A DNA stretch of 37,261 bases from Verrucomicrobiaceae bacterium (GTDB lineage Bacteria > Verrucomicrobiota > Verrucomicrobiia > Verrucomicrobiales > V1-33), in NCBI GenBank assembly GCA_027483175.1, contig JAIXVE010000141.1, positions 1 to 37,261 on the forward strand, in the 5' to 3' direction. Shown piece by piece: positions 1 to 37,261 of this stretch; positions within the stretch are counted from its first letter, which is position 1, and every line of letters starts with the position of its first letter. The position numbers were made by a program, and so were the translations under genes. Below the pieces are notes generated by a model. It ran no database searches. It saw only the letters and a list, made by a program, of their open reading frames with translations, and was not told the DNA's origin.

Positions 1-119
1 CCGGAATAACCGGAAACAGGGCTGCTAACTCAACTCGACCCCCAACGGATTTACTTGATCAGCGGCGGCCTCTAAAGGGGCGGCACCCCCGTGTCCAGAA
101 GCCTATGGGATGGGAGTGA

Positions 120-281
120 ATGAGTTTTGCCCACGTTGTGAGGCTCGGGTTGGAGTTGGTGTTGAAGGCGCGGCCGTTGGGTCGGAAGTCTGCCGGGGGT
201 TGGCAGGTGCCGAAGGGTAAAGCGATGGGTTTGCCGCTGATTCCCGAGAATCAATGGACGGAAGCGGCGCATGAAGATTAG
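120..281 (+). CDS. Putative small antitoxin (53 aa) of a VapBC-like pair
   Basis: A 53-residue frame starts at ATG 120, directly after an in-frame TGA, and ends at TAG 281. It overlaps the ATG of the following PIN-toxin frame (271) by 11 nt, the arrangement expected of an antitoxin-toxin pair. The product is basic in the middle (KARPLGRKS) and ends in WTEAAHED. No ribbon-helix-helix or AbrB domain is evident, so it may be a short or N-terminally trimmed antitoxin. Its role would be to neutralise the PIN RNase and autorepress the operon, but this rests on position and overlap, not on a recognised fold. Because the toxin next to it is frameshifted, the pair may be decaying. Confidence 0.4.
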   Translation: MSFAHVVRLGLELVLKARPLGRKSAGGWQVPKGKAMGLPLIPENQWTEAAHED

Positions 282-703
282 TTTTGACACCAGCATTGCG
301 GTGTATGCCTGCAATGAGAGCTGAGGAGCAGCCTTCGGCTATCGAGTTTTTGAGTTCGCTCGCCCTGAGGCAATATGTGGTGATCTCGGAGTTCATGCTG
401 GTCGAGCTGTATCTGAAGCTGCGGAATGCGAAGATCTTCCGGGAGCCAATGACGGCATCTGAGGCTGTGGAAGTGTGTCAGGGATTCCGTTCCAACGCGA
501 ATTGGGAGCTAGTCAATGAAGGTGCTGAAATAGACTTGGTGTGGCGGCAGGCGGCGAGGCGGGATTTGGCCATTAGAAGGATCGTGGACCTGCGTCTTGG
601 GCTTTCGCTGGTGAGATGCGGTGTAACCGATTTCGCCACCGTGAATACCAAAGCCATTCAAGGGATGGGTTTTGTCAATGTCTGGAATCCACTCGCGGTA
701 TGA
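271..703 (+). pseudogene. PIN-domain (VapC-type) toxin, frameshifted
   Basis: ATG 271 opens with MKISFDTSIAVYACNES, a PIN start whose first acidic residue is D6, but meets TGA at 322. Omitting one base, T322, joins it to a long frame (323-703) that reads EEQPSAIEFLSSLALRQYVV and ends GMGFVNVWNPLAV. The joined ~144-aa product has PIN features: an early Asp, Glu in ISEFMLVELY, and the late Asp segment IVDLRLGLSLVRCGVTDFATVN followed by the F-x-x-VWNPL tail seen in VapC-like proteins. PIN proteins are Mg2+-dependent RNases. The break separates the first catalytic Asp from the rest, so the gene is probably inactive unless T322 is a sequencing error or is bypassed. Confidence 0.72.
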
Positions 704-714
704 TGAAATTAAAA

Positions 715-738
715 GGGGGCACGATTGCTCGTGCCCCC
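715..738 (-). terminator. Rho-independent terminator of the first PEP-CTERM gene
   Basis: A perfect 10-bp stem, GGGGGCACGA / TCGTGCCCCC, has a 4-nt loop (TTGC). Read on the minus strand it is followed by TTTTAA. It lies about 25 bp beyond the stop of the gene at 763-1341. An identical hairpin lies beyond the second copy at 1695-1718. Confidence 0.85.
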
Positions 739-762
739 CGTGAGGAAACGGATGAGGGATTG

Positions 763-1341
763 TTAGCGGCGGCGGCGGCGGCGGGTGACGAGGCCGATCA
801 TGCCGGAGGCGAGGACCAGGGCGGTGGCTGCGGATCCGGGCTCGGGGACGGCGGATGGGCTGACGTTGATGTTGTCGATCCCTATGTTGGCATCCCCAGA
901 GACCGTGAAGCTTGTGATATTGGACCAGTTCGGCGCCACAGTCTGCACAGTCGTCACATTGTTGTAGGATGTGCTGAGTGATCCGCCTCCGAAAACAAGG
1001 GCGTTAATAGTGATGTTGACGGAGTTGCCGAAAGCTCCCCCGATGTCCAAGGAGGTGAGATCGAACGGCCCATTGTCGGCGCTGGAAACTGTGGTAGTGG
1101 TATAGGGCGAATTGAAGGCAAAGTAATGGGATGCGAAACTAACCATTGGGGCGCGAATCACAGTATAGTCATCGCTCGCTGTCACCAGGAAACCGTTTTC
1201 TGAGAAGGGCGTTCCCGGATTCTGACCGGAATTACCGAAAGTGATGACTGCGGCGTTTGCGGAGATCGAAAGGGAGCCGAGGAAGGGTGCCGCATATTTG
1301 GCGCAGATGAACTGGCGGGATTTGTGGAGGAATGAACTCAC
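763..1341 (-). CDS. PEP-CTERM sorting domain protein, copy A
   Basis: The 192-aa product starts at GTG (1341). Residues 1-~30 form a signal peptide with a basic start and a hydrophobic core ending SANAA. A Gly/Ser/Thr/Asn-rich passenger follows. The C-terminus is a PEP-CTERM signal: VPEPG, a hydrophobic helix (AATALVLASGMIGLV) and a run of arginines. In this family such proteins are exported and their C-terminal anchor is processed by an exosortase, often in exopolysaccharide-producing bacteria. The passenger resembles extracellular beta-rich proteins and has no enzymatic motif. No clear Shine-Dalgarno precedes the GTG. A paralogue lies directly upstream (1742-2326), and no exosortase gene is in the window. 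Confidence 0.88.
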   Translation of the reverse strand: MSSFLHKSRQFICAKYAAPFLGSLSISANAAVITFGNSGQNPGTPFSENGFLVTASDDYTVIRAPMVSFASHYFAFNSPYTTTTVSSADNGPFDLTSLDIGGAFGNSVNITINALVFGGGSLSTSYNNVTTVQTVAPNWSNITSFTVSGDANIGIDNINVSPSAVPEPGSAATALVLASGMIGLVTRRRRRR

Positions 1342-1425
1342 GGTTTGTCGAAGTGTTGTTTAAGCTCGAAGCTGACGGTTGGGCTGGCCTTCGGTGGCTT
1401 CGAGAAATCCAGCCGAGGGTGCGGG

Positions 1426-1454
1426 GTGCTAGCAGTGATGTGCTGGCCCGTCAA
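1426..1454 (-). promoter_or_regulatory. Putative sigma70-like promoter of PEP-CTERM copy A
   Basis: On the minus strand TTGACG (1454-1449) is followed after 17 bp by TAGCAC (1431-1426), about 85 bp before the GTG start. The same arrangement with the same spacing is kept in copy B (2411-2439) although neighbouring bases vary. The -10 match is poor, so the support is mainly conservation. Confidence 0.4.
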
Positions 1455-1620
1455 CGGAGTTTTTAATGTTTCGGAACTGGGGTGAGGGTGCTGATGCTGA
1501 GGCAGTCACGGAGTGATTCATATGTGTGGGCGGACGGTGGATTGTGGTGGGGGGGAGTGGAGGGAGAGGTCGGGTGATGGGGTGATGGGGTGGAAGTGGA
1601 GGGCTTTCGGGCTTGGAGGG

Positions 1621-1640
1621 AACGGACTGGAAAGTCCGTT
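1621..1640. repeat. ACGGACT hairpin, copy 1
   Basis: A perfect inverted repeat AACGGACT-GGAA-AGTCCGTT sits in a G-rich spacer and is followed by CTACG. The same 20 bp recur at 2599-2618 with the same flanks. It may be a dispersed palindromic element or a weak terminator/RNA-stability element. Confidence 0.7.
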
Positions 1641-1694
1641 CTACGGTGGTGAGGTGAGGCGGCGAGCGATGGGGAGGGGGGATGCAATGAAAAA

Positions 1695-1718
1695 GGGGGC
1701 ACGATTGCTCGTGCCCCC
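1695..1718 (-). terminator. Rho-independent terminator of the second PEP-CTERM gene
   Basis: The stem and loop are identical to those at 715-738 (GGGGGCACGA, TTGC, TCGTGCCCCC), with TTTTT on the minus-strand 3' side. It lies about 25 bp past the stop codon of the gene at 1742-2326. Confidence 0.85.
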
Positions 1719-1741
1719 GTGAGGAAACGGATGAGGGATGA

Positions 1742-2326
1742 TTAGCGGCGGCGGCGGCGGGTGACGAGGCCGATCATGCCGGAGGCGAGGACCAGGGCGG
1801 TGGCTGCGGAGCCGGGCTCGGGGACGGCGGAGGGGCTGACGACGATGTTGTCGACCGCTGTACGTATATCTGAAGAGATCGTGAAGCTCGTGATGTTGGA
1901 CCAGTTCGGCGTCACATTCTGCAAGGCCGTCACGTTGTTGTACGTGGTGCTGAGGGTCCCGCCTCCGTAAACAAGTGCGTTGATGGTGACGTTGGAAGGC
2001 ATGAAGAAGAACCACGGATACGTCCCAATGTCGAGGGAGGTGAGATCGAACGGTGAGCTGTCGGCGCTGGTAACCGTGACGGTCGTGTAGGGGGCGTTGA
2101 AGTCCAAGTAAAGGGAGGAGAAATTACCCACGGGGCCCTCGATTCCAACATCGGAGTTCGATGGGGTTACCACGAAACCAGCTTCCGAGTAAGAGGCGAA
2201 GTTGTGCTGGCTGCTGCTACCGAATGTGAGGACTGCGGCGTTTGCGGAGATTGAAAGAGAGCCGAGGAGGAGTGCCGCATATTTGGCGCAGAAGAAATGG
2301 CGGGATTTGTGCAGGGACGAATTCAC
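1742..2326 (-). CDS. PEP-CTERM sorting domain protein, copy B
   Basis: This 194-aa paralogue of copy A starts at GTG (2326). The signal peptide (KSRHFFCAKYAALLLGSL, then SANAA) and the C-terminal VPEPG + hydrophobic helix + arginine run are almost the same as in copy A. Shared internal blocks include SPFDLTSLDIG, NVTINALV and PNWSNITSFT, while about residues 35-85 and 100-110 differ. It is probably an exported, exosortase-processed surface or matrix protein. The copy has its own promoter-like site and terminator, so it is probably a separate transcription unit. Confidence 0.88.
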   Translation of the reverse strand: MNSSLHKSRHFFCAKYAALLLGSLSISANAAVLTFGSSSQHNFASYSEAGFVVTPSNSDVGIEGPVGNFSSLYLDFNAPYTTVTVTSADSSPFDLTSLDIGTYPWFFFMPSNVTINALVYGGGTLSTTYNNVTALQNVTPNWSNITSFTISSDIRTAVDNIVVSPSAVPEPGSAATALVLASGMIGLVTRRRRR

Positions 2327-2410
2327 AGTTTCTTGGATTGGTGTTTAAGCTCGAAGCTGACAGTCGGAATGGCCTTCGGTGTCTTCGAGAAATCCACCCA
2401 AGGATGCGGC

Positions 2411-2439
2411 GCGCTAGCAGTGGTGCGCGGGCCCGTCAA
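2411..2439 (-). promoter_or_regulatory. Putative sigma70-like promoter of PEP-CTERM copy B
   Basis: On the minus strand TTGACG (2439-2434), a 17-bp spacer and TAGCGC (2416-2411) match the element of copy A in position and spacing. The call relies on conservation between the two copies. Confidence 0.4.
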
Positions 2440-2598
2440 CGGGGTTTTTAATGGTTCGGGAGTGGGGTGAGGGTGCTGATGCTGAGGCAGTCACGCGGCG
2501 ATTCATGTGTGTGGGCGGACGGTGGATTGTGGTGGAGGGGAGAGTGGAGGGAGAGGTGGGGTGGTGGGGGGAAGTGGAGGGGTTTCTGGTTTGGAGGG

Positions 2599-2618
2599 AA
2601 CGGACTGGAAAGTCCGTT
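2599..2618. repeat. ACGGACT hairpin, copy 2
   Basis: AACGGACT-GGAA-AGTCCGTT is identical to the hairpin at 1621-1640. It ends exactly next to the stop codon of the C-N hydrolase, which is read from the CTACG flank of the element (TAG at 2621-2619). It may therefore also serve as the transcription end of that gene. Confidence 0.7.
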
Positions 2619-3530
2619 CTACGTTGGTGAGGTGAGGTGAGGTGGGGTGTGGTGTGATGGGTTTATGGAGCAGGAGACGAGGAGCTGGTGGGGCCAGTCG
2701 GTGAAGTTAGTGACCTGGCCCCGGGAGCGGACGCGTTGGAGGCGGGAGAGGGGGAGGTCGGCGAAGAGCCATGGGGAGTCGGTGGGGAGGGGGCCGGAGG
2801 CGAGGATACCGTCGTTAGGGAAGCCGATGTCGACGGGGGAGAAGGCGGCTGGTTCGCCGGTATTGATGTCGAGGGCGGGGGACCATGGGGCGGAGCCGGC
2901 GGTGGGGGCCTGGAGGACGAAGCATTGCTGTTCGAGGGCGCGGGCGCGGCAGCTGAGGCGGACGCGATGGTAGCCGGCGTCGGTGTCGGTGCAGCTGGGG
3001 ACGAGGAGGATGGAGGCCCCGGCTTCGGTTAGTTGGCGGGCGAGGAGGGGGAATTCGGAATCGTAGCAGATGAGGATGCCGACGCGGGCTCCGGGGATGT
3101 CGAAGACGTTGAGCGAGCGGGAGCCGGAGATGAGCCATTGTTCGCGTTCGAAGCGGGTCATCTGGATTTTATCCTGGAAGCGGGATTGGCCGTCGGGGGT
3201 GCAGAGCCATGCGCGGTTGGTGTAGGAGCCGTCTGGTTGACGCCATGGGAAGGAGGCGGCGAGGATGGTGATGCCGAGGGAGGTGGCGAGGTGGGAGTGG
3301 GCGGCGAGGAAGGGATCGCGCCATTGCTGGAGGTCGGCGATGCTGGCGTGGAGGTTGGCGCGGAGGTCGTCGGGCTGGAAGCTAGTGAGTTCCATGGCGG
3401 CGTATTCCGGGAAGACGAGGAGGGAGGCACCGGAGGCGGCGGCGTCGCGGGTGAGGCGGTCGAGTTTCGCGAGCCATGCGTCGAAGTTTTCGAGGCGGTC
3501 GATGGGGTAGCGGCAGAGGGCGGCCTTCAT
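2619..3530 (-). CDS. Carbon-nitrogen hydrolase (nitrilase superfamily)
   Basis: This 303-aa protein has the nitrilase-superfamily catalytic triad in the expected contexts: E42 (VFPEYAAME), K121 (FQDKIQMTRFE) and C155 (GILICYDSEFP). Such enzymes hydrolyse amides or nitriles through a cysteine thioester in the cytoplasm; the substrate cannot be deduced. The last ~14 residues (PSHHTPPHLTSPT) are read from a G-rich repeat, and the stop lies in the flank of a dispersed hairpin, so the C-terminus was probably remodelled. Its ATG overlaps the TGA of the upstream GNAT gene (ATGA), indicating translational coupling. In many bacteria these two domains are fused in one protein. Confidence 0.9.
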   Translation of the reverse strand: MKAALCRYPIDRLENFDAWLAKLDRLTRDAAASGASLLVFPEYAAMELTSFQPDDLRANLHASIADLQQWRDPFLAAHSHLATSLGITILAASFPWRQPDGSYTNRAWLCTPDGQSRFQDKIQMTRFEREQWLISGSRSLNVFDIPGARVGILICYDSEFPLLARQLTEAGASILLVPSCTDTDAGYHRVRLSCRARALEQQCFVLQAPTAGSAPWSPALDINTGEPAAFSPVDIGFPNDGILASGPLPTDSPWLFADLPLSRLQRVRSRGQVTNFTDWPHQLLVSCSINPSHHTPPHLTSPT

Positions 3531-4132
3531 GGGTTAGGGAGAGGTTTGGTCCAGAAGGTGAGGGATTGTGAGGTGGGGGCTGGGCTGCCGATTTCCAGCC
3601 ATGTGAAATGGGTCTGGAGATGGGTTTTGGAGAAGCCGCGGTTTTGCCAGAAGGAGTCGAGTGGTTGGTAGTCGGTGGGGCGGCGGGGGTCGGAGGGGAG
3701 ACGGTCGACGGCGCAGAAGGCGGCGAGCTGGATGCCGGGGGTGGCACGGGCGCAGCGTTCGCGTTCCGTGAAGAAGCGGACCCCGATGCCGCGGCCGCGC
3801 CATGCGGGGTCGAGGATGGATTCGCCGAAGTAGAAGACGGATTCCGGGGGGATGCCGGCGTTGCGGAAGGGCGCCTGGACGGAATCGGGTTCGCGGATGA
3901 GGGGGATGGCGGTGCTTACGCCGACGACGGAGGTGGCGGATCGGGCGACGACGAGGACGGCGTCGGGTGCGGCCGCGTAGGTGCGGAGGTACTCGGCTTC
4001 GTGTTCCATGGTGCCCTCGTAGAGATAGGGCCATGCGTGGAAGACGGAGATGCGAAGGCGAGCGGCGTCGTGGAGGAACGGGAGGATGTCTGCGCCGCGG
4101 TGGGTTGAGATGGTGATCTCTGGTGGGGTCAT
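3527..4132 (-). CDS. GNAT family N-acetyltransferase
   Basis: The 201-aa protein has the GNAT acetyl-CoA-binding motif A at residues 112-117 (RGRGIG, after DPAW), preceded by the beta strand FYFGESIL. It would transfer acetyl from acetyl-CoA to an amine; the acceptor is unknown. It overlaps the following C-N hydrolase by 4 nt (ATGA). Proteins fusing a GNAT domain to a nitrilase-type hydrolase are known, so the pair is likely the two-gene form of the same function. The upstream spacer to comM (4133-4233) is divergent and could hold promoters for both. Confidence 0.88.
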
Positions 4133-4233
4133 GGGAAGGAGATGTGGAAAGTGGGGCGGGGGCAGGTGCCAGCGCGAAAATGAGGGGACGCGCTTGCGAT
4201 TGGGTGAGGCCGCATGTTTGGTGGAGGGAAATT

Positions 4234-5790
4234 ATGTCAGCTGATTTGTCGCGAGTGTTTTCTGCAGCCCTGCATGGGGTGGATGCGTTGGAGGTGGAGA
4301 TTGAGGTGAACGAGGCGGATTCCGGGGAGGTGACGGGGACGACGGTGATTGTGGGGTTGCCTGATGCGGCGGTGCGGGAGAGTCGGGACCGGGTGTGGAC
4401 GGCGATCTCGAATTCCGGCTATCCCGGGGCGAAGGCGTGCCGGACGACGATCAATCTGGCTCCGGCGGATTTGAGGAAGGAGGGGCCGAGTTTTGATCTG
4501 CCGATTGCGGTGGGGATGATTGCGAACCGGGTGGACTATGCGGAGGGGCGTGGTTTTGACCGGTTCTGCATGGTGGGGGAACTGGCGCTGAACGGGACGG
4601 TTAGGCCGGTGAAGGGGATTCTGTCGATTGCGTTGTGTGCGCGGGCGTGCGGGCGGGACGAGGTGATCGTTCCGTGGGAGAATGCGGAGGAGGCGAGCAT
4701 TGTGGAGGGGGTGACGGTGATCGGGGTGAGGAGCCTGCGGGAGGCGTTCGAGCATGTGACGGGCCGGGCACCGCTGCTGCCGATGGCGCGGCGGACGATG
4801 GCGGATTTTGCGGTGGGTCAGGAGTGGGAGATTGATTTTGCGGATGTGAAGGGACAGGAGAATGTGAAGCGGGCGCTGGAGGTGGCGGCGGCTGGCGGGC
4901 ACAATCTGCTGATGGTGGGGCCGCCGGGGACGGGGAAGTCGATGCTGGCGAAGCGGCTGGCGACGATCATGCCGTCGATGACGGAGGAGGAGGCGATCGA
5001 GACGACGAAGATTCACAGCATTTGCGGGATGCTGGAGGCGCGGAGGCAGTTTCTGATTCACCGTCCGTTTCGGGCTCCGCACCATACGATTTCGGATGCT
5101 GGGTTGTTAGGCGGGTCGACGAATCCGAGTCCTGGGGAGGTATCACTGGCGCATCACGGCGTGTTGTTTCTGGATGAGCTGCCGGAGTTCAATCGGTCGA
5201 CGCTGGAGGTGATGCGGCAGCCATTGGAGGACGGGCGGGTGACGATTTCGCGGGCGTCGGGGAGCATGACGTTTCCCTCGAGGTTCATGCTGGTGGCGGC
5301 GATGAATCCGTGTCCATGCGGGTATTACGGGGATTTGAAGCGGGAGTGCCGGTGCGGGGCGTCGCAGATACAGCGGTACCGGCAGCGCATCAGTGGGCCG
5401 TTGCTGGACCGGATTGATCTGCATGTGGAGGTGCCGCTAGTGGAGTACGGGCAACTGGCGCGGGCGCGGGAGGGGGAGACGTCGGCGGCGGTGCGGGCGC
5501 GCGTGGAGGCGGCGCGGGGGATTCAGCAGATGAGGTATCGAGGGACGGGGATCACGTGCAATGCGGCGCTGACGCCGCGGTTGCTGAAGGAGCACTGTGC
5601 GATTGATGACGAGACGTCAGGGTATCTGGAGACGGCGATGAATCAGCAGAATCTGAGTGCGCGGGCGCACGATCGGATTCTGAAGGTGTGCCGGACGATT
5701 GCGGATTTGCAGGGGTCACGGGTGATCACGGGTGATCACATGCTGGAGGCGCTGGGGTACCGGTCGCTTGATCGGAATCTGCTGGGTTGA
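4234..5790 (+). CDS. comM: YifB/ComM family Mg-chelatase-like AAA+ ATPase
   Basis: The start is set at ATG 4234 because GGAGGG (4223-4228) lies 5 nt upstream and the product then begins [20 protein letters not shown], typical for ComM. An in-frame ATG at 4123 lacks such support. The 518-aa product has the N-terminal ChlI-like domain ([15 protein letters not shown], ~40-53), Walker A GPPGTGKS (229-236), Walker B LFLDEL (311-316), a [15 protein letters not shown] cysteine cluster (360-374) and LDRIDLH (391-397). ComM is a hexameric helicase that promotes branch migration during integration of transforming DNA. The last 65 bp overlap a convergent gene. Spelling is G-rich like other + strand genes here. 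Confidence 0.95.
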
Positions 5791-6301
5791 GCGGGGCGCG
5801 GGATGAGTGGACGGGCGCGGTGGACAGGAGAGCGAGGATTTCGGTCCAGCGGAGCGGGAGGGAGGAGAGCGGCCGGCGCAGGGTGACGAAGCGTGTGTTC
5901 CGGGTGGTTTCGGGGCTGCGGCGGACGGCGGTGCGGTGGGCGGGAGAGCGGACGAAGGCGTCCTGGGAGGCCATGTCGCGCCATGCGGTGATGGTCCATG
6001 CCTTGTTGCCGATGAATTCGAAGCGGAACGCGTGGCCGAGGAGACCGGGTTGTGAGGGGAGGTCGGCGAGGACCTTGCGGGTATCTTCGAAGAACGCGCG
6101 ACGCTGGCTTTGGCGATGTTCGGTGGCGCTGATGGTGACGATGGCGAGGTGGTCTGGTGGGAGCGATCCGTCCGTTGCGAGAGTGGTGGGGCTATAGCGG
6201 GCGGTGTAGGCGCAGCTGGTGAGGATGTCGGCGAGGTTGCTTAGACTGAGCATGCCAAGGAATCCGGGTTTTCGGGTCGTGCGGGGAACGGCGGCGCGCA
6301 T
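5726..6301 (-). CDS. ABM/DUF3291-like monooxygenase-fold protein
   Basis: I place the start at ATG 6301 ([18 protein letters not shown]), giving 191 aa; 6253 (MLSLSNLAD) is an alternative, and the open frame extends further upstream without coding character. The core resembles the antibiotic-biosynthesis-monooxygenase ferredoxin-like fold: the pattern [24 protein letters not shown] followed by AHRTAV is a typical helix after the last core strand. Such proteins are small dimers that oxidise aromatic substrates or degrade haem, but no catalytic residue is diagnostic here. Its 3' end overlaps comM tail-to-tail by 65 bp, and the overlapped tail (Pro/Ala-rich) is poorly conserved in character. Confidence 0.62.
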
Positions 6302-6317
6302 GGGGGCGAGGGTATGA

Positions 6318-6400
6318 GGCGTTTCTATAGAACGCCGGGCTTGGGCGGGGTGGTAGCCAGAGCGTTGCTCTGGGCCGGTATGCGGTGTCCCGTTGGGACA
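6318..6400. repeat. Cluster of three short palindromes (REP-like)
   Basis: Three perfect hairpins occur within 83 bp: GGCGTT-TCTATAG-AACGCC (6318-6336), CCAGAGC-GTT-GCTCTGG (6357-6373) and TGTCCC-GTT-GGGACA (6386-6400). The last two share a GTT loop with the hairpin at 8051-8067. They sit just upstream of the ABM-like gene and could belong to dispersed elements handled by a RAYT transposase such as the one at the end of the window. Confidence 0.65.
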
Positions 6401-6725
6401 CAATGAGCGGACAGGCTTCTTGGGGGGCGACGAGGGAGCTGGGGCGCGGGCCAGCGAAGCGGGGAGTGGATAGATAGACAGGCCTCTTGGAGGGCGTGGG
6501 GGTTCAGAGGGTGGGGGGTGTCAGTCATGAGGGACCATGCGCGGAGTGGACAATTAGACAGGCTTCTTGAGTGGATGAGCGGTCAGGCCCCTCTGGGGGC
6601 GTGAGTGGATAAGTGGACAGGGCTCTTGGAGGCAGCGCGGAAGGGAGGCCGAGTGGTGGTGGACAATTAGACAGGCTTCTTGGAGGGGGGCGGGGGAGTG
6701 GATATGTGGACAGGCCTCTTGGAGG
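6401..6725 (+). repeat. Degenerate direct-repeat array (GTGGAYA..GACAGGCYTCTTGG)
   Basis: Six to seven imperfect copies of a ~28-bp unit occur, with GACAG at about 6410, 6477, 6557, 6616, 6670 and 6709 and a weaker TCAGGC copy at 6583. Full units read GTGGATA or GTGGACA, a few bases, then GACAGGC and TCTTGG(AGG). Spacing is irregular (39-80 bp), separated by G-rich sequence, and no coding potential is convincing. The stretch lies between the ABM-like gene and the SDR. The 5' half of the unit is one or two bases off the complement of a DnaA box (TGTGGATAA). Confidence 0.65.
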
Positions 6726-6736
6726 GGGCGTGGGGA

Positions 6737-7561
6737 TCAGGGGGTGGGGGGTGTCATGGAGGCGATGATTTTTCCGATGATGCGGACGCGGAGGGAGCGG
6801 GGGGCGGTCATGAGGGACCATGTGAGGAATTTGGAGCGTGGGCCGGGGGTGGCGGTCATGCGGCGGCCGAGGGCGGCGAGGGTGGCGCGGGCGACGGTGG
6901 CTGGGTTGTCGGCTCCGGACATGACCATGCGGGCGCGGGCGGCGAATCCGGTGTGGACGGGGCCTGGGGCGGCCGCGAGGACGGCGACGCCGTGGGGACG
7001 GAGTTCGAGGTGGAGTGCTTCGGCGAGGGATTGGATGTAGGCTTTGGTAGCGGCGTAGTGGGCGGCGCGGGGAGCGCCCTGGAATCCGAGGAGCGAGCCG
7101 AAGAAGATGATGCCGCCGCGGCGGCGGGCGGCGAGGCGGGTGGCAAAGTGGTGGGCGAGCAGGAGGGGGGCGCGGCAGTTGACGTGGAGCATGGCGAGTT
7201 CGTTCTGCGCGTCTGAGGTGAGGAAGTCGCCCGAGGTTCCGAAACCGGCGGCGGTGACGACGAGGCCGATGTCGATGGTGGCGGTGGCGGCGAGGAGTTT
7301 GTCGATGTCGTCCGTGCTGGTGAGGTCAGCGGGGTGGGCGATGAACGAGCGATGGGAGCCGTGTTGTTTTGTGAGGTCGGTGGCGAGAGCGGACAGAGCG
7401 GTGGCGTTTCGGGCGACGAGGAGGAGATCGAAGCTCTGGGCGGCGAGGAGTTTCGCGAGTTCGAGGCCGAGTCCGGAGGAAGCGCCGGTGACGAGCGCCC
7501 ATGGGCCGTAGGTGGTGAGGAAAGGGGAGGGTCGGGCGGGATATTGGGTGACGGCCATCAT
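6737..7561 (-). CDS. Short-chain dehydrogenase/reductase (SDR)
   Basis: This 274-aa classical SDR has the NAD(P)-binding TGASSGLG (25-32), the strand TAAGFG (103-108) in place of NNAG, catalytic S156 (FFGSLLGF) and YxxxK (Y169, K173). It would oxidise or reduce an alcohol/carbonyl with NAD(P)(H); R51 at the end of strand 2 may favour NADP. The protein resembles the DltE/YdfG-like group of uncharacterised reductases. It is divergent from an HxlR regulator, and its first codons (ATGATG at 7561) lie inside the palindromic operator region, so it is probably the regulated target. Confidence 0.92.
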   Translation of the reverse strand: MMAVTQYPARPSPFLTTYGPWALVTGASSGLGLELAKLLAAQSFDLLLVARNATALSALATDLTKQHGSHRSFIAHPADLTSTDDIDKLLAATATIDIGLVVTAAGFGTSGDFLTSDAQNELAMLHVNCRAPLLLAHHFATRLAARRRGGIIFFGSLLGFQGAPRAAHYAATKAYIQSLAEALHLELRPHGVAVLAAAPGPVHTGFAARARMVMSGADNPATVARATLAALGRRMTATPGPRSKFLTWSLMTAPRSLRVRIIGKIIASMTPPTP

Positions 7562-7601
7562 GCTTGCAAAATGAAAGCATGATGCTTGTGGATTGCAAGT
7601 A
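7556..7601. promoter_or_regulatory. Double palindromic operator for the HxlR regulator
   Basis: Two 19-bp imperfect palindromes lie between the divergent SDR and HxlR genes: TGCTTgcaaaatgaAAGCA (7561-7579) and TGCTTgtggattgCAAGTA (7583-7601). Their starts are 22 bp apart, about two helical turns, so bound dimers would face the same side. A longer perfect inverted repeat, CATCATGCTT/AAGCATGATG (7556-7584), overlaps the SDR start codon. The arrangement fits a repressor controlling the SDR and itself. Confidence 0.6.
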
Positions 7602-7643
7602 TGAAATCCCTGATGTATGCGAGGGGTAGTGAATCAGAGATCC

Positions 7644-8024
7644 ATGAATCGAGCGGTGGGGGAGAAGGAGGGGGTGAAGGGGGCGAGCGGCCGACGTTCG
7701 CCTTGTCCTGTGGCGTGCTGTCTTGATCTGATGGGGGACCGGTGGACCCTGCTGGTGGTGCGGGATCTGATGATGGGGGCCGAGCGGTTCAAGGAGTTCA
7801 CGGCGTCGCCGGAGGGGATTCCGACGAATATCCTGAGCGACCGGTTAGGGCGATTGCTGGAGAGCGGGGTGGTGGTGCAGGTGGCGGCGGCAGATGGGTC
7901 GAGGCACCCGGCTTACCGGCTGACGGAGAAAGGGCGGGAACTGATTCCGATATTGGGGGCGATGCGCGACTGGGGGCTGAAGTGGGAGGAGGGGACGCGA
8001 GTGATGGCGGGGCGGGAAGGGTGA
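7644..8024 (+). CDS. HxlR family winged-helix transcriptional regulator
   Basis: The start is taken as ATG 7644 (MNRAVGEKEG; 126 aa), because nearby ATG 7617 would extend the protein by nine residues and lie closer to the operator. The HxlR hallmark CPVACCLDLMGDRWTLLVVRD spans about 21-41 with the conserved N-terminal Cys21, followed by GAERFKEF, a recognition-helix region (GIPTNILSDRLGRLLESGVV) and the wing (YRLTEKGREL). HxlR proteins are small dimeric regulators, some sensing electrophiles or aldehydes through cysteine. Divergence from an SDR supports control of a carbonyl-detoxifying enzyme. Confidence 0.93.
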   Translation: MNRAVGEKEGVKGASGRRSPCPVACCLDLMGDRWTLLVVRDLMMGAERFKEFTASPEGIPTNILSDRLGRLLESGVVVQVAAADGSRHPAYRLTEKGRELIPILGAMRDWGLKWEEGTRVMAGREG

Positions 8025-8050
8025 GGGCGGGGCGGATACGGCTAGGGGCG

Positions 8051-8090
8051 CAATCCCGTTGGGATTGGGGTCACAGGCAGGATGCCCGTG
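8051..8090. repeat. Paired dispersed palindromes (GTT-loop hairpin and CACAGGC element)
   Basis: CAATCCC-GTT-GGGATTG (8051-8067) is directly followed by TCACAGGC-AGGAT-GCCCGTGCCAC (8071-8093). The first shares its loop with two hairpins at 6357-6400. The second is the same element as the triple array at 16987-17095. It lies between the convergent HxlR and binding-protein genes, where it could also act as a bidirectional terminator. Confidence 0.7.
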
Positions 8091-8116
8091 CCACTTTGCT
8101 TGCGACGGAGGGGGTG

Positions 8117-8932
8117 TCAGCGGAGGATGAAGGGGATGCCCATGGATTCCATGAGTTTCTTTTCGGAGGCGAGGTATTGGTCGCCGAGTTTGGCGAGGCC
8201 GCCTGATTCGCGGAAGGTTTTGAGGAAGGCGTTGACGCCTGTGAGGAGGGAATCGTTGCCTTTTTTGAGGCCGATGGCCCATGCTTCCTCGCGGATGGGC
8301 TGGAGGAGGGCGCGGGTGGTGTCCTTGTTTTTGAGGTGATAGGACAGGATGGAGAGCTGGTCGTAGATGAAGGCGTCGGCGCGGCCCTGAGCGACTTCGA
8401 GGACGCAGGCGCTTTCGTCGTCGAGGGAGGTTAGGGGTGCGTCCGGGTAGGTGGCGCGGACGAAGGATTCGCCGGTGGTGCCGAGTTTGGCGGTGAAGCG
8501 GGTGCCGGGTTTGGCGAGGTCGGCGGCGGATTGGATAGGGGTTTTGGTGCCGACGAGCATGGCGATGGCGGTGAAGGCGTAGGGATCGGAGAAGTCGATG
8601 GACTTGCGGCGGTCATCGCTGGCGGTCATGGCGGAGATGGCGCAGTCGATTTTCCCTGATTTGAGTGCGGCGATGAGGCCTTCGAAGGGGAGGGGTTCGA
8701 GGGTGAGCGGGCGGTTGAGGGAAGCGGCGAGGGCTTCGGCGATGCGGACGTCGACGCCGTCGGGTTCGCCCTTGGGGTTTTTGAATTCGAAGGGCGGGTA
8801 GGTCATGTCCATGCCGATGATGAGCGGCTTGGTGCCGGGGGTGCCGGTGGTGGCCTTGGAGGAGGCGGCGGGGTCCGAGCAGGCGGCGAGGGCGGCGAGC
8901 GGAGCGAGGCGGAGGAGATGACGGCGGTTCAT
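8117..8932 (-). CDS. Family 3 extracellular solute-binding lipoprotein (amino-acid type)
   Basis: The 271-aa protein starts with a lipoprotein signal (MNRRHLLRLAPLAALAAC; lipobox LAAC, C18). The mature part follows the SBP_bac_3 pattern: IIGMDMTYPPFEFKN, GVDVRIAEALA, LIAALKSGKIDCAIS, and R107-S-I-D-F-S-D-P-Y, the usual amino-acid-binding region. It would capture a polar amino acid or similar ligand for an ABC importer. No permease or ATPase for it is adjacent; it follows the DR2241-type gene by 20 bp in the same operon as cbiX. It may serve a transporter elsewhere or act in sensing. Confidence 0.92.
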   Translation of the reverse strand: MNRRHLLRLAPLAALAACSDPAASSKATTGTPGTKPLIIGMDMTYPPFEFKNPKGEPDGVDVRIAEALAASLNRPLTLEPLPFEGLIAALKSGKIDCAISAMTASDDRRKSIDFSDPYAFTAIAMLVGTKTPIQSAADLAKPGTRFTAKLGTTGESFVRATYPDAPLTSLDDESACVLEVAQGRADAFIYDQLSILSYHLKNKDTTRALLQPIREEAWAIGLKKGNDSLLTGVNAFLKTFRESGGLAKLGDQYLASEKKLMESMGIPFILR

Positions 8933-8952
8933 GGCGGTGTGTGGAGCGGGAA

Positions 8953-9642
8953 TCAGGCTGGTGAGGCTTGTGCTTCAGCAGCTTTGGCGGCATCGCTCTC
9001 TGATTTCATGCGTTTTTTGACGGTTTCGCGGGCTGCGCCGAGGAGGATGGGGCAGAGGTCGAGGCAGAGGAGCGGGATGGGCTGGCCGAGTTCCGGGGCG
9101 GACGATGGGGCGGAGGTTTTGTCAGGCGGGAAGCCGGCCCATGGGGTGGTACCGTCGAGATTCCAGAGGACCTTGCGGAGACAATTGCCGTCGTGGCAGG
9201 AGGAAGTGACGAGGGATTCGGCTTCGGAGTCGCGGATGAGCCCGGTGACGCGGTACATGCCGGACTGGCGGTTGAACGTGTCGCGGAGGGAGCAGGCGGA
9301 GGCGGTGCCGTCGAGCCAGCGGAGCCAGTTGGCGAGGGCGGCTGGGTAGAGGAAGTCGAGGGCGAGGCGGAGGGAGGCGAGGTCCGGGAGGGAAGCGATC
9401 CAGCCGGAGGGGAGGTTAGGGGCGGAGTGGAGCGGGCGGTAGTTGCCTGCGGCGTCCCATTTGGCTAGTTCGCGGAGGGCTTCCGGGGAATCGAGTGGTT
9501 TGAGGGAAGCGGGGTCGGCGGAGGAATCGGCGTGGTGGCGGAGTTGCCAGCCTGAGCCGTGCGGGGTGATGGAGATTTCGCCGATGGAGGCGCCGCCGGC
9601 GGCGAGCCACGAGGCGAGAGCGGAGTTGATGGAGCTGGGCAT
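8953..9642 (-). CDS. DR2241-type Fe-S cluster protein, partner of CbiX
   Basis: The 229-aa protein has five cysteines in a pattern suited to a cluster: C117 (ACSLRDTFNRQSGMYRV), C149 and C154 (SSCHDGNCLRK), C193 and C197 (LLCLDLCP). This resembles the 4Fe-4S region that follows the CbiX-like chelatase in Deinococcus DR2241. Here it is a separate gene, 9 bp after cbiX (stop 9652, start 9642). It may assist metal insertion or redox control of the chelatase. The N-terminal ~110 residues are not recognised. Family assignment is by pattern recall and moderately certain. Confidence 0.7.
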   Translation of the reverse strand: MPSSINSALASWLAAGGASIGEISITPHGSGWQLRHHADSSADPASLKPLDSPEALRELAKWDAAGNYRPLHSAPNLPSGWIASLPDLASLRLALDFLYPAALANWLRWLDGTASACSLRDTFNRQSGMYRVTGLIRDSEAESLVTSSCHDGNCLRKVLWNLDGTTPWAGFPPDKTSAPSSAPELGQPIPLLCLDLCPILLGAARETVKKRMKSESDAAKAAEAQASPA

Positions 9643-9651
9643 GAGGGAGGG

Positions 9652-10470
9652 TCAGGCGGCGGGTTTGTGATTGGTGTCGAAGGCGGCGATCTGGTCGAGC
9701 ATGACTTCGGCGAGGAGAGGTTCGGTGCCGATGGCGCTGGAGTAGTAGATCTGGCGGCCGTGGAGGTGATAGGGGTTGCGGCGGAAGACCTCGATCTGGC
9801 TGGCGGCGGCGGTAGGTTCGGATTCCATGCCGAGGAGGACGGGGATGTCCTGGAACGAGTGGAGCCCGTCGGCGATGAAGAAGGGGACGACGATGACGTT
9901 AGGGGCGGAGGTGAGAGTGGCCCAGTCGGCGATGAGTGGTGGTTCTTCCATGTAGGCGTCGATGACTTCTGCGAAGCCGCAGTTCATGGCGCGGATGATT
10001 TCGACCTGGTCCTTGATGGCCTTGGTGGAGTTGTCATTGAGGCCGGTGCCGTGGCCGACGATGATGAGACTGCACTCGGTGAGAGGGATGCCTTCGGCGA
10101 CTTCGGCGGCGCGTTTGAGGAGGAGCCGCGTCATGGAAGGGTGGATGCCGACGGGGTCGGTGTAGTGGGCGACGGTGTGGCCGAGGTCGGTGGTGCGGCC
10201 GGAGAGGCCGAATTCGCGCGGGATGACATTCTGGGTGAAGTAGCCCTCGCTGATGAAGTTGGGGACGATGTAGACTTCCGGGGAATCGACCATGCGGAGG
10301 ACCTCGCGCATGGAGGGTTCTTCCTTCCAGAAGGCGCAGTGGACTTCTGAGAAGAGACCGGTGCGGCGGATGGTGTCGGCGTGGTCGTGGGTGGGCTGGG
10401 AGGAATCGGGATTGAGCGTGGAGCCGTGGCCGACGAGGATGAGAGCGGATGAAGGTTTTGGGGAGATCAT
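9652..10470 (-). CDS. cbiX: CbiX-family sirohydrochlorin cobaltochelatase/ferrochelatase
   Basis: The start is ATG 10470 (MISPKPSSALILVGHGS); the frame further upstream is low-complexity. The 272-aa product carries two chelatase half-domains, each with the metal-binding HG motif: H15 (LVGHGSTLN) and H140 (IIVGHGTGLND), with a further His at 204 (IADGLHSFQD). Long-form CbiX inserts Co2+ (or Fe2+) into sirohydrochlorin, leading to cobalamin or sirohaem. The gene heads a minus-strand operon with the DR2241-type Fe-S protein and a solute-binding lipoprotein. No other cobalamin or sirohaem gene is visible in the window. It is divergent from the NlpC/P60 gene, with ~80 bp between. Confidence 0.85.
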   Translation of the reverse strand: MISPKPSSALILVGHGSTLNPDSSQPTHDHADTIRRTGLFSEVHCAFWKEEPSMREVLRMVDSPEVYIVPNFISEGYFTQNVIPREFGLSGRTTDLGHTVAHYTDPVGIHPSMTRLLLKRAAEVAEGIPLTECSLIIVGHGTGLNDNSTKAIKDQVEIIRAMNCGFAEVIDAYMEEPPLIADWATLTSAPNVIVVPFFIADGLHSFQDIPVLLGMESEPTAAASQIEVFRRNPYHLHGRQIYYSSAIGTEPLLAEVMLDQIAAFDTNHKPAA

Positions 10471-10550
10471 GGGGAAGTGGAGAGAAGGTGGACGGCGGCG
10501 AGGCGAGGCGGGGCTTGCATGGATTCGCGGAGGCGGGTAAACGCAAGGCA

Positions 10551-11057
10551 ATGATGCGCTTCACGATACGCCTGCTCGCTGCTGCTGGACTGTCCCTGCT
10601 TGCGGTGGGATGTGCCTCGAAACCGAAGACGACGGCGGTTTACCGGGGGAATCGGGCGGCATTGGTGAACGGGCGGGCGGTGGCACCGGCGGGGGTGCCG
10701 AGGGCGGTGCGTGCGGCGATTGCGGCGGGGAACCGGATTCAGAGGGTGCCGTATCAATATGGGGGCGGGCATGGGCGGCCGTCGCGGGGATTGGATTGTT
10801 CGGGGTCGGTGTCGTATGTGTTGAAGGCGAGCGGGTTGCTGGCGTCGCCGCTGACGAGCGGGGAGTTTCGGAAGTATGGGACGGGTGGGGTGGGTCGGTA
10901 TATTACGGTGTATGGGCGGGACGGGCATGTATTCATGACGGTGTGCGGGTTGCGATTGGACACGTCGAACAGCGGGAACGGGCATGCGGGGCCGAGGTGG
11001 AGCACGAAGCCGAGGAATGTGCGCGGGTTTACGGCGCGGCATCCGCGTGGGTACTGA
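10551..11057 (+). CDS. NlpC/P60 family lipoprotein (peptidoglycan hydrolase-like)
   Basis: Two adjacent ATGs (10551, 10554) open the gene; numbering here is from the second. A lipoprotein signal ends at C20 (LLAVGCAS). The catalytic core has C82 in GLDCSGSVSYVL and H125 in YGRDGHVFMTV, the NlpC/P60 Cys-His pair, with SYVLKASG as the expected helix. Such enzymes cleave peptide bonds in peptidoglycan stems, or act on other amide substrates, at the cell envelope. The domain is compact (166 aa) with no cell-wall-binding module. The open frame extends upstream of 10551 without coding character. It is divergent from cbiX. Confidence 0.85.
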   Translation: MMRFTIRLLAAAGLSLLAVGCASKPKTTAVYRGNRAALVNGRAVAPAGVPRAVRAAIAAGNRIQRVPYQYGGGHGRPSRGLDCSGSVSYVLKASGLLASPLTSGEFRKYGTGGVGRYITVYGRDGHVFMTVCGLRLDTSNSGNGHAGPRWSTKPRNVRGFTARHPRGY

Positions 11058-11157
11058 CGCGGGGGCAGGGTTGGGTTGAATCCGCGGGACCGTGGGAGGG
11101 ACGGGCTTGAAATCGGGCGCTGGCGTGCTGCCTGCAGTGAGAGATTTTCCAGGAGCT

Positions 11158-13689
11158 ATGAAGTATCACGTGAAACAGAGAACAGAAGTGCTGGCGGTGC
11201 TGCTGGCGATGGTGGTGCCTGCGGTGGCGATTCATGAGAAGAATGCGGGGCCGAAGGATGTGGAGATTCGGTTCAAGTTGCCGGTGCCGAAGCCATTGAG
11301 TCCGGAGGAAGCGCTGAAGGCGTTTCGGGTGGAGGCTGGGTATCGTGTGGAACTGGTGGCGGCGGAGCCGTTGGTGGAAGCGCCGGTGGCGATGAGCTGG
11401 GATGAGCGCGGGCGGCTTTATGTGGTGGAGATGCGTGGGTACATGCAGGATGTGACGGGGGCGAAGGATCTGGAGCCCAAGGGGCGGATTCGGTTGCTGG
11501 AGGACACGGATGGGGATGGGCGGATGGACAAGGCGACGGTGTTTCTGGATGGGTTAGTGCTGCCGCGTGCGGTGATGGCGGTGAATGGTGGGGTGCTGGT
11601 GGGTGAGCCACCGCAGCTGTGGTTCTGCAAGGATGATGACGGGGATGGGAAGAGTGACCGGAAGGAGGCCGTGGCGGATGATTTCGGGAGCCGGACGGGG
11701 CAGCCGGAGCACATGGCGAACACGCCGGTGTGGGCGATGGACAATGCGGTGTGGGTGGCGGGCTGGGGGACGCGGCTGAAGTTGCGGGGAGGCGTCTGGA
11801 GCAAAGACAGCGGACTGGGGCGCGGGCAGTATGGATTGTGTCAGGACGATGCGGGGCGGTTGTTCTTCAATTACAATTCGGATCTGCTGCGGTGCGATCT
11901 GCTGCCGGCCGAGGCGTTTGTGAAGAACCCGATGCTGCGGAGCACGACGGGGGTGAATTACCGGGTGATTGCGGATCAGAGCGTGTGGCCGGGGCATCCG
12001 ACGCCGGGGGTGAATCGTGGTTATGAGCCGAAGACTTTGAGGGAGGACGGGTCACTGACGTCGGCGACGGCGGCGTGCGGGGCGTTGATATACCGCGGGG
12101 ATGCGTTGCCGGATTTCCGTGGGAATGCGTTTATTCCGGAGCCGTCGGGGAATCTGGTGAAGCGGGCGGTGCTGAAGGAGAAGGACGGCGTGGTGAGCGG
12201 GGAGAGTGCGGAGCGCGGGCGGGAGTTTCTGGTGTCGACGGATGAACGGTTCCGGCCGGTGCAGGCGGTGGATGGGCCTGACGGGGCCTTGTACATTGCG
12301 GATCTGTATCGCGGCGTGCTGCAGCATTCGGGTTTTCTAACGCATTATCTGGTGGCGAACATCGAGGCGCGGCAACTGCTGGCTCCATTGGATGGCGGGC
12401 GGATCTGGCGGGTGGTTCGTGAGGGAGCGGAGCGGCGGAAGCCGGTGACGGTGCCGGTCGGGGCGCGGGAGCGGGCGGCATTGCTGGGGCACGCGAATGG
12501 ATGGGTGCGGGACACGGCGCAGCGGTTGCTGGTGGAGACGGGCGGGGAGGAAGTGGTGGCGGCGGTGAAGGCGGTGGTGGAGGACAAGGGACAGCCGGCG
12601 CTGGCGCGCCTGCATGGGTTGTGGGTGCTGGATGGGTTAGGGTCGGTGGCGCCGGAGATGCTGGTGGCGGCGATGCGGGACGGGGAGGCGAGGATTCGGG
12701 CGGCGGCGGTGCGGATGGCGGGGCGGGAGATGGCGGCGGAACTGGCGGCGATGGCGGATCCTGACAGACTGGTGGAGGCGCATCTGGCGTTGAAATTGTC
12801 AGCGATGTCGCTGCCGGAGACGGATGCGGCGCTGGCGCGGTTGCTGGTGTCGGGTGGTGCGGAGGTGGCGCTGGTGCGGGAGGCGGCGATGACTGGGTTG
12901 CGGGGTCGGGAGGTGGAACTGGCGAAACTGCTGGTAGGTCAGGCAGGTGGGGATATTGCGGCGGCGGCGATGGGGGAGATGCTGGCGGGGGCGGGGGGTG
13001 CGGCGGGGAAGGCGGGGCCGTTTGCGGCGATGCTGGAGCTGGCGGCGTCGCGACCGGCTGGGGATGCGGTGCAGGTGGCGCTGTTGAAGGGATTGGGGTC
13101 GGCGGGGAATGGAAAAGTGGCGAAGATGGTGTGGGTGGGGGAGGAACCGGGGGTGCTGGTGAAGATGAGAGGGGCGTTGACGGGTGGGGCGGGGAAAGCG
13201 CTAGCGGTGGTGGAGGGCCGAGTGGGTTGGCCGGGGAAGCCGGGGGTGGCTGCGCCGCCGGTGGTGAAGCCGCTGACGGCGGAGGAGACGGCGCTGGCGG
13301 AGAAGGGACGGGTGATTTACGGGACCTTGTGCGGGGCTTGTCATCAGCCGCACGGGTATGGACTGGACGGACTGGCGCCGCCGCTGGTGGACAGTGAGTG
13401 GGTGTTAGGGAAGCCCGAGGTGGCGGCGCGGATTGTGCTGCACGGGCTGGCTGGGCCGGTGAAGGTGGGGCCGAAGACGTGGAATCTGGCGATGCCGCCA
13501 TTGCCGCAGCTGAGTGACGAAGACATTGCGGGAGTCCTGACGTATCTGCGGCGCGAGTGGGAGCACGGGGCGTCGCCGGTGGGGGTGGCGGAGGTGGCGG
13601 CGGTGCGGGCGGCGAATCGGGAGCGCGTGCTGCCGTGGACGGCGGAAGAACTGAGTGGGAAGGGGAAAGCGAAAGGGAAGGGGAAGTGA
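11158..13689 (+). CDS. PVC-type membrane-bound dehydrogenase with HEAT repeats and cytochrome c
   Basis: The start is ATG 11158, with AGGAG 3 nt upstream; the product is 843 aa. An N-terminal signal/anchor (TEVLAVLLAMVVPAVA) is followed by a beta-propeller dehydrogenase-like domain (DERGRLYVVEMRGYM, DTDGDGRMDKATVFLDGL, DGPDGALYIADLYRG). Next come an Ala/Leu-rich HEAT-like region (~430-690) and a C-terminal monohaem cytochrome c: CGACH at 725-729, with M779 (NLAMPPLP) as probable axial ligand. It ends in a Lys/Gly tail. Proteins of this architecture are abundant in Planctomycetes and Verrucomicrobia and are thought to oxidise sugars or related substrates in the periplasm. The substrate is unknown. 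Confidence 0.88.
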   Translation: MKYHVKQRTEVLAVLLAMVVPAVAIHEKNAGPKDVEIRFKLPVPKPLSPEEALKAFRVEAGYRVELVAAEPLVEAPVAMSWDERGRLYVVEMRGYMQDVTGAKDLEPKGRIRLLEDTDGDGRMDKATVFLDGLVLPRAVMAVNGGVLVGEPPQLWFCKDDDGDGKSDRKEAVADDFGSRTGQPEHMANTPVWAMDNAVWVAGWGTRLKLRGGVWSKDSGLGRGQYGLCQDDAGRLFFNYNSDLLRCDLLPAEAFVKNPMLRSTTGVNYRVIADQSVWPGHPTPGVNRGYEPKTLREDGSLTSATAACGALIYRGDALPDFRGNAFIPEPSGNLVKRAVLKEKDGVVSGESAERGREFLVSTDERFRPVQAVDGPDGALYIADLYRGVLQHSGFLTHYLVANIEARQLLAPLDGGRIWRVVREGAERRKPVTVPVGARERAALLGHANGWVRDTAQRLLVETGGEEVVAAVKAVVEDKGQPALARLHGLWVLDGLGSVAPEMLVAAMRDGEARIRAAAVRMAGREMAAELAAMADPDRLVEAHLALKLSAMSLPETDAALARLLVSGGAEVALVREAAMTGLRGREVELAKLLVGQAGGDIAAAAMGEMLAGAGGAAGKAGPFAAMLELAASRPAGDAVQVALLKGLGSAGNGKVAKMVWVGEEPGVLVKMRGALTGGAGKALAVVEGRVGWPGKPGVAAPPVVKPLTAEETALAEKGRVIYGTLCGACHQPHGYGLDGLAPPLVDSEWVLGKPEVAARIVLHGLAGPVKVGPKTWNLAMPPLPQLSDEDIAGVLTYLRREWEHGASPVGVAEVAAVRAANRERVLPWTAEELSGKGKAKGKGK

Positions 13690-13705
13690 GGGGGCTGGCT
13701 AGCTG
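13686..13705 (+). repeat. Left 20-bp direct repeat flanking an island
   Basis: GTGAGGGGGCTGGCTAGCTG matches 15460-15479 at 19 of 20 positions in the same orientation. This copy contains the stop codon of the dehydrogenase gene (TGA 13687-13689), so it is at the boundary of the native sequence. Confidence 0.7.
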
Positions 13706-15459
13706 ATCGTTCGATGTCGATCGGTTTCCACTCCATCATCGCCTCGTGGAAAGACTCCGCCCTGACCGCTCCAGTGAGAACAAAGGCGCTTCCGTGTTCC
13801 GGAAGATCACCAAATCCGCGGCGATCGACGACCGCGCGGAACGGCTTCCCAGGAGGATTCCCGAACGGCGCTGCCGGAGGACTTCGCCGGGTCCCGGGCG
13901 ATGGTTTTGGTGACATGGCGGGTGGTGGTTTGTGCAGAAGGAGGAGCAGACACGCTGGAAGCTGAGGTTCGCCCGCAGTTGGCTGCTTCCTATCGCTGCA
14001 GATCACAGAAGCCCCTGCCCGGACTGAAGGATTCTGTTGCCGACCCGGTCAAAAATGATAGCCTTGGCGGAAGTTATGAAGCAGCCCGCCTTGGCCCGCA
14101 TTGCTCAGAGTCAAGCTGAGCGAAAGCTGAGATCGGCTATCAAGCCGATCGGGCAGACGACGGGAACATTCCTCAGTCGTGGTGCAGCTACTGGACGATC
14201 CGTGGCACCGGCGGCTGGATGTAATGCGATGGAATATTCACATCCTCTTTGGAATGCTAATGTGGCAAATGCGAACTGGAAGGTGTCCCTTAAGCCGTGG
14301 CGAGAAATGGTTTATCCGATAATACAGATTGTGAGGCTGCTGATGGCAAGCTTAGGTCTAATTATGGCAGCTCCGGCCTTCGCGAAGAACGAAAGCAACT
14401 GGACGCTCAGTTGGGAGGTTCTGTTTTACAATAATGAAGACACTATCAGCGAGATTGAAGTTCGCGTATTGAATCAGGGGGCCTCGTTTGCCTATCAACG
14501 TGCGAGCGCGTTTTCTGAAGCAAATGGATTTTTTATCAAGATTGCGACGGTTGACAAACAAGCCGCCGTTTTTACCGCAGGGCGGCAGGCACCGTTATTC
14601 GGCAATGCTGCGGTTGTGCCGATTAAATCCGGCGAGGCGATTGCCTTTGTAGCCAAGGTTCCACGACTCCCTCCGAACTCCCGCTTTCTGCTTGATTGTG
14701 AATGGACTGGCACGCTGGAGGACCCAACAATCAGTTTAGGAGATTTGGACTTGATGACTGATGCTGATGGTCTGATCGAAAACATCGAGAGTAGCTCGCG
14801 TTCAAAACTGGTTGATGTAATGGTCAGGGACAAGGAAAGTCAGGCAGCAGGTGCGTATGGGCATAATCCCGTAGATATATTTTCGAGTTCCTTTTTAAAC
14901 TCAGATCATCCCGCAGCGGACTGGTTGTTTGCCGGGAATTCTGCCGAAAGGGTCGACTCGATTCCCGGGCAGATCACGAGTAGAAAGCGCGCTAATCTCT
15001 TTGACTCTTCACCACGACGCGTGGAAACAGGAAACGAGGCTAATCATGAAAGGGAGTATGGGAAACATCAATTGACGGATGCTCTGTGGTGGCTGGTAGG
15101 CTTTTTAGGCGGCGGTGCGCTGTTTGCCTACTTGCGATTCAATGGTCGTCGCAAGCGGCGATCCATTCGGTGATTGCTTCAATGACGCGAGTAGTAGATC
15201 GGGGTTTTCGGAGGAGCCTGGCCTGCGGCCAGAGCGCAACCATCTGGAGTTCAAGTTGCGCCTTCGGATTTCAGGTGCCGTGGGAAACTATGGAGATACA
15301 GGGAAGTGCAGAAGTGTTTAGTTATGCGGAATGGGATTCAAATTGGTGGAAGCTGGACTGTAGGGATTTAGGGGATCAGGGTAATTCACCGGTGTCGTGA
15401 GTTTCCTCAATTGTGGTGCGAGCAGCCGTCCGGCACGGAAGCTAAGGGGCTAATTACCT
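13706..15459. other. ~1.75-kb putative inserted island with different base composition
   Basis: Between the two 20-bp repeats the sequence loses the extreme G-richness of its surroundings and is closer to strand-balanced and more AT-rich. It contains one credible gene (14307-15173). The segment 13706-14306 holds no intact gene, but on the minus strand ~13723-13900 a coding-like stretch (PFRAVVDRRGFGDLPEHG, then MMEWKPIDIE) runs into the left repeat without its own stop, as a truncated gene fragment would. The segment 15174-15459 holds nothing I recognise. There are no transposase, integrase or terminal inverted repeats. Confidence 0.6.
14307..15173 (+). CDS. Secreted or membrane-anchored protein of unknown function
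   Basis: The chosen start, ATG 14307, puts a signal peptide at the N-terminus (MVYPIIQIVRLLMASLGLIM, then AAPAFA), giving 288 aa. The open frame continues upstream to 14037 and 14229 is an alternative ATG. The mature region (~30-250) is mixed alpha/beta without recognised motifs; it includes WTLSWEVLFYNNEDTISEIE and a long polar stretch. A single C-terminal transmembrane helix (ALWWLVGFLGGGALFAYL) is followed by a basic tail (RFNGRRKRRSIR), suggesting a type I-like anchor with most of the protein outside. Codon use is more AT-rich than all neighbours. No function is proposed. Confidence 0.65.
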   Translation: MVYPIIQIVRLLMASLGLIMAAPAFAKNESNWTLSWEVLFYNNEDTISEIEVRVLNQGASFAYQRASAFSEANGFFIKIATVDKQAAVFTAGRQAPLFGNAAVVPIKSGEAIAFVAKVPRLPPNSRFLLDCEWTGTLEDPTISLGDLDLMTDADGLIENIESSSRSKLVDVMVRDKESQAAGAYGHNPVDIFSSSFLNSDHPAADWLFAGNSAERVDSIPGQITSRKRANLFDSSPRRVETGNEANHEREYGKHQLTDALWWLVGFLGGGALFAYLRFNGRRKRRSIR

Positions 15460-15479
15460 GTGAGGGGGCGGGCTAGCTG
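15460..15479 (+). repeat. Right 20-bp direct repeat flanking an island
   Basis: GTGAGGGGGCGGGCTAGCTG is the second copy of the repeat at 13686-13705, with one mismatch. It contains the stop codon of the enolase-superfamily gene (TAG on the minus strand at 15475-15473). Deleting one repeat plus the island would leave the two neighbouring genes convergent and nearly touching. Confidence 0.7.
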
Positions 15480-16933
15480 GGAGGTGTTTGTGGGATGGGG
15501 CAGGGGAGGCCGGGGGAGAAGCCTGCGGGGATGGTGTGGCAGGGGAGGCCGAGGGGGAGGAGGTTGAGGGCGGCGGTGTTGAGGGCGCCGTGGTGGATGC
15601 GGAGGACGGCACCGGAATCGCCCGAGGCGGAGAAGAGGTCGGGGAGAGAGGAGATGAGGTGTTGGCCGGTGATGGGTGGGAACATGGTGGTGCCGCGGAA
15701 GTAGTGGTGGCCGTTGCGTTCGACGTGAGGGATGCCGAGGGCGTTCATGACGGCGAGGTCCTGGAGGAGGGCGACGGGGCCGATGTTGGAGAGGTCTTCG
15801 CCGCTGAGGATGGCTCCGGCGGCGGAGGTGGAGGCGAGGTTGGCGAGCCCCTTGACGAGACCTTTGCAGTTTTTGTGGCTAGTGCCGGAGTAGCCGAGGG
15901 CGAGGGCGCGGGGGAGGGAATCGAGGGAGGCGTCGGCTTCGTCGATGATGACGGGCGGGTGGTGGTCCCATGCGGCGAGGCCCTGGCCGGTGGCGTCGGT
16001 GAGGGAGTGGTCGCGGTGGAGCGGTTGTTCGATGAAGAGGAGACCTTGGTTGAGCCAGCGGGCGAGGGTGGGGTGGGAGTTCCAGTGGTTCCAGTGGTCG
16101 TGGAAGACGCGGATGTCGGGGAAGTTTTCGTTGGCGTCGAGTGTGAAGCGGGCGCGGGGCGGGAGGAGGGCGGCGAGGCGGAGGAGACGATGGGTGTCGG
16201 TTTCGAGGTGGCCGCTGAGTTTGATTTTGAAGTGGGTGAGATCGAAGGCGCGGATGTTATCGGTGAGCGAGTGGGGGAGATCGTCGTCGGGCGGGGAAGT
16301 GGCGTCGGAGGCGTCGAGCGGGTCGGAGAGACCGACCGTGTGGCGGACGGTTAGGGTTCCGAGCGGCTGGGCGGGGAGGATTTGCTGCCATGAAGTGGCG
16401 CCGAGGTCTGGTCGGAGGGAGGCGGGGGAGAGACCGGAGATGCCGGAGGAGAAGAATGAGGAGAAGGTGGAGTTGGAGGCTTGGGTTAGAGCGTGGAGGA
16501 CGGCGCGTTCGAGCATGGCGGTGCCCATTTGTGCGAGGAGGGCGGGCATGGCTGGCGGGGAGATGAGGTCGGACTGGGCGGCGTAGAGGTGTTGCCACCA
16601 TGCGGCGAAGGAGCGGTGGGGCTGGAGGGCGGCGGAGGCGGCGGAGGAGACGGCGCGGCAGAGGTCGGGGAGGTCTTCGTCGTATGAGGTGTCAGGGCGT
16701 TTGGAGAACCATTTGGGGACCCATGTTTCGGCGGAGAGGCCGGTCCATGAGCGGTTGGCGCAGGTGACGGAGACTTCGGCGAGGACGTGAGGTGCCTGCG
16801 TCATGCTGGCGATGCCGTAGCGGAAGGGGAAGCGCGTGCGGATCCATGCGTGATGGAATCGGACGGAGTCGACGTTGAAAGTTAGGGGGTGACTGCGCGC
16901 GGCGGGTGGGTTGTGGTTTTGAGGGGCGGGCAT
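15473..16933 (-). CDS. Enolase-superfamily protein (MR/MLE-like)
   Basis: The 486-aa protein carries the enolase-superfamily barrel residues in order: KxK at K236/K238 (THFKIKLSG), the first metal ligand D266 (TLDANENF), E302 (FIEQPLHRD), D331-E332 (IIDEADASLD) and the distal lysine region K354/K357 (SHKNCKGLVKG). These enzymes abstract a proton alpha to a carboxylate with Mg2+ to racemise, epimerise, dehydrate or cycloisomerise acids. The N-terminal capping domain is long and atypical, so the substrate cannot be told. Stop codon and C-terminal residues lie in the right direct repeat of the island. It lies downstream of the PatB gene on the same strand, separated by a triple palindrome. Confidence 0.82.
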   Translation of the reverse strand: MPAPQNHNPPAARSHPLTFNVDSVRFHHAWIRTRFPFRYGIASMTQAPHVLAEVSVTCANRSWTGLSAETWVPKWFSKRPDTSYDEDLPDLCRAVSSAASAALQPHRSFAAWWQHLYAAQSDLISPPAMPALLAQMGTAMLERAVLHALTQASNSTFSSFFSSGISGLSPASLRPDLGATSWQQILPAQPLGTLTVRHTVGLSDPLDASDATSPPDDDLPHSLTDNIRAFDLTHFKIKLSGHLETDTHRLLRLAALLPPRARFTLDANENFPDIRVFHDHWNHWNSHPTLARWLNQGLLFIEQPLHRDHSLTDATGQGLAAWDHHPPVIIDEADASLDSLPRALALGYSGTSHKNCKGLVKGLANLASTSAAGAILSGEDLSNIGPVALLQDLAVMNALGIPHVERNGHHYFRGTTMFPPITGQHLISSLPDLFSASGDSGAVLRIHHGALNTAALNLLPLGLPCHTIPAGFSPGLPCPIPQTPPS

Positions 16934-16986
16934 GATGGGGCGGGCGGGGCAGTAATATGGAGACTTTGATGCTTGGGCATTGAGGT

Positions 16987-17095
16987 CACAGGCGGGATTG
17001 GCTGTGCCACTTTGGCTTGGGCATTGGGGGCACAGGCAGGATTGCCTGTGCTACATTGATGCTTCGGCATTGGGGTCACAGGCGGGACGCCCGTG
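16987..17095. repeat. Triple array of CACAGGC palindromes (REP-like)
   Basis: Three tandem units of ~45 bp contain CACAGGC at 16987, 17031 and 17077. Each is followed by a short spacer and a complementary or nearly complementary arm (GGCTGTG, GCCTGTG, GCCCGTG), and the units are joined by TTGGGCATTGG-like linkers. The middle unit is a perfect 7-bp stem (17031-17050). A single further copy is at 8072-8090. The array sits between the PatB stop (17108) and the enolase-like start (16933). Confidence 0.8.
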
Positions 17096-17107
17096 CCACG
17101 TTGCTTT

Positions 17108-18265
17108 TTAGGGGAGGGCGGCGGCGAAGCGGGAGAGGCCTGCTTCGAGGGTGAGGCGAGGGCAGCCGAAGTTGAGGCGGACGAAGCCTGGGGCACCGAA
17201 GTCAGCGCCGTTGTTGAGGGCGAGGCCGTGGGCTTCGAAGTGAGCGGCTGGGTGTTCGAGGCCGAGGGAGCGGACATCGAGCCATGCGAGGTAGGTGGCT
17301 TCGATGTGGGGCATGGTGACGGATGGGCAGCGTTCGGCGAGGAAGGCGGCGAGGCGGTCGCGATTGCCGCGGAGGTAGCGGGTGAGGGCGAGGCGCCATG
17401 GTTCGCAGTGGTTGTAGGCGGCGGCGGTGGCGGCGAAGCTGAGCGGGTTGGTTTCTGCGACGAAGGTGTTTTTGGCGGCCTGGAAGCGACGGCGGAGGGA
17501 GGCGTCGGGGATGATGGCGAAGGCGAGGCCGAGGCCGGCGACGTTGTAGGTTTTGCTGGCGGCCATGAGGACGATGAGACGACGGTGGAGGGCGTCCGGG
17601 AGTCGGAGGGCGGTGGTGTGCGGGGCGGCGTCGGGTTCGAGGAGGAGGTCGCAGTGGATTTCGTCCGAGCAGATGAGGAGATCGTGGCGTTCGCAGAAGG
17701 CGGCGATGCCTTCGAGTTCCGAGCGGGACCAGACCCTGCCGACTGGGTTGTGAGGGCTGCAGAGGATGAGGAGCCTTGTGCGCGGGGTGACGGCGCGTTC
17801 CATGGCGTCGAAGTCGAACGTGTGGCGGCCGGAGTCGTCGATGGCGAGCGGGACGGTGATGAGTTCGCGGCCGGCGTCGCGGTGGGCTTTGAGGAATGGA
17901 GGGTAGACGGGCGTGCAGGTCATGACGGCGTCGCCGGGGTCGCCGGAGATGGCGGCGCAGAGGGCGAGGGCTGGGACCATGCCGGGGAGCCATGTGAGCC
18001 ATGAGGCGTCGGCGCGGACGCTGTGTTTTTCGAGGAGGTAGTTGAGGACGGCGTCGGCGACGTCTGGGGTGGCGACGCTGTAGCCGAGGACGCCGTGGTC
18101 GAGACGCTGGCGGATGGCGTCGAGGATGGGCGCCGGGGAGGGGAAGTCCATGTCGGCGACCCACATGGGGAGGATGTCGCGGTTTTCGTAGCGGGCCCAT
18201 TTGAGGCTGCCGGTGGCGCGGCGTTCGGTGATCCGGTCGAAGAGAGAGAGGTCGTCGAGCTGCAT
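17108..18265 (-). CDS. patB: PatB/MalY-type PLP-dependent C-S lyase (aminotransferase class I fold)
   Basis: The 385-aa protein has the family start FDRITERRATGSLKW and ILPMWVADMDF. The PLP site follows: SPHNPVGRVW (170-179), D201 (CSDEIHCDL) contacting the PLP ring, the Schiff-base lysine K238 (AASKTYNVAGL), and a C-terminal VRLNFGCPR that binds the substrate carboxylate. MalY/PatB proteins cleave C-S bonds in cystathionine or cysteine conjugates, giving a thiol, pyruvate and ammonia; some also act as regulators. It is transcribed divergently from the GYF-RDD gene (18364). The stop overlaps a TTAG-rich spacer following the triple palindrome. Confidence 0.9.
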   Translation of the reverse strand: MQLDDLSLFDRITERRATGSLKWARYENRDILPMWVADMDFPSPAPILDAIRQRLDHGVLGYSVATPDVADAVLNYLLEKHSVRADASWLTWLPGMVPALALCAAISGDPGDAVMTCTPVYPPFLKAHRDAGRELITVPLAIDDSGRHTFDFDAMERAVTPRTRLLILCSPHNPVGRVWSRSELEGIAAFCERHDLLICSDEIHCDLLLEPDAAPHTTALRLPDALHRRLIVLMAASKTYNVAGLGLAFAIIPDASLRRRFQAAKNTFVAETNPLSFAATAAAYNHCEPWRLALTRYLRGNRDRLAAFLAERCPSVTMPHIEATYLAWLDVRSLGLEHPAAHFEAHGLALNNGADFGAPGFVRLNFGCPRLTLEAGLSRFAAALP

Positions 18266-18363
18266 GAGGGTGGGAATGGAATGCTGGAGAGGGAGGGAGG
18301 CGAGCGCGGAATGCAGGATGATTTTCCGTTGCGTGAGGGCGGAGGAGTCCGTTGGCTTGGGGG

Positions 18364-19245
18364 ATGGAAGTATATGTGCTGAAGGAAGGCGTGAGGAGCG
18401 GACCGTTTCCGGTTTTCCGGCTTCAGGAGATGCTTGATGAGGGGGAATTGAGTGCGGAGACCCCGGTGTGGCATGCGGGGATGGGGGCGTGGCGGCCGCT
18501 GGGTGAGGAGGAGTCGCTGAACACCTCGCTGAGGTTGGGGCCGGTGGTGGCTGGGCCGCCGCCGTTGCCTGAGGGGTATGTGGAGGCGATGCGGGTGGCG
18601 GAGAGTGTGAAGGGGGTGGTGCCGATGGATGAGCGCGGGCCGGAAGTGATGGTGTTGCGGGCGCGGCGGACGCTGGGGTGGCGGCGGTTTTTTGCGCGGC
18701 AGATTGATCTGCTGGTGGCGCGGGCGGCGGTGACGGGGGTCTTGGTGGGGATGGGGCGGGTGGATGTGTGGCAGTTTGTGTTTCCGGGGCTGGTGGTGGT
18801 GCTGGCGGGGCCGGCGATCTGGGTGTTGGTGGAGGCGGCGCTGCTGGCGTGGTTGGGGGTGACGCCGGGGAAGGCGGCGCTGGGATTGCGGGTGACGGGT
18901 GCGGATGGGGAGCGGTTAGGATTTACGGTGGCGTTGAAGCGGGCGGTGCTGGTGTGGGCGGCCGGAGCGGGGTTCGGGCTGCCGGCCGGGTTTCTGCTGC
19001 CGGTGGGGCAATGGGCGATGGGGTTCCATGTGTATCTGAAGCATGGGGATACCCTGTGGGACCGGACGACGCGTGCGGAGGTGCGGCACCGAGCGGTGAA
19101 CGGGCGCGGGATTGCGGCGGCCGTGGTGCTGGTGGGGGCGTGGGTGCTGCTGACCGGGTGGGTGCTGTTACGGGCTCCGGGGGTGGAGCAATTGCCGGCG
19201 GCGGAGCGGGATGCGGTGGAGCGGGTGCGGAGCGGGCGGCCGTGA
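18364..19245 (+). CDS. GYF-like domain (DUF4339) plus RDD-family membrane protein
   Basis: I start at ATG 18364 (MEVYVLKEGV) rather than the upstream TTG at 18352, because the GYF_2 domain begins there; the product is 293 aa. Residues 1-~50 form the GYF_2/DUF4339 pattern (YVLKEGVRSGPFPVFRLQEML, VWHAGMGAWRPLGE), a putative protein-interaction module. The rest is an RDD domain: RRFFARQIDLLVAR, hydrophobic helices (FPGLVVVLAGPAIWVLVEAA), VTPGKAALGLRV, then a final C-terminal helix. RDD proteins are inner-membrane proteins of uncertain, possibly transport-related function. Convergent with the FAD dehydrogenase, with 24 bp between the genes. Confidence 0.88.
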   Translation: MEVYVLKEGVRSGPFPVFRLQEMLDEGELSAETPVWHAGMGAWRPLGEEESLNTSLRLGPVVAGPPPLPEGYVEAMRVAESVKGVVPMDERGPEVMVLRARRTLGWRRFFARQIDLLVARAAVTGVLVGMGRVDVWQFVFPGLVVVLAGPAIWVLVEAALLAWLGVTPGKAALGLRVTGADGERLGFTVALKRAVLVWAAGAGFGLPAGFLLPVGQWAMGFHVYLKHGDTLWDRTTRAEVRHRAVNGRGIAAAVVLVGAWVLLTGWVLLRAPGVEQLPAAERDAVERVRSGRP

Positions 19246-19269
19246 TAGGGTGATTTCGGGTTAGGGGAG

Positions 19270-20523
19270 TCAGGCGTAGCGGTCAGGCGAGAGGAGAGAG
19301 AGGTCGATGGAGGGTTTGGTGCCGTCGACGACTTCGGCGATGAGTTTGCCGGTGCCTGGGCCGAGACTGAGGCCCATCATGGAGTGGCCGGTGGCGATGG
19401 TGACATTTTTCCAGCGGGAGGTACGGCCCATGTAGGGCATGCCGTCTGGCGAGCAGGGACGGAGCCCGCGCCATGGGAGGATCCCGTCGAAGTCGGATTC
19501 GCGGAAGGCAGGGAAGTACTTGGGAGCGGCTTTGATGATCCCGTTGACGCGGCGGGGCGTGATATCTTCGTTGAGCCCGGCGATTTCCATGGTGCCGCCG
19601 AAGCGGAGGGCACCGTCCATGGGGGTGACGGCGACGCGGGCTTCGGTGAAGATGGAGCAGAGTTGGGGGAGTTCGCGGGGATTGGTGACGGTCAGGCTGT
19701 AGCCTTTACCGGCCTGCATGGGGAGGCGGAGCCCGAGGGCGGCGGCGAGTTTGGGTGACCATGAACCGCCGGCGACGACGAATTCGTCGGCGGAGAAGTC
19801 GCCGTTGTAGGTTTGGACGGCGGTGATGCGGGAGCCTTCGGTGGCGAAGGCGGAGACCTCGGTATCGCGGATGAAGGTGGCACCGCCGGCGATGAGACTG
19901 GCTTCGAGACTGGCCATGAAGCGGGCGGGGGAGAGGTGGCAGTCCTTGGGGAAGTAGACTGCGCCGTTGATGTCCATGGAGACGGTGGGGTCGAGCGCGG
20001 CCATGGCGCGGGCGTCGAGGACCTCGGCGGGGATGCCGAGTTCGTTAGCGCGGGCGGCGGTGGCGGCTTCCTCGTGGAGGGCGTGGTCTGTCTTGCAGAG
20101 CATGGCGAGCCCCTTCTGGACGAGACTGAACTCGTGGCCATCTGCGGCGAGGGCTTCGTAGCAGGCGCGGCTGGCGAAGTTGAGGTCGCGGAGGAGCGGG
20201 GCGCAGCGGGCGACGTGTTGTTTGTTAGCGGCCTGCCAGAAGCGGAAGCCCCATGTGATGAGGTCCCATGAGAGGCGAGGTTTGATGTAGAAGGGTGATT
20301 CCGGGTTCCACATCCATTTGAGCCCGAGTTTGACCATGCCAGGGGCGGCGAGCGGGATGAAGTGGCTGGGGACGATCATGCCGGCGTTGCCGAACGAGCA
20401 GCCGTCGCGCTGGGCGGGGAGCCGGTCGATGATGGTGACGGCGTGACCGCGCTTCTGGCAGTAGTGAGCGGTGCTGAGGCCGATGACGCCGCTGCCGATG
20501 ATGAGCGTGTGTCTGGGGGGCAT
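19270..20523 (-). CDS. FAD-dependent D-amino-acid (D-hydroxyproline) dehydrogenase
   Basis: The 417-aa protein begins with an FAD Rossmann motif (IIGSGVIGLSTAHY, ~8-21) and has the DadA-like arrangement: GCSFGNAGMIVPSHF, a substrate domain (WMWNPESPFYIKP) and a C-terminal FAD segment (WRGLRPCSPDGMPYMG, ATGHSMMGLSLGPGTGKLIAE). The single-subunit form oxidises the ring nitrogen side of cis-4-hydroxy-D-proline to pyrroline-4-hydroxy-2-carboxylate in hydroxyproline pathways. The specificity is inferred from position: last gene of a cluster with a hydroxyproline epimerase (35 bp upstream) and a DapA-like deaminase. Other D-amino acids, such as D-alanine, remain possible. Confidence 0.85.
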   Translation of the reverse strand: MPPRHTLIIGSGVIGLSTAHYCQKRGHAVTIIDRLPAQRDGCSFGNAGMIVPSHFIPLAAPGMVKLGLKWMWNPESPFYIKPRLSWDLITWGFRFWQAANKQHVARCAPLLRDLNFASRACYEALAADGHEFSLVQKGLAMLCKTDHALHEEAATAARANELGIPAEVLDARAMAALDPTVSMDINGAVYFPKDCHLSPARFMASLEASLIAGGATFIRDTEVSAFATEGSRITAVQTYNGDFSADEFVVAGGSWSPKLAAALGLRLPMQAGKGYSLTVTNPRELPQLCSIFTEARVAVTPMDGALRFGGTMEIAGLNEDITPRRVNGIIKAAPKYFPAFRESDFDGILPWRGLRPCSPDGMPYMGRTSRWKNVTIATGHSMMGLSLGPGTGKLIAEVVDGTKPSIDLSLLSPDRYA

Positions 20524-20558
20524 GGGAGGAGGGAGGGCGGAGAGTTAGGGGCGCGAAG

Positions 20559-21488
20559 TCAGGAAGCCGAGCGGATGCCGTCGCGGAACGGGTCGGAGTC
20601 GTCGAGGAGGAGCGTGGCTTCGGCGTTGACCCATGCGCGGCCGGTGATGGTGGGGATGACGGAGTCGCCGTCTGGTTCGACGGAGCCTGAGAAGACACTG
20701 CCGATGATGCTTTCCTGACGCCAGATCTGGCCCTTGGGGAGTTTGCCGTCGGCGTGGAGGCAGGCGAGTTTGGCGCTGGTGCCGGTGCCGCAGGGTGAGC
20801 GGTCGTAGGCCTTGCCTGGGCAGAGGACGAAGTTGCGGCTGTGATTGGCGGGGTCGGCTGGTGGGCCGAAGAGTTCGACGTGGTCGACTTCGGGGAAGCC
20901 TTGGGAGTTGATGGCGTTGCGGATGCGCCATGAGGCGTCGGTGAGGGCGTCGACATTGGCCAGGGTGAGGTCGAGCCCGTGGTTGGCGACGAGGAAGAAC
21001 CAATTGCCGGACCATGCGACATCGCCGGTGATGGGGCCGAGGCCGGGGACGTCGATGGTGACGTCCTTGGCTTTGCGGTAGGACGGGACATTGCGGACCG
21101 AGACTGAGCCGTCGGTGTGGAGAGTGGCGGTGACGACGCCGACGGAGGTGTCGATGCGGTGATCGCCGGGGCCGATGCGGCCCATGTGGGCGAGGGTGGC
21201 GATGAGACCGATGGTGCCGTGTCCGCACATGCCGAGGGTGCCGACGTTATTGAAGAAGATGACCCCGCAGGAGCAGGAAGGGTCGGAGGGTTTTGTCAGG
21301 AGAGCGCCGACGAGGACATCCGAGCCGCGGGGTTCGTTGACGACGGCGGAGCGGAAGTGGTCGTGCTGGGAGCGGAAGACCTCGAGCTGGTCGGCGATGG
21401 AGCCCGAGCCGAGATCGGGAGCGCCGGAGATGACGATGCGGGTGGGTTCGCCGCCGGTGTGGCTGTCGATGATCTGGACGCGGTGCAT
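20559..21488 (-). CDS. lhpA: 4-hydroxyproline 2-epimerase (proline racemase family)
   Basis: The 309-aa protein has both catalytic cysteines of the epimerase/racemase type: C88 in GMCGHGTIG and C233 in [10 protein letters not shown]. Enzymes with Thr at the first position are instead 3-hydroxyproline dehydratases, so epimerisation of trans-4-hydroxy-L-proline to cis-4-hydroxy-D-proline is favoured. The start [19 protein letters not shown] is typical of 4HypE. Flanking genes provide the next two steps, FAD dehydrogenase and DapA-like deaminase. The stop-to-start spacing of 9 bp to the small membrane gene upstream supports an operon. Confidence 0.9.
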
Positions 21489-21497
21489 GGGGGGGAT

Positions 21498-21680
21498 TCA
21501 GCCTGAGGCGGAGATTTGGTGAGCGGTGGAGAGGGAACCCCACGACACGGCGGCGAGCAGCAGGATCCAGACGGCGACGCCTAGCCAGTCAGCCCGGATG
21601 GTACCGGAGCAATTGAGGCAGAGGAGTGCTAGTGAGGAGACGGCTGCGGCCGCCGAAGTCGCGAGGAAGAGCCCGATCAT
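21498..21680 (-). CDS. Small two-helix membrane protein (60 aa) in the hydroxyproline cluster
   Basis: This product has two hydrophobic segments: IGLFLATSAAAAVSSLALLCL and WLGVAVWILLLAAVSW, with a short polar loop (NCSGTIRAD). The gene is tightly packed, 7 bp after the deaminase stop and 9 bp before the epimerase start, in the same direction, which is the main reason to accept it. It may be an accessory of an unseen transporter; no family is recognised. Confidence 0.55.
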   Translation of the reverse strand: MIGLFLATSAAAAVSSLALLCLNCSGTIRADWLGVAVWILLLAAVSWGSLSTAHQISASG

Positions 21681-21687
21681 GGGAGGT

Positions 21688-22620
21688 TCAGGCGAGAGCG
21701 CCTGGGGACCAGTCGGACGGGAGTGTGGGGCGAGCGGCGATGCCGTCGTGGATGATTTTGAGGACGCGTTCGCGTTCTGCGCCGGTGAGGGCGAGACGCG
21801 GGGCGCGAGTCCATTCCTTGCCGAGCCCGACCTCCTGGACGGCGAGTTTGATGTACTGGACGAATTTGGTGCTGACGTCGAGGTGGAGGAGAGGGGTGAA
21901 CCAGCGGTAGATGGCGAGGGCTTCGGCCCATTTGCCGACGCGGGAGAGTTCCCAGAGGTACTGGTTTTCCATGGGGAAGGCGATGCCGGAGCCGGCGACC
22001 CAGCCGTCGAGGCCGAGGATGGCGCTTTCGAGCATGAGGTTATCGACGCCGGTGAAGAGCGCGTAGCGGTCGCCGACGATGTTATGGATGTCGGTGATGC
22101 GGCGCGTGTCGCCGGCGCTTTCCTTGAGGGCGACGAGGTTTTTCTCGTCGGAGAGTTGGAGGAGCATTTCCGGGGTGATGTCGTTGGCGTAGCTGATCGG
22201 GTTGTTATAGATCATGATGGGCAGCGCGGTGCTGCGGGCGACGGAGCGGAAGTGTGCGAGGGTTTCGTCCGGGGCACCTTTGTAGAGCATGGCGGGCATG
22301 AGCATGAAGCCGTCGGCTCCGATTTTTTCGAGGTCGCGGACGTAGCGCTGGGCTTCCGGGGTGCTGGTTTCGGCGACGCCGGAGAGGACGGGGATGCGGC
22401 CTTTGACGGTTTTGACCATTTCCGAGATGACGAGGCGTTTTTCGTCGCCGGTCATGGGTTGGTTTTCGCCGAGGGAGCCGAGGAAGATGAGGCCCTTGAT
22501 GCCGGAGGCGATGAGGGTTTCGGCGTGGGCGGCGGTGGCCTCGAGATTGAGGGTGCCGTCCTGGTGCATCTGGGTGGTGATGGCTGGGAAGACGCCGGAC
22601 CAGTAGGGGGAGTTGCTCAT
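21688..22620 (-). CDS. DapA-like aldolase; probable pyrroline-4-hydroxy-2-carboxylate deaminase
   Basis: The 310-aa protein is a class I aldolase of the DHDPS/NAL family: GSLGENQP (48-55, replacing GTTGE), Y138 (IMIYNNP) and the Schiff-base K166 (VALKESAGD). In hydroxyproline catabolism a DapA-family enzyme converts 1-pyrroline-4-hydroxy-2-carboxylate to 2-oxoglutarate semialdehyde and ammonia. The neighbouring epimerase and D-amino-acid dehydrogenase make this the likely role. The alternative reactions of the family (dihydrodipicolinate synthesis, sugar-acid aldolases) fit the context less well. It lies 54 bp downstream of the S9 peptidase. Confidence 0.85.
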   Translation of the reverse strand: MSNSPYWSGVFPAITTQMHQDGTLNLEATAAHAETLIASGIKGLIFLGSLGENQPMTGDEKRLVISEMVKTVKGRIPVLSGVAETSTPEAQRYVRDLEKIGADGFMLMPAMLYKGAPDETLAHFRSVARSTALPIMIYNNPISYANDITPEMLLQLSDEKNLVALKESAGDTRRITDIHNIVGDRYALFTGVDNLMLESAILGLDGWVAGSGIAFPMENQYLWELSRVGKWAEALAIYRWFTPLLHLDVSTKFVQYIKLAVQEVGLGKEWTRAPRLALTGAERERVLKIIHDGIAARPTLPSDWSPGALA

Positions 22621-22674
22621 GATATTAGTGTTAGTGTGTGATTGGAAAAGGTGGTGAGATTGGAGAGAGGAGAG

Positions 22675-25188
22675 TCAGCGGGAGCGAGGTTCTGTGCCCA
22701 TGAGGTGGCGGACGAGGAAGTCGGCGCGGCGGCGAGAGGAGTAGGGGGTTTCTGCGGCGCCGTGGTTGGTGCCTGGCATGACGAGGAGGTCGAAGTCTTT
22801 GTTGGCTTTGACGAGGGCGTCGACGACCTGCATGGTGGAGGCCGGGTCGACGTTCTGGTCGATTTCGCCGACGACGAGCATGAGTTTGCCTTCGAGGCGA
22901 TGGGCCTGGACGGAGTTAGAGGATTCGTCGTAGGAGGCGTCGATGGGCCAGCTCATCCATTGTTCGTTCCACCAGATTTTGTCCATGCGGTTGTCGTGGC
23001 AGCCGCAGTCGGCGACGGCGGCCTTGTAGAAATCGTGGTGGGCGATGAGGGCGCGCATGGCGTTTTGTCCGCCGGCGGAGCCGCCGAAGATGCCGACGTG
23101 GTCGAGGTCCATGAAAGGTCTGGAGGCGGCGGCGGCTTTGATCCATGCGATGCGGTCGAGGAAGCCGGCGTCGCCGAGGTTTTTGAAGCAGACATCGTGG
23201 AAGGCCTTGCTGCGGTTGGCGGTGCCCATGCCGTCGGCCTGGACGACGATGAAGCCGAGTTCGGCGATGCGGGTCATGTTGCCGAAGGAAGTGCGCCATT
23301 CGAGCGGGACGAAGTTATCCTGGGGGCCGGCGTAGACGTCTTCGACGATCGGGTAGCGTTTGGCGGGGTCGAATGTGGAGGGGCGGATGATGACGCCGTG
23401 GATGTCGGTTTTGCCGTCGCGGCCTTTGGCGGTGAAGCGTTCCGGGGCGGGCCAGCCTGCGGCGGTGAGGGCGGAGATGTCGGCTTTTTCGAGATCGGTG
23501 AGTTTGTTGCCGTCGGCGGCGCGGCGGAGCTCGTGGACCGGGGGGAGATCGACGCGGGAGTAGGAATCGATGAAGGACTTGCGGTCGGGGGCCCATGAGA
23601 GGGAATGGGTGCCGTCGCCTTCGGTGAGCATGGTGAAGCCGGAGCCGTCGAAGCGGACGCGGGCCCAGTGGATGTGATAGGGGTTCTGGTCCTTGTGGAA
23701 GCCGCAGAGACTGATGAGGAGCGAGCGGTTGGATTCGTCGATGTCGGCGATGCTGCGGAGGACCCAGTCGCCGGAGGTGACGGGGGACATGGTGCCGGTG
23801 ATGGAGTCGACGAGGTAGAGGTGGTGCCAGCCTGAGCGTTCGCTGCTCCAGAGGAATTCGCGGCCGCCGGAGAGGTAGCGGAGCCATGCGCGGGCGTTGT
23901 AGTCGATGAAGGTTTTGGATTCTTCGGAGACGATGGCGGAGACCTTGGCGGAGGCGGGTTCGACCTTGAGGACCCGGAGGATCTGGTGGCCGCGCTGATT
24001 GTAGCGGAAGAGGAAGGCCGAGCTGTCGGGGAGCCAGAGGAAGTCGGAGACCTCCCATGGGTTAGGGAAGAGAGATTCGTCGAGCGGGACCTCGCGGAGT
24101 TCCTTGAGGTCGAAGAGGTGAGGCCAGAGCTGGTCGATGGCATCGCCTGGTTTGTCGTAGGGGATCTGGATGAGCTTGGGTTGCTTCTGATCCTTGGGGG
24201 TGGATTCGACGATGGTGACGATGCGGTGCTGGCCCTCGCGTTTTTTGAGGGCGATGAGCCAGCGGCCGTCTGGGGAGACGAAGCGTGCGTCGGTGAAGTG
24301 GAAGTCCTTGGTGGCACCGGAGGAGAGGGCTTTTTCGGTGCCGTCGGGGGATTTGGCGAAGAGATCGCCGTCGCGGAGGAAGACTTCGGTTAGCGGTTTG
24401 CCTTCGGGTGGGCGCGGGGATTCCGGGCGGCGGCCCTGGAGCGGGCCGGGTTGGAGGTCATTGACGGCGAAGAGGACGGGTTGGGGTTCGGCGGCGGCGG
24501 CGGCGAAGAGGAGGCCATCGGGGCGGATGAAGCCCCAGACGTGGCCGGCGAACGTGTGTTGTTCGCGGGATTCGCCGGGTTTGAGTTCACCGTATTCGGT
24601 GCGGGTGCCGCGGCTGTCGATCCATGCGATTTTGAGGGTTTCGGTGGTATCGTTTTTGAGGATGATGGCGGATTCCGGGCCATTGGGGCCGGAGCGGAGA
24701 CGGCGGCCGAGGGGGAGACGACGGGCGGAGGTTTTGGTGTCGTCTTTGGCGAGGGCTTCGAGCGTGTTGTTGGCCGGGTTGAACTGCCAGCGGCGGCCGA
24801 AGGCGCTGGTGCGGATGATGCCGGAGCCGTCGCGTTCGATGGCGGCGAGCGGGAGCTGGTTAGGATTGGCGTCGGTGACACCGGCGGCGCGGAAGGCGGT
24901 GGCGAGGGCGGCGAGGTCGCAGAGCGGCTCGCGTTTTCCGGAGACGGCGTCGACCCAGAAGAACTCGTGCTGGCCTGGGGCGGAGTCGACGCGGTAGGAG
25001 AAGGCGGTGCCGTTGTTGACCCACTGGGGGTCGACCCTTTGGCGGAAGATCTTGCCGTTGAAGCGCTCGTCGAATTTGGCGGCGTTTTCGTATTCGGCCT
25101 TGGTGCCCTGGGCGAGAGCCGGGGAGGCGAGGATGGGGCCGAGGGCGAGGACGGCGAAGAGGGCGAGGCGGGGGAACATGGGTGACAT
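22675..25188 (-). CDS. Secreted prolyl-oligopeptidase-family (S9, DPP IV-like) serine peptidase
   Basis: The 837-aa protein starts with a signal peptide (MSPMFPRLALFAVLALGPIL, then ASPALA-QG). Residues ~30-560 form a DPP IV-type beta-propeller (DGRWLIALKKREGQ, FLWSSERSGWHHLYLVD). The C-terminal alpha/beta hydrolase has S704 (GIFGGSAGGQN), D777 (VGEIDQNVDP) and H809 (GTNHGAAE). These enzymes release dipeptides, often X-Pro, from peptides outside the cytoplasm. Position at the head of the hydroxyproline genes suggests it helps free proline/hydroxyproline from collagen-like peptides. DPP IV-like specificity residues were not verified. Confidence 0.9.
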   Translation of the reverse strand: MSPMFPRLALFAVLALGPILASPALAQGTKAEYENAAKFDERFNGKIFRQRVDPQWVNNGTAFSYRVDSAPGQHEFFWVDAVSGKREPLCDLAALATAFRAAGVTDANPNQLPLAAIERDGSGIIRTSAFGRRWQFNPANNTLEALAKDDTKTSARRLPLGRRLRSGPNGPESAIILKNDTTETLKIAWIDSRGTRTEYGELKPGESREQHTFAGHVWGFIRPDGLLFAAAAAEPQPVLFAVNDLQPGPLQGRRPESPRPPEGKPLTEVFLRDGDLFAKSPDGTEKALSSGATKDFHFTDARFVSPDGRWLIALKKREGQHRIVTIVESTPKDQKQPKLIQIPYDKPGDAIDQLWPHLFDLKELREVPLDESLFPNPWEVSDFLWLPDSSAFLFRYNQRGHQILRVLKVEPASAKVSAIVSEESKTFIDYNARAWLRYLSGGREFLWSSERSGWHHLYLVDSITGTMSPVTSGDWVLRSIADIDESNRSLLISLCGFHKDQNPYHIHWARVRFDGSGFTMLTEGDGTHSLSWAPDRKSFIDSYSRVDLPPVHELRRAADGNKLTDLEKADISALTAAGWPAPERFTAKGRDGKTDIHGVIIRPSTFDPAKRYPIVEDVYAGPQDNFVPLEWRTSFGNMTRIAELGFIVVQADGMGTANRSKAFHDVCFKNLGDAGFLDRIAWIKAAAASRPFMDLDHVGIFGGSAGGQNAMRALIAHHDFYKAAVADCGCHDNRMDKIWWNEQWMSWPIDASYDESSNSVQAHRLEGKLMLVVGEIDQNVDPASTMQVVDALVKANKDFDLLVMPGTNHGAAETPYSSRRRADFLVRHLMGTEPRSR

Positions 25189-25248
25189 GATGGAGGCGGA
25201 GGGGCTGGGGATCTTGTCTGAAAAGGGGCTGGGGAGCGGTGGGAATGG

Positions 25249-25845
25249 TCAATCGGTGCGCTGCCAGCGGGCGGCGTTGATGGCGCAGCCCTGGGCGAGC
25301 CATTGCTGTTCGAAGTCGGTGAGCGGGTAGAATTCCTCAGGTTTGAGCCATGGGAGCGGGGAGAAGAGCGGGGAGAGGGCGAGCGTGGCGACGGCCTCTT
25401 CGAAGTAGGGGGCGTGGTCGGTTTTGAAGAGGAAGAGACCGTTCGGGGCGAGGGCGTGGTGGATGGCGGCGAGGTTGTCGGGCTGGACGAAACGTTTACG
25501 GGCGTGGCGTTTTTTGGGCCATGGGTCTGGGAAGAGGAGGTGGATTCGTGAGGCGCAGCCGAGGGGGAGGAGCCATGCGAGGGCGTAGGAGCTTTCGAGG
25601 TTGAGGACGCGGACATTTGTCAGGCCCATGCGTTCGGCCTTGCGGGTGATTTTGGAGACCCTGCCGGCGAGCCGTTCGATGCCGAGGAAGTCGCGTTCCG
25701 GGAAATGGCGTGCCATTTCGAGGAGGAAAGTGCCGTCGCCGCAGCCGACGTCGAGTTCGAGCGGGCGCGAGGGATCGGGGAAGATATCCGAGCGGTCGAG
25801 GCGGCGGAAGTAGTCGTTGGGGAGGAGTTCGACGGGCGAAGCCAT
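25249..25845 (-). CDS. trmB: tRNA (guanine-N7-)-methyltransferase TrmB
   Basis: I take ATG 25845 (MASPVELLPN; 198 aa) because the longer start at 25881 would overlap the upstream gene by 29 nt. The SAM motif is LELDVGCGDGTF (29-40), then GIERLAGRVSKITRKA, the TrmB signature LLFPDPWPKKRHARKR, and the C-terminal KTDHAPYFEEA. TrmB methylates G46 in the variable loop of tRNA, acting in the cytoplasm. The gene follows the anchored coiled-coil gene by 7 bp. Confidence 0.93.
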   Translation of the reverse strand: MASPVELLPNDYFRRLDRSDIFPDPSRPLELDVGCGDGTFLLEMARHFPERDFLGIERLAGRVSKITRKAERMGLTNVRVLNLESSYALAWLLPLGCASRIHLLFPDPWPKKRHARKRFVQPDNLAAIHHALAPNGLFLFKTDHAPYFEEAVATLALSPLFSPLPWLKPEEFYPLTDFEQQWLAQGCAINAARWQRTD

Positions 25846-25852
25846 GGGGCGA

Positions 25853-26824
25853 TCAGTCACCCTTTTGCTGCTGTGCGCCACCGAACATGCCGCGGGACAT
25901 TTTGAGGCCGAGCTGCATCATTTCCTGCTGCTGTTTCTGAGCGGAACGGAAGGCGTCGAACTGTTCCGGGGAGAGGAATTCGCGGACCTTGGTTTCGACG
26001 GATTCCTGCATTTTGGCGTTTTCCTCGGCGTAGCGGTTGAGGGCTTCCTCGTTGAGGGAATCGGGGGAGAGATTGGCGGGGTTGGAGTAGTCGTGTTCGA
26101 ATTTCCAGTTCGAGCGGGTTTCGTAGAGACTGTCCATGAGCTTGGCCTCGGTGGCTTCGTCGAAGTCGAGCCCCTTGTCCTTGAAGGCGGATTTGACGAT
26201 TTTGAGCTGCTGGCGTTCGGGGGCGGACTTTTCGAATTTTTCGAGAGAGGCGTAGTTAGGGCCGAGCTTTTCCTTGAGGGCGGCTTCGGCTTTATCGGCT
26301 TCGGCTTTGATGGTGGCGGCGGCGGCGGCTTTGGCTTCTGGTGAGCCTGAGGACATGGCGAAGGCGGAGTCCATCTGAGAGATGGCGCGGTCGGCGATGA
26401 TTTTCATGACGGCGTCGGCGGTGGCTTCGTCGAGGCCGAGGGAGTCGAAGAGGTCGCGGTATTCGTTTTCGAGCTGGGCGCGGGTTTGGGCTTTGAGGGC
26501 GTCGCGAGCGGCGGGGTTTTTCATCATTTCGGCCATGACGCCGCCTGGGGAGGCGTCGGGGGCCTTGTCCTTGGATTTGTCAGGAGAGGCATCGGGGGAG
26601 GCGTCCGGGGGGACGAGATCGCCCAGACCGCGAGGGCCTTTGGGGTCGACTTCGGAGCCGGCGGCGAGGGAGACCTTGAGGCGGGCGGCTTTTTCGAGAG
26701 CGTCGACGGTATTGTTGAGCGATTCGATTTTGGTGTTCTGGCGGACGATGAGATCGTGCTGCCATGCGGCGAAGATGCCGAGGCCGGAGATGATGGCGAG
26801 GGAGAGGACGACGGTGGCTTTCAC
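25853..26824 (-). CDS. Membrane-anchored, helix-rich periplasmic protein of unknown function
   Basis: The 323-aa protein has an N-terminal membrane anchor (VVLSLAIISGLGIFAAW, ~5-21) and a short coiled-coil heptad stretch (NTKIESLNNTVDALEKAARL). A low-complexity Pro/Asp/Ser/Lys linker (DASPDASPDKSKDKAPDASP) is followed by a long helical, highly charged domain. The domain ends with LSPEQFDAFRSAQKQQQEMM, which resembles LTxxQ-like repeats of periplasmic Spy/CpxP-type proteins. It lies 57 bp after the sugar-permease gene and 7 bp before trmB. A role as an envelope chaperone or spacer is possible but unproven. Confidence 0.7.
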   Translation of the reverse strand: MKATVVLSLAIISGLGIFAAWQHDLIVRQNTKIESLNNTVDALEKAARLKVSLAAGSEVDPKGPRGLGDLVPPDASPDASPDKSKDKAPDASPGGVMAEMMKNPAARDALKAQTRAQLENEYRDLFDSLGLDEATADAVMKIIADRAISQMDSAFAMSSGSPEAKAAAAATIKAEADKAEAALKEKLGPNYASLEKFEKSAPERQQLKIVKSAFKDKGLDFDEATEAKLMDSLYETRSNWKFEHDYSNPANLSPDSLNEEALNRYAEENAKMQESVETKVREFLSPEQFDAFRSAQKQQQEMMQLGLKMSRGMFGGAQQQKGD

Positions 26825-26881
26825 GCTGGTGAAGGTGGGCGGGAAAGCGGTGGGGGAAAGCGGGAAGGCGGCGGGTGGTGG

Positions 26882-27853
26882 TCAGCGGGATCTGGAGAGG
26901 AAGCGGGAGAGGAGTTCGTCGGCGACGACCCCGATGAGGATGAACGAGCCGATGACGAATTCCTTGAATTCGTCGCGAACGATGAGGCCGACGGCCTGGC
27001 GGACTTCGGCGACCATGAGGATGCCGAGGAGGACCCCGGTGACTCCGGCTTGACCGCCGCGGAGCGAGCAGCCGCCGAGGACGGCTCCGGCGATGGCCCA
27101 GAGTTCGTAGAAGTTGCCGAAGCCTGAGCCTTGAGCGGAATTGACTTCGAGGAGGAAGAGGACGCCGGAGAGGCCGGCGAAGATGGAGCAGAGGATGTAG
27201 GCGGTGATGCGGACGGCGGAGGTATTGACCCCGCTGAAGCGAGCGGCTTGTTCGTTGCGGCCGGTGGCGATGAGGTGGCGGCCCCAGACGGTGTGGTTGA
27301 GGAAGACGGCAGAGAGGGCGGCGGCGACGAGGAGGAGGAGGAAGACGGAGGGGATGGGGAGATCGCCTAGCGGTTGGGCTTTGACGAAGGCGGAGCGCAT
27401 CCATTGCTGGGCTTGCGGGACCATTTGTTCGCGATTGCCGCCGATGATGCGGGCGAGGCCTCGGTAGATGAAGAGCCCGCAGAGCGTGACGAGGAATGGC
27501 TGGAGCCGGAGACGAGTGATGAGGAGCCCGTGGAGAGCGCCGGCGGCGGCGGAGAGGAGGATGATGACGGCTAGGGCGGAGGTGGTGGATAGCCCGTAGT
27601 CGCGGAGGAGGACGGGGAAGAGGACGGCGGAGAGGCCGATCCATGAGCCGATGGAGAGGTCGATGCCGCCGGTGATGATGACGAAGCTGACGCCGAGGGC
27701 GATGAGCCCGTAGAGCCCGGCGTATTTGAGGATGAGGCCGATGCCGTCGACGCTGATGAAGCGGGGTTCGAGCCATGCGCAGACGGCGGTGAGGACGGCG
27801 AGGAGCGCGGCGATGACGAGCGTTTTCTGGTGGGAGGCGAAGAGAGAGTTCAT
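26882..27853 (-). CDS. RbsC/FrcC-type sugar ABC transporter permease
   Basis: The 323-aa protein is hydrophobic, with about eight to ten transmembrane helices. It has BPD_transp_2 family sequence: GGIDLSIGSWIGLSAV near residue 65, LPVLL, GVSFVIITGG, and the later VAEVRQAVGLIVRDEFKEFVIG. It would form the membrane channel of a monosaccharide importer. ATGA overlap with the ATPase stop shows translational coupling. The ligand is unknown. Confidence 0.93.
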   Translation of the reverse strand: MNSLFASHQKTLVIAALLAVLTAVCAWLEPRFISVDGIGLILKYAGLYGLIALGVSFVIITGGIDLSIGSWIGLSAVLFPVLLRDYGLSTTSALAVIILLSAAAGALHGLLITRLRLQPFLVTLCGLFIYRGLARIIGGNREQMVPQAQQWMRSAFVKAQPLGDLPIPSVFLLLLVAAALSAVFLNHTVWGRHLIATGRNEQAARFSGVNTSAVRITAYILCSIFAGLSGVLFLLEVNSAQGSGFGNFYELWAIAGAVLGGCSLRGGQAGVTGVLLGILMVAEVRQAVGLIVRDEFKEFVIGSFILIGVVADELLSRFLSRSR

Positions 27854-29361
27854 GCGGCGGGGCGGCGTGGGGAGCTGCCGGTGGCGAGTTGCATCACGGA
27901 GGCTTCTGAGGCCTCCTGGCGTGTTAGGGTTCCGGCGAGATGGCCTTCGTGAAGGACGAGGATGCGGTCGGAGAGACGGAGGATTTCTTCGAGGTCGCTG
28001 GAGATGACGAGGACGGCGGTGCCGGAGGCGGCGAGGGATTCGATGAGGGAATAGATTTCGCGTTTTGCGCCGACGTCGACGCCGCGGGTGGGTTCGTCGA
28101 GGATGATGATGCCTGGGGAGAGGGCGAGCCAGCGGCCGAGGGCGACCTTCTGCTGATTGCCGCCGGAGAGTTCGCCGACGAGCTTGTGGATGCCGGTGGA
28201 GCGGATGGAGAGGGAGGCGGAGAGATCTTCGGCGGAGCGGTTGATGGCGGCGTCGCTGATGAAGCCTGAGGGTGCGAAGTGGCGGAGGCGGGGCAGGGAG
28301 AGATTGTCGCGGATGGCCATGTCGAGGATGAGGCCCTGTTCCTTGCGGTCTTCGGGGACGAGGGCGAGCCCGGCGCGGATGGCGAGGCGCGGGTTGCCGT
28401 GTGTTAGGGGGTTGCCGTCGATGGAGATGGTGCCAGCGATGGGGCGGTCGATGCCGAAGATGGCGCGGGCGGCTTCGGTGCGGCCTGCGCCGACGAGGCC
28501 GGCGGCACCGGTGATTTCGCCGGCGCGGAGAGAGAAGGAGAGCTGACGGGCGGGGAAGGCGGCGGTGCGGAGGTTAGAGACCTCGAGGCGGACGGGGCCG
28601 GGCTGGCGGAGCGGGCGGGGTTCTGGCGGGGGGAGATCGCGGCCGACCATGAGACTGACGATGCGGTCGGGGGCGAGTTCTGATTTGGTGAGGGTGCCGG
28701 TGAAGCGACCGTCTTTGAGGACGATGACGCGGTCGGCGATGGCGGTGATTTCGGGGATGCGGTGGGAGATGAAGACGACGCAGATGCCGGCGGTGCGGAG
28801 ATCGCGGACGACGGAGAAGAGCGTGGCGGTTTCGCCAGCGGTTAGGGAGCTGGTGGGTTCGTCCATGATGACCATGCGGGCATCGAGGGAGAGGGCGCGG
28901 GCGATTTCGACGAGCTGGCGCTGACCGATGGAGAGGGAGGAGACGGGCGTGTTCGTGGGGATGCGGAGCCCGATGCGTTCGAGGAGGGCGGCGGTGCGGG
29001 CGCGCATGGCGGCGGCGTCGAGGAAGCAGCCGGCTTTTTTGAGTTCGCGGCCGAGGAAGACGTTAGAGGCGACGTCGAGATTGTCGCAGAGGTTGAGTTC
29101 CTGGTGGATGAAGGCGATGCCGAGTTGTTCGGCGCGGCGTGTGGAGGTGATGCGGAGGTCTTTGCCTTGCCATGTGAGGGTGCCTGAATCCGGCTGATGG
29201 ACCCCGGCGAGGCATTTCATGAGCGTGCTTTTGCCTGCGCCGTTTTCGCCCATGACGGCGACGACCTCGCCTTGGAAGAAGTCGGCGCTGACATTGTCGA
29301 GGGCGCGGACCCCGGCGAAGCGTTTGGAGATGCCGCGGGCGCTGAGGAGGGGTGCGGACAT
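27850..29361 (-). CDS. RbsA/MglA-type sugar ABC transporter ATP-binding protein (two cassettes)
   Basis: The 503-aa protein contains two ABC domains. The first has Walker A GENGAGKST (38-46), signature LSIGQRQ (143-149) and Walker B MVIMDEPT (163-170). The second has a degenerate Walker A (GLVGAGRTEAA), signature LSGGNQQKVALGRWLA and Walker B IIILDEPTRGVD. This is the usual form of monosaccharide-transporter ATPases, where the second cassette retains one active site. Overlaps the permease gene by 4 nt and follows the binding-protein gene by 22 bp. Confidence 0.94.
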   Translation of the reverse strand: MSAPLLSARGISKRFAGVRALDNVSADFFQGEVVAVMGENGAGKSTLMKCLAGVHQPDSGTLTWQGKDLRITSTRRAEQLGIAFIHQELNLCDNLDVASNVFLGRELKKAGCFLDAAAMRARTAALLERIGLRIPTNTPVSSLSIGQRQLVEIARALSLDARMVIMDEPTSSLTAGETATLFSVVRDLRTAGICVVFISHRIPEITAIADRVIVLKDGRFTGTLTKSELAPDRIVSLMVGRDLPPPEPRPLRQPGPVRLEVSNLRTAAFPARQLSFSLRAGEITGAAGLVGAGRTEAARAIFGIDRPIAGTISIDGNPLTHGNPRLAIRAGLALVPEDRKEQGLILDMAIRDNLSLPRLRHFAPSGFISDAAINRSAEDLSASLSIRSTGIHKLVGELSGGNQQKVALGRWLALSPGIIILDEPTRGVDVGAKREIYSLIESLAASGTAVLVISSDLEEILRLSDRILVLHEGHLAGTLTRQEASEASVMQLATGSSPRRPAA

Positions 29362-29383
29362 GCCGTGGCGCGGGCGGGACTTG

Positions 29384-30406
29384 TCAGGGTTTGGCGGAGA
29401 GTTCGTCGATCATGCCCTGCTGACGTTCGCGGGCATTCTGGGCGTCCATGGAGCCGACAAAGACGGCGATTTTGCCACCGTCGGGGAGGGAGGAACGGAT
29501 GAGTTTGCCGAGTTCGCGGCCGGCGGAGTAGTTGTCCATGCCGTGGTAGAGCTTGCGGGGGCTGGAGGGAGCGTCGCTGTCGTGGGTGACGAGAGGGACC
29601 TTGGCGGCGATGGCGGCGAGGACATCGGCCTGAGCGTCGGCGGACATGACGGTGATGGCGACGCCTTTGGTGTCGGGTTTGTTGAGGACGTTCTCGATGA
29701 CGGCGTTCTGGGCGGAGACCTCCTGGCGGTCGGGCATCTGGAAGTCGACGGTGATGCCGAGTTCGGCCTGGGCTTTGAGGCAACCGGCGCGGGCTTCGTC
29801 CCAGAATGAAGAATTGTTATTAGTGATGAAGACGAAGCGTGGGGCACCGGCGGGTGGAGGGCTGGCGGCGGCGGCGGACTTCATGAGTTCGGCGAGAGCG
29901 GCCTCGTGCGGGGCGATGTTGTCTTTGGTTATGACCTTGACGGGGATGTCGATGGTGCCGTTTCTGGAGGTGACGGATTGGCCATCGGCGAGGGCTTTGA
30001 GGGATTTCATCGACTGGTAGCCGTATTCGAACGGTTGCTGGACGATGGTGCCGGTGATTTCGCCGGATTTGATGCCAGCGAGGGTGGGTTCGAGGCCATC
30101 GAAGCCGAAGATGCGAACGGAGGCGGGTTTGCCGGAGGCTTTGGCGGCGTCGCGGACGGCTTCGAGGCAGGCGGGAGGGTTGTAGCCGTAGAGGCCGGCC
30201 ATGGCGGCGAGGTCCGGGTGGAGGCGGAGGGCGTTTTCGGCGTTGGATTTGGCGGCGACGGTGTCCGCGCCGTCGGTCATGGTGGCGACGATGGTGAATT
30301 TGCCTGCGGTGATGGTGCCTGAGGCGGAGGTGCCGGCGGCGGGTTTGGAGCAGGCAGGGAGGAAGGCGACGGGGAGGGCGGCGAGGAGGGGGAGGAAGCG
30401 TTTCAT
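29384..30406 (-). CDS. Sugar-binding lipoprotein (RbsB-like), apparently circularly permuted
   Basis: The start is ATG 30406 (MKRFLPLLAALPVAFLPAC; lipobox LPAC, C19), giving 340 aa. The domain order is inverted compared with RbsB-type proteins. Residues ~36-165 match the usual C-terminal lobe (TDGADTVAAKSNAENALRLH, GYNPPACLEAVRDAAK, VRIFGFDGLEPTLAGIKSG, QQPFEYGYQSMKSLKALADG). Residues ~166-188 are an Ala/Pro-rich linker (KSAAAASPPPAGAP). Residues 189-340 match the usual N-terminal lobe (FVFITNNNSSFWDEARAGCL, VPLVTHDSDAP, FVGSMDAQNARERQQG), ending ELSAKP. Normally the protein would end with the first block and begin with the last. Ligand unknown; partner genes are RbsA/C-type. Confidence 0.85.
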   Translation of the reverse strand: MKRFLPLLAALPVAFLPACSKPAAGTSASGTITAGKFTIVATMTDGADTVAAKSNAENALRLHPDLAAMAGLYGYNPPACLEAVRDAAKASGKPASVRIFGFDGLEPTLAGIKSGEITGTIVQQPFEYGYQSMKSLKALADGQSVTSRNGTIDIPVKVITKDNIAPHEAALAELMKSAAAASPPPAGAPRFVFITNNNSSFWDEARAGCLKAQAELGITVDFQMPDRQEVSAQNAVIENVLNKPDTKGVAITVMSADAQADVLAAIAAKVPLVTHDSDAPSSPRKLYHGMDNYSAGRELGKLIRSSLPDGGKIAVFVGSMDAQNARERQQGMIDELSAKP

Positions 30407-30546
30407 GCGGGGATGTGGGGGGAGATTGGGAGGGATGGGTGCGGGCATACCTGAATCCCCGGGGCGCGTAAAGTGGCGCGTTGGCGGGGTTGGGAGCGGG
30501 TTGGGGGGCCGCGCGGTGGGAGGCGGGAGCGGGCGGGGTGGCCTGG

Positions 30547-31398
30547 TCAGACGAAGATGACCGTCTTGTTGTTGTAGGCGAGGACCTTGCGCTGGGCGTG
30601 CCAGCGGACGGCGCGGGAGAGGACGACTTTTTCGAGATCGCGGCCCTGGCGGACGAGGTCGGCGACGGTCTGGCGGTGGGTGACGCGGATGACGTCCTGT
30701 TCGATGATGGGGCCTTCGTCGAGATCGCCGGTGACGTAGTGGCTGGTGGCACCGATGATTTTGACGCCGCGGGCGTGGGCGGAGTGATAGGGTTTGGCTC
30801 CGGGGAAGGCGGGGAGGAAGCTGTGGTGGATGTTGATGATCCGGTTAGGGTAGGCCGAGGCGAAATCGTCCGAGAGGATCTGCATGTAGCGGGCGAGGAC
30901 GATGGTGTCGATGTTGTGATCGTCGATGAGGGCGCGCTGGCGGGCTTCGGCCTCGGCTTTGGTGGCGGAGGTGACGGGGATGACGTGGAAAGGGATGCCG
31001 AAGCGTTCGGCGGCTGGGCGGAGCGTTTCGTGATTGGAGACGATGAGAGGGATATCGGCTTCGAGTTCACCGGCCTCGTGGCGGCTGAGGAGGTCGTAGA
31101 GACAGTGGGCGTCCTTGCTAACGAAGAGGGCGAGACGGTGGCGCTGATCGCTGAAGTGGAGACTCCACGTCATGCGACGGGGTTCGGCGAGGGCGCGGAT
31201 GAAGACGGGGAGATCGGTGCGCGGGATGACGAAGTTTTCGAGGTCCCATTCGGCGCGCATGAAGAAGATGCCGGCCTGGGTATCGACGTGCTGGTCGAAC
31301 TGAATGATGTTGCCGCCGTTTTCTGCAATGAAGGAGGCGACGGCGCGGACGAGGCCGGGTTGGTCCGGGCAGTGGGTGAGGAGGATCGCGGAGGGCAT
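30547..31398 (-). CDS. purU: Formyltetrahydrofolate deformylase PurU
   Basis: The 283-aa protein combines an N-terminal ACT domain (LLTHCPDQPGLVRAVASFI) with a formyltransferase-like domain carrying N189 and H191 in RIINIHHSFLPAF and D227 in VTGDLDEGPIIEQD. PurU hydrolyses 10-formyl-THF to formate and THF, balancing one-carbon pools and supplying formate to PurT. Clear length and motif match. Follows the LolD-type gene by 15 bp in the carA-lolD-purU row. Confidence 0.94.
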   Translation of the reverse strand: MPSAILLTHCPDQPGLVRAVASFIAENGGNIIQFDQHVDTQAGIFFMRAEWDLENFVIPRTDLPVFIRALAEPRRMTWSLHFSDQRHRLALFVSKDAHCLYDLLSRHEAGELEADIPLIVSNHETLRPAAERFGIPFHVIPVTSATKAEAEARQRALIDDHNIDTIVLARYMQILSDDFASAYPNRIINIHHSFLPAFPGAKPYHSAHARGVKIIGATSHYVTGDLDEGPIIEQDVIRVTHRQTVADLVRQGRDLEKVVLSRAVRWHAQRKVLAYNNKTVIFV

Positions 31399-31413
31399 GG
31401 CGGCGGAGGGGGG

Positions 31414-32100
31414 TCAGCTGAGAGAGCCTTGGTGGAGGCGGAGGTGGCGCTGCATGCGGGCGGCGGTGGATTGATCGTGGGTGACGAGGACGAGGGCGCT
31501 GCCGGTGGCGGCGTTGAGTTCGAGGAGGAGGTCGGTGAGGGAGGCGGCGGAGGTGGCGTCGAGGGCACCGGTGGGTTCGTCGGCGAGGACGAGGCCTGGC
31601 TGGCGGATGAGGGCGCGGACGACGGCGACGCGTTGGCGTTCACCGCCGGAGAGTTGGGCGGGGAATTTGGAGAGATGGTCGGCGAGGCCGACGCGGGCGA
31701 GGAGGTCGGTGGCGCGGGCGCGGGCGGCGGGGAGGTCCGGGGCATCGTGGCCTGCGAGCATGGGGAGCAGGACGTTTTCGATGGCGGAGAGGTGAGGGAG
31801 GAGGTGGTGGGACTGGAAGATGAAGCCGAGGTGGCGGGCGCGGAGCCTGCTGAGGCTGGATTCGTCCATGGAGGCCGGGTTCTGACCGAAGAGGGAGACG
31901 GTGCCTGAGGTTGGCTGGTCGAGGGTGCCGAGGATGTTGAGGAGCGTGCTTTTGCCGCAGCCGCTGGGGCCGGTGACGGCGATGGTTTCGCCGGGGAGGA
32001 TGGTTAGGGAGACGTCTTTGAGGACGTGCTGGATGGGGGCGCCGGGCGCGGATTGGAAGTCGCGCGAGACGTTGGTGAGGGTGGCGATGGGGTTGCTCAC
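31414..32100 (-). CDS. lolD: LolD-type ABC transporter ATP-binding protein
   Basis: I start at GTG 32100 (MSNPIATLTNV; 228 aa), 7 bp after the carA stop; the open frame further upstream is only antisense of carA. Walker A GPSGCGKST (44-52), Q-loop FIFQSHHLLPHLSAIENVLLP, signature LSGGERQR (150-157) and Walker B VLADEPTGALD (171-181) mark the LolD/MacB exporter class. LolD powers lipoprotein release with LolCE in the inner membrane. No LolC/E permease is in the neighbourhood (33 kb to 19 kb on this strand), so it must pair with one elsewhere or serve another MacB-type permease. Confidence 0.88.
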   Translation of the reverse strand: MSNPIATLTNVSRDFQSAPGAPIQHVLKDVSLTILPGETIAVTGPSGCGKSTLLNILGTLDQPTSGTVSLFGQNPASMDESSLSRLRARHLGFIFQSHHLLPHLSAIENVLLPMLAGHDAPDLPAARARATDLLARVGLADHLSKFPAQLSGGERQRVAVVRALIRQPGLVLADEPTGALDATSAASLTDLLLELNAATGSALVLVTHDQSTAARMQRHLRLHQGSLS

Positions 32101-32107
32101 GATGGGA

Positions 32108-33250
32108 TCAGCGTGCGGCCTCGATGAGTTCCGCGAATTCGCTGAAGAAGTAGCGGGCGTCGTTGGGGCCTGGGGCGGCTTCCGGGTGGTACTGGACGGA
32201 GAAGACGGGGGCGTCGCGGTGGCGGAGGCCTTCGACGGTTTGGTCGTTGAGATTGATGTGGGTGACCTCGACGTTGGAGGGGAGGGAATCGGGGTCGACG
32301 GCGAAGCCGTGGTTCTGGCTGGTGATGGCGACGGTGCCGGAGCGGAGGTCTTTAACGGGTTGGTTGCCGCCGCGGTGGCCGAAGGGGAGTTTGAAGGTTT
32401 TGCCGCCGAAGGCGTGGCCGAGGATCTGGTGGCCGAGGCAGATGGCGAAGATGGGTTTACGGCCGAGGAGTTGGCGGACCTCGTGGTGGACGTAGTCGAG
32501 GGCGGCGGGGTCGCCGGGGCCGTTGGAGAGGAAGACGCCGTCGGGGTTGAGGGCGAGGATGTCTGCGGCGGAGGTGCGGGCGTTGACGACTTCCACGGCG
32601 AAGCCTTCCTGGCGGAGACGGCGGAGGATGTTGAATTTGATGCCGAAGTCGAAGGCGACGATTTTGTATTTGGCGGGGACGAGGACCGGGTCGGGACGGC
32701 CCTGGCCGTTGGGGAGGACCCAGTCGCGGCTGAGGGAGTTATCGGGGTCCCACGAGTAGTTGGCGGGGGTGGAGACCTCGCGGACGAAGTCGCTGCCGGC
32801 CATGGGTGAGCTGGAGGCGGCTCGGGCCGTGGCCTCGGCGGGATCGAGGATTTCGGTGCTGAGGAAGGCGCGCATGGCACCGCGGGTGCGGAGGTGGCGG
32901 GTGAGTCGGCGGGTATCGATGCCTTCGATGCCGAGGAGGTTCCATTTTTTGAAGTAGTCGTCGAGACTCATGGAGGCGCGCCAGTTGCTTGGAGTGCGGC
33001 AGAGTTCGCCGACGACGAAGCCGCGGACGTGGGGTTGGGAGCTTTCGTCGTCGGCTGGGTTGACGCCGTAGTTGCCGATGAGCGGGTAGGTCATGGCGAC
33101 GATCTGGCCGCGGTACGAGGGGTCGGTGAGGACCTCCTGGTACCCGGTCATGGAGGTATTGAAGCAGGCTTCACCGGTGGAGGAACCGGTGACGCCGAAG
33201 GATTCACCGAAAAAATGGACTCCGTCTTCGAGGGCGAGAATGGCTTTCAT
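32108..33250 (-). CDS. carA: Carbamoyl-phosphate synthase small (glutaminase) subunit
   Basis: The 380-aa protein has the CarA N-terminal domain (GEACFNTSMTGYQEVLTDPSY) and a class I glutamine amidotransferase domain with nucleophile C271 (FAICLGHQILGHAFGG) and H355/E357 (QYHPEAAPGP). It hydrolyses glutamine to supply ammonia to CarB for arginine and pyrimidine synthesis. carB is not visible downstream. The first gene of the carA-lolD-purU row; the 186-bp spacer to the divergent PspA-like gene is expected to carry its promoter, but I cannot identify an attenuator or pyrimidine-responsive leader. Confidence 0.95.
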   Translation of the reverse strand: MKAILALEDGVHFFGESFGVTGSSTGEACFNTSMTGYQEVLTDPSYRGQIVAMTYPLIGNYGVNPADDESSQPHVRGFVVGELCRTPSNWRASMSLDDYFKKWNLLGIEGIDTRRLTRHLRTRGAMRAFLSTEILDPAEATARAASSSPMAGSDFVREVSTPANYSWDPDNSLSRDWVLPNGQGRPDPVLVPAKYKIVAFDFGIKFNILRRLRQEGFAVEVVNARTSAADILALNPDGVFLSNGPGDPAALDYVHHEVRQLLGRKPIFAICLGHQILGHAFGGKTFKLPFGHRGGNQPVKDLRSGTVAITSQNHGFAVDPDSLPSNVEVTHINLNDQTVEGLRHRDAPVFSVQYHPEAAPGPNDARYFFSEFAELIEAAR

Positions 33251-33436
33251 GCGGGCTTGGGGAGGGCCTTAGACGGCGCGTTGGGGGTTGGCAACCCGGA
33301 AGGGTGGTGGAGGGAGGGAAAGGCTGGGAAGGAAAGGCTGGGAGGGGGTGCAGCAAACGGGTTGCCAGGGGGGATGGGATGGTTTAAAGAGCCGACCGCC
33401 GGAAATCGGCCTGACAATCACCAGCCCACTACGAAC

Positions 33437-34195
33437 ATGTTCAATCGACTTGGCAGACTCATCAAAGGATTCTTCGGCCTCTTTGTTGGCGGCCTTGAGC
33501 GCAAGAATCCGGAAGCGCTTCTCGAGTTGGAGAAGGAGAATCTGCGGAAGCAGATTGGGGAGTACAACAAGGGATTGACTGGGCATGCGGCGCTGGTGGA
33601 GCGGTTAATTTCGCGGGTGCGGTCGCTGGAGGCGGAGGAGAAGGATCTGCACGCGAAGGTGCTGGCGAATCTGCGGGCTGGGAACAAGGAAGCGGCGGCG
33701 CAGTTTGCGTTGAGGCATCAGCAGGTGAAGACGGAGCATGTGGCGGTGCGCGGGCAATTGGAGGAATCGGAGCGGACGTATAAGGAACTGGTGACGGCGC
33801 GTGACGTGAGTGTGAAGGCGGCGCGTGAGAAGATTGAGAAAGTGGCGCGTGGGATCAACGAGGCGAAGGTGGCGAAGGCGACGGCGGAGTTGAATCAGAT
33901 GGCTGCGGGGATGGTGACGGAGATTGGGGCGGCTGGCGAGACGCTGGGGCGGTTGGAGGAGATTGTGCGGGAGGAGAAGGAGAAGGCGGCCGGGGTGGCG
34001 CGGGTGGCGCGTGACAGCATTGATATGACTGGGATTGCGATGAAGGCTGGGGAGCAGAAGGCGCTTGAGGATCTGGCGCTGGCGGATTTTGCGGCGATGG
34101 AGGGGATTGCGATCGAGGGGGCTTCGGCGTCCGGTAGTACGGGAGGTGAAGCGCCAGCGAAGACGATGAGCGGGCCGCAGGCGACTGCGGAGTGA
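33437..34195 (+). CDS. PspA/IM30 (Vipp1)-like membrane-associated coiled-coil protein
   Basis: ATG 33437 begins MFNRLGRLIKGFFGLFVGGLERKNPEALLE, an amphipathic first helix as in PspA/Vipp1. Long charged coiled-coil helices follow (LEKENLRKQIGEYNKGLTGH, VERLISRVRSLEAEEKDLHA, KTEHVAVRGQLEESERTYKE). The tail (~225-252) is Ser/Gly/Ala-rich. PspA, Vipp1 and eukaryotic ESCRT-III share a fold and polymerise on membranes. The spacing of 56 bp to the membrane protein and then the AAA+ ATPase suggests one unit. Earlier in-frame ATGs (from 32894) lie inside carA antisense sequence. PspA in the classical system is paired with PspF or PspBC, absent here. Confidence 0.85.
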   Translation: MFNRLGRLIKGFFGLFVGGLERKNPEALLELEKENLRKQIGEYNKGLTGHAALVERLISRVRSLEAEEKDLHAKVLANLRAGNKEAAAQFALRHQQVKTEHVAVRGQLEESERTYKELVTARDVSVKAAREKIEKVARGINEAKVAKATAELNQMAAGMVTEIGAAGETLGRLEEIVREEKEKAAGVARVARDSIDMTGIAMKAGEQKALEDLALADFAAMEGIAIEGASASGSTGGEAPAKTMSGPQATAE

Positions 34196-34251
34196 GCGTG
34201 GGTGGCTGGCCTTGCGGGTCGGACCATTGAGCGAATGAATCCGACGAGCCT

Positions 34252-34650
34252 ATGAACATGAATCAGATTGTGGGACCGCACCCGGGGGTGTGTGCCTTTT
34301 TGCTGGCGTTGGGAGGTTGTCTGCTGGCGGGTGGGGTCTATGGGGTATTGGGACCGGAGGGTGTGAGGCCTGCGGTGGCGGAGCCTGGTGGGATTGGGGA
34401 GATGGGGCCGTGGGCGCTGCTGGTGCTGGGGGCGGGGTTGTGGTTGTACGGGGCGTTGATGTTCGGGCGAGTGAGGGGAGTGAATCCGTGGTTATCGCTG
34501 CTGCTAGGGAGCCTGACGTTGCCGGGGATTCTGATCCTTGCGATGATTGGGAAGCCGTTGACGCCGCACGAGGCGTGGGAGCGGCAGAATCCCGGGATGG
34601 CGAAGCAACGCGTCCGGCGGGACTATCGAGACGTGAAGCCGCTGTACTGA
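34252..34650 (+). CDS. Small membrane protein in the PspA-AAA unit
   Basis: The 132-aa protein has three hydrophobic segments: VCAFLLALGGCLLAGGVYGVL, WALLVLGAGLWLYGALMF and LSLLLGSLTLPGILILAMIG. The cytoplasmic-looking C-terminal tail is charged (EAWERQNPGMAKQRVRRDYRD). No family is recognised. It sits between the PspA-like and AAA+ genes (56 bp and 40 bp), so it could be the membrane partner of the module. Confidence 0.7.
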   Translation: MNMNQIVGPHPGVCAFLLALGGCLLAGGVYGVLGPEGVRPAVAEPGGIGEMGPWALLVLGAGLWLYGALMFGRVRGVNPWLSLLLGSLTLPGILILAMIGKPLTPHEAWERQNPGMAKQRVRRDYRDVKPLY

Positions 34651-34690
34651 AGGATGGAGTGGGATTTAGAATTGAACTGAAGCTGAGTTG

Positions 34691-36349
34691 ATGGCGAATT
34701 TACCTGAATGGACGAGTGAGATTGCGGGGCAGTACGAGAGCCACGCGGCGAGTCAGTTTGTGCTGCATGGGAATGTGGGTGATCTGTTTGCGCTGCCTGA
34801 CAGCGGTGGGGTGAGGCTGGCTGGGCTGGAGGATTACCTGCTCGATACCCTGCTGACGGGATTTGATGTGGTGCTGACGTATGATTTAGGGAATGGGTTG
34901 CGGGTGGTGCGTGGGCAGAAGGTGTTTGCGTTGTGGCCGACGTACGGAGCAGGGCAGGCGTTGCCGAGGGTGCCGCGGGAGGCGGTGGATCTGCTGACGC
35001 ATTATGCGCGGTTTCTTTCGAATGTGCGGCGGGTGAAGGGTGAGACGGTGAAGGCAGCGTTTATCCTGAGGGAAGCGGCGCTGTCGATTCCTGCTGCGCC
35101 GGGGGGATTGAACAATGATTTGAATGCGATGGCGCTGCTGGTGCGGGCGTGGGCATCGGAGACGGCGCTGACGGAGCATCCGCTGGCGACGTTTCTGATC
35201 ACGGAGAATCTGAATGATCTGCATCCGCTGGTGGCGGGGGATCCGCGGTCGGCGAACATCCGGGTACCGCTGCCGGGGCCTGAGGAGCTTGTGGCTGTGT
35301 TCACGGCATTGGCGGCGAAGTATCCGGTGGCGTTAGGGTCGTGGGCGGGGAAGCTGGAGGTTCCGGCGGGGCAGTTGGCGGGAGCGAGTCTGGTATCGAT
35401 TCAGTCGTTGCTGAGGACGAAGGAGTACCGGAAGGAGGCGATTACGGAGCAGGATCTGGCGGTGCTGAAGAAAGAGTTGGTGGAGAAGGACAGTCAGGGG
35501 TTGATCGAGTTCATCGAGCCGAAGCGGACATTGGATGATCTGCACGGGCAGGAAGCGATCAAGGAGTGGATGCGTCAGGATATTGCGTTGTGGCGGCAGG
35601 GTGATCTTGAGGCGATGCCGATGGGTTATCTGCTGTGCGGGCCGGTGGGGACGGGGAAGACGTTCATGGTGGAATGTCTGGCAGGGGAAGCAGGGGTGCC
35701 GGTGGTGAAGATGAAGAATTTCCGGGACAAGTGGGTTGGGAGTACGGAGGGGAATCTGGAGAAGATCTTCCGTCTGCTGCATGCGCTGGGGAGATGTTAT
35801 GTGTTCATTGATGAAGCGGACCAGGCGCTAGGGAAACGGAATCAGGATGGCGACAGCGGGGTGGGCGGTCGCGTTTATTCGATGATGGCCAAGGAGATGA
35901 GCGAAAGCAGCAATCGCGGGAAGATTGTGTGGATTCTGGCGTCGAGTCGGCCTGACTTGATTGAGGTGGATTTGAAGCGGCCTGGGCGTGTGGATGTGAA
36001 GATTCCGATTTTTCCGACGACGACGCCCGAGGAGGGGTTTCAGTTGATCCGGGCGTTGTGCAAGCGGCGGGGGATGGTGCTGGAGGCTGGGGATCTGGAG
36101 GTGTTGCGGGCGCGGATTCCTGACTGGCTGACGCCTGGGGCCGCGGAGGCGCTGGCAGTGAAGGTGTATCGGATGGTGAAGACGAAGCAGTTGACGCCGC
36201 AGGCAGCGCTAGCGGAGGCGTTGGAGACGTACCAACCGGCGGTGTCGCGGGAGACGATGGAGTTTCAGGTGGGGTTGGCGGTTTCTGAGGCGAGTGATTT
36301 GAGTTTTGTGCCGGAGTCGCTCCGGCATTTCGGGAATGCGGAGGGGTGA
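34691..36349 (+). CDS. AAA+ ATPase with Vps4-like pore loop and novel N-terminal region
   Basis: I choose ATG 34691 (MANLPEW; 552 aa) over the TTG three bases earlier. The AAA+ core is C-terminal: Walker A GPVGTGKT (317-324), pore-loop candidate KMKNFRDKWVGSTEGN (340-355), Walker B VFIDEAD (371-377), and SRH with sensor/arginine fingers SSRPDLIEVDLKRPGRVD (418-435). The pore loop W348-V-G matches the KWxG form of the Vps4/katanin/spastin clade rather than FtsH. A 280-residue N-terminal region (FVLHGNVGDLFALPD, then TFLITENLNDLHPLV, resembling a second, inactive P-loop-like fold) has no Walker A. With the PspA-like and membrane genes upstream, a polymer-disassembling motor is a plausible role. 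Confidence 0.85.
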   Translation: MANLPEWTSEIAGQYESHAASQFVLHGNVGDLFALPDSGGVRLAGLEDYLLDTLLTGFDVVLTYDLGNGLRVVRGQKVFALWPTYGAGQALPRVPREAVDLLTHYARFLSNVRRVKGETVKAAFILREAALSIPAAPGGLNNDLNAMALLVRAWASETALTEHPLATFLITENLNDLHPLVAGDPRSANIRVPLPGPEELVAVFTALAAKYPVALGSWAGKLEVPAGQLAGASLVSIQSLLRTKEYRKEAITEQDLAVLKKELVEKDSQGLIEFIEPKRTLDDLHGQEAIKEWMRQDIALWRQGDLEAMPMGYLLCGPVGTGKTFMVECLAGEAGVPVVKMKNFRDKWVGSTEGNLEKIFRLLHALGRCYVFIDEADQALGKRNQDGDSGVGGRVYSMMAKEMSESSNRGKIVWILASSRPDLIEVDLKRPGRVDVKIPIFPTTTPEEGFQLIRALCKRRGMVLEAGDLEVLRARIPDWLTPGAAEALAVKVYRMVKTKQLTPQAALAEALETYQPAVSRETMEFQVGLAVSEASDLSFVPESLRHFGNAEG

Positions 36350-36359
36350 GGGTGCCGCT

Positions 36360-36575
36360 CAGCCTTGGTGGATTGATGGGCTGGGTCCGTGAAGCCGAAC
36401 TACTCGGAGTCGCGGGCGCGTGCCTGGAAGAAAAACCGGACGCACGCGGGGTCTACGGTTCACACCCCAGCCGGAACTCCCGCGGTGGGAACCACGAACC
36501 GGACCGCACGGGGTGACTGGCAGTGCGGCCGCGCGAGAGGTGTGGTGGGGAGCAAGAACGGACCTCTCCATGGGA
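36360..36575 (+). ncRNA. HEARO / omega-like RNA, orphan (no iscB)
   Basis: A run of consistent short hairpins occurs outside any convincing CDS: CAGCC/GGCTG (36360-36383), GGGGT/ACCCC (36448-36468) and TCCC-GCGGT-GGGA (36478-36490). The blocks CCGGACGCAC (36436-36445), a hairpin ending CCCCAG and CCGGAACT (36471-36478) match in order what I recall of the OgeuIscB omega RNA. Further pairs are GTCCG/CGGAC and CGCGTGC/GCACGCG, which compete with the HEARO-like fold. Overlapping open frames on both strands look artificial. HEARO RNAs guide IscB nucleases; no IscB frame follows, so this would be a standalone copy. Confidence 0.42.
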
Positions 36576-36960
36576 CTTTAGGGCTTCAACGTTGGCCTTC
36601 CGGGTGCGGCGCTAACGGATGTCGTGAGATGCGCCAGAGTTCGCGGGAGGAAAGAACTGAATGGTGCCAAGACTGGGCGGGTGATCGCAAAAAATGCCCC
36701 GCGACTGAACTGGTAGCCGCTTTGTTCAAACTCATGCCAAACGGGCACCAGGGTGGGTGCGGAGGGAGCCTGCTGCGGAGTGATCGGAGCCGCGAGGCCC
36801 GGCGCGGCGACTGGCCGCCGGGATAATCAGACAGAGCCCTCAGAAGGATGGCAAGGGACGTTAACCGCCTTTTCTTAGCGCCATTCAGGTCAGGGGTCTC
36901 CCGAAGAGGAGGATGGGACGAGGTGACAGACCTTTTTGAGTGGCCCTAAAGCGGATAAAT
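36576..36960. other. Non-coding stretch downstream of the RNA-like region
   Basis: No recognisable gene. The plus-strand open frame through it (to 36826) has no homology I can see. It holds two hairpin candidates: GGCGC/GCGCC (~36608-36636) and CCCGGCG/CGCCGGG (~36800-36820). It may be decayed remains of an inserted element. The composition is more balanced than the G-rich neighbours. Confidence 0.4.
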
Positions 36961-36962
36961 CC

Positions 36963-36988
36963 TTGACTTTGTGTTTGCCGTATATACA
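36963..36988 (+). promoter_or_regulatory. Weak promoter-like elements before the RAYT gene
   Basis: TTGACT (36963-36968) and TATACA (36983-36988) resemble -35 and -10 boxes, but the spacer is only 14 bp. They lie 18-43 bp before the ATG. The poor spacing keeps confidence low. Confidence 0.25.
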
Positions 36989-37005
36989 GAAGAGCCGCAG
37001 AAATT

Positions 37006-37261
37006 ATGGCCAAGCCACGCGTCTACACTGAGCCGGAGACTGAAGCCGGGATTTACCACGTCTGTTCGCGGGTGGTGGACGGCAGGTACATCTTCGGGGA
37101 GCCTGAGAAGGAGGAATTTGTCCGCATGATGCGGTCATTGACCGCATTTCACGGGGTCGAGATCCTGACGTATTGCGTGATGAGCAATCATTTCCACATT
37201 CTGCTGAGGGTGCCGCGTCGGCCGGAGGGGTTTGATCTGCCGCTGGAAACGGTGCTGGAGC
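37006..37261 (+). CDS. RAYT/IS200-like REP-associated tyrosine transposase (partial, 3' end cut)
   Basis: ATG 37006 starts MAKPRVYTEPETEAGIYHVCSRVVDGRYIF and runs past the window edge at 85 residues. The HUH motif H62-F-H64 (VMSNHFHILLRVP) is the metal-binding centre of the Y1-transposase/RAYT family; the catalytic tyrosine would lie beyond the edge. RAYTs are chromosomal relatives of IS200/IS605 TnpA that process REP palindromes. The presence of dispersed palindromes at 8072 and 16987-17095 is consistent with this. Confidence 0.9.
   Translation, partial: MAKPRVYTEPETEAGIYHVCSRVVDGRYIFGEPEKEEFVRMMRSLTAFHGVEILTYCVMSNHFHILLRVPRRPEGFDLPLETVLE

Follow-up and report, generated by a model that had tools for sequence, protein, structure and literature searches.

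Natural circular permutants are hardly described among the binding proteins of ABC transporters. The founding example is TpMglB-2 from Treponema (Tp0684; PDB entries 5JX2 and 6BGC), assigned to 'Type Ic / Cluster Bc', and its authors suggested that the chain may have been permuted as an adaptation to anchoring in the membrane (PMC4990184). For the ribose-binding protein of Thermotoga maritima permuted halves were engineered (PMC9815098), so the fold tolerates permutation, but these constructs are man-made single lobes. To account for permuted chains, a 'permutation by duplication' model is available (PMC3320104). The E. coli protein RbsB and the T. maritima glucose/xylose-binding protein (2H3H, 3C6Q), which belong to the same family as the protein described here and have RbsA/RbsC-type partners, show the canonical chain order. 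Here, a window of 37,261 nucleotides from a Verrucomicrobiaceae bacterium, i.e., the whole stretch of DNA analyzed, was examined for a gene of this family with swapped halves. Taken as a whole, it is highly probable that its product is a working natural permutant, which serves a CUT2 sugar importer as its lipoprotein SBP; the permutation probably had one origin in a verrucomicrobial ancestor and was reversed in the genome G395.

The gene and its operon

The features of the gene and of its operon, with the order SBP, rbsA, rbsC, are collected in Table 1. Intact rbsA and rbsC neighbors had been described in the first-pass annotation and were confirmed from the open reading frames and their Pfam matches. 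Residue Cys19 is invariant in an alignment of the 13 permuted proteins. The residue ranges originally given for the parts of the protein were correct to a few residues, but the segment called linker includes the canonical C-terminal helix. The join would add an extra (fourth) lobe crossover. Downstream of rbsC, positions 25853-26824 of the reverse strand encode a 323-aa protein with no Pfam match and with 91% identity to its counterpart in C1_MAG_00061. In a search of the whole genome no normal-order copy was found apart from a distant canonical PBP (G000:C332).

Table 1. Positions in the window of the permuted SBP gene, its parts and the neighboring transporter genes.
Feature	Position	Strand	Remarks
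Circularly permuted sugar-binding lipoprotein gene	29384..30406	-	340 aa; start 30406, stop 29384-29386
Lipoprotein signal, residues 1-19	30350..30406	-	MKRFLPLLAALPVAFLPAC, lipobox LPAC
New N-terminal tether, residues 20-34	30305..30349	-	model confidence low to ~residue 28
Canonical second part, now first, residues 35-163	29918..30304	-	35-123 remaining C-lobe, followed by the final segment of the N-lobe and the canonical C-terminal strands
Join, residues 164-188	29843..29917	-	canonical C-terminal helix (164-179) and Ala/Pro linker into beta-1
Canonical first part, now last, residues 189-340	29387..29842	-	N-lobe (to ~290), then first alpha-beta-alpha of C-lobe; end QGMIDELSAKP
RbsA-type duplicated ABC ATPase	27850..29361	-	two ABC_tran stretches; 22 bp downstream of SBP gene
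RbsC-type permease (BPD_transp_2)	26882..27853	-	4-bp overlap with rbsA

Chain order

The Pfam profile Peripla_BP_4 matches the 340-aa protein (8.4e-51) in two stretches covering both profile halves, with profile positions 5-149 aligned to residues 193-338. In a search of the whole genome, profile positions 5-151 and 151-257 fell on adjacent DNA stretches in swapped order. The canonical N-lobe-first order, usual for Peripla_BP_4/CUT2 proteins, is absent here; since the homology spans both halves and this order is usual without being strictly defining, the protein is regarded as a permuted member of Peripla_BP_4/CUT2.

For comparison by phmmer the sequence was rotated, placing residues 187-340 before residues 35-186. 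The native order aligned in two swapped stretches to 2H3H, RbsB, a Rhizobium SBP and the proteins of G395 and G399. After rotation, the alignment to 2H3H became one stretch of 124 bits (native order: 64 + 45 bits), and the scores rose to 59 bits for RbsB (20 + 31) and to 192 bits for the Rhizobium SBP (98 + 89). The opposite pattern was observed toward 5ER3 and the proteins of G392 and G396, to which the native order aligned in a single stretch. The circular permutation of this CUT2/RbsB-type (Peripla_BP_4) lipoprotein, proposed in the first-pass annotation, is real and far beyond chance.

Predicted structure and position of the cut

An AlphaFold2 model obtained with an alignment of 13 permuted sequences reached a pLDDT of 86 and a pTM of 0.81, with low confidence only for residues 1-28. 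The first Foldseek match of this model was 5ER3 (TM 0.77/0.81, 315 columns), followed by a partial match to TpMglB-2 (~250 columns, TM 0.4); canonical PBPs mostly matched over ~150 columns, corresponding to one half, and a first model gave the same pattern.

In the alignment to RbsB the cut maps to mature residue ~150/151, in the alpha-beta loop after QGMIDEL, so that the new C-terminus lies just after this motif and the new tether runs into GKFTI. The C-terminal lobe of RbsB, which we take to comprise residues 104-235, contains this position ~47 residues from its start. The opening of the chain thus lies within the C-terminal lobe, in one of its surface loops, and not at the hinge, where the break and the new termini had initially been placed.

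Between fixed marks at the cut point 14 residues are found in outgroup normal proteins, 31-37, often with a DPxRFDPPG-type motif, in the normal sister clade and 28 in the normal-order protein of G395, whose loop QDAPNGQPVTLGKY lacks this motif and resembles a permuted tether. In L007, L060, L093 and other normal-order homologues the long loop bearing such a motif is specific to the lineage and coincides exactly with the opening point of the permutants. The place at which the sister lineage has a long loop is therefore the same at which the permuted chain is open. The join, measured between fixed marks, comprises 43 or 45 residues in all verrucomicrobial permutants and 47 in 5ER3, and all verrucomicrobial permutants share the same C-terminus. 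The nearly constant length of the join and the retained C-terminal helix and Ala/Pro join point to a single origin, at least among the Verrucomicrobiota.

Distribution and selection

Twelve other genomes from this verrucomicrobial order encode collinear permuted proteins, with 42-99% identity. Collinear homologues lie in G397, G398, G389-G392, G396, G408, G457, G474, G493, G582 and G621. Within the same family the identity is 99% for V1-33 (G397) and C1_MAG_00061 (G398), 52-55% for G389-G392 and 46% for G396, and when 387 genomes from the order were searched with a profile, six more were added from two other families (G408, G474, G493, G457, G582 and G621). In G398 the homologue lies on two contigs with the break inside the permuted gene, and the ends (L062, G398:C231; L063, G398:C348) share an overlap of ~39 residues. 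No permuted forms were found outside the order in samples of 384 genomes of the class and 388 of the phylum, with five candidates scored per genome. The permuted SBP is under purifying selection, with a dN/dS of 0.054 between the window and V1-33 and of 0.066-0.12 within genus g200.

As every locus stems from a draft genome and the gene of C1_MAG_00061 spans two contigs, a misassembled, decayed or chimeric gene might merely resemble a permutant. This is extremely improbable, given the shared order in 12 other genomes at the identities stated above, the open frames, a dN/dS of ~0.1 and the independently deposited structure 5ER3; for the window gene, misassembly, which had been named as a potential objection, is ruled out by the recurrence of the order in these genomes and in the crystal structure.

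Plasmid searches with both query proteins returned mostly alphaproteobacterial matches, and the first one inspected (L065, Rhizobium) was canonical. Matches from genus g91 of family f28 (L018-L021 from G309, G100, G109 and G171) were rejected as permutants; these are tandem N-C-N-C double proteins, in which two PBP units are fused in one frame of 632-659 aa; in L020 and L021 the first N-lobe was below threshold.

Phylogeny and origin of the permutation

An ML tree was calculated from rotated SBP sequences, and half-trees from each SBP half alone. In the SBP ML tree the 13 permuted verrucomicrobial proteins and the normal-order protein of G395 form one clade (100/100), in which G395 is sister to the permuted protein of G396 from the same genus (100/99); both half-trees likewise pair G395 with G396. 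The two share 62% identity in the N-lobe and 69% in RbsA. Exclusion of G395 from the permuted clade was moderately rejected for the SBP (AU p=0.036) and also rejected for RbsA of the same operon, in whose tree G395 is nested likewise (AU p=0.0026), these p values being somewhat optimistic because the clade was chosen with the tree already known.

One old permutation, reverted later in the line leading to G395, appears to be the best reading, with several parallel permutations as its main rival, and a tether-like loop without the DPxRFDPPG-type motif is what would be expected of a reversion. If instead the ancestor had been of normal order and G395-like, with permutation occurring several times independently at the same loop, the position of a normal-order protein inside the permuted clade would be accounted for. 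The cut loop may be a hot spot, as related normal proteins have a long, exposed loop there. However, several events would then have to share the linker length, the Ala/Pro join and the C-terminus, and the G395 loop is tether-like and lacks the motif of many other long-loop normal proteins, which makes this course rather unlikely. Placing G395 as unpermuted sister of the permuted clade, with one permutation and no reversion, would agree with the long branches of G395 and G396 and with the modest p value for the SBP, but it is quite unlikely in view of its rejection by RbsA and of the pairing of G395 with G396 by the SBP halves. For the Verrucomicrobiota family we lean toward a single permutation that was reversed within one genus, with an ordinary history of the RbsA partner. 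The placement of 5ER3 in the SBP tree has a support of 84/41, so the permutation in R. baltica could be a separate event, and one clade of 5ER3 with the verrucomicrobial permutants was not rejected (p=0.355).

The permutation would have occurred a single time, in the ancestor of the verrucomicrobial proteins; a tandem duplication with subsequent truncation is its probable mechanism, and the order would later have been turned back in G395. The tandem double proteins of f28 indicate that the duplication step of the model occurs in this fold, albeit in another lineage. A split into two half genes that later fused again would be a possible route in that isolated type I PBP lobes can fold (PMC9815098), but it is doubtful, as an unsystematic search revealed no free half genes whereas tandem double PBPs were seen, if in another lineage.

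Ligand cleft and role in transport

In the alignment to RbsB, using the residue numbering that we assume for its cleft, D89, R141, N190, D215, Q235 and F15 are kept, while F16 is replaced by W and R90 by S, as in the normal relatives. A hexose or pentose is a plausible substrate because the best canonical PDB sequence relatives include the glucose/xylose-binding protein. The permuted protein is probably functional as SBP in sugar import, and the earlier supposition of function gains support from purifying selection, the cleft residues and the operon.

It would fold as a normal two-lobe Venus-flytrap and hand a monosaccharide, presumably glucose/xylose-like, to RbsC, with RbsA powering the import. 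The chain would open in the surface loop of the C-lobe after the first alpha-beta-alpha of this lobe, the old C-terminal helix would be joined to the old beta-1 via a stretch of 26-28 residues including the helix, and the lipid tether would thereby be shifted from the N-lobe to the C-lobe. RbsC is a homodimer; each of the lobes could thus be turned toward each of the subunits, and the tolerance of the transporter for the switch would be explained in this way.

The SBP-rbsA-rbsC operon is found in the window, G392, G408, G582, G621 and others, but is not universal, since the G391 gene lies apart and G396 has no adjacent rbsC. In G391 the permuted SBP gene (L101:5112-6146) is separated from rbsA/rbsC, which lie on a different contig (G391:C62), and has a neighbor that is nadD-like by eye. 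Of the two SBPs of G396 (L057, L058), the permuted one is accompanied by rbsA and lacks an adjacent rbsC, and the normal-order one is accompanied by rbsC and lacks an adjacent rbsA. The isolated G391 gene could suggest a ligand-binder of a sensor or chemoreceptor rather than a transporter SBP, which is very unlikely with the operon present in the genomes named above.

Comparison with known permuted and canonical proteins

The interpretation given in the first-pass annotation is partly supported. Its statement that such permutation is seldom reported in nature holds as to rarity, but the order is shared by 5ER3, and for TpMglB-2 a natural permutation of the fold, at another cut site, is already published (PMC4990184). 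The entry 5ER3, an ABC transporter SBP from Rhodopirellula baltica SH1 released in 2015, agrees in chain order from end to end (204 bits, one stretch) and in the cut loop and has a similar linker length (47 vs. 43-45), but stems from a different phylum, with about 37% identity. In a search covering few subscription journals, no paper on the topology of 5ER3 or on Verrucomicrobiota permutants of the family was found.

Permuted and unpermuted orthologues occur here within one order, even within one genus, together with related RbsA partners, and such matched pairs allow tests of how chain order affects folding, export, tethering and docking. If confirmed, the reversal in G395 would mean that the topology can toggle between close relatives. 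A lipoprotein-type Cys is present in both normal and permuted verrucomicrobial relatives; anchoring alone therefore does not explain the permutation.

With RbsB and the T. maritima glucose/xylose-binding protein the window protein shares the cleft residues, the comparison having been made with RbsB. TpMglB-2 is likewise a lipidated sugar-binding protein of type I that is naturally permuted and has an additional crossover between the lobes. However, TpMglB-2 is cut in the N-lobe, whose first three strands are moved to the end of the chain, whereas in the window protein the cut lies in the C-lobe and the N-lobe start together with the first alpha-beta-alpha of the C-lobe comes last.

Follow-up and report, generated by a model that had tools for sequence, protein, structure and literature searches.

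At its right end, the window (the whole stretch of DNA analyzed, 37,261 nucleotides from a Verrucomicrobiaceae bacterium) harbored three consecutive genes on the plus strand, coding for a PspA-like protein, a small membrane protein and an AAA+ ATPase (Table 1). The PspA and middle genes were separated by 56 bases, the middle and ATPase genes by 40 bases. The three open reading frames described in the initial annotation were found in place and its descriptions of them held. Its remark that neither PspC nor PspF is present was also correct: PspC had no match anywhere in the host genome, and PspF had none at family level in the genome, where only generic bacterial enhancer-binding proteins were obtained, far below the cut-off.

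Table 1. Position and supporting evidence of the features of the three-gene locus (positions within the window)
Feature	Position	Strand	Basis
Divergent PspA (P0001), 252 aa, ESCRT-III superfamily, Verrucomicrobiales subfamily	33437..34195	+	PF04012, model
PspA helix alpha0, residues 2-23, amphipathic	33440..33505	+	predicted helix, conservation
PspA alpha5-like helix, residues 197-222, ALADFAA	34025..34102	+	predicted helix, conservation
PspA C-terminal tip KTMSGPQATAE, residues 242-252, candidate ATPase recognition tag	34160..34192	+	tail alignment
Small three-TM membrane protein (P0002), accessory at most	34252..34650	+	three hydrophobic segments
AAA+ ATPase (P0003), 552 aa, predicted pseudo-AAA + active AAA	34691..36349	+	PF00004, model
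N-terminal pseudo-AAA domain (predicted), residues 1-265, without Walker A or B	34691..35485	+	motif absence, model
C-terminal catalytic AAA domain, residues 268-536	35492..36298	+	structural match
Walker A GPVGTGKT, residues 317-324	35639..35662	+	invariant
Pore loop 1 DKWVGS, residues 346-351	35726..35743	+	D346, W348-S351 invariant
Walker B VFIDEA, residues 371-376	35801..35818	+	D374, E375 invariant

Protein architecture and constraint on the three genes

The label PspA-like was borne out by the Pfam family PspA_IM30 (PF04012), which matched residues 2-212 of P0001 with 34.6 bits, just above the curated cut-off of 33.9, and had no other match in the 5.86-Mb host genome. A PDB sequence search with this protein returned nothing relevant. 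Its AlphaFold model, built with 23 sequences (mean pLDDT 72.7), displayed helices at residues 2-23, 25-80, 84-136, 142-156, 166-189 and 197-222, followed by disorder, the second and third helices forming a hairpin. In the model, this order matches that of PspA and ESCRT-III proteins (alpha0, long alpha1-3 hairpin, alpha4, alpha5). The best structural matches included Asgard ESCRT-IIIB, Vipp1 and E. coli PspA (Z 11.0, rmsd 2.8 over 125 residues, a modest Z for a helical hairpin); although weak alone for this kind of fold, such values agree with the PspA sequence family. Within the 23 sequences, M1, F2, R4, G11, F12, L15 and F16 of alpha0, by analogy likely the membrane-binding helix, were invariant. 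The alpha5-like helix was strongly conserved as well, with A214-A216, F218-A220 and G223 invariant in the same set.

Compared with the close relative L022, the PspA gene showed 38 synonymous and 14 non-synonymous codon changes and the ATPase gene 103 and 13, respectively; to judge from their sequences, both outer genes are under purifying selection. The middle gene, with 27 synonymous and 33 non-synonymous changes, was thus much less constrained than the outer genes. Its product (P0002) fitted the description of a small membrane protein, having three hydrophobic stretches, and matched no Pfam family. The gene was missing in 7 of the 16 loci where the PspA and ATPase genes are linked, the ATPase gene there following 15-89 bp after the PspA gene, and was tandemly duplicated in locus L025. 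No recognizable homologue turned up outside the family to which the window belongs. Loci without it, narrow distribution and weak constraint together rule out the middle gene as a core part.

P0003 matched the AAA family (PF00004) over residues 313-439 with 89 bits. Walker A (GPVGTGKT), Walker B (VF[IV]DEA) and the pore loop (DKWVGS/DRWVGS) were essentially invariant among 34 ATPase sequences, and a KRPGR motif was invariant in the C-terminal half. At the sensor-1 position the family has an invariant serine (S419) where classic AAA proteins have asparagine, and ATP hydrolysis may therefore be slow. Apart from this serine, the ATPase site is intact as read from its motifs.

The N-terminal region, some 280 residues that the initial annotation left unassigned, lacked the P-loop (0/34 sequences) and Walker B (0/34), while its predicted strand-helix order followed that of the AAA core. 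The ATPase model (mean pLDDT 83.8) aligned as a whole (about residues 5-537) over 455-479 residues with Rix7, NVL, Drg1 and p97. No similarity between the two halves was obtained by profile-profile comparison with hhalign (probability 0.1), so the claim of a pseudo-AAA domain is based on the model together with the absence of these motifs. On this basis, the N-terminal 265 residues are best read as a degenerate, P-loop-less second AAA domain, of a kind outlined by Ravi et al. 2024 (PMC11237479).

Placement of the ATPase among AAA families

The KWxG form of the pore loop had initially been taken as a mark of the Vps4/katanin clade. In PDB alignments the loop reads KWVGE in VAT D2, KWLG or KWMG in Vps4, and KYRG or KYVG in katanin and spastin; since VAT D2 also has a KWVG loop, KWxG is no marker of that clade. 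Structural comparison of the catalytic domain placed yeast Vps4 first (Z 21.1, rmsd 2.8, 262 residues), with FIGL-1, spastin and p97 D2 within about 1 Z. The scores are about tied, and the structure search was thus unable to separate these four.

The best PDB sequence matches of the ATPase were VAT, AFG2 and Cdc48, and the best NCBIfam matches CDC48 and FtsH; PAN-type AAA proteins were also among the family matches, and CdvC was weaker. Mean alignment scores reached 186-189 to p97 D2 and VAT D2, against 119-135 to Vps4. In a tree of the AAA domain with reference sequences taken from PDB alignments, the four Vps4, katanin and spastin references formed a clade (100/99) with the window's ATPase family outside, and this family together with its distant homologues was set apart from all references (100/100); the tree covers a domain of about 190 columns, with few references and long branches flagged. 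No Pfam match to the MIT domain was found in the ATPase. Vps4_C (PF09336) was absent from the ATPase and from the whole genome, the control genomes M. jannaschii and S. acidocaldarius both giving matches. The ATPase also has KRPGR where the Vps4/katanin clade has RRRFEKR, the RRRF motif being missing. Tree, pairwise scores, KRPGR in place of RRRFEKR and the missing MIT and Vps4_C domains rule out membership in the Vps4/katanin clade. This placement tells against the name Vps4, not against a Vps4-like way of working.

Co-occurrence of PspA and the ATPase, and the PspA tail

Profile searches with each protein were run in 384 Verrucomicrobiota genomes, for which a minimum completeness of 90 was requested. 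The PspA subfamily was found in 14 genomes and the close ATPase family in 12. All 12 ATPase genomes also harbored PspA, none had the ATPase alone, and the two with PspA alone (G069 and G078) represented one genus of another family. Fisher's test on this co-occurrence gave 5e-21, a value that ignores relatedness and is only indicative. Within four families of the order (f2, f3, f4 and f6), the pair was present or absent together.

In the GTDB collection, the PspA gene was found upstream of the ATPase gene in 16 of the 52 assessable ATPase loci, always on the same strand (16/16), and the two were unlinked in the other 36. A further 38 genomes, namely those with unlinked loci and a few with too little upstream sequence to judge, were searched for PspA, which was located elsewhere in 35 of them and not detected in three (MAGs of unstated completeness). 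In the single-contig genome G276, about 410 kb separated the two genes. The named strain Rubritalea profundi has both proteins, at loci L057 and L171. Four changes were enough to account for the linked state on the ATPase tree, where it sat in several deep branches, and linkage is therefore, as far as gene order and the tree indicate, probably ancestral and repeatedly lost. Strict co-occurrence along with this probably ancestral linkage leads us to regard PspA and the ATPase, at the level of genome comparison, as a functional pair. The three-gene module suggested initially is thus reduced to its outer members: the PspA–ATPase pair was retained (12/12 genomes, 35/38 elsewhere), the middle gene was not (7/16 loci without it).

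Complete PspA proteins of the family shared a 223-residue core followed by a tail of 21-37 residues. Most of the tail was a hypervariable linker of Gly/Ser/Glu/Ala/Thr/Pro type (mean pair identity 15%), ending in a conserved tip of two forms: either the protein stops with (E)K[TA]M, or [KGST][TSA]MGP is followed by a short extension that ends near E/Q. The tip motif was present in 58/58 distinct tails (one with Leu replacing Met), compared with 3.7 expected and a maximum of 12 when each tail was shuffled (2000 shuffles). Tail methionines were almost confined to it (57 of 59), and M244 was invariant in 23 PspA sequences. In the PspA model the tip and linker region had pLDDT below 50. As the motif was defined after inspection of the data and the tails share ancestry, a fixed tip behind a hypervariable linker argues more strongly than the shuffle count.

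In G069 and G078, where the ATPase is absent, the orphan PspA proteins end in ENSKKS and KEKTS and are missing the tip. They may serve as a natural control at the sequence level, though one drawn from one genus only. The search for a MIM-like peptide in the PspA C-terminus, proposed in the initial annotation and carried out for the MIM1 type only, gave no match to the MIM1 consensus when the final 70 residues of 62 PspA sequences were scanned.

A putative PspA-disassembling ATPase and competing explanations

An ESCRT-III/Vps4-type division of labor is the best explanation of the pair. The bacterial ESCRT-III/Vps4-type module first proposed for the locus is retained as this division of labor, given the coupling of the pair, and is abandoned as regards Vps4/katanin membership and the middle gene. 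We infer that the two proteins interact physically, that the ATPase forms rings, recognizes the tip and takes PspA polymers apart, and that the pseudo-AAA domain plays a role, as follows. With its amphipathic N-terminal helix PspA would attach to inner membrane under stress, and its alpha1-3 hairpin and alpha5-like helix would mediate polymerization in the manner of known PspA and ESCRT-III proteins. Rings assembled by the AAA+ ATPase would recognize the Met-centered KxM tip, after which GP and a few more residues often follow, on the floppy PspA linker. The tail could then be threaded past the KWVG pore loops, and PspA subunits would be extracted and unfolded, so that the coat could turn over or constrict. 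Where Vps4 has its MIT domain, the ATPase would probably use the degenerate N-terminal AAA domain as a docking or ring-stabilizing layer. That the ATPase engages the PspA tip and draws PspA subunits out of membrane polymers or unfolds them, as a Vps4-like machine of another AAA lineage, is in our opinion reasonably probable. The broader proposal, an independent bacterial form of energy-driven ESCRT-III disassembly in which a pseudo-AAA/AAA ring reads a Met-centered tag on PspA, such disassembly having arisen at least twice, is put forward tentatively, as somewhat short of probable.

The main rival, which we hold to be unlikely, sees in PspA a regulator rather than a substrate: PspA would inhibit the AAA ring until released by membrane stress, the tail being the inhibitory contact. 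Strict co-occurrence fits this equally, and inhibition of an AAA protein by PspA is established for E. coli PspA/PspF according to PMC3128695, but an ATPase of the pore-loop unfoldase type whose partner bears a tip tag agrees better with PspA as a substrate. A PspF-like role for the ATPase itself is ruled out by the missing GAFTGA loop; given this absence and best matches to CDC48, FtsH and PAN-type AAA proteins, the ATPase is no transcription activator.

The ATPase could also be a general chaperone or unfoldase that shares a stress regulon or niche with PspA and makes no direct contact with it. The 36 unlinked loci out of 52 and the distant ATPase homologues occurring without PspA (see below) are in favor of this, but the near-exceptionless joint loss or retention with PspA would be left unexplained, as would the conserved tip and its absence from orphan PspA proteins, making this account improbable. 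Acquisition of a true Vps4 from archaea along with an ESCRT-III protein would agree with yeast Vps4 as top structural match, a rank that FIGL-1, spastin and p97 D2 nearly share, but is already contradicted by the tree, the alignment scores, KRPGR and the missing Vps4_C and MIT domains, and we consider it very improbable. An anti-phage system of the IetA type is hardly credible: PADLOC IetA models hit the AAA region with 44 bits (E 4.7e-12), but only over the generic AAA core (259-439), NCBIfam IteA reached 23 bits where the cut-off is 510, no IetS subtilase was recognized beside the ATPase, and the ATPase is conserved across the lineage and often unlinked.

Among known systems, the ESCRT-III/Vps4 machinery of eukaryotes and archaea (CdvB/CdvC) likewise combines a polymer-former of the ESCRT-III superfamily, bearing a conserved C-terminal tail, with a classic AAA protein having an aromatic KWxG pore loop. 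Unlike it, the window's pair has no MIT, Vps4_C or tail MIM1, displays a predicted pseudo-AAA N-domain and belongs to another AAA lineage. E. coli PspA/PspF is similar in pairing PspA with an AAA+ protein, but PspF is a sigma54 activator with a GAFTGA loop and HTH, which the window's ATPase is not. The tandem AAA layout, the unfoldase-type pore and the whole-length structural alignment are shared with p97/Cdc48, VAT, Rix7/NVL and Drg1, and p97/VAT-type unfoldases, with FtsH, are the closest to the ATPase by sequence score. It differs from p97-type unfoldases by a first AAA copy without both Walker motifs, by having no p97-type N-terminal substrate domain and by its separate clade.

Closest in composition, as compared by published description, are the PspA-linked tandem AAA+ ATPases with an inactive N-terminal copy (e.g., AEY64321.1, OGG56892.1) reported by Ravi et al. 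2024 (mSystems, PMC11237479), who predicted ATP-dependent remodeling from PspA–AAA neighborhoods. These likewise combine PspA with an AAA protein whose N-terminal AAA domain is inactive, in genomic association. A PspA-linked ATPase of this architecture is thus already known in outline, as a prediction. Compared with that type as described, the pair in the window's lineage is compact or split and lacks the transport genes, its PspA belongs to a distinct subfamily, and the PspA C-terminus bears a conserved tip, which goes unmentioned in the passages of PMC11237479 consulted. New are the almost exact co-occurrence, which extends to genomes with unlinked genes, the test of Vps4 membership and the PspA tip, and no paper on this pair was found in the literature on Verrucomicrobia, PspA and AAA.

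Whether PspA/Vipp1 polymers have a dedicated Vps4-equivalent ATPase was left open by Liu et al. 2021 (PMC8281802), and such an ATPase is discussed in a 2024 PspA structure paper (PMC11746142). Systems with both Vps4 and ESCRT-III are, according to PMC11188069, confined to archaea and eukaryotes. The near-perfect phyletic match and a short, deletable candidate tag make the question directly testable with two proteins. If the proposed disassembly is true, ATP-driven ESCRT-III turnover would have evolved at least 2 times, with a bacterial cycle independent of Vps4.

The ATPase family extends beyond the clade of the window. Five more distant Verrucomicrobiota genomes (G075, G117, G147, G192 and G195) encoded full-length homologues (265-322 bits) and had no PF04012 match. 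Full-length homologues (28-29% identity) were also found on plasmids of Paenibacillaceae (Firmicutes), with no PspA on the same plasmid records. As these distant homologues occur without PspA, the family as a whole is not PspA-dedicated, and dedicated pairing is a feature of the window's clade. In the five genomes, the ATPase gene closed an operon encoding a VWA protein, a 250-residue coiled-coil protein, an NMT1-type solute-binding/OmpA-domain protein, an ABC ATPase and a membrane-anchored coiled-coil protein; some loci showed only part of this set. These loci resemble the OGG56892.1-type operon (PspA-like, PBP-OmpA, ABC ATPase, membrane protein, AAA) as outlined in PMC11237479. The 250-residue coiled-coil protein showed weak similarity to PspA, in one case with 14.5 bits, below the cut-off. 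It also has a conserved end, [KR]QKI[AS]E, after a variable stretch.

Sensor 1 of the ATPase and its plasmid homologues

The sensor-1 position, an Asn in classic AAA proteins, is occupied by S419 in the window ATPase. This Ser was invariant in the verrucomicrobial ATPase family (motif ASSRPD), and distant homologues from Verrucomicrobiota had it as well (MTSRPD); those on plasmids, by contrast, retained Asn (GATNYPN). Full-length homologues were carried by large Paenibacillaceae plasmids (loci L178, L179, L180), adjoined by small hypothetical genes; no PspA was found on these plasmid records.

PspA-like proteins and neighboring genes

The long operon of the distant genomes (L130-L134; G075, G117, G147, G192, G195) encoded a PspA-like coiled-coil protein of 250 aa, whose conserved C-terminal tip, [KR]QKI[AS]E, follows a variable stretch and parallels the Met-centred KxM tip of the window-family PspA. 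Two genomes without the ATPase (G069, G078) harbored PspAs of the window's subfamily (L128, L129; 250-260 bits), from which the KxM tip was missing. At locus L025, the middle membrane gene was present as diverged copies.

Contig end

A candidate REP-associated (Y1-type) transposase gene, so assigned from resemblance by eye (YHVCSRVVDGRYIF...MSNHFHILL), is incomplete, being interrupted by the contig end.

Coordinates of the features described
Feature	Sequence	Position
S419 codon	window	about 35945-35947
Two tandem membrane-gene copies, between PspA and ATPase	L025	533-1531
Candidate transposase gene start	window	37007-37261
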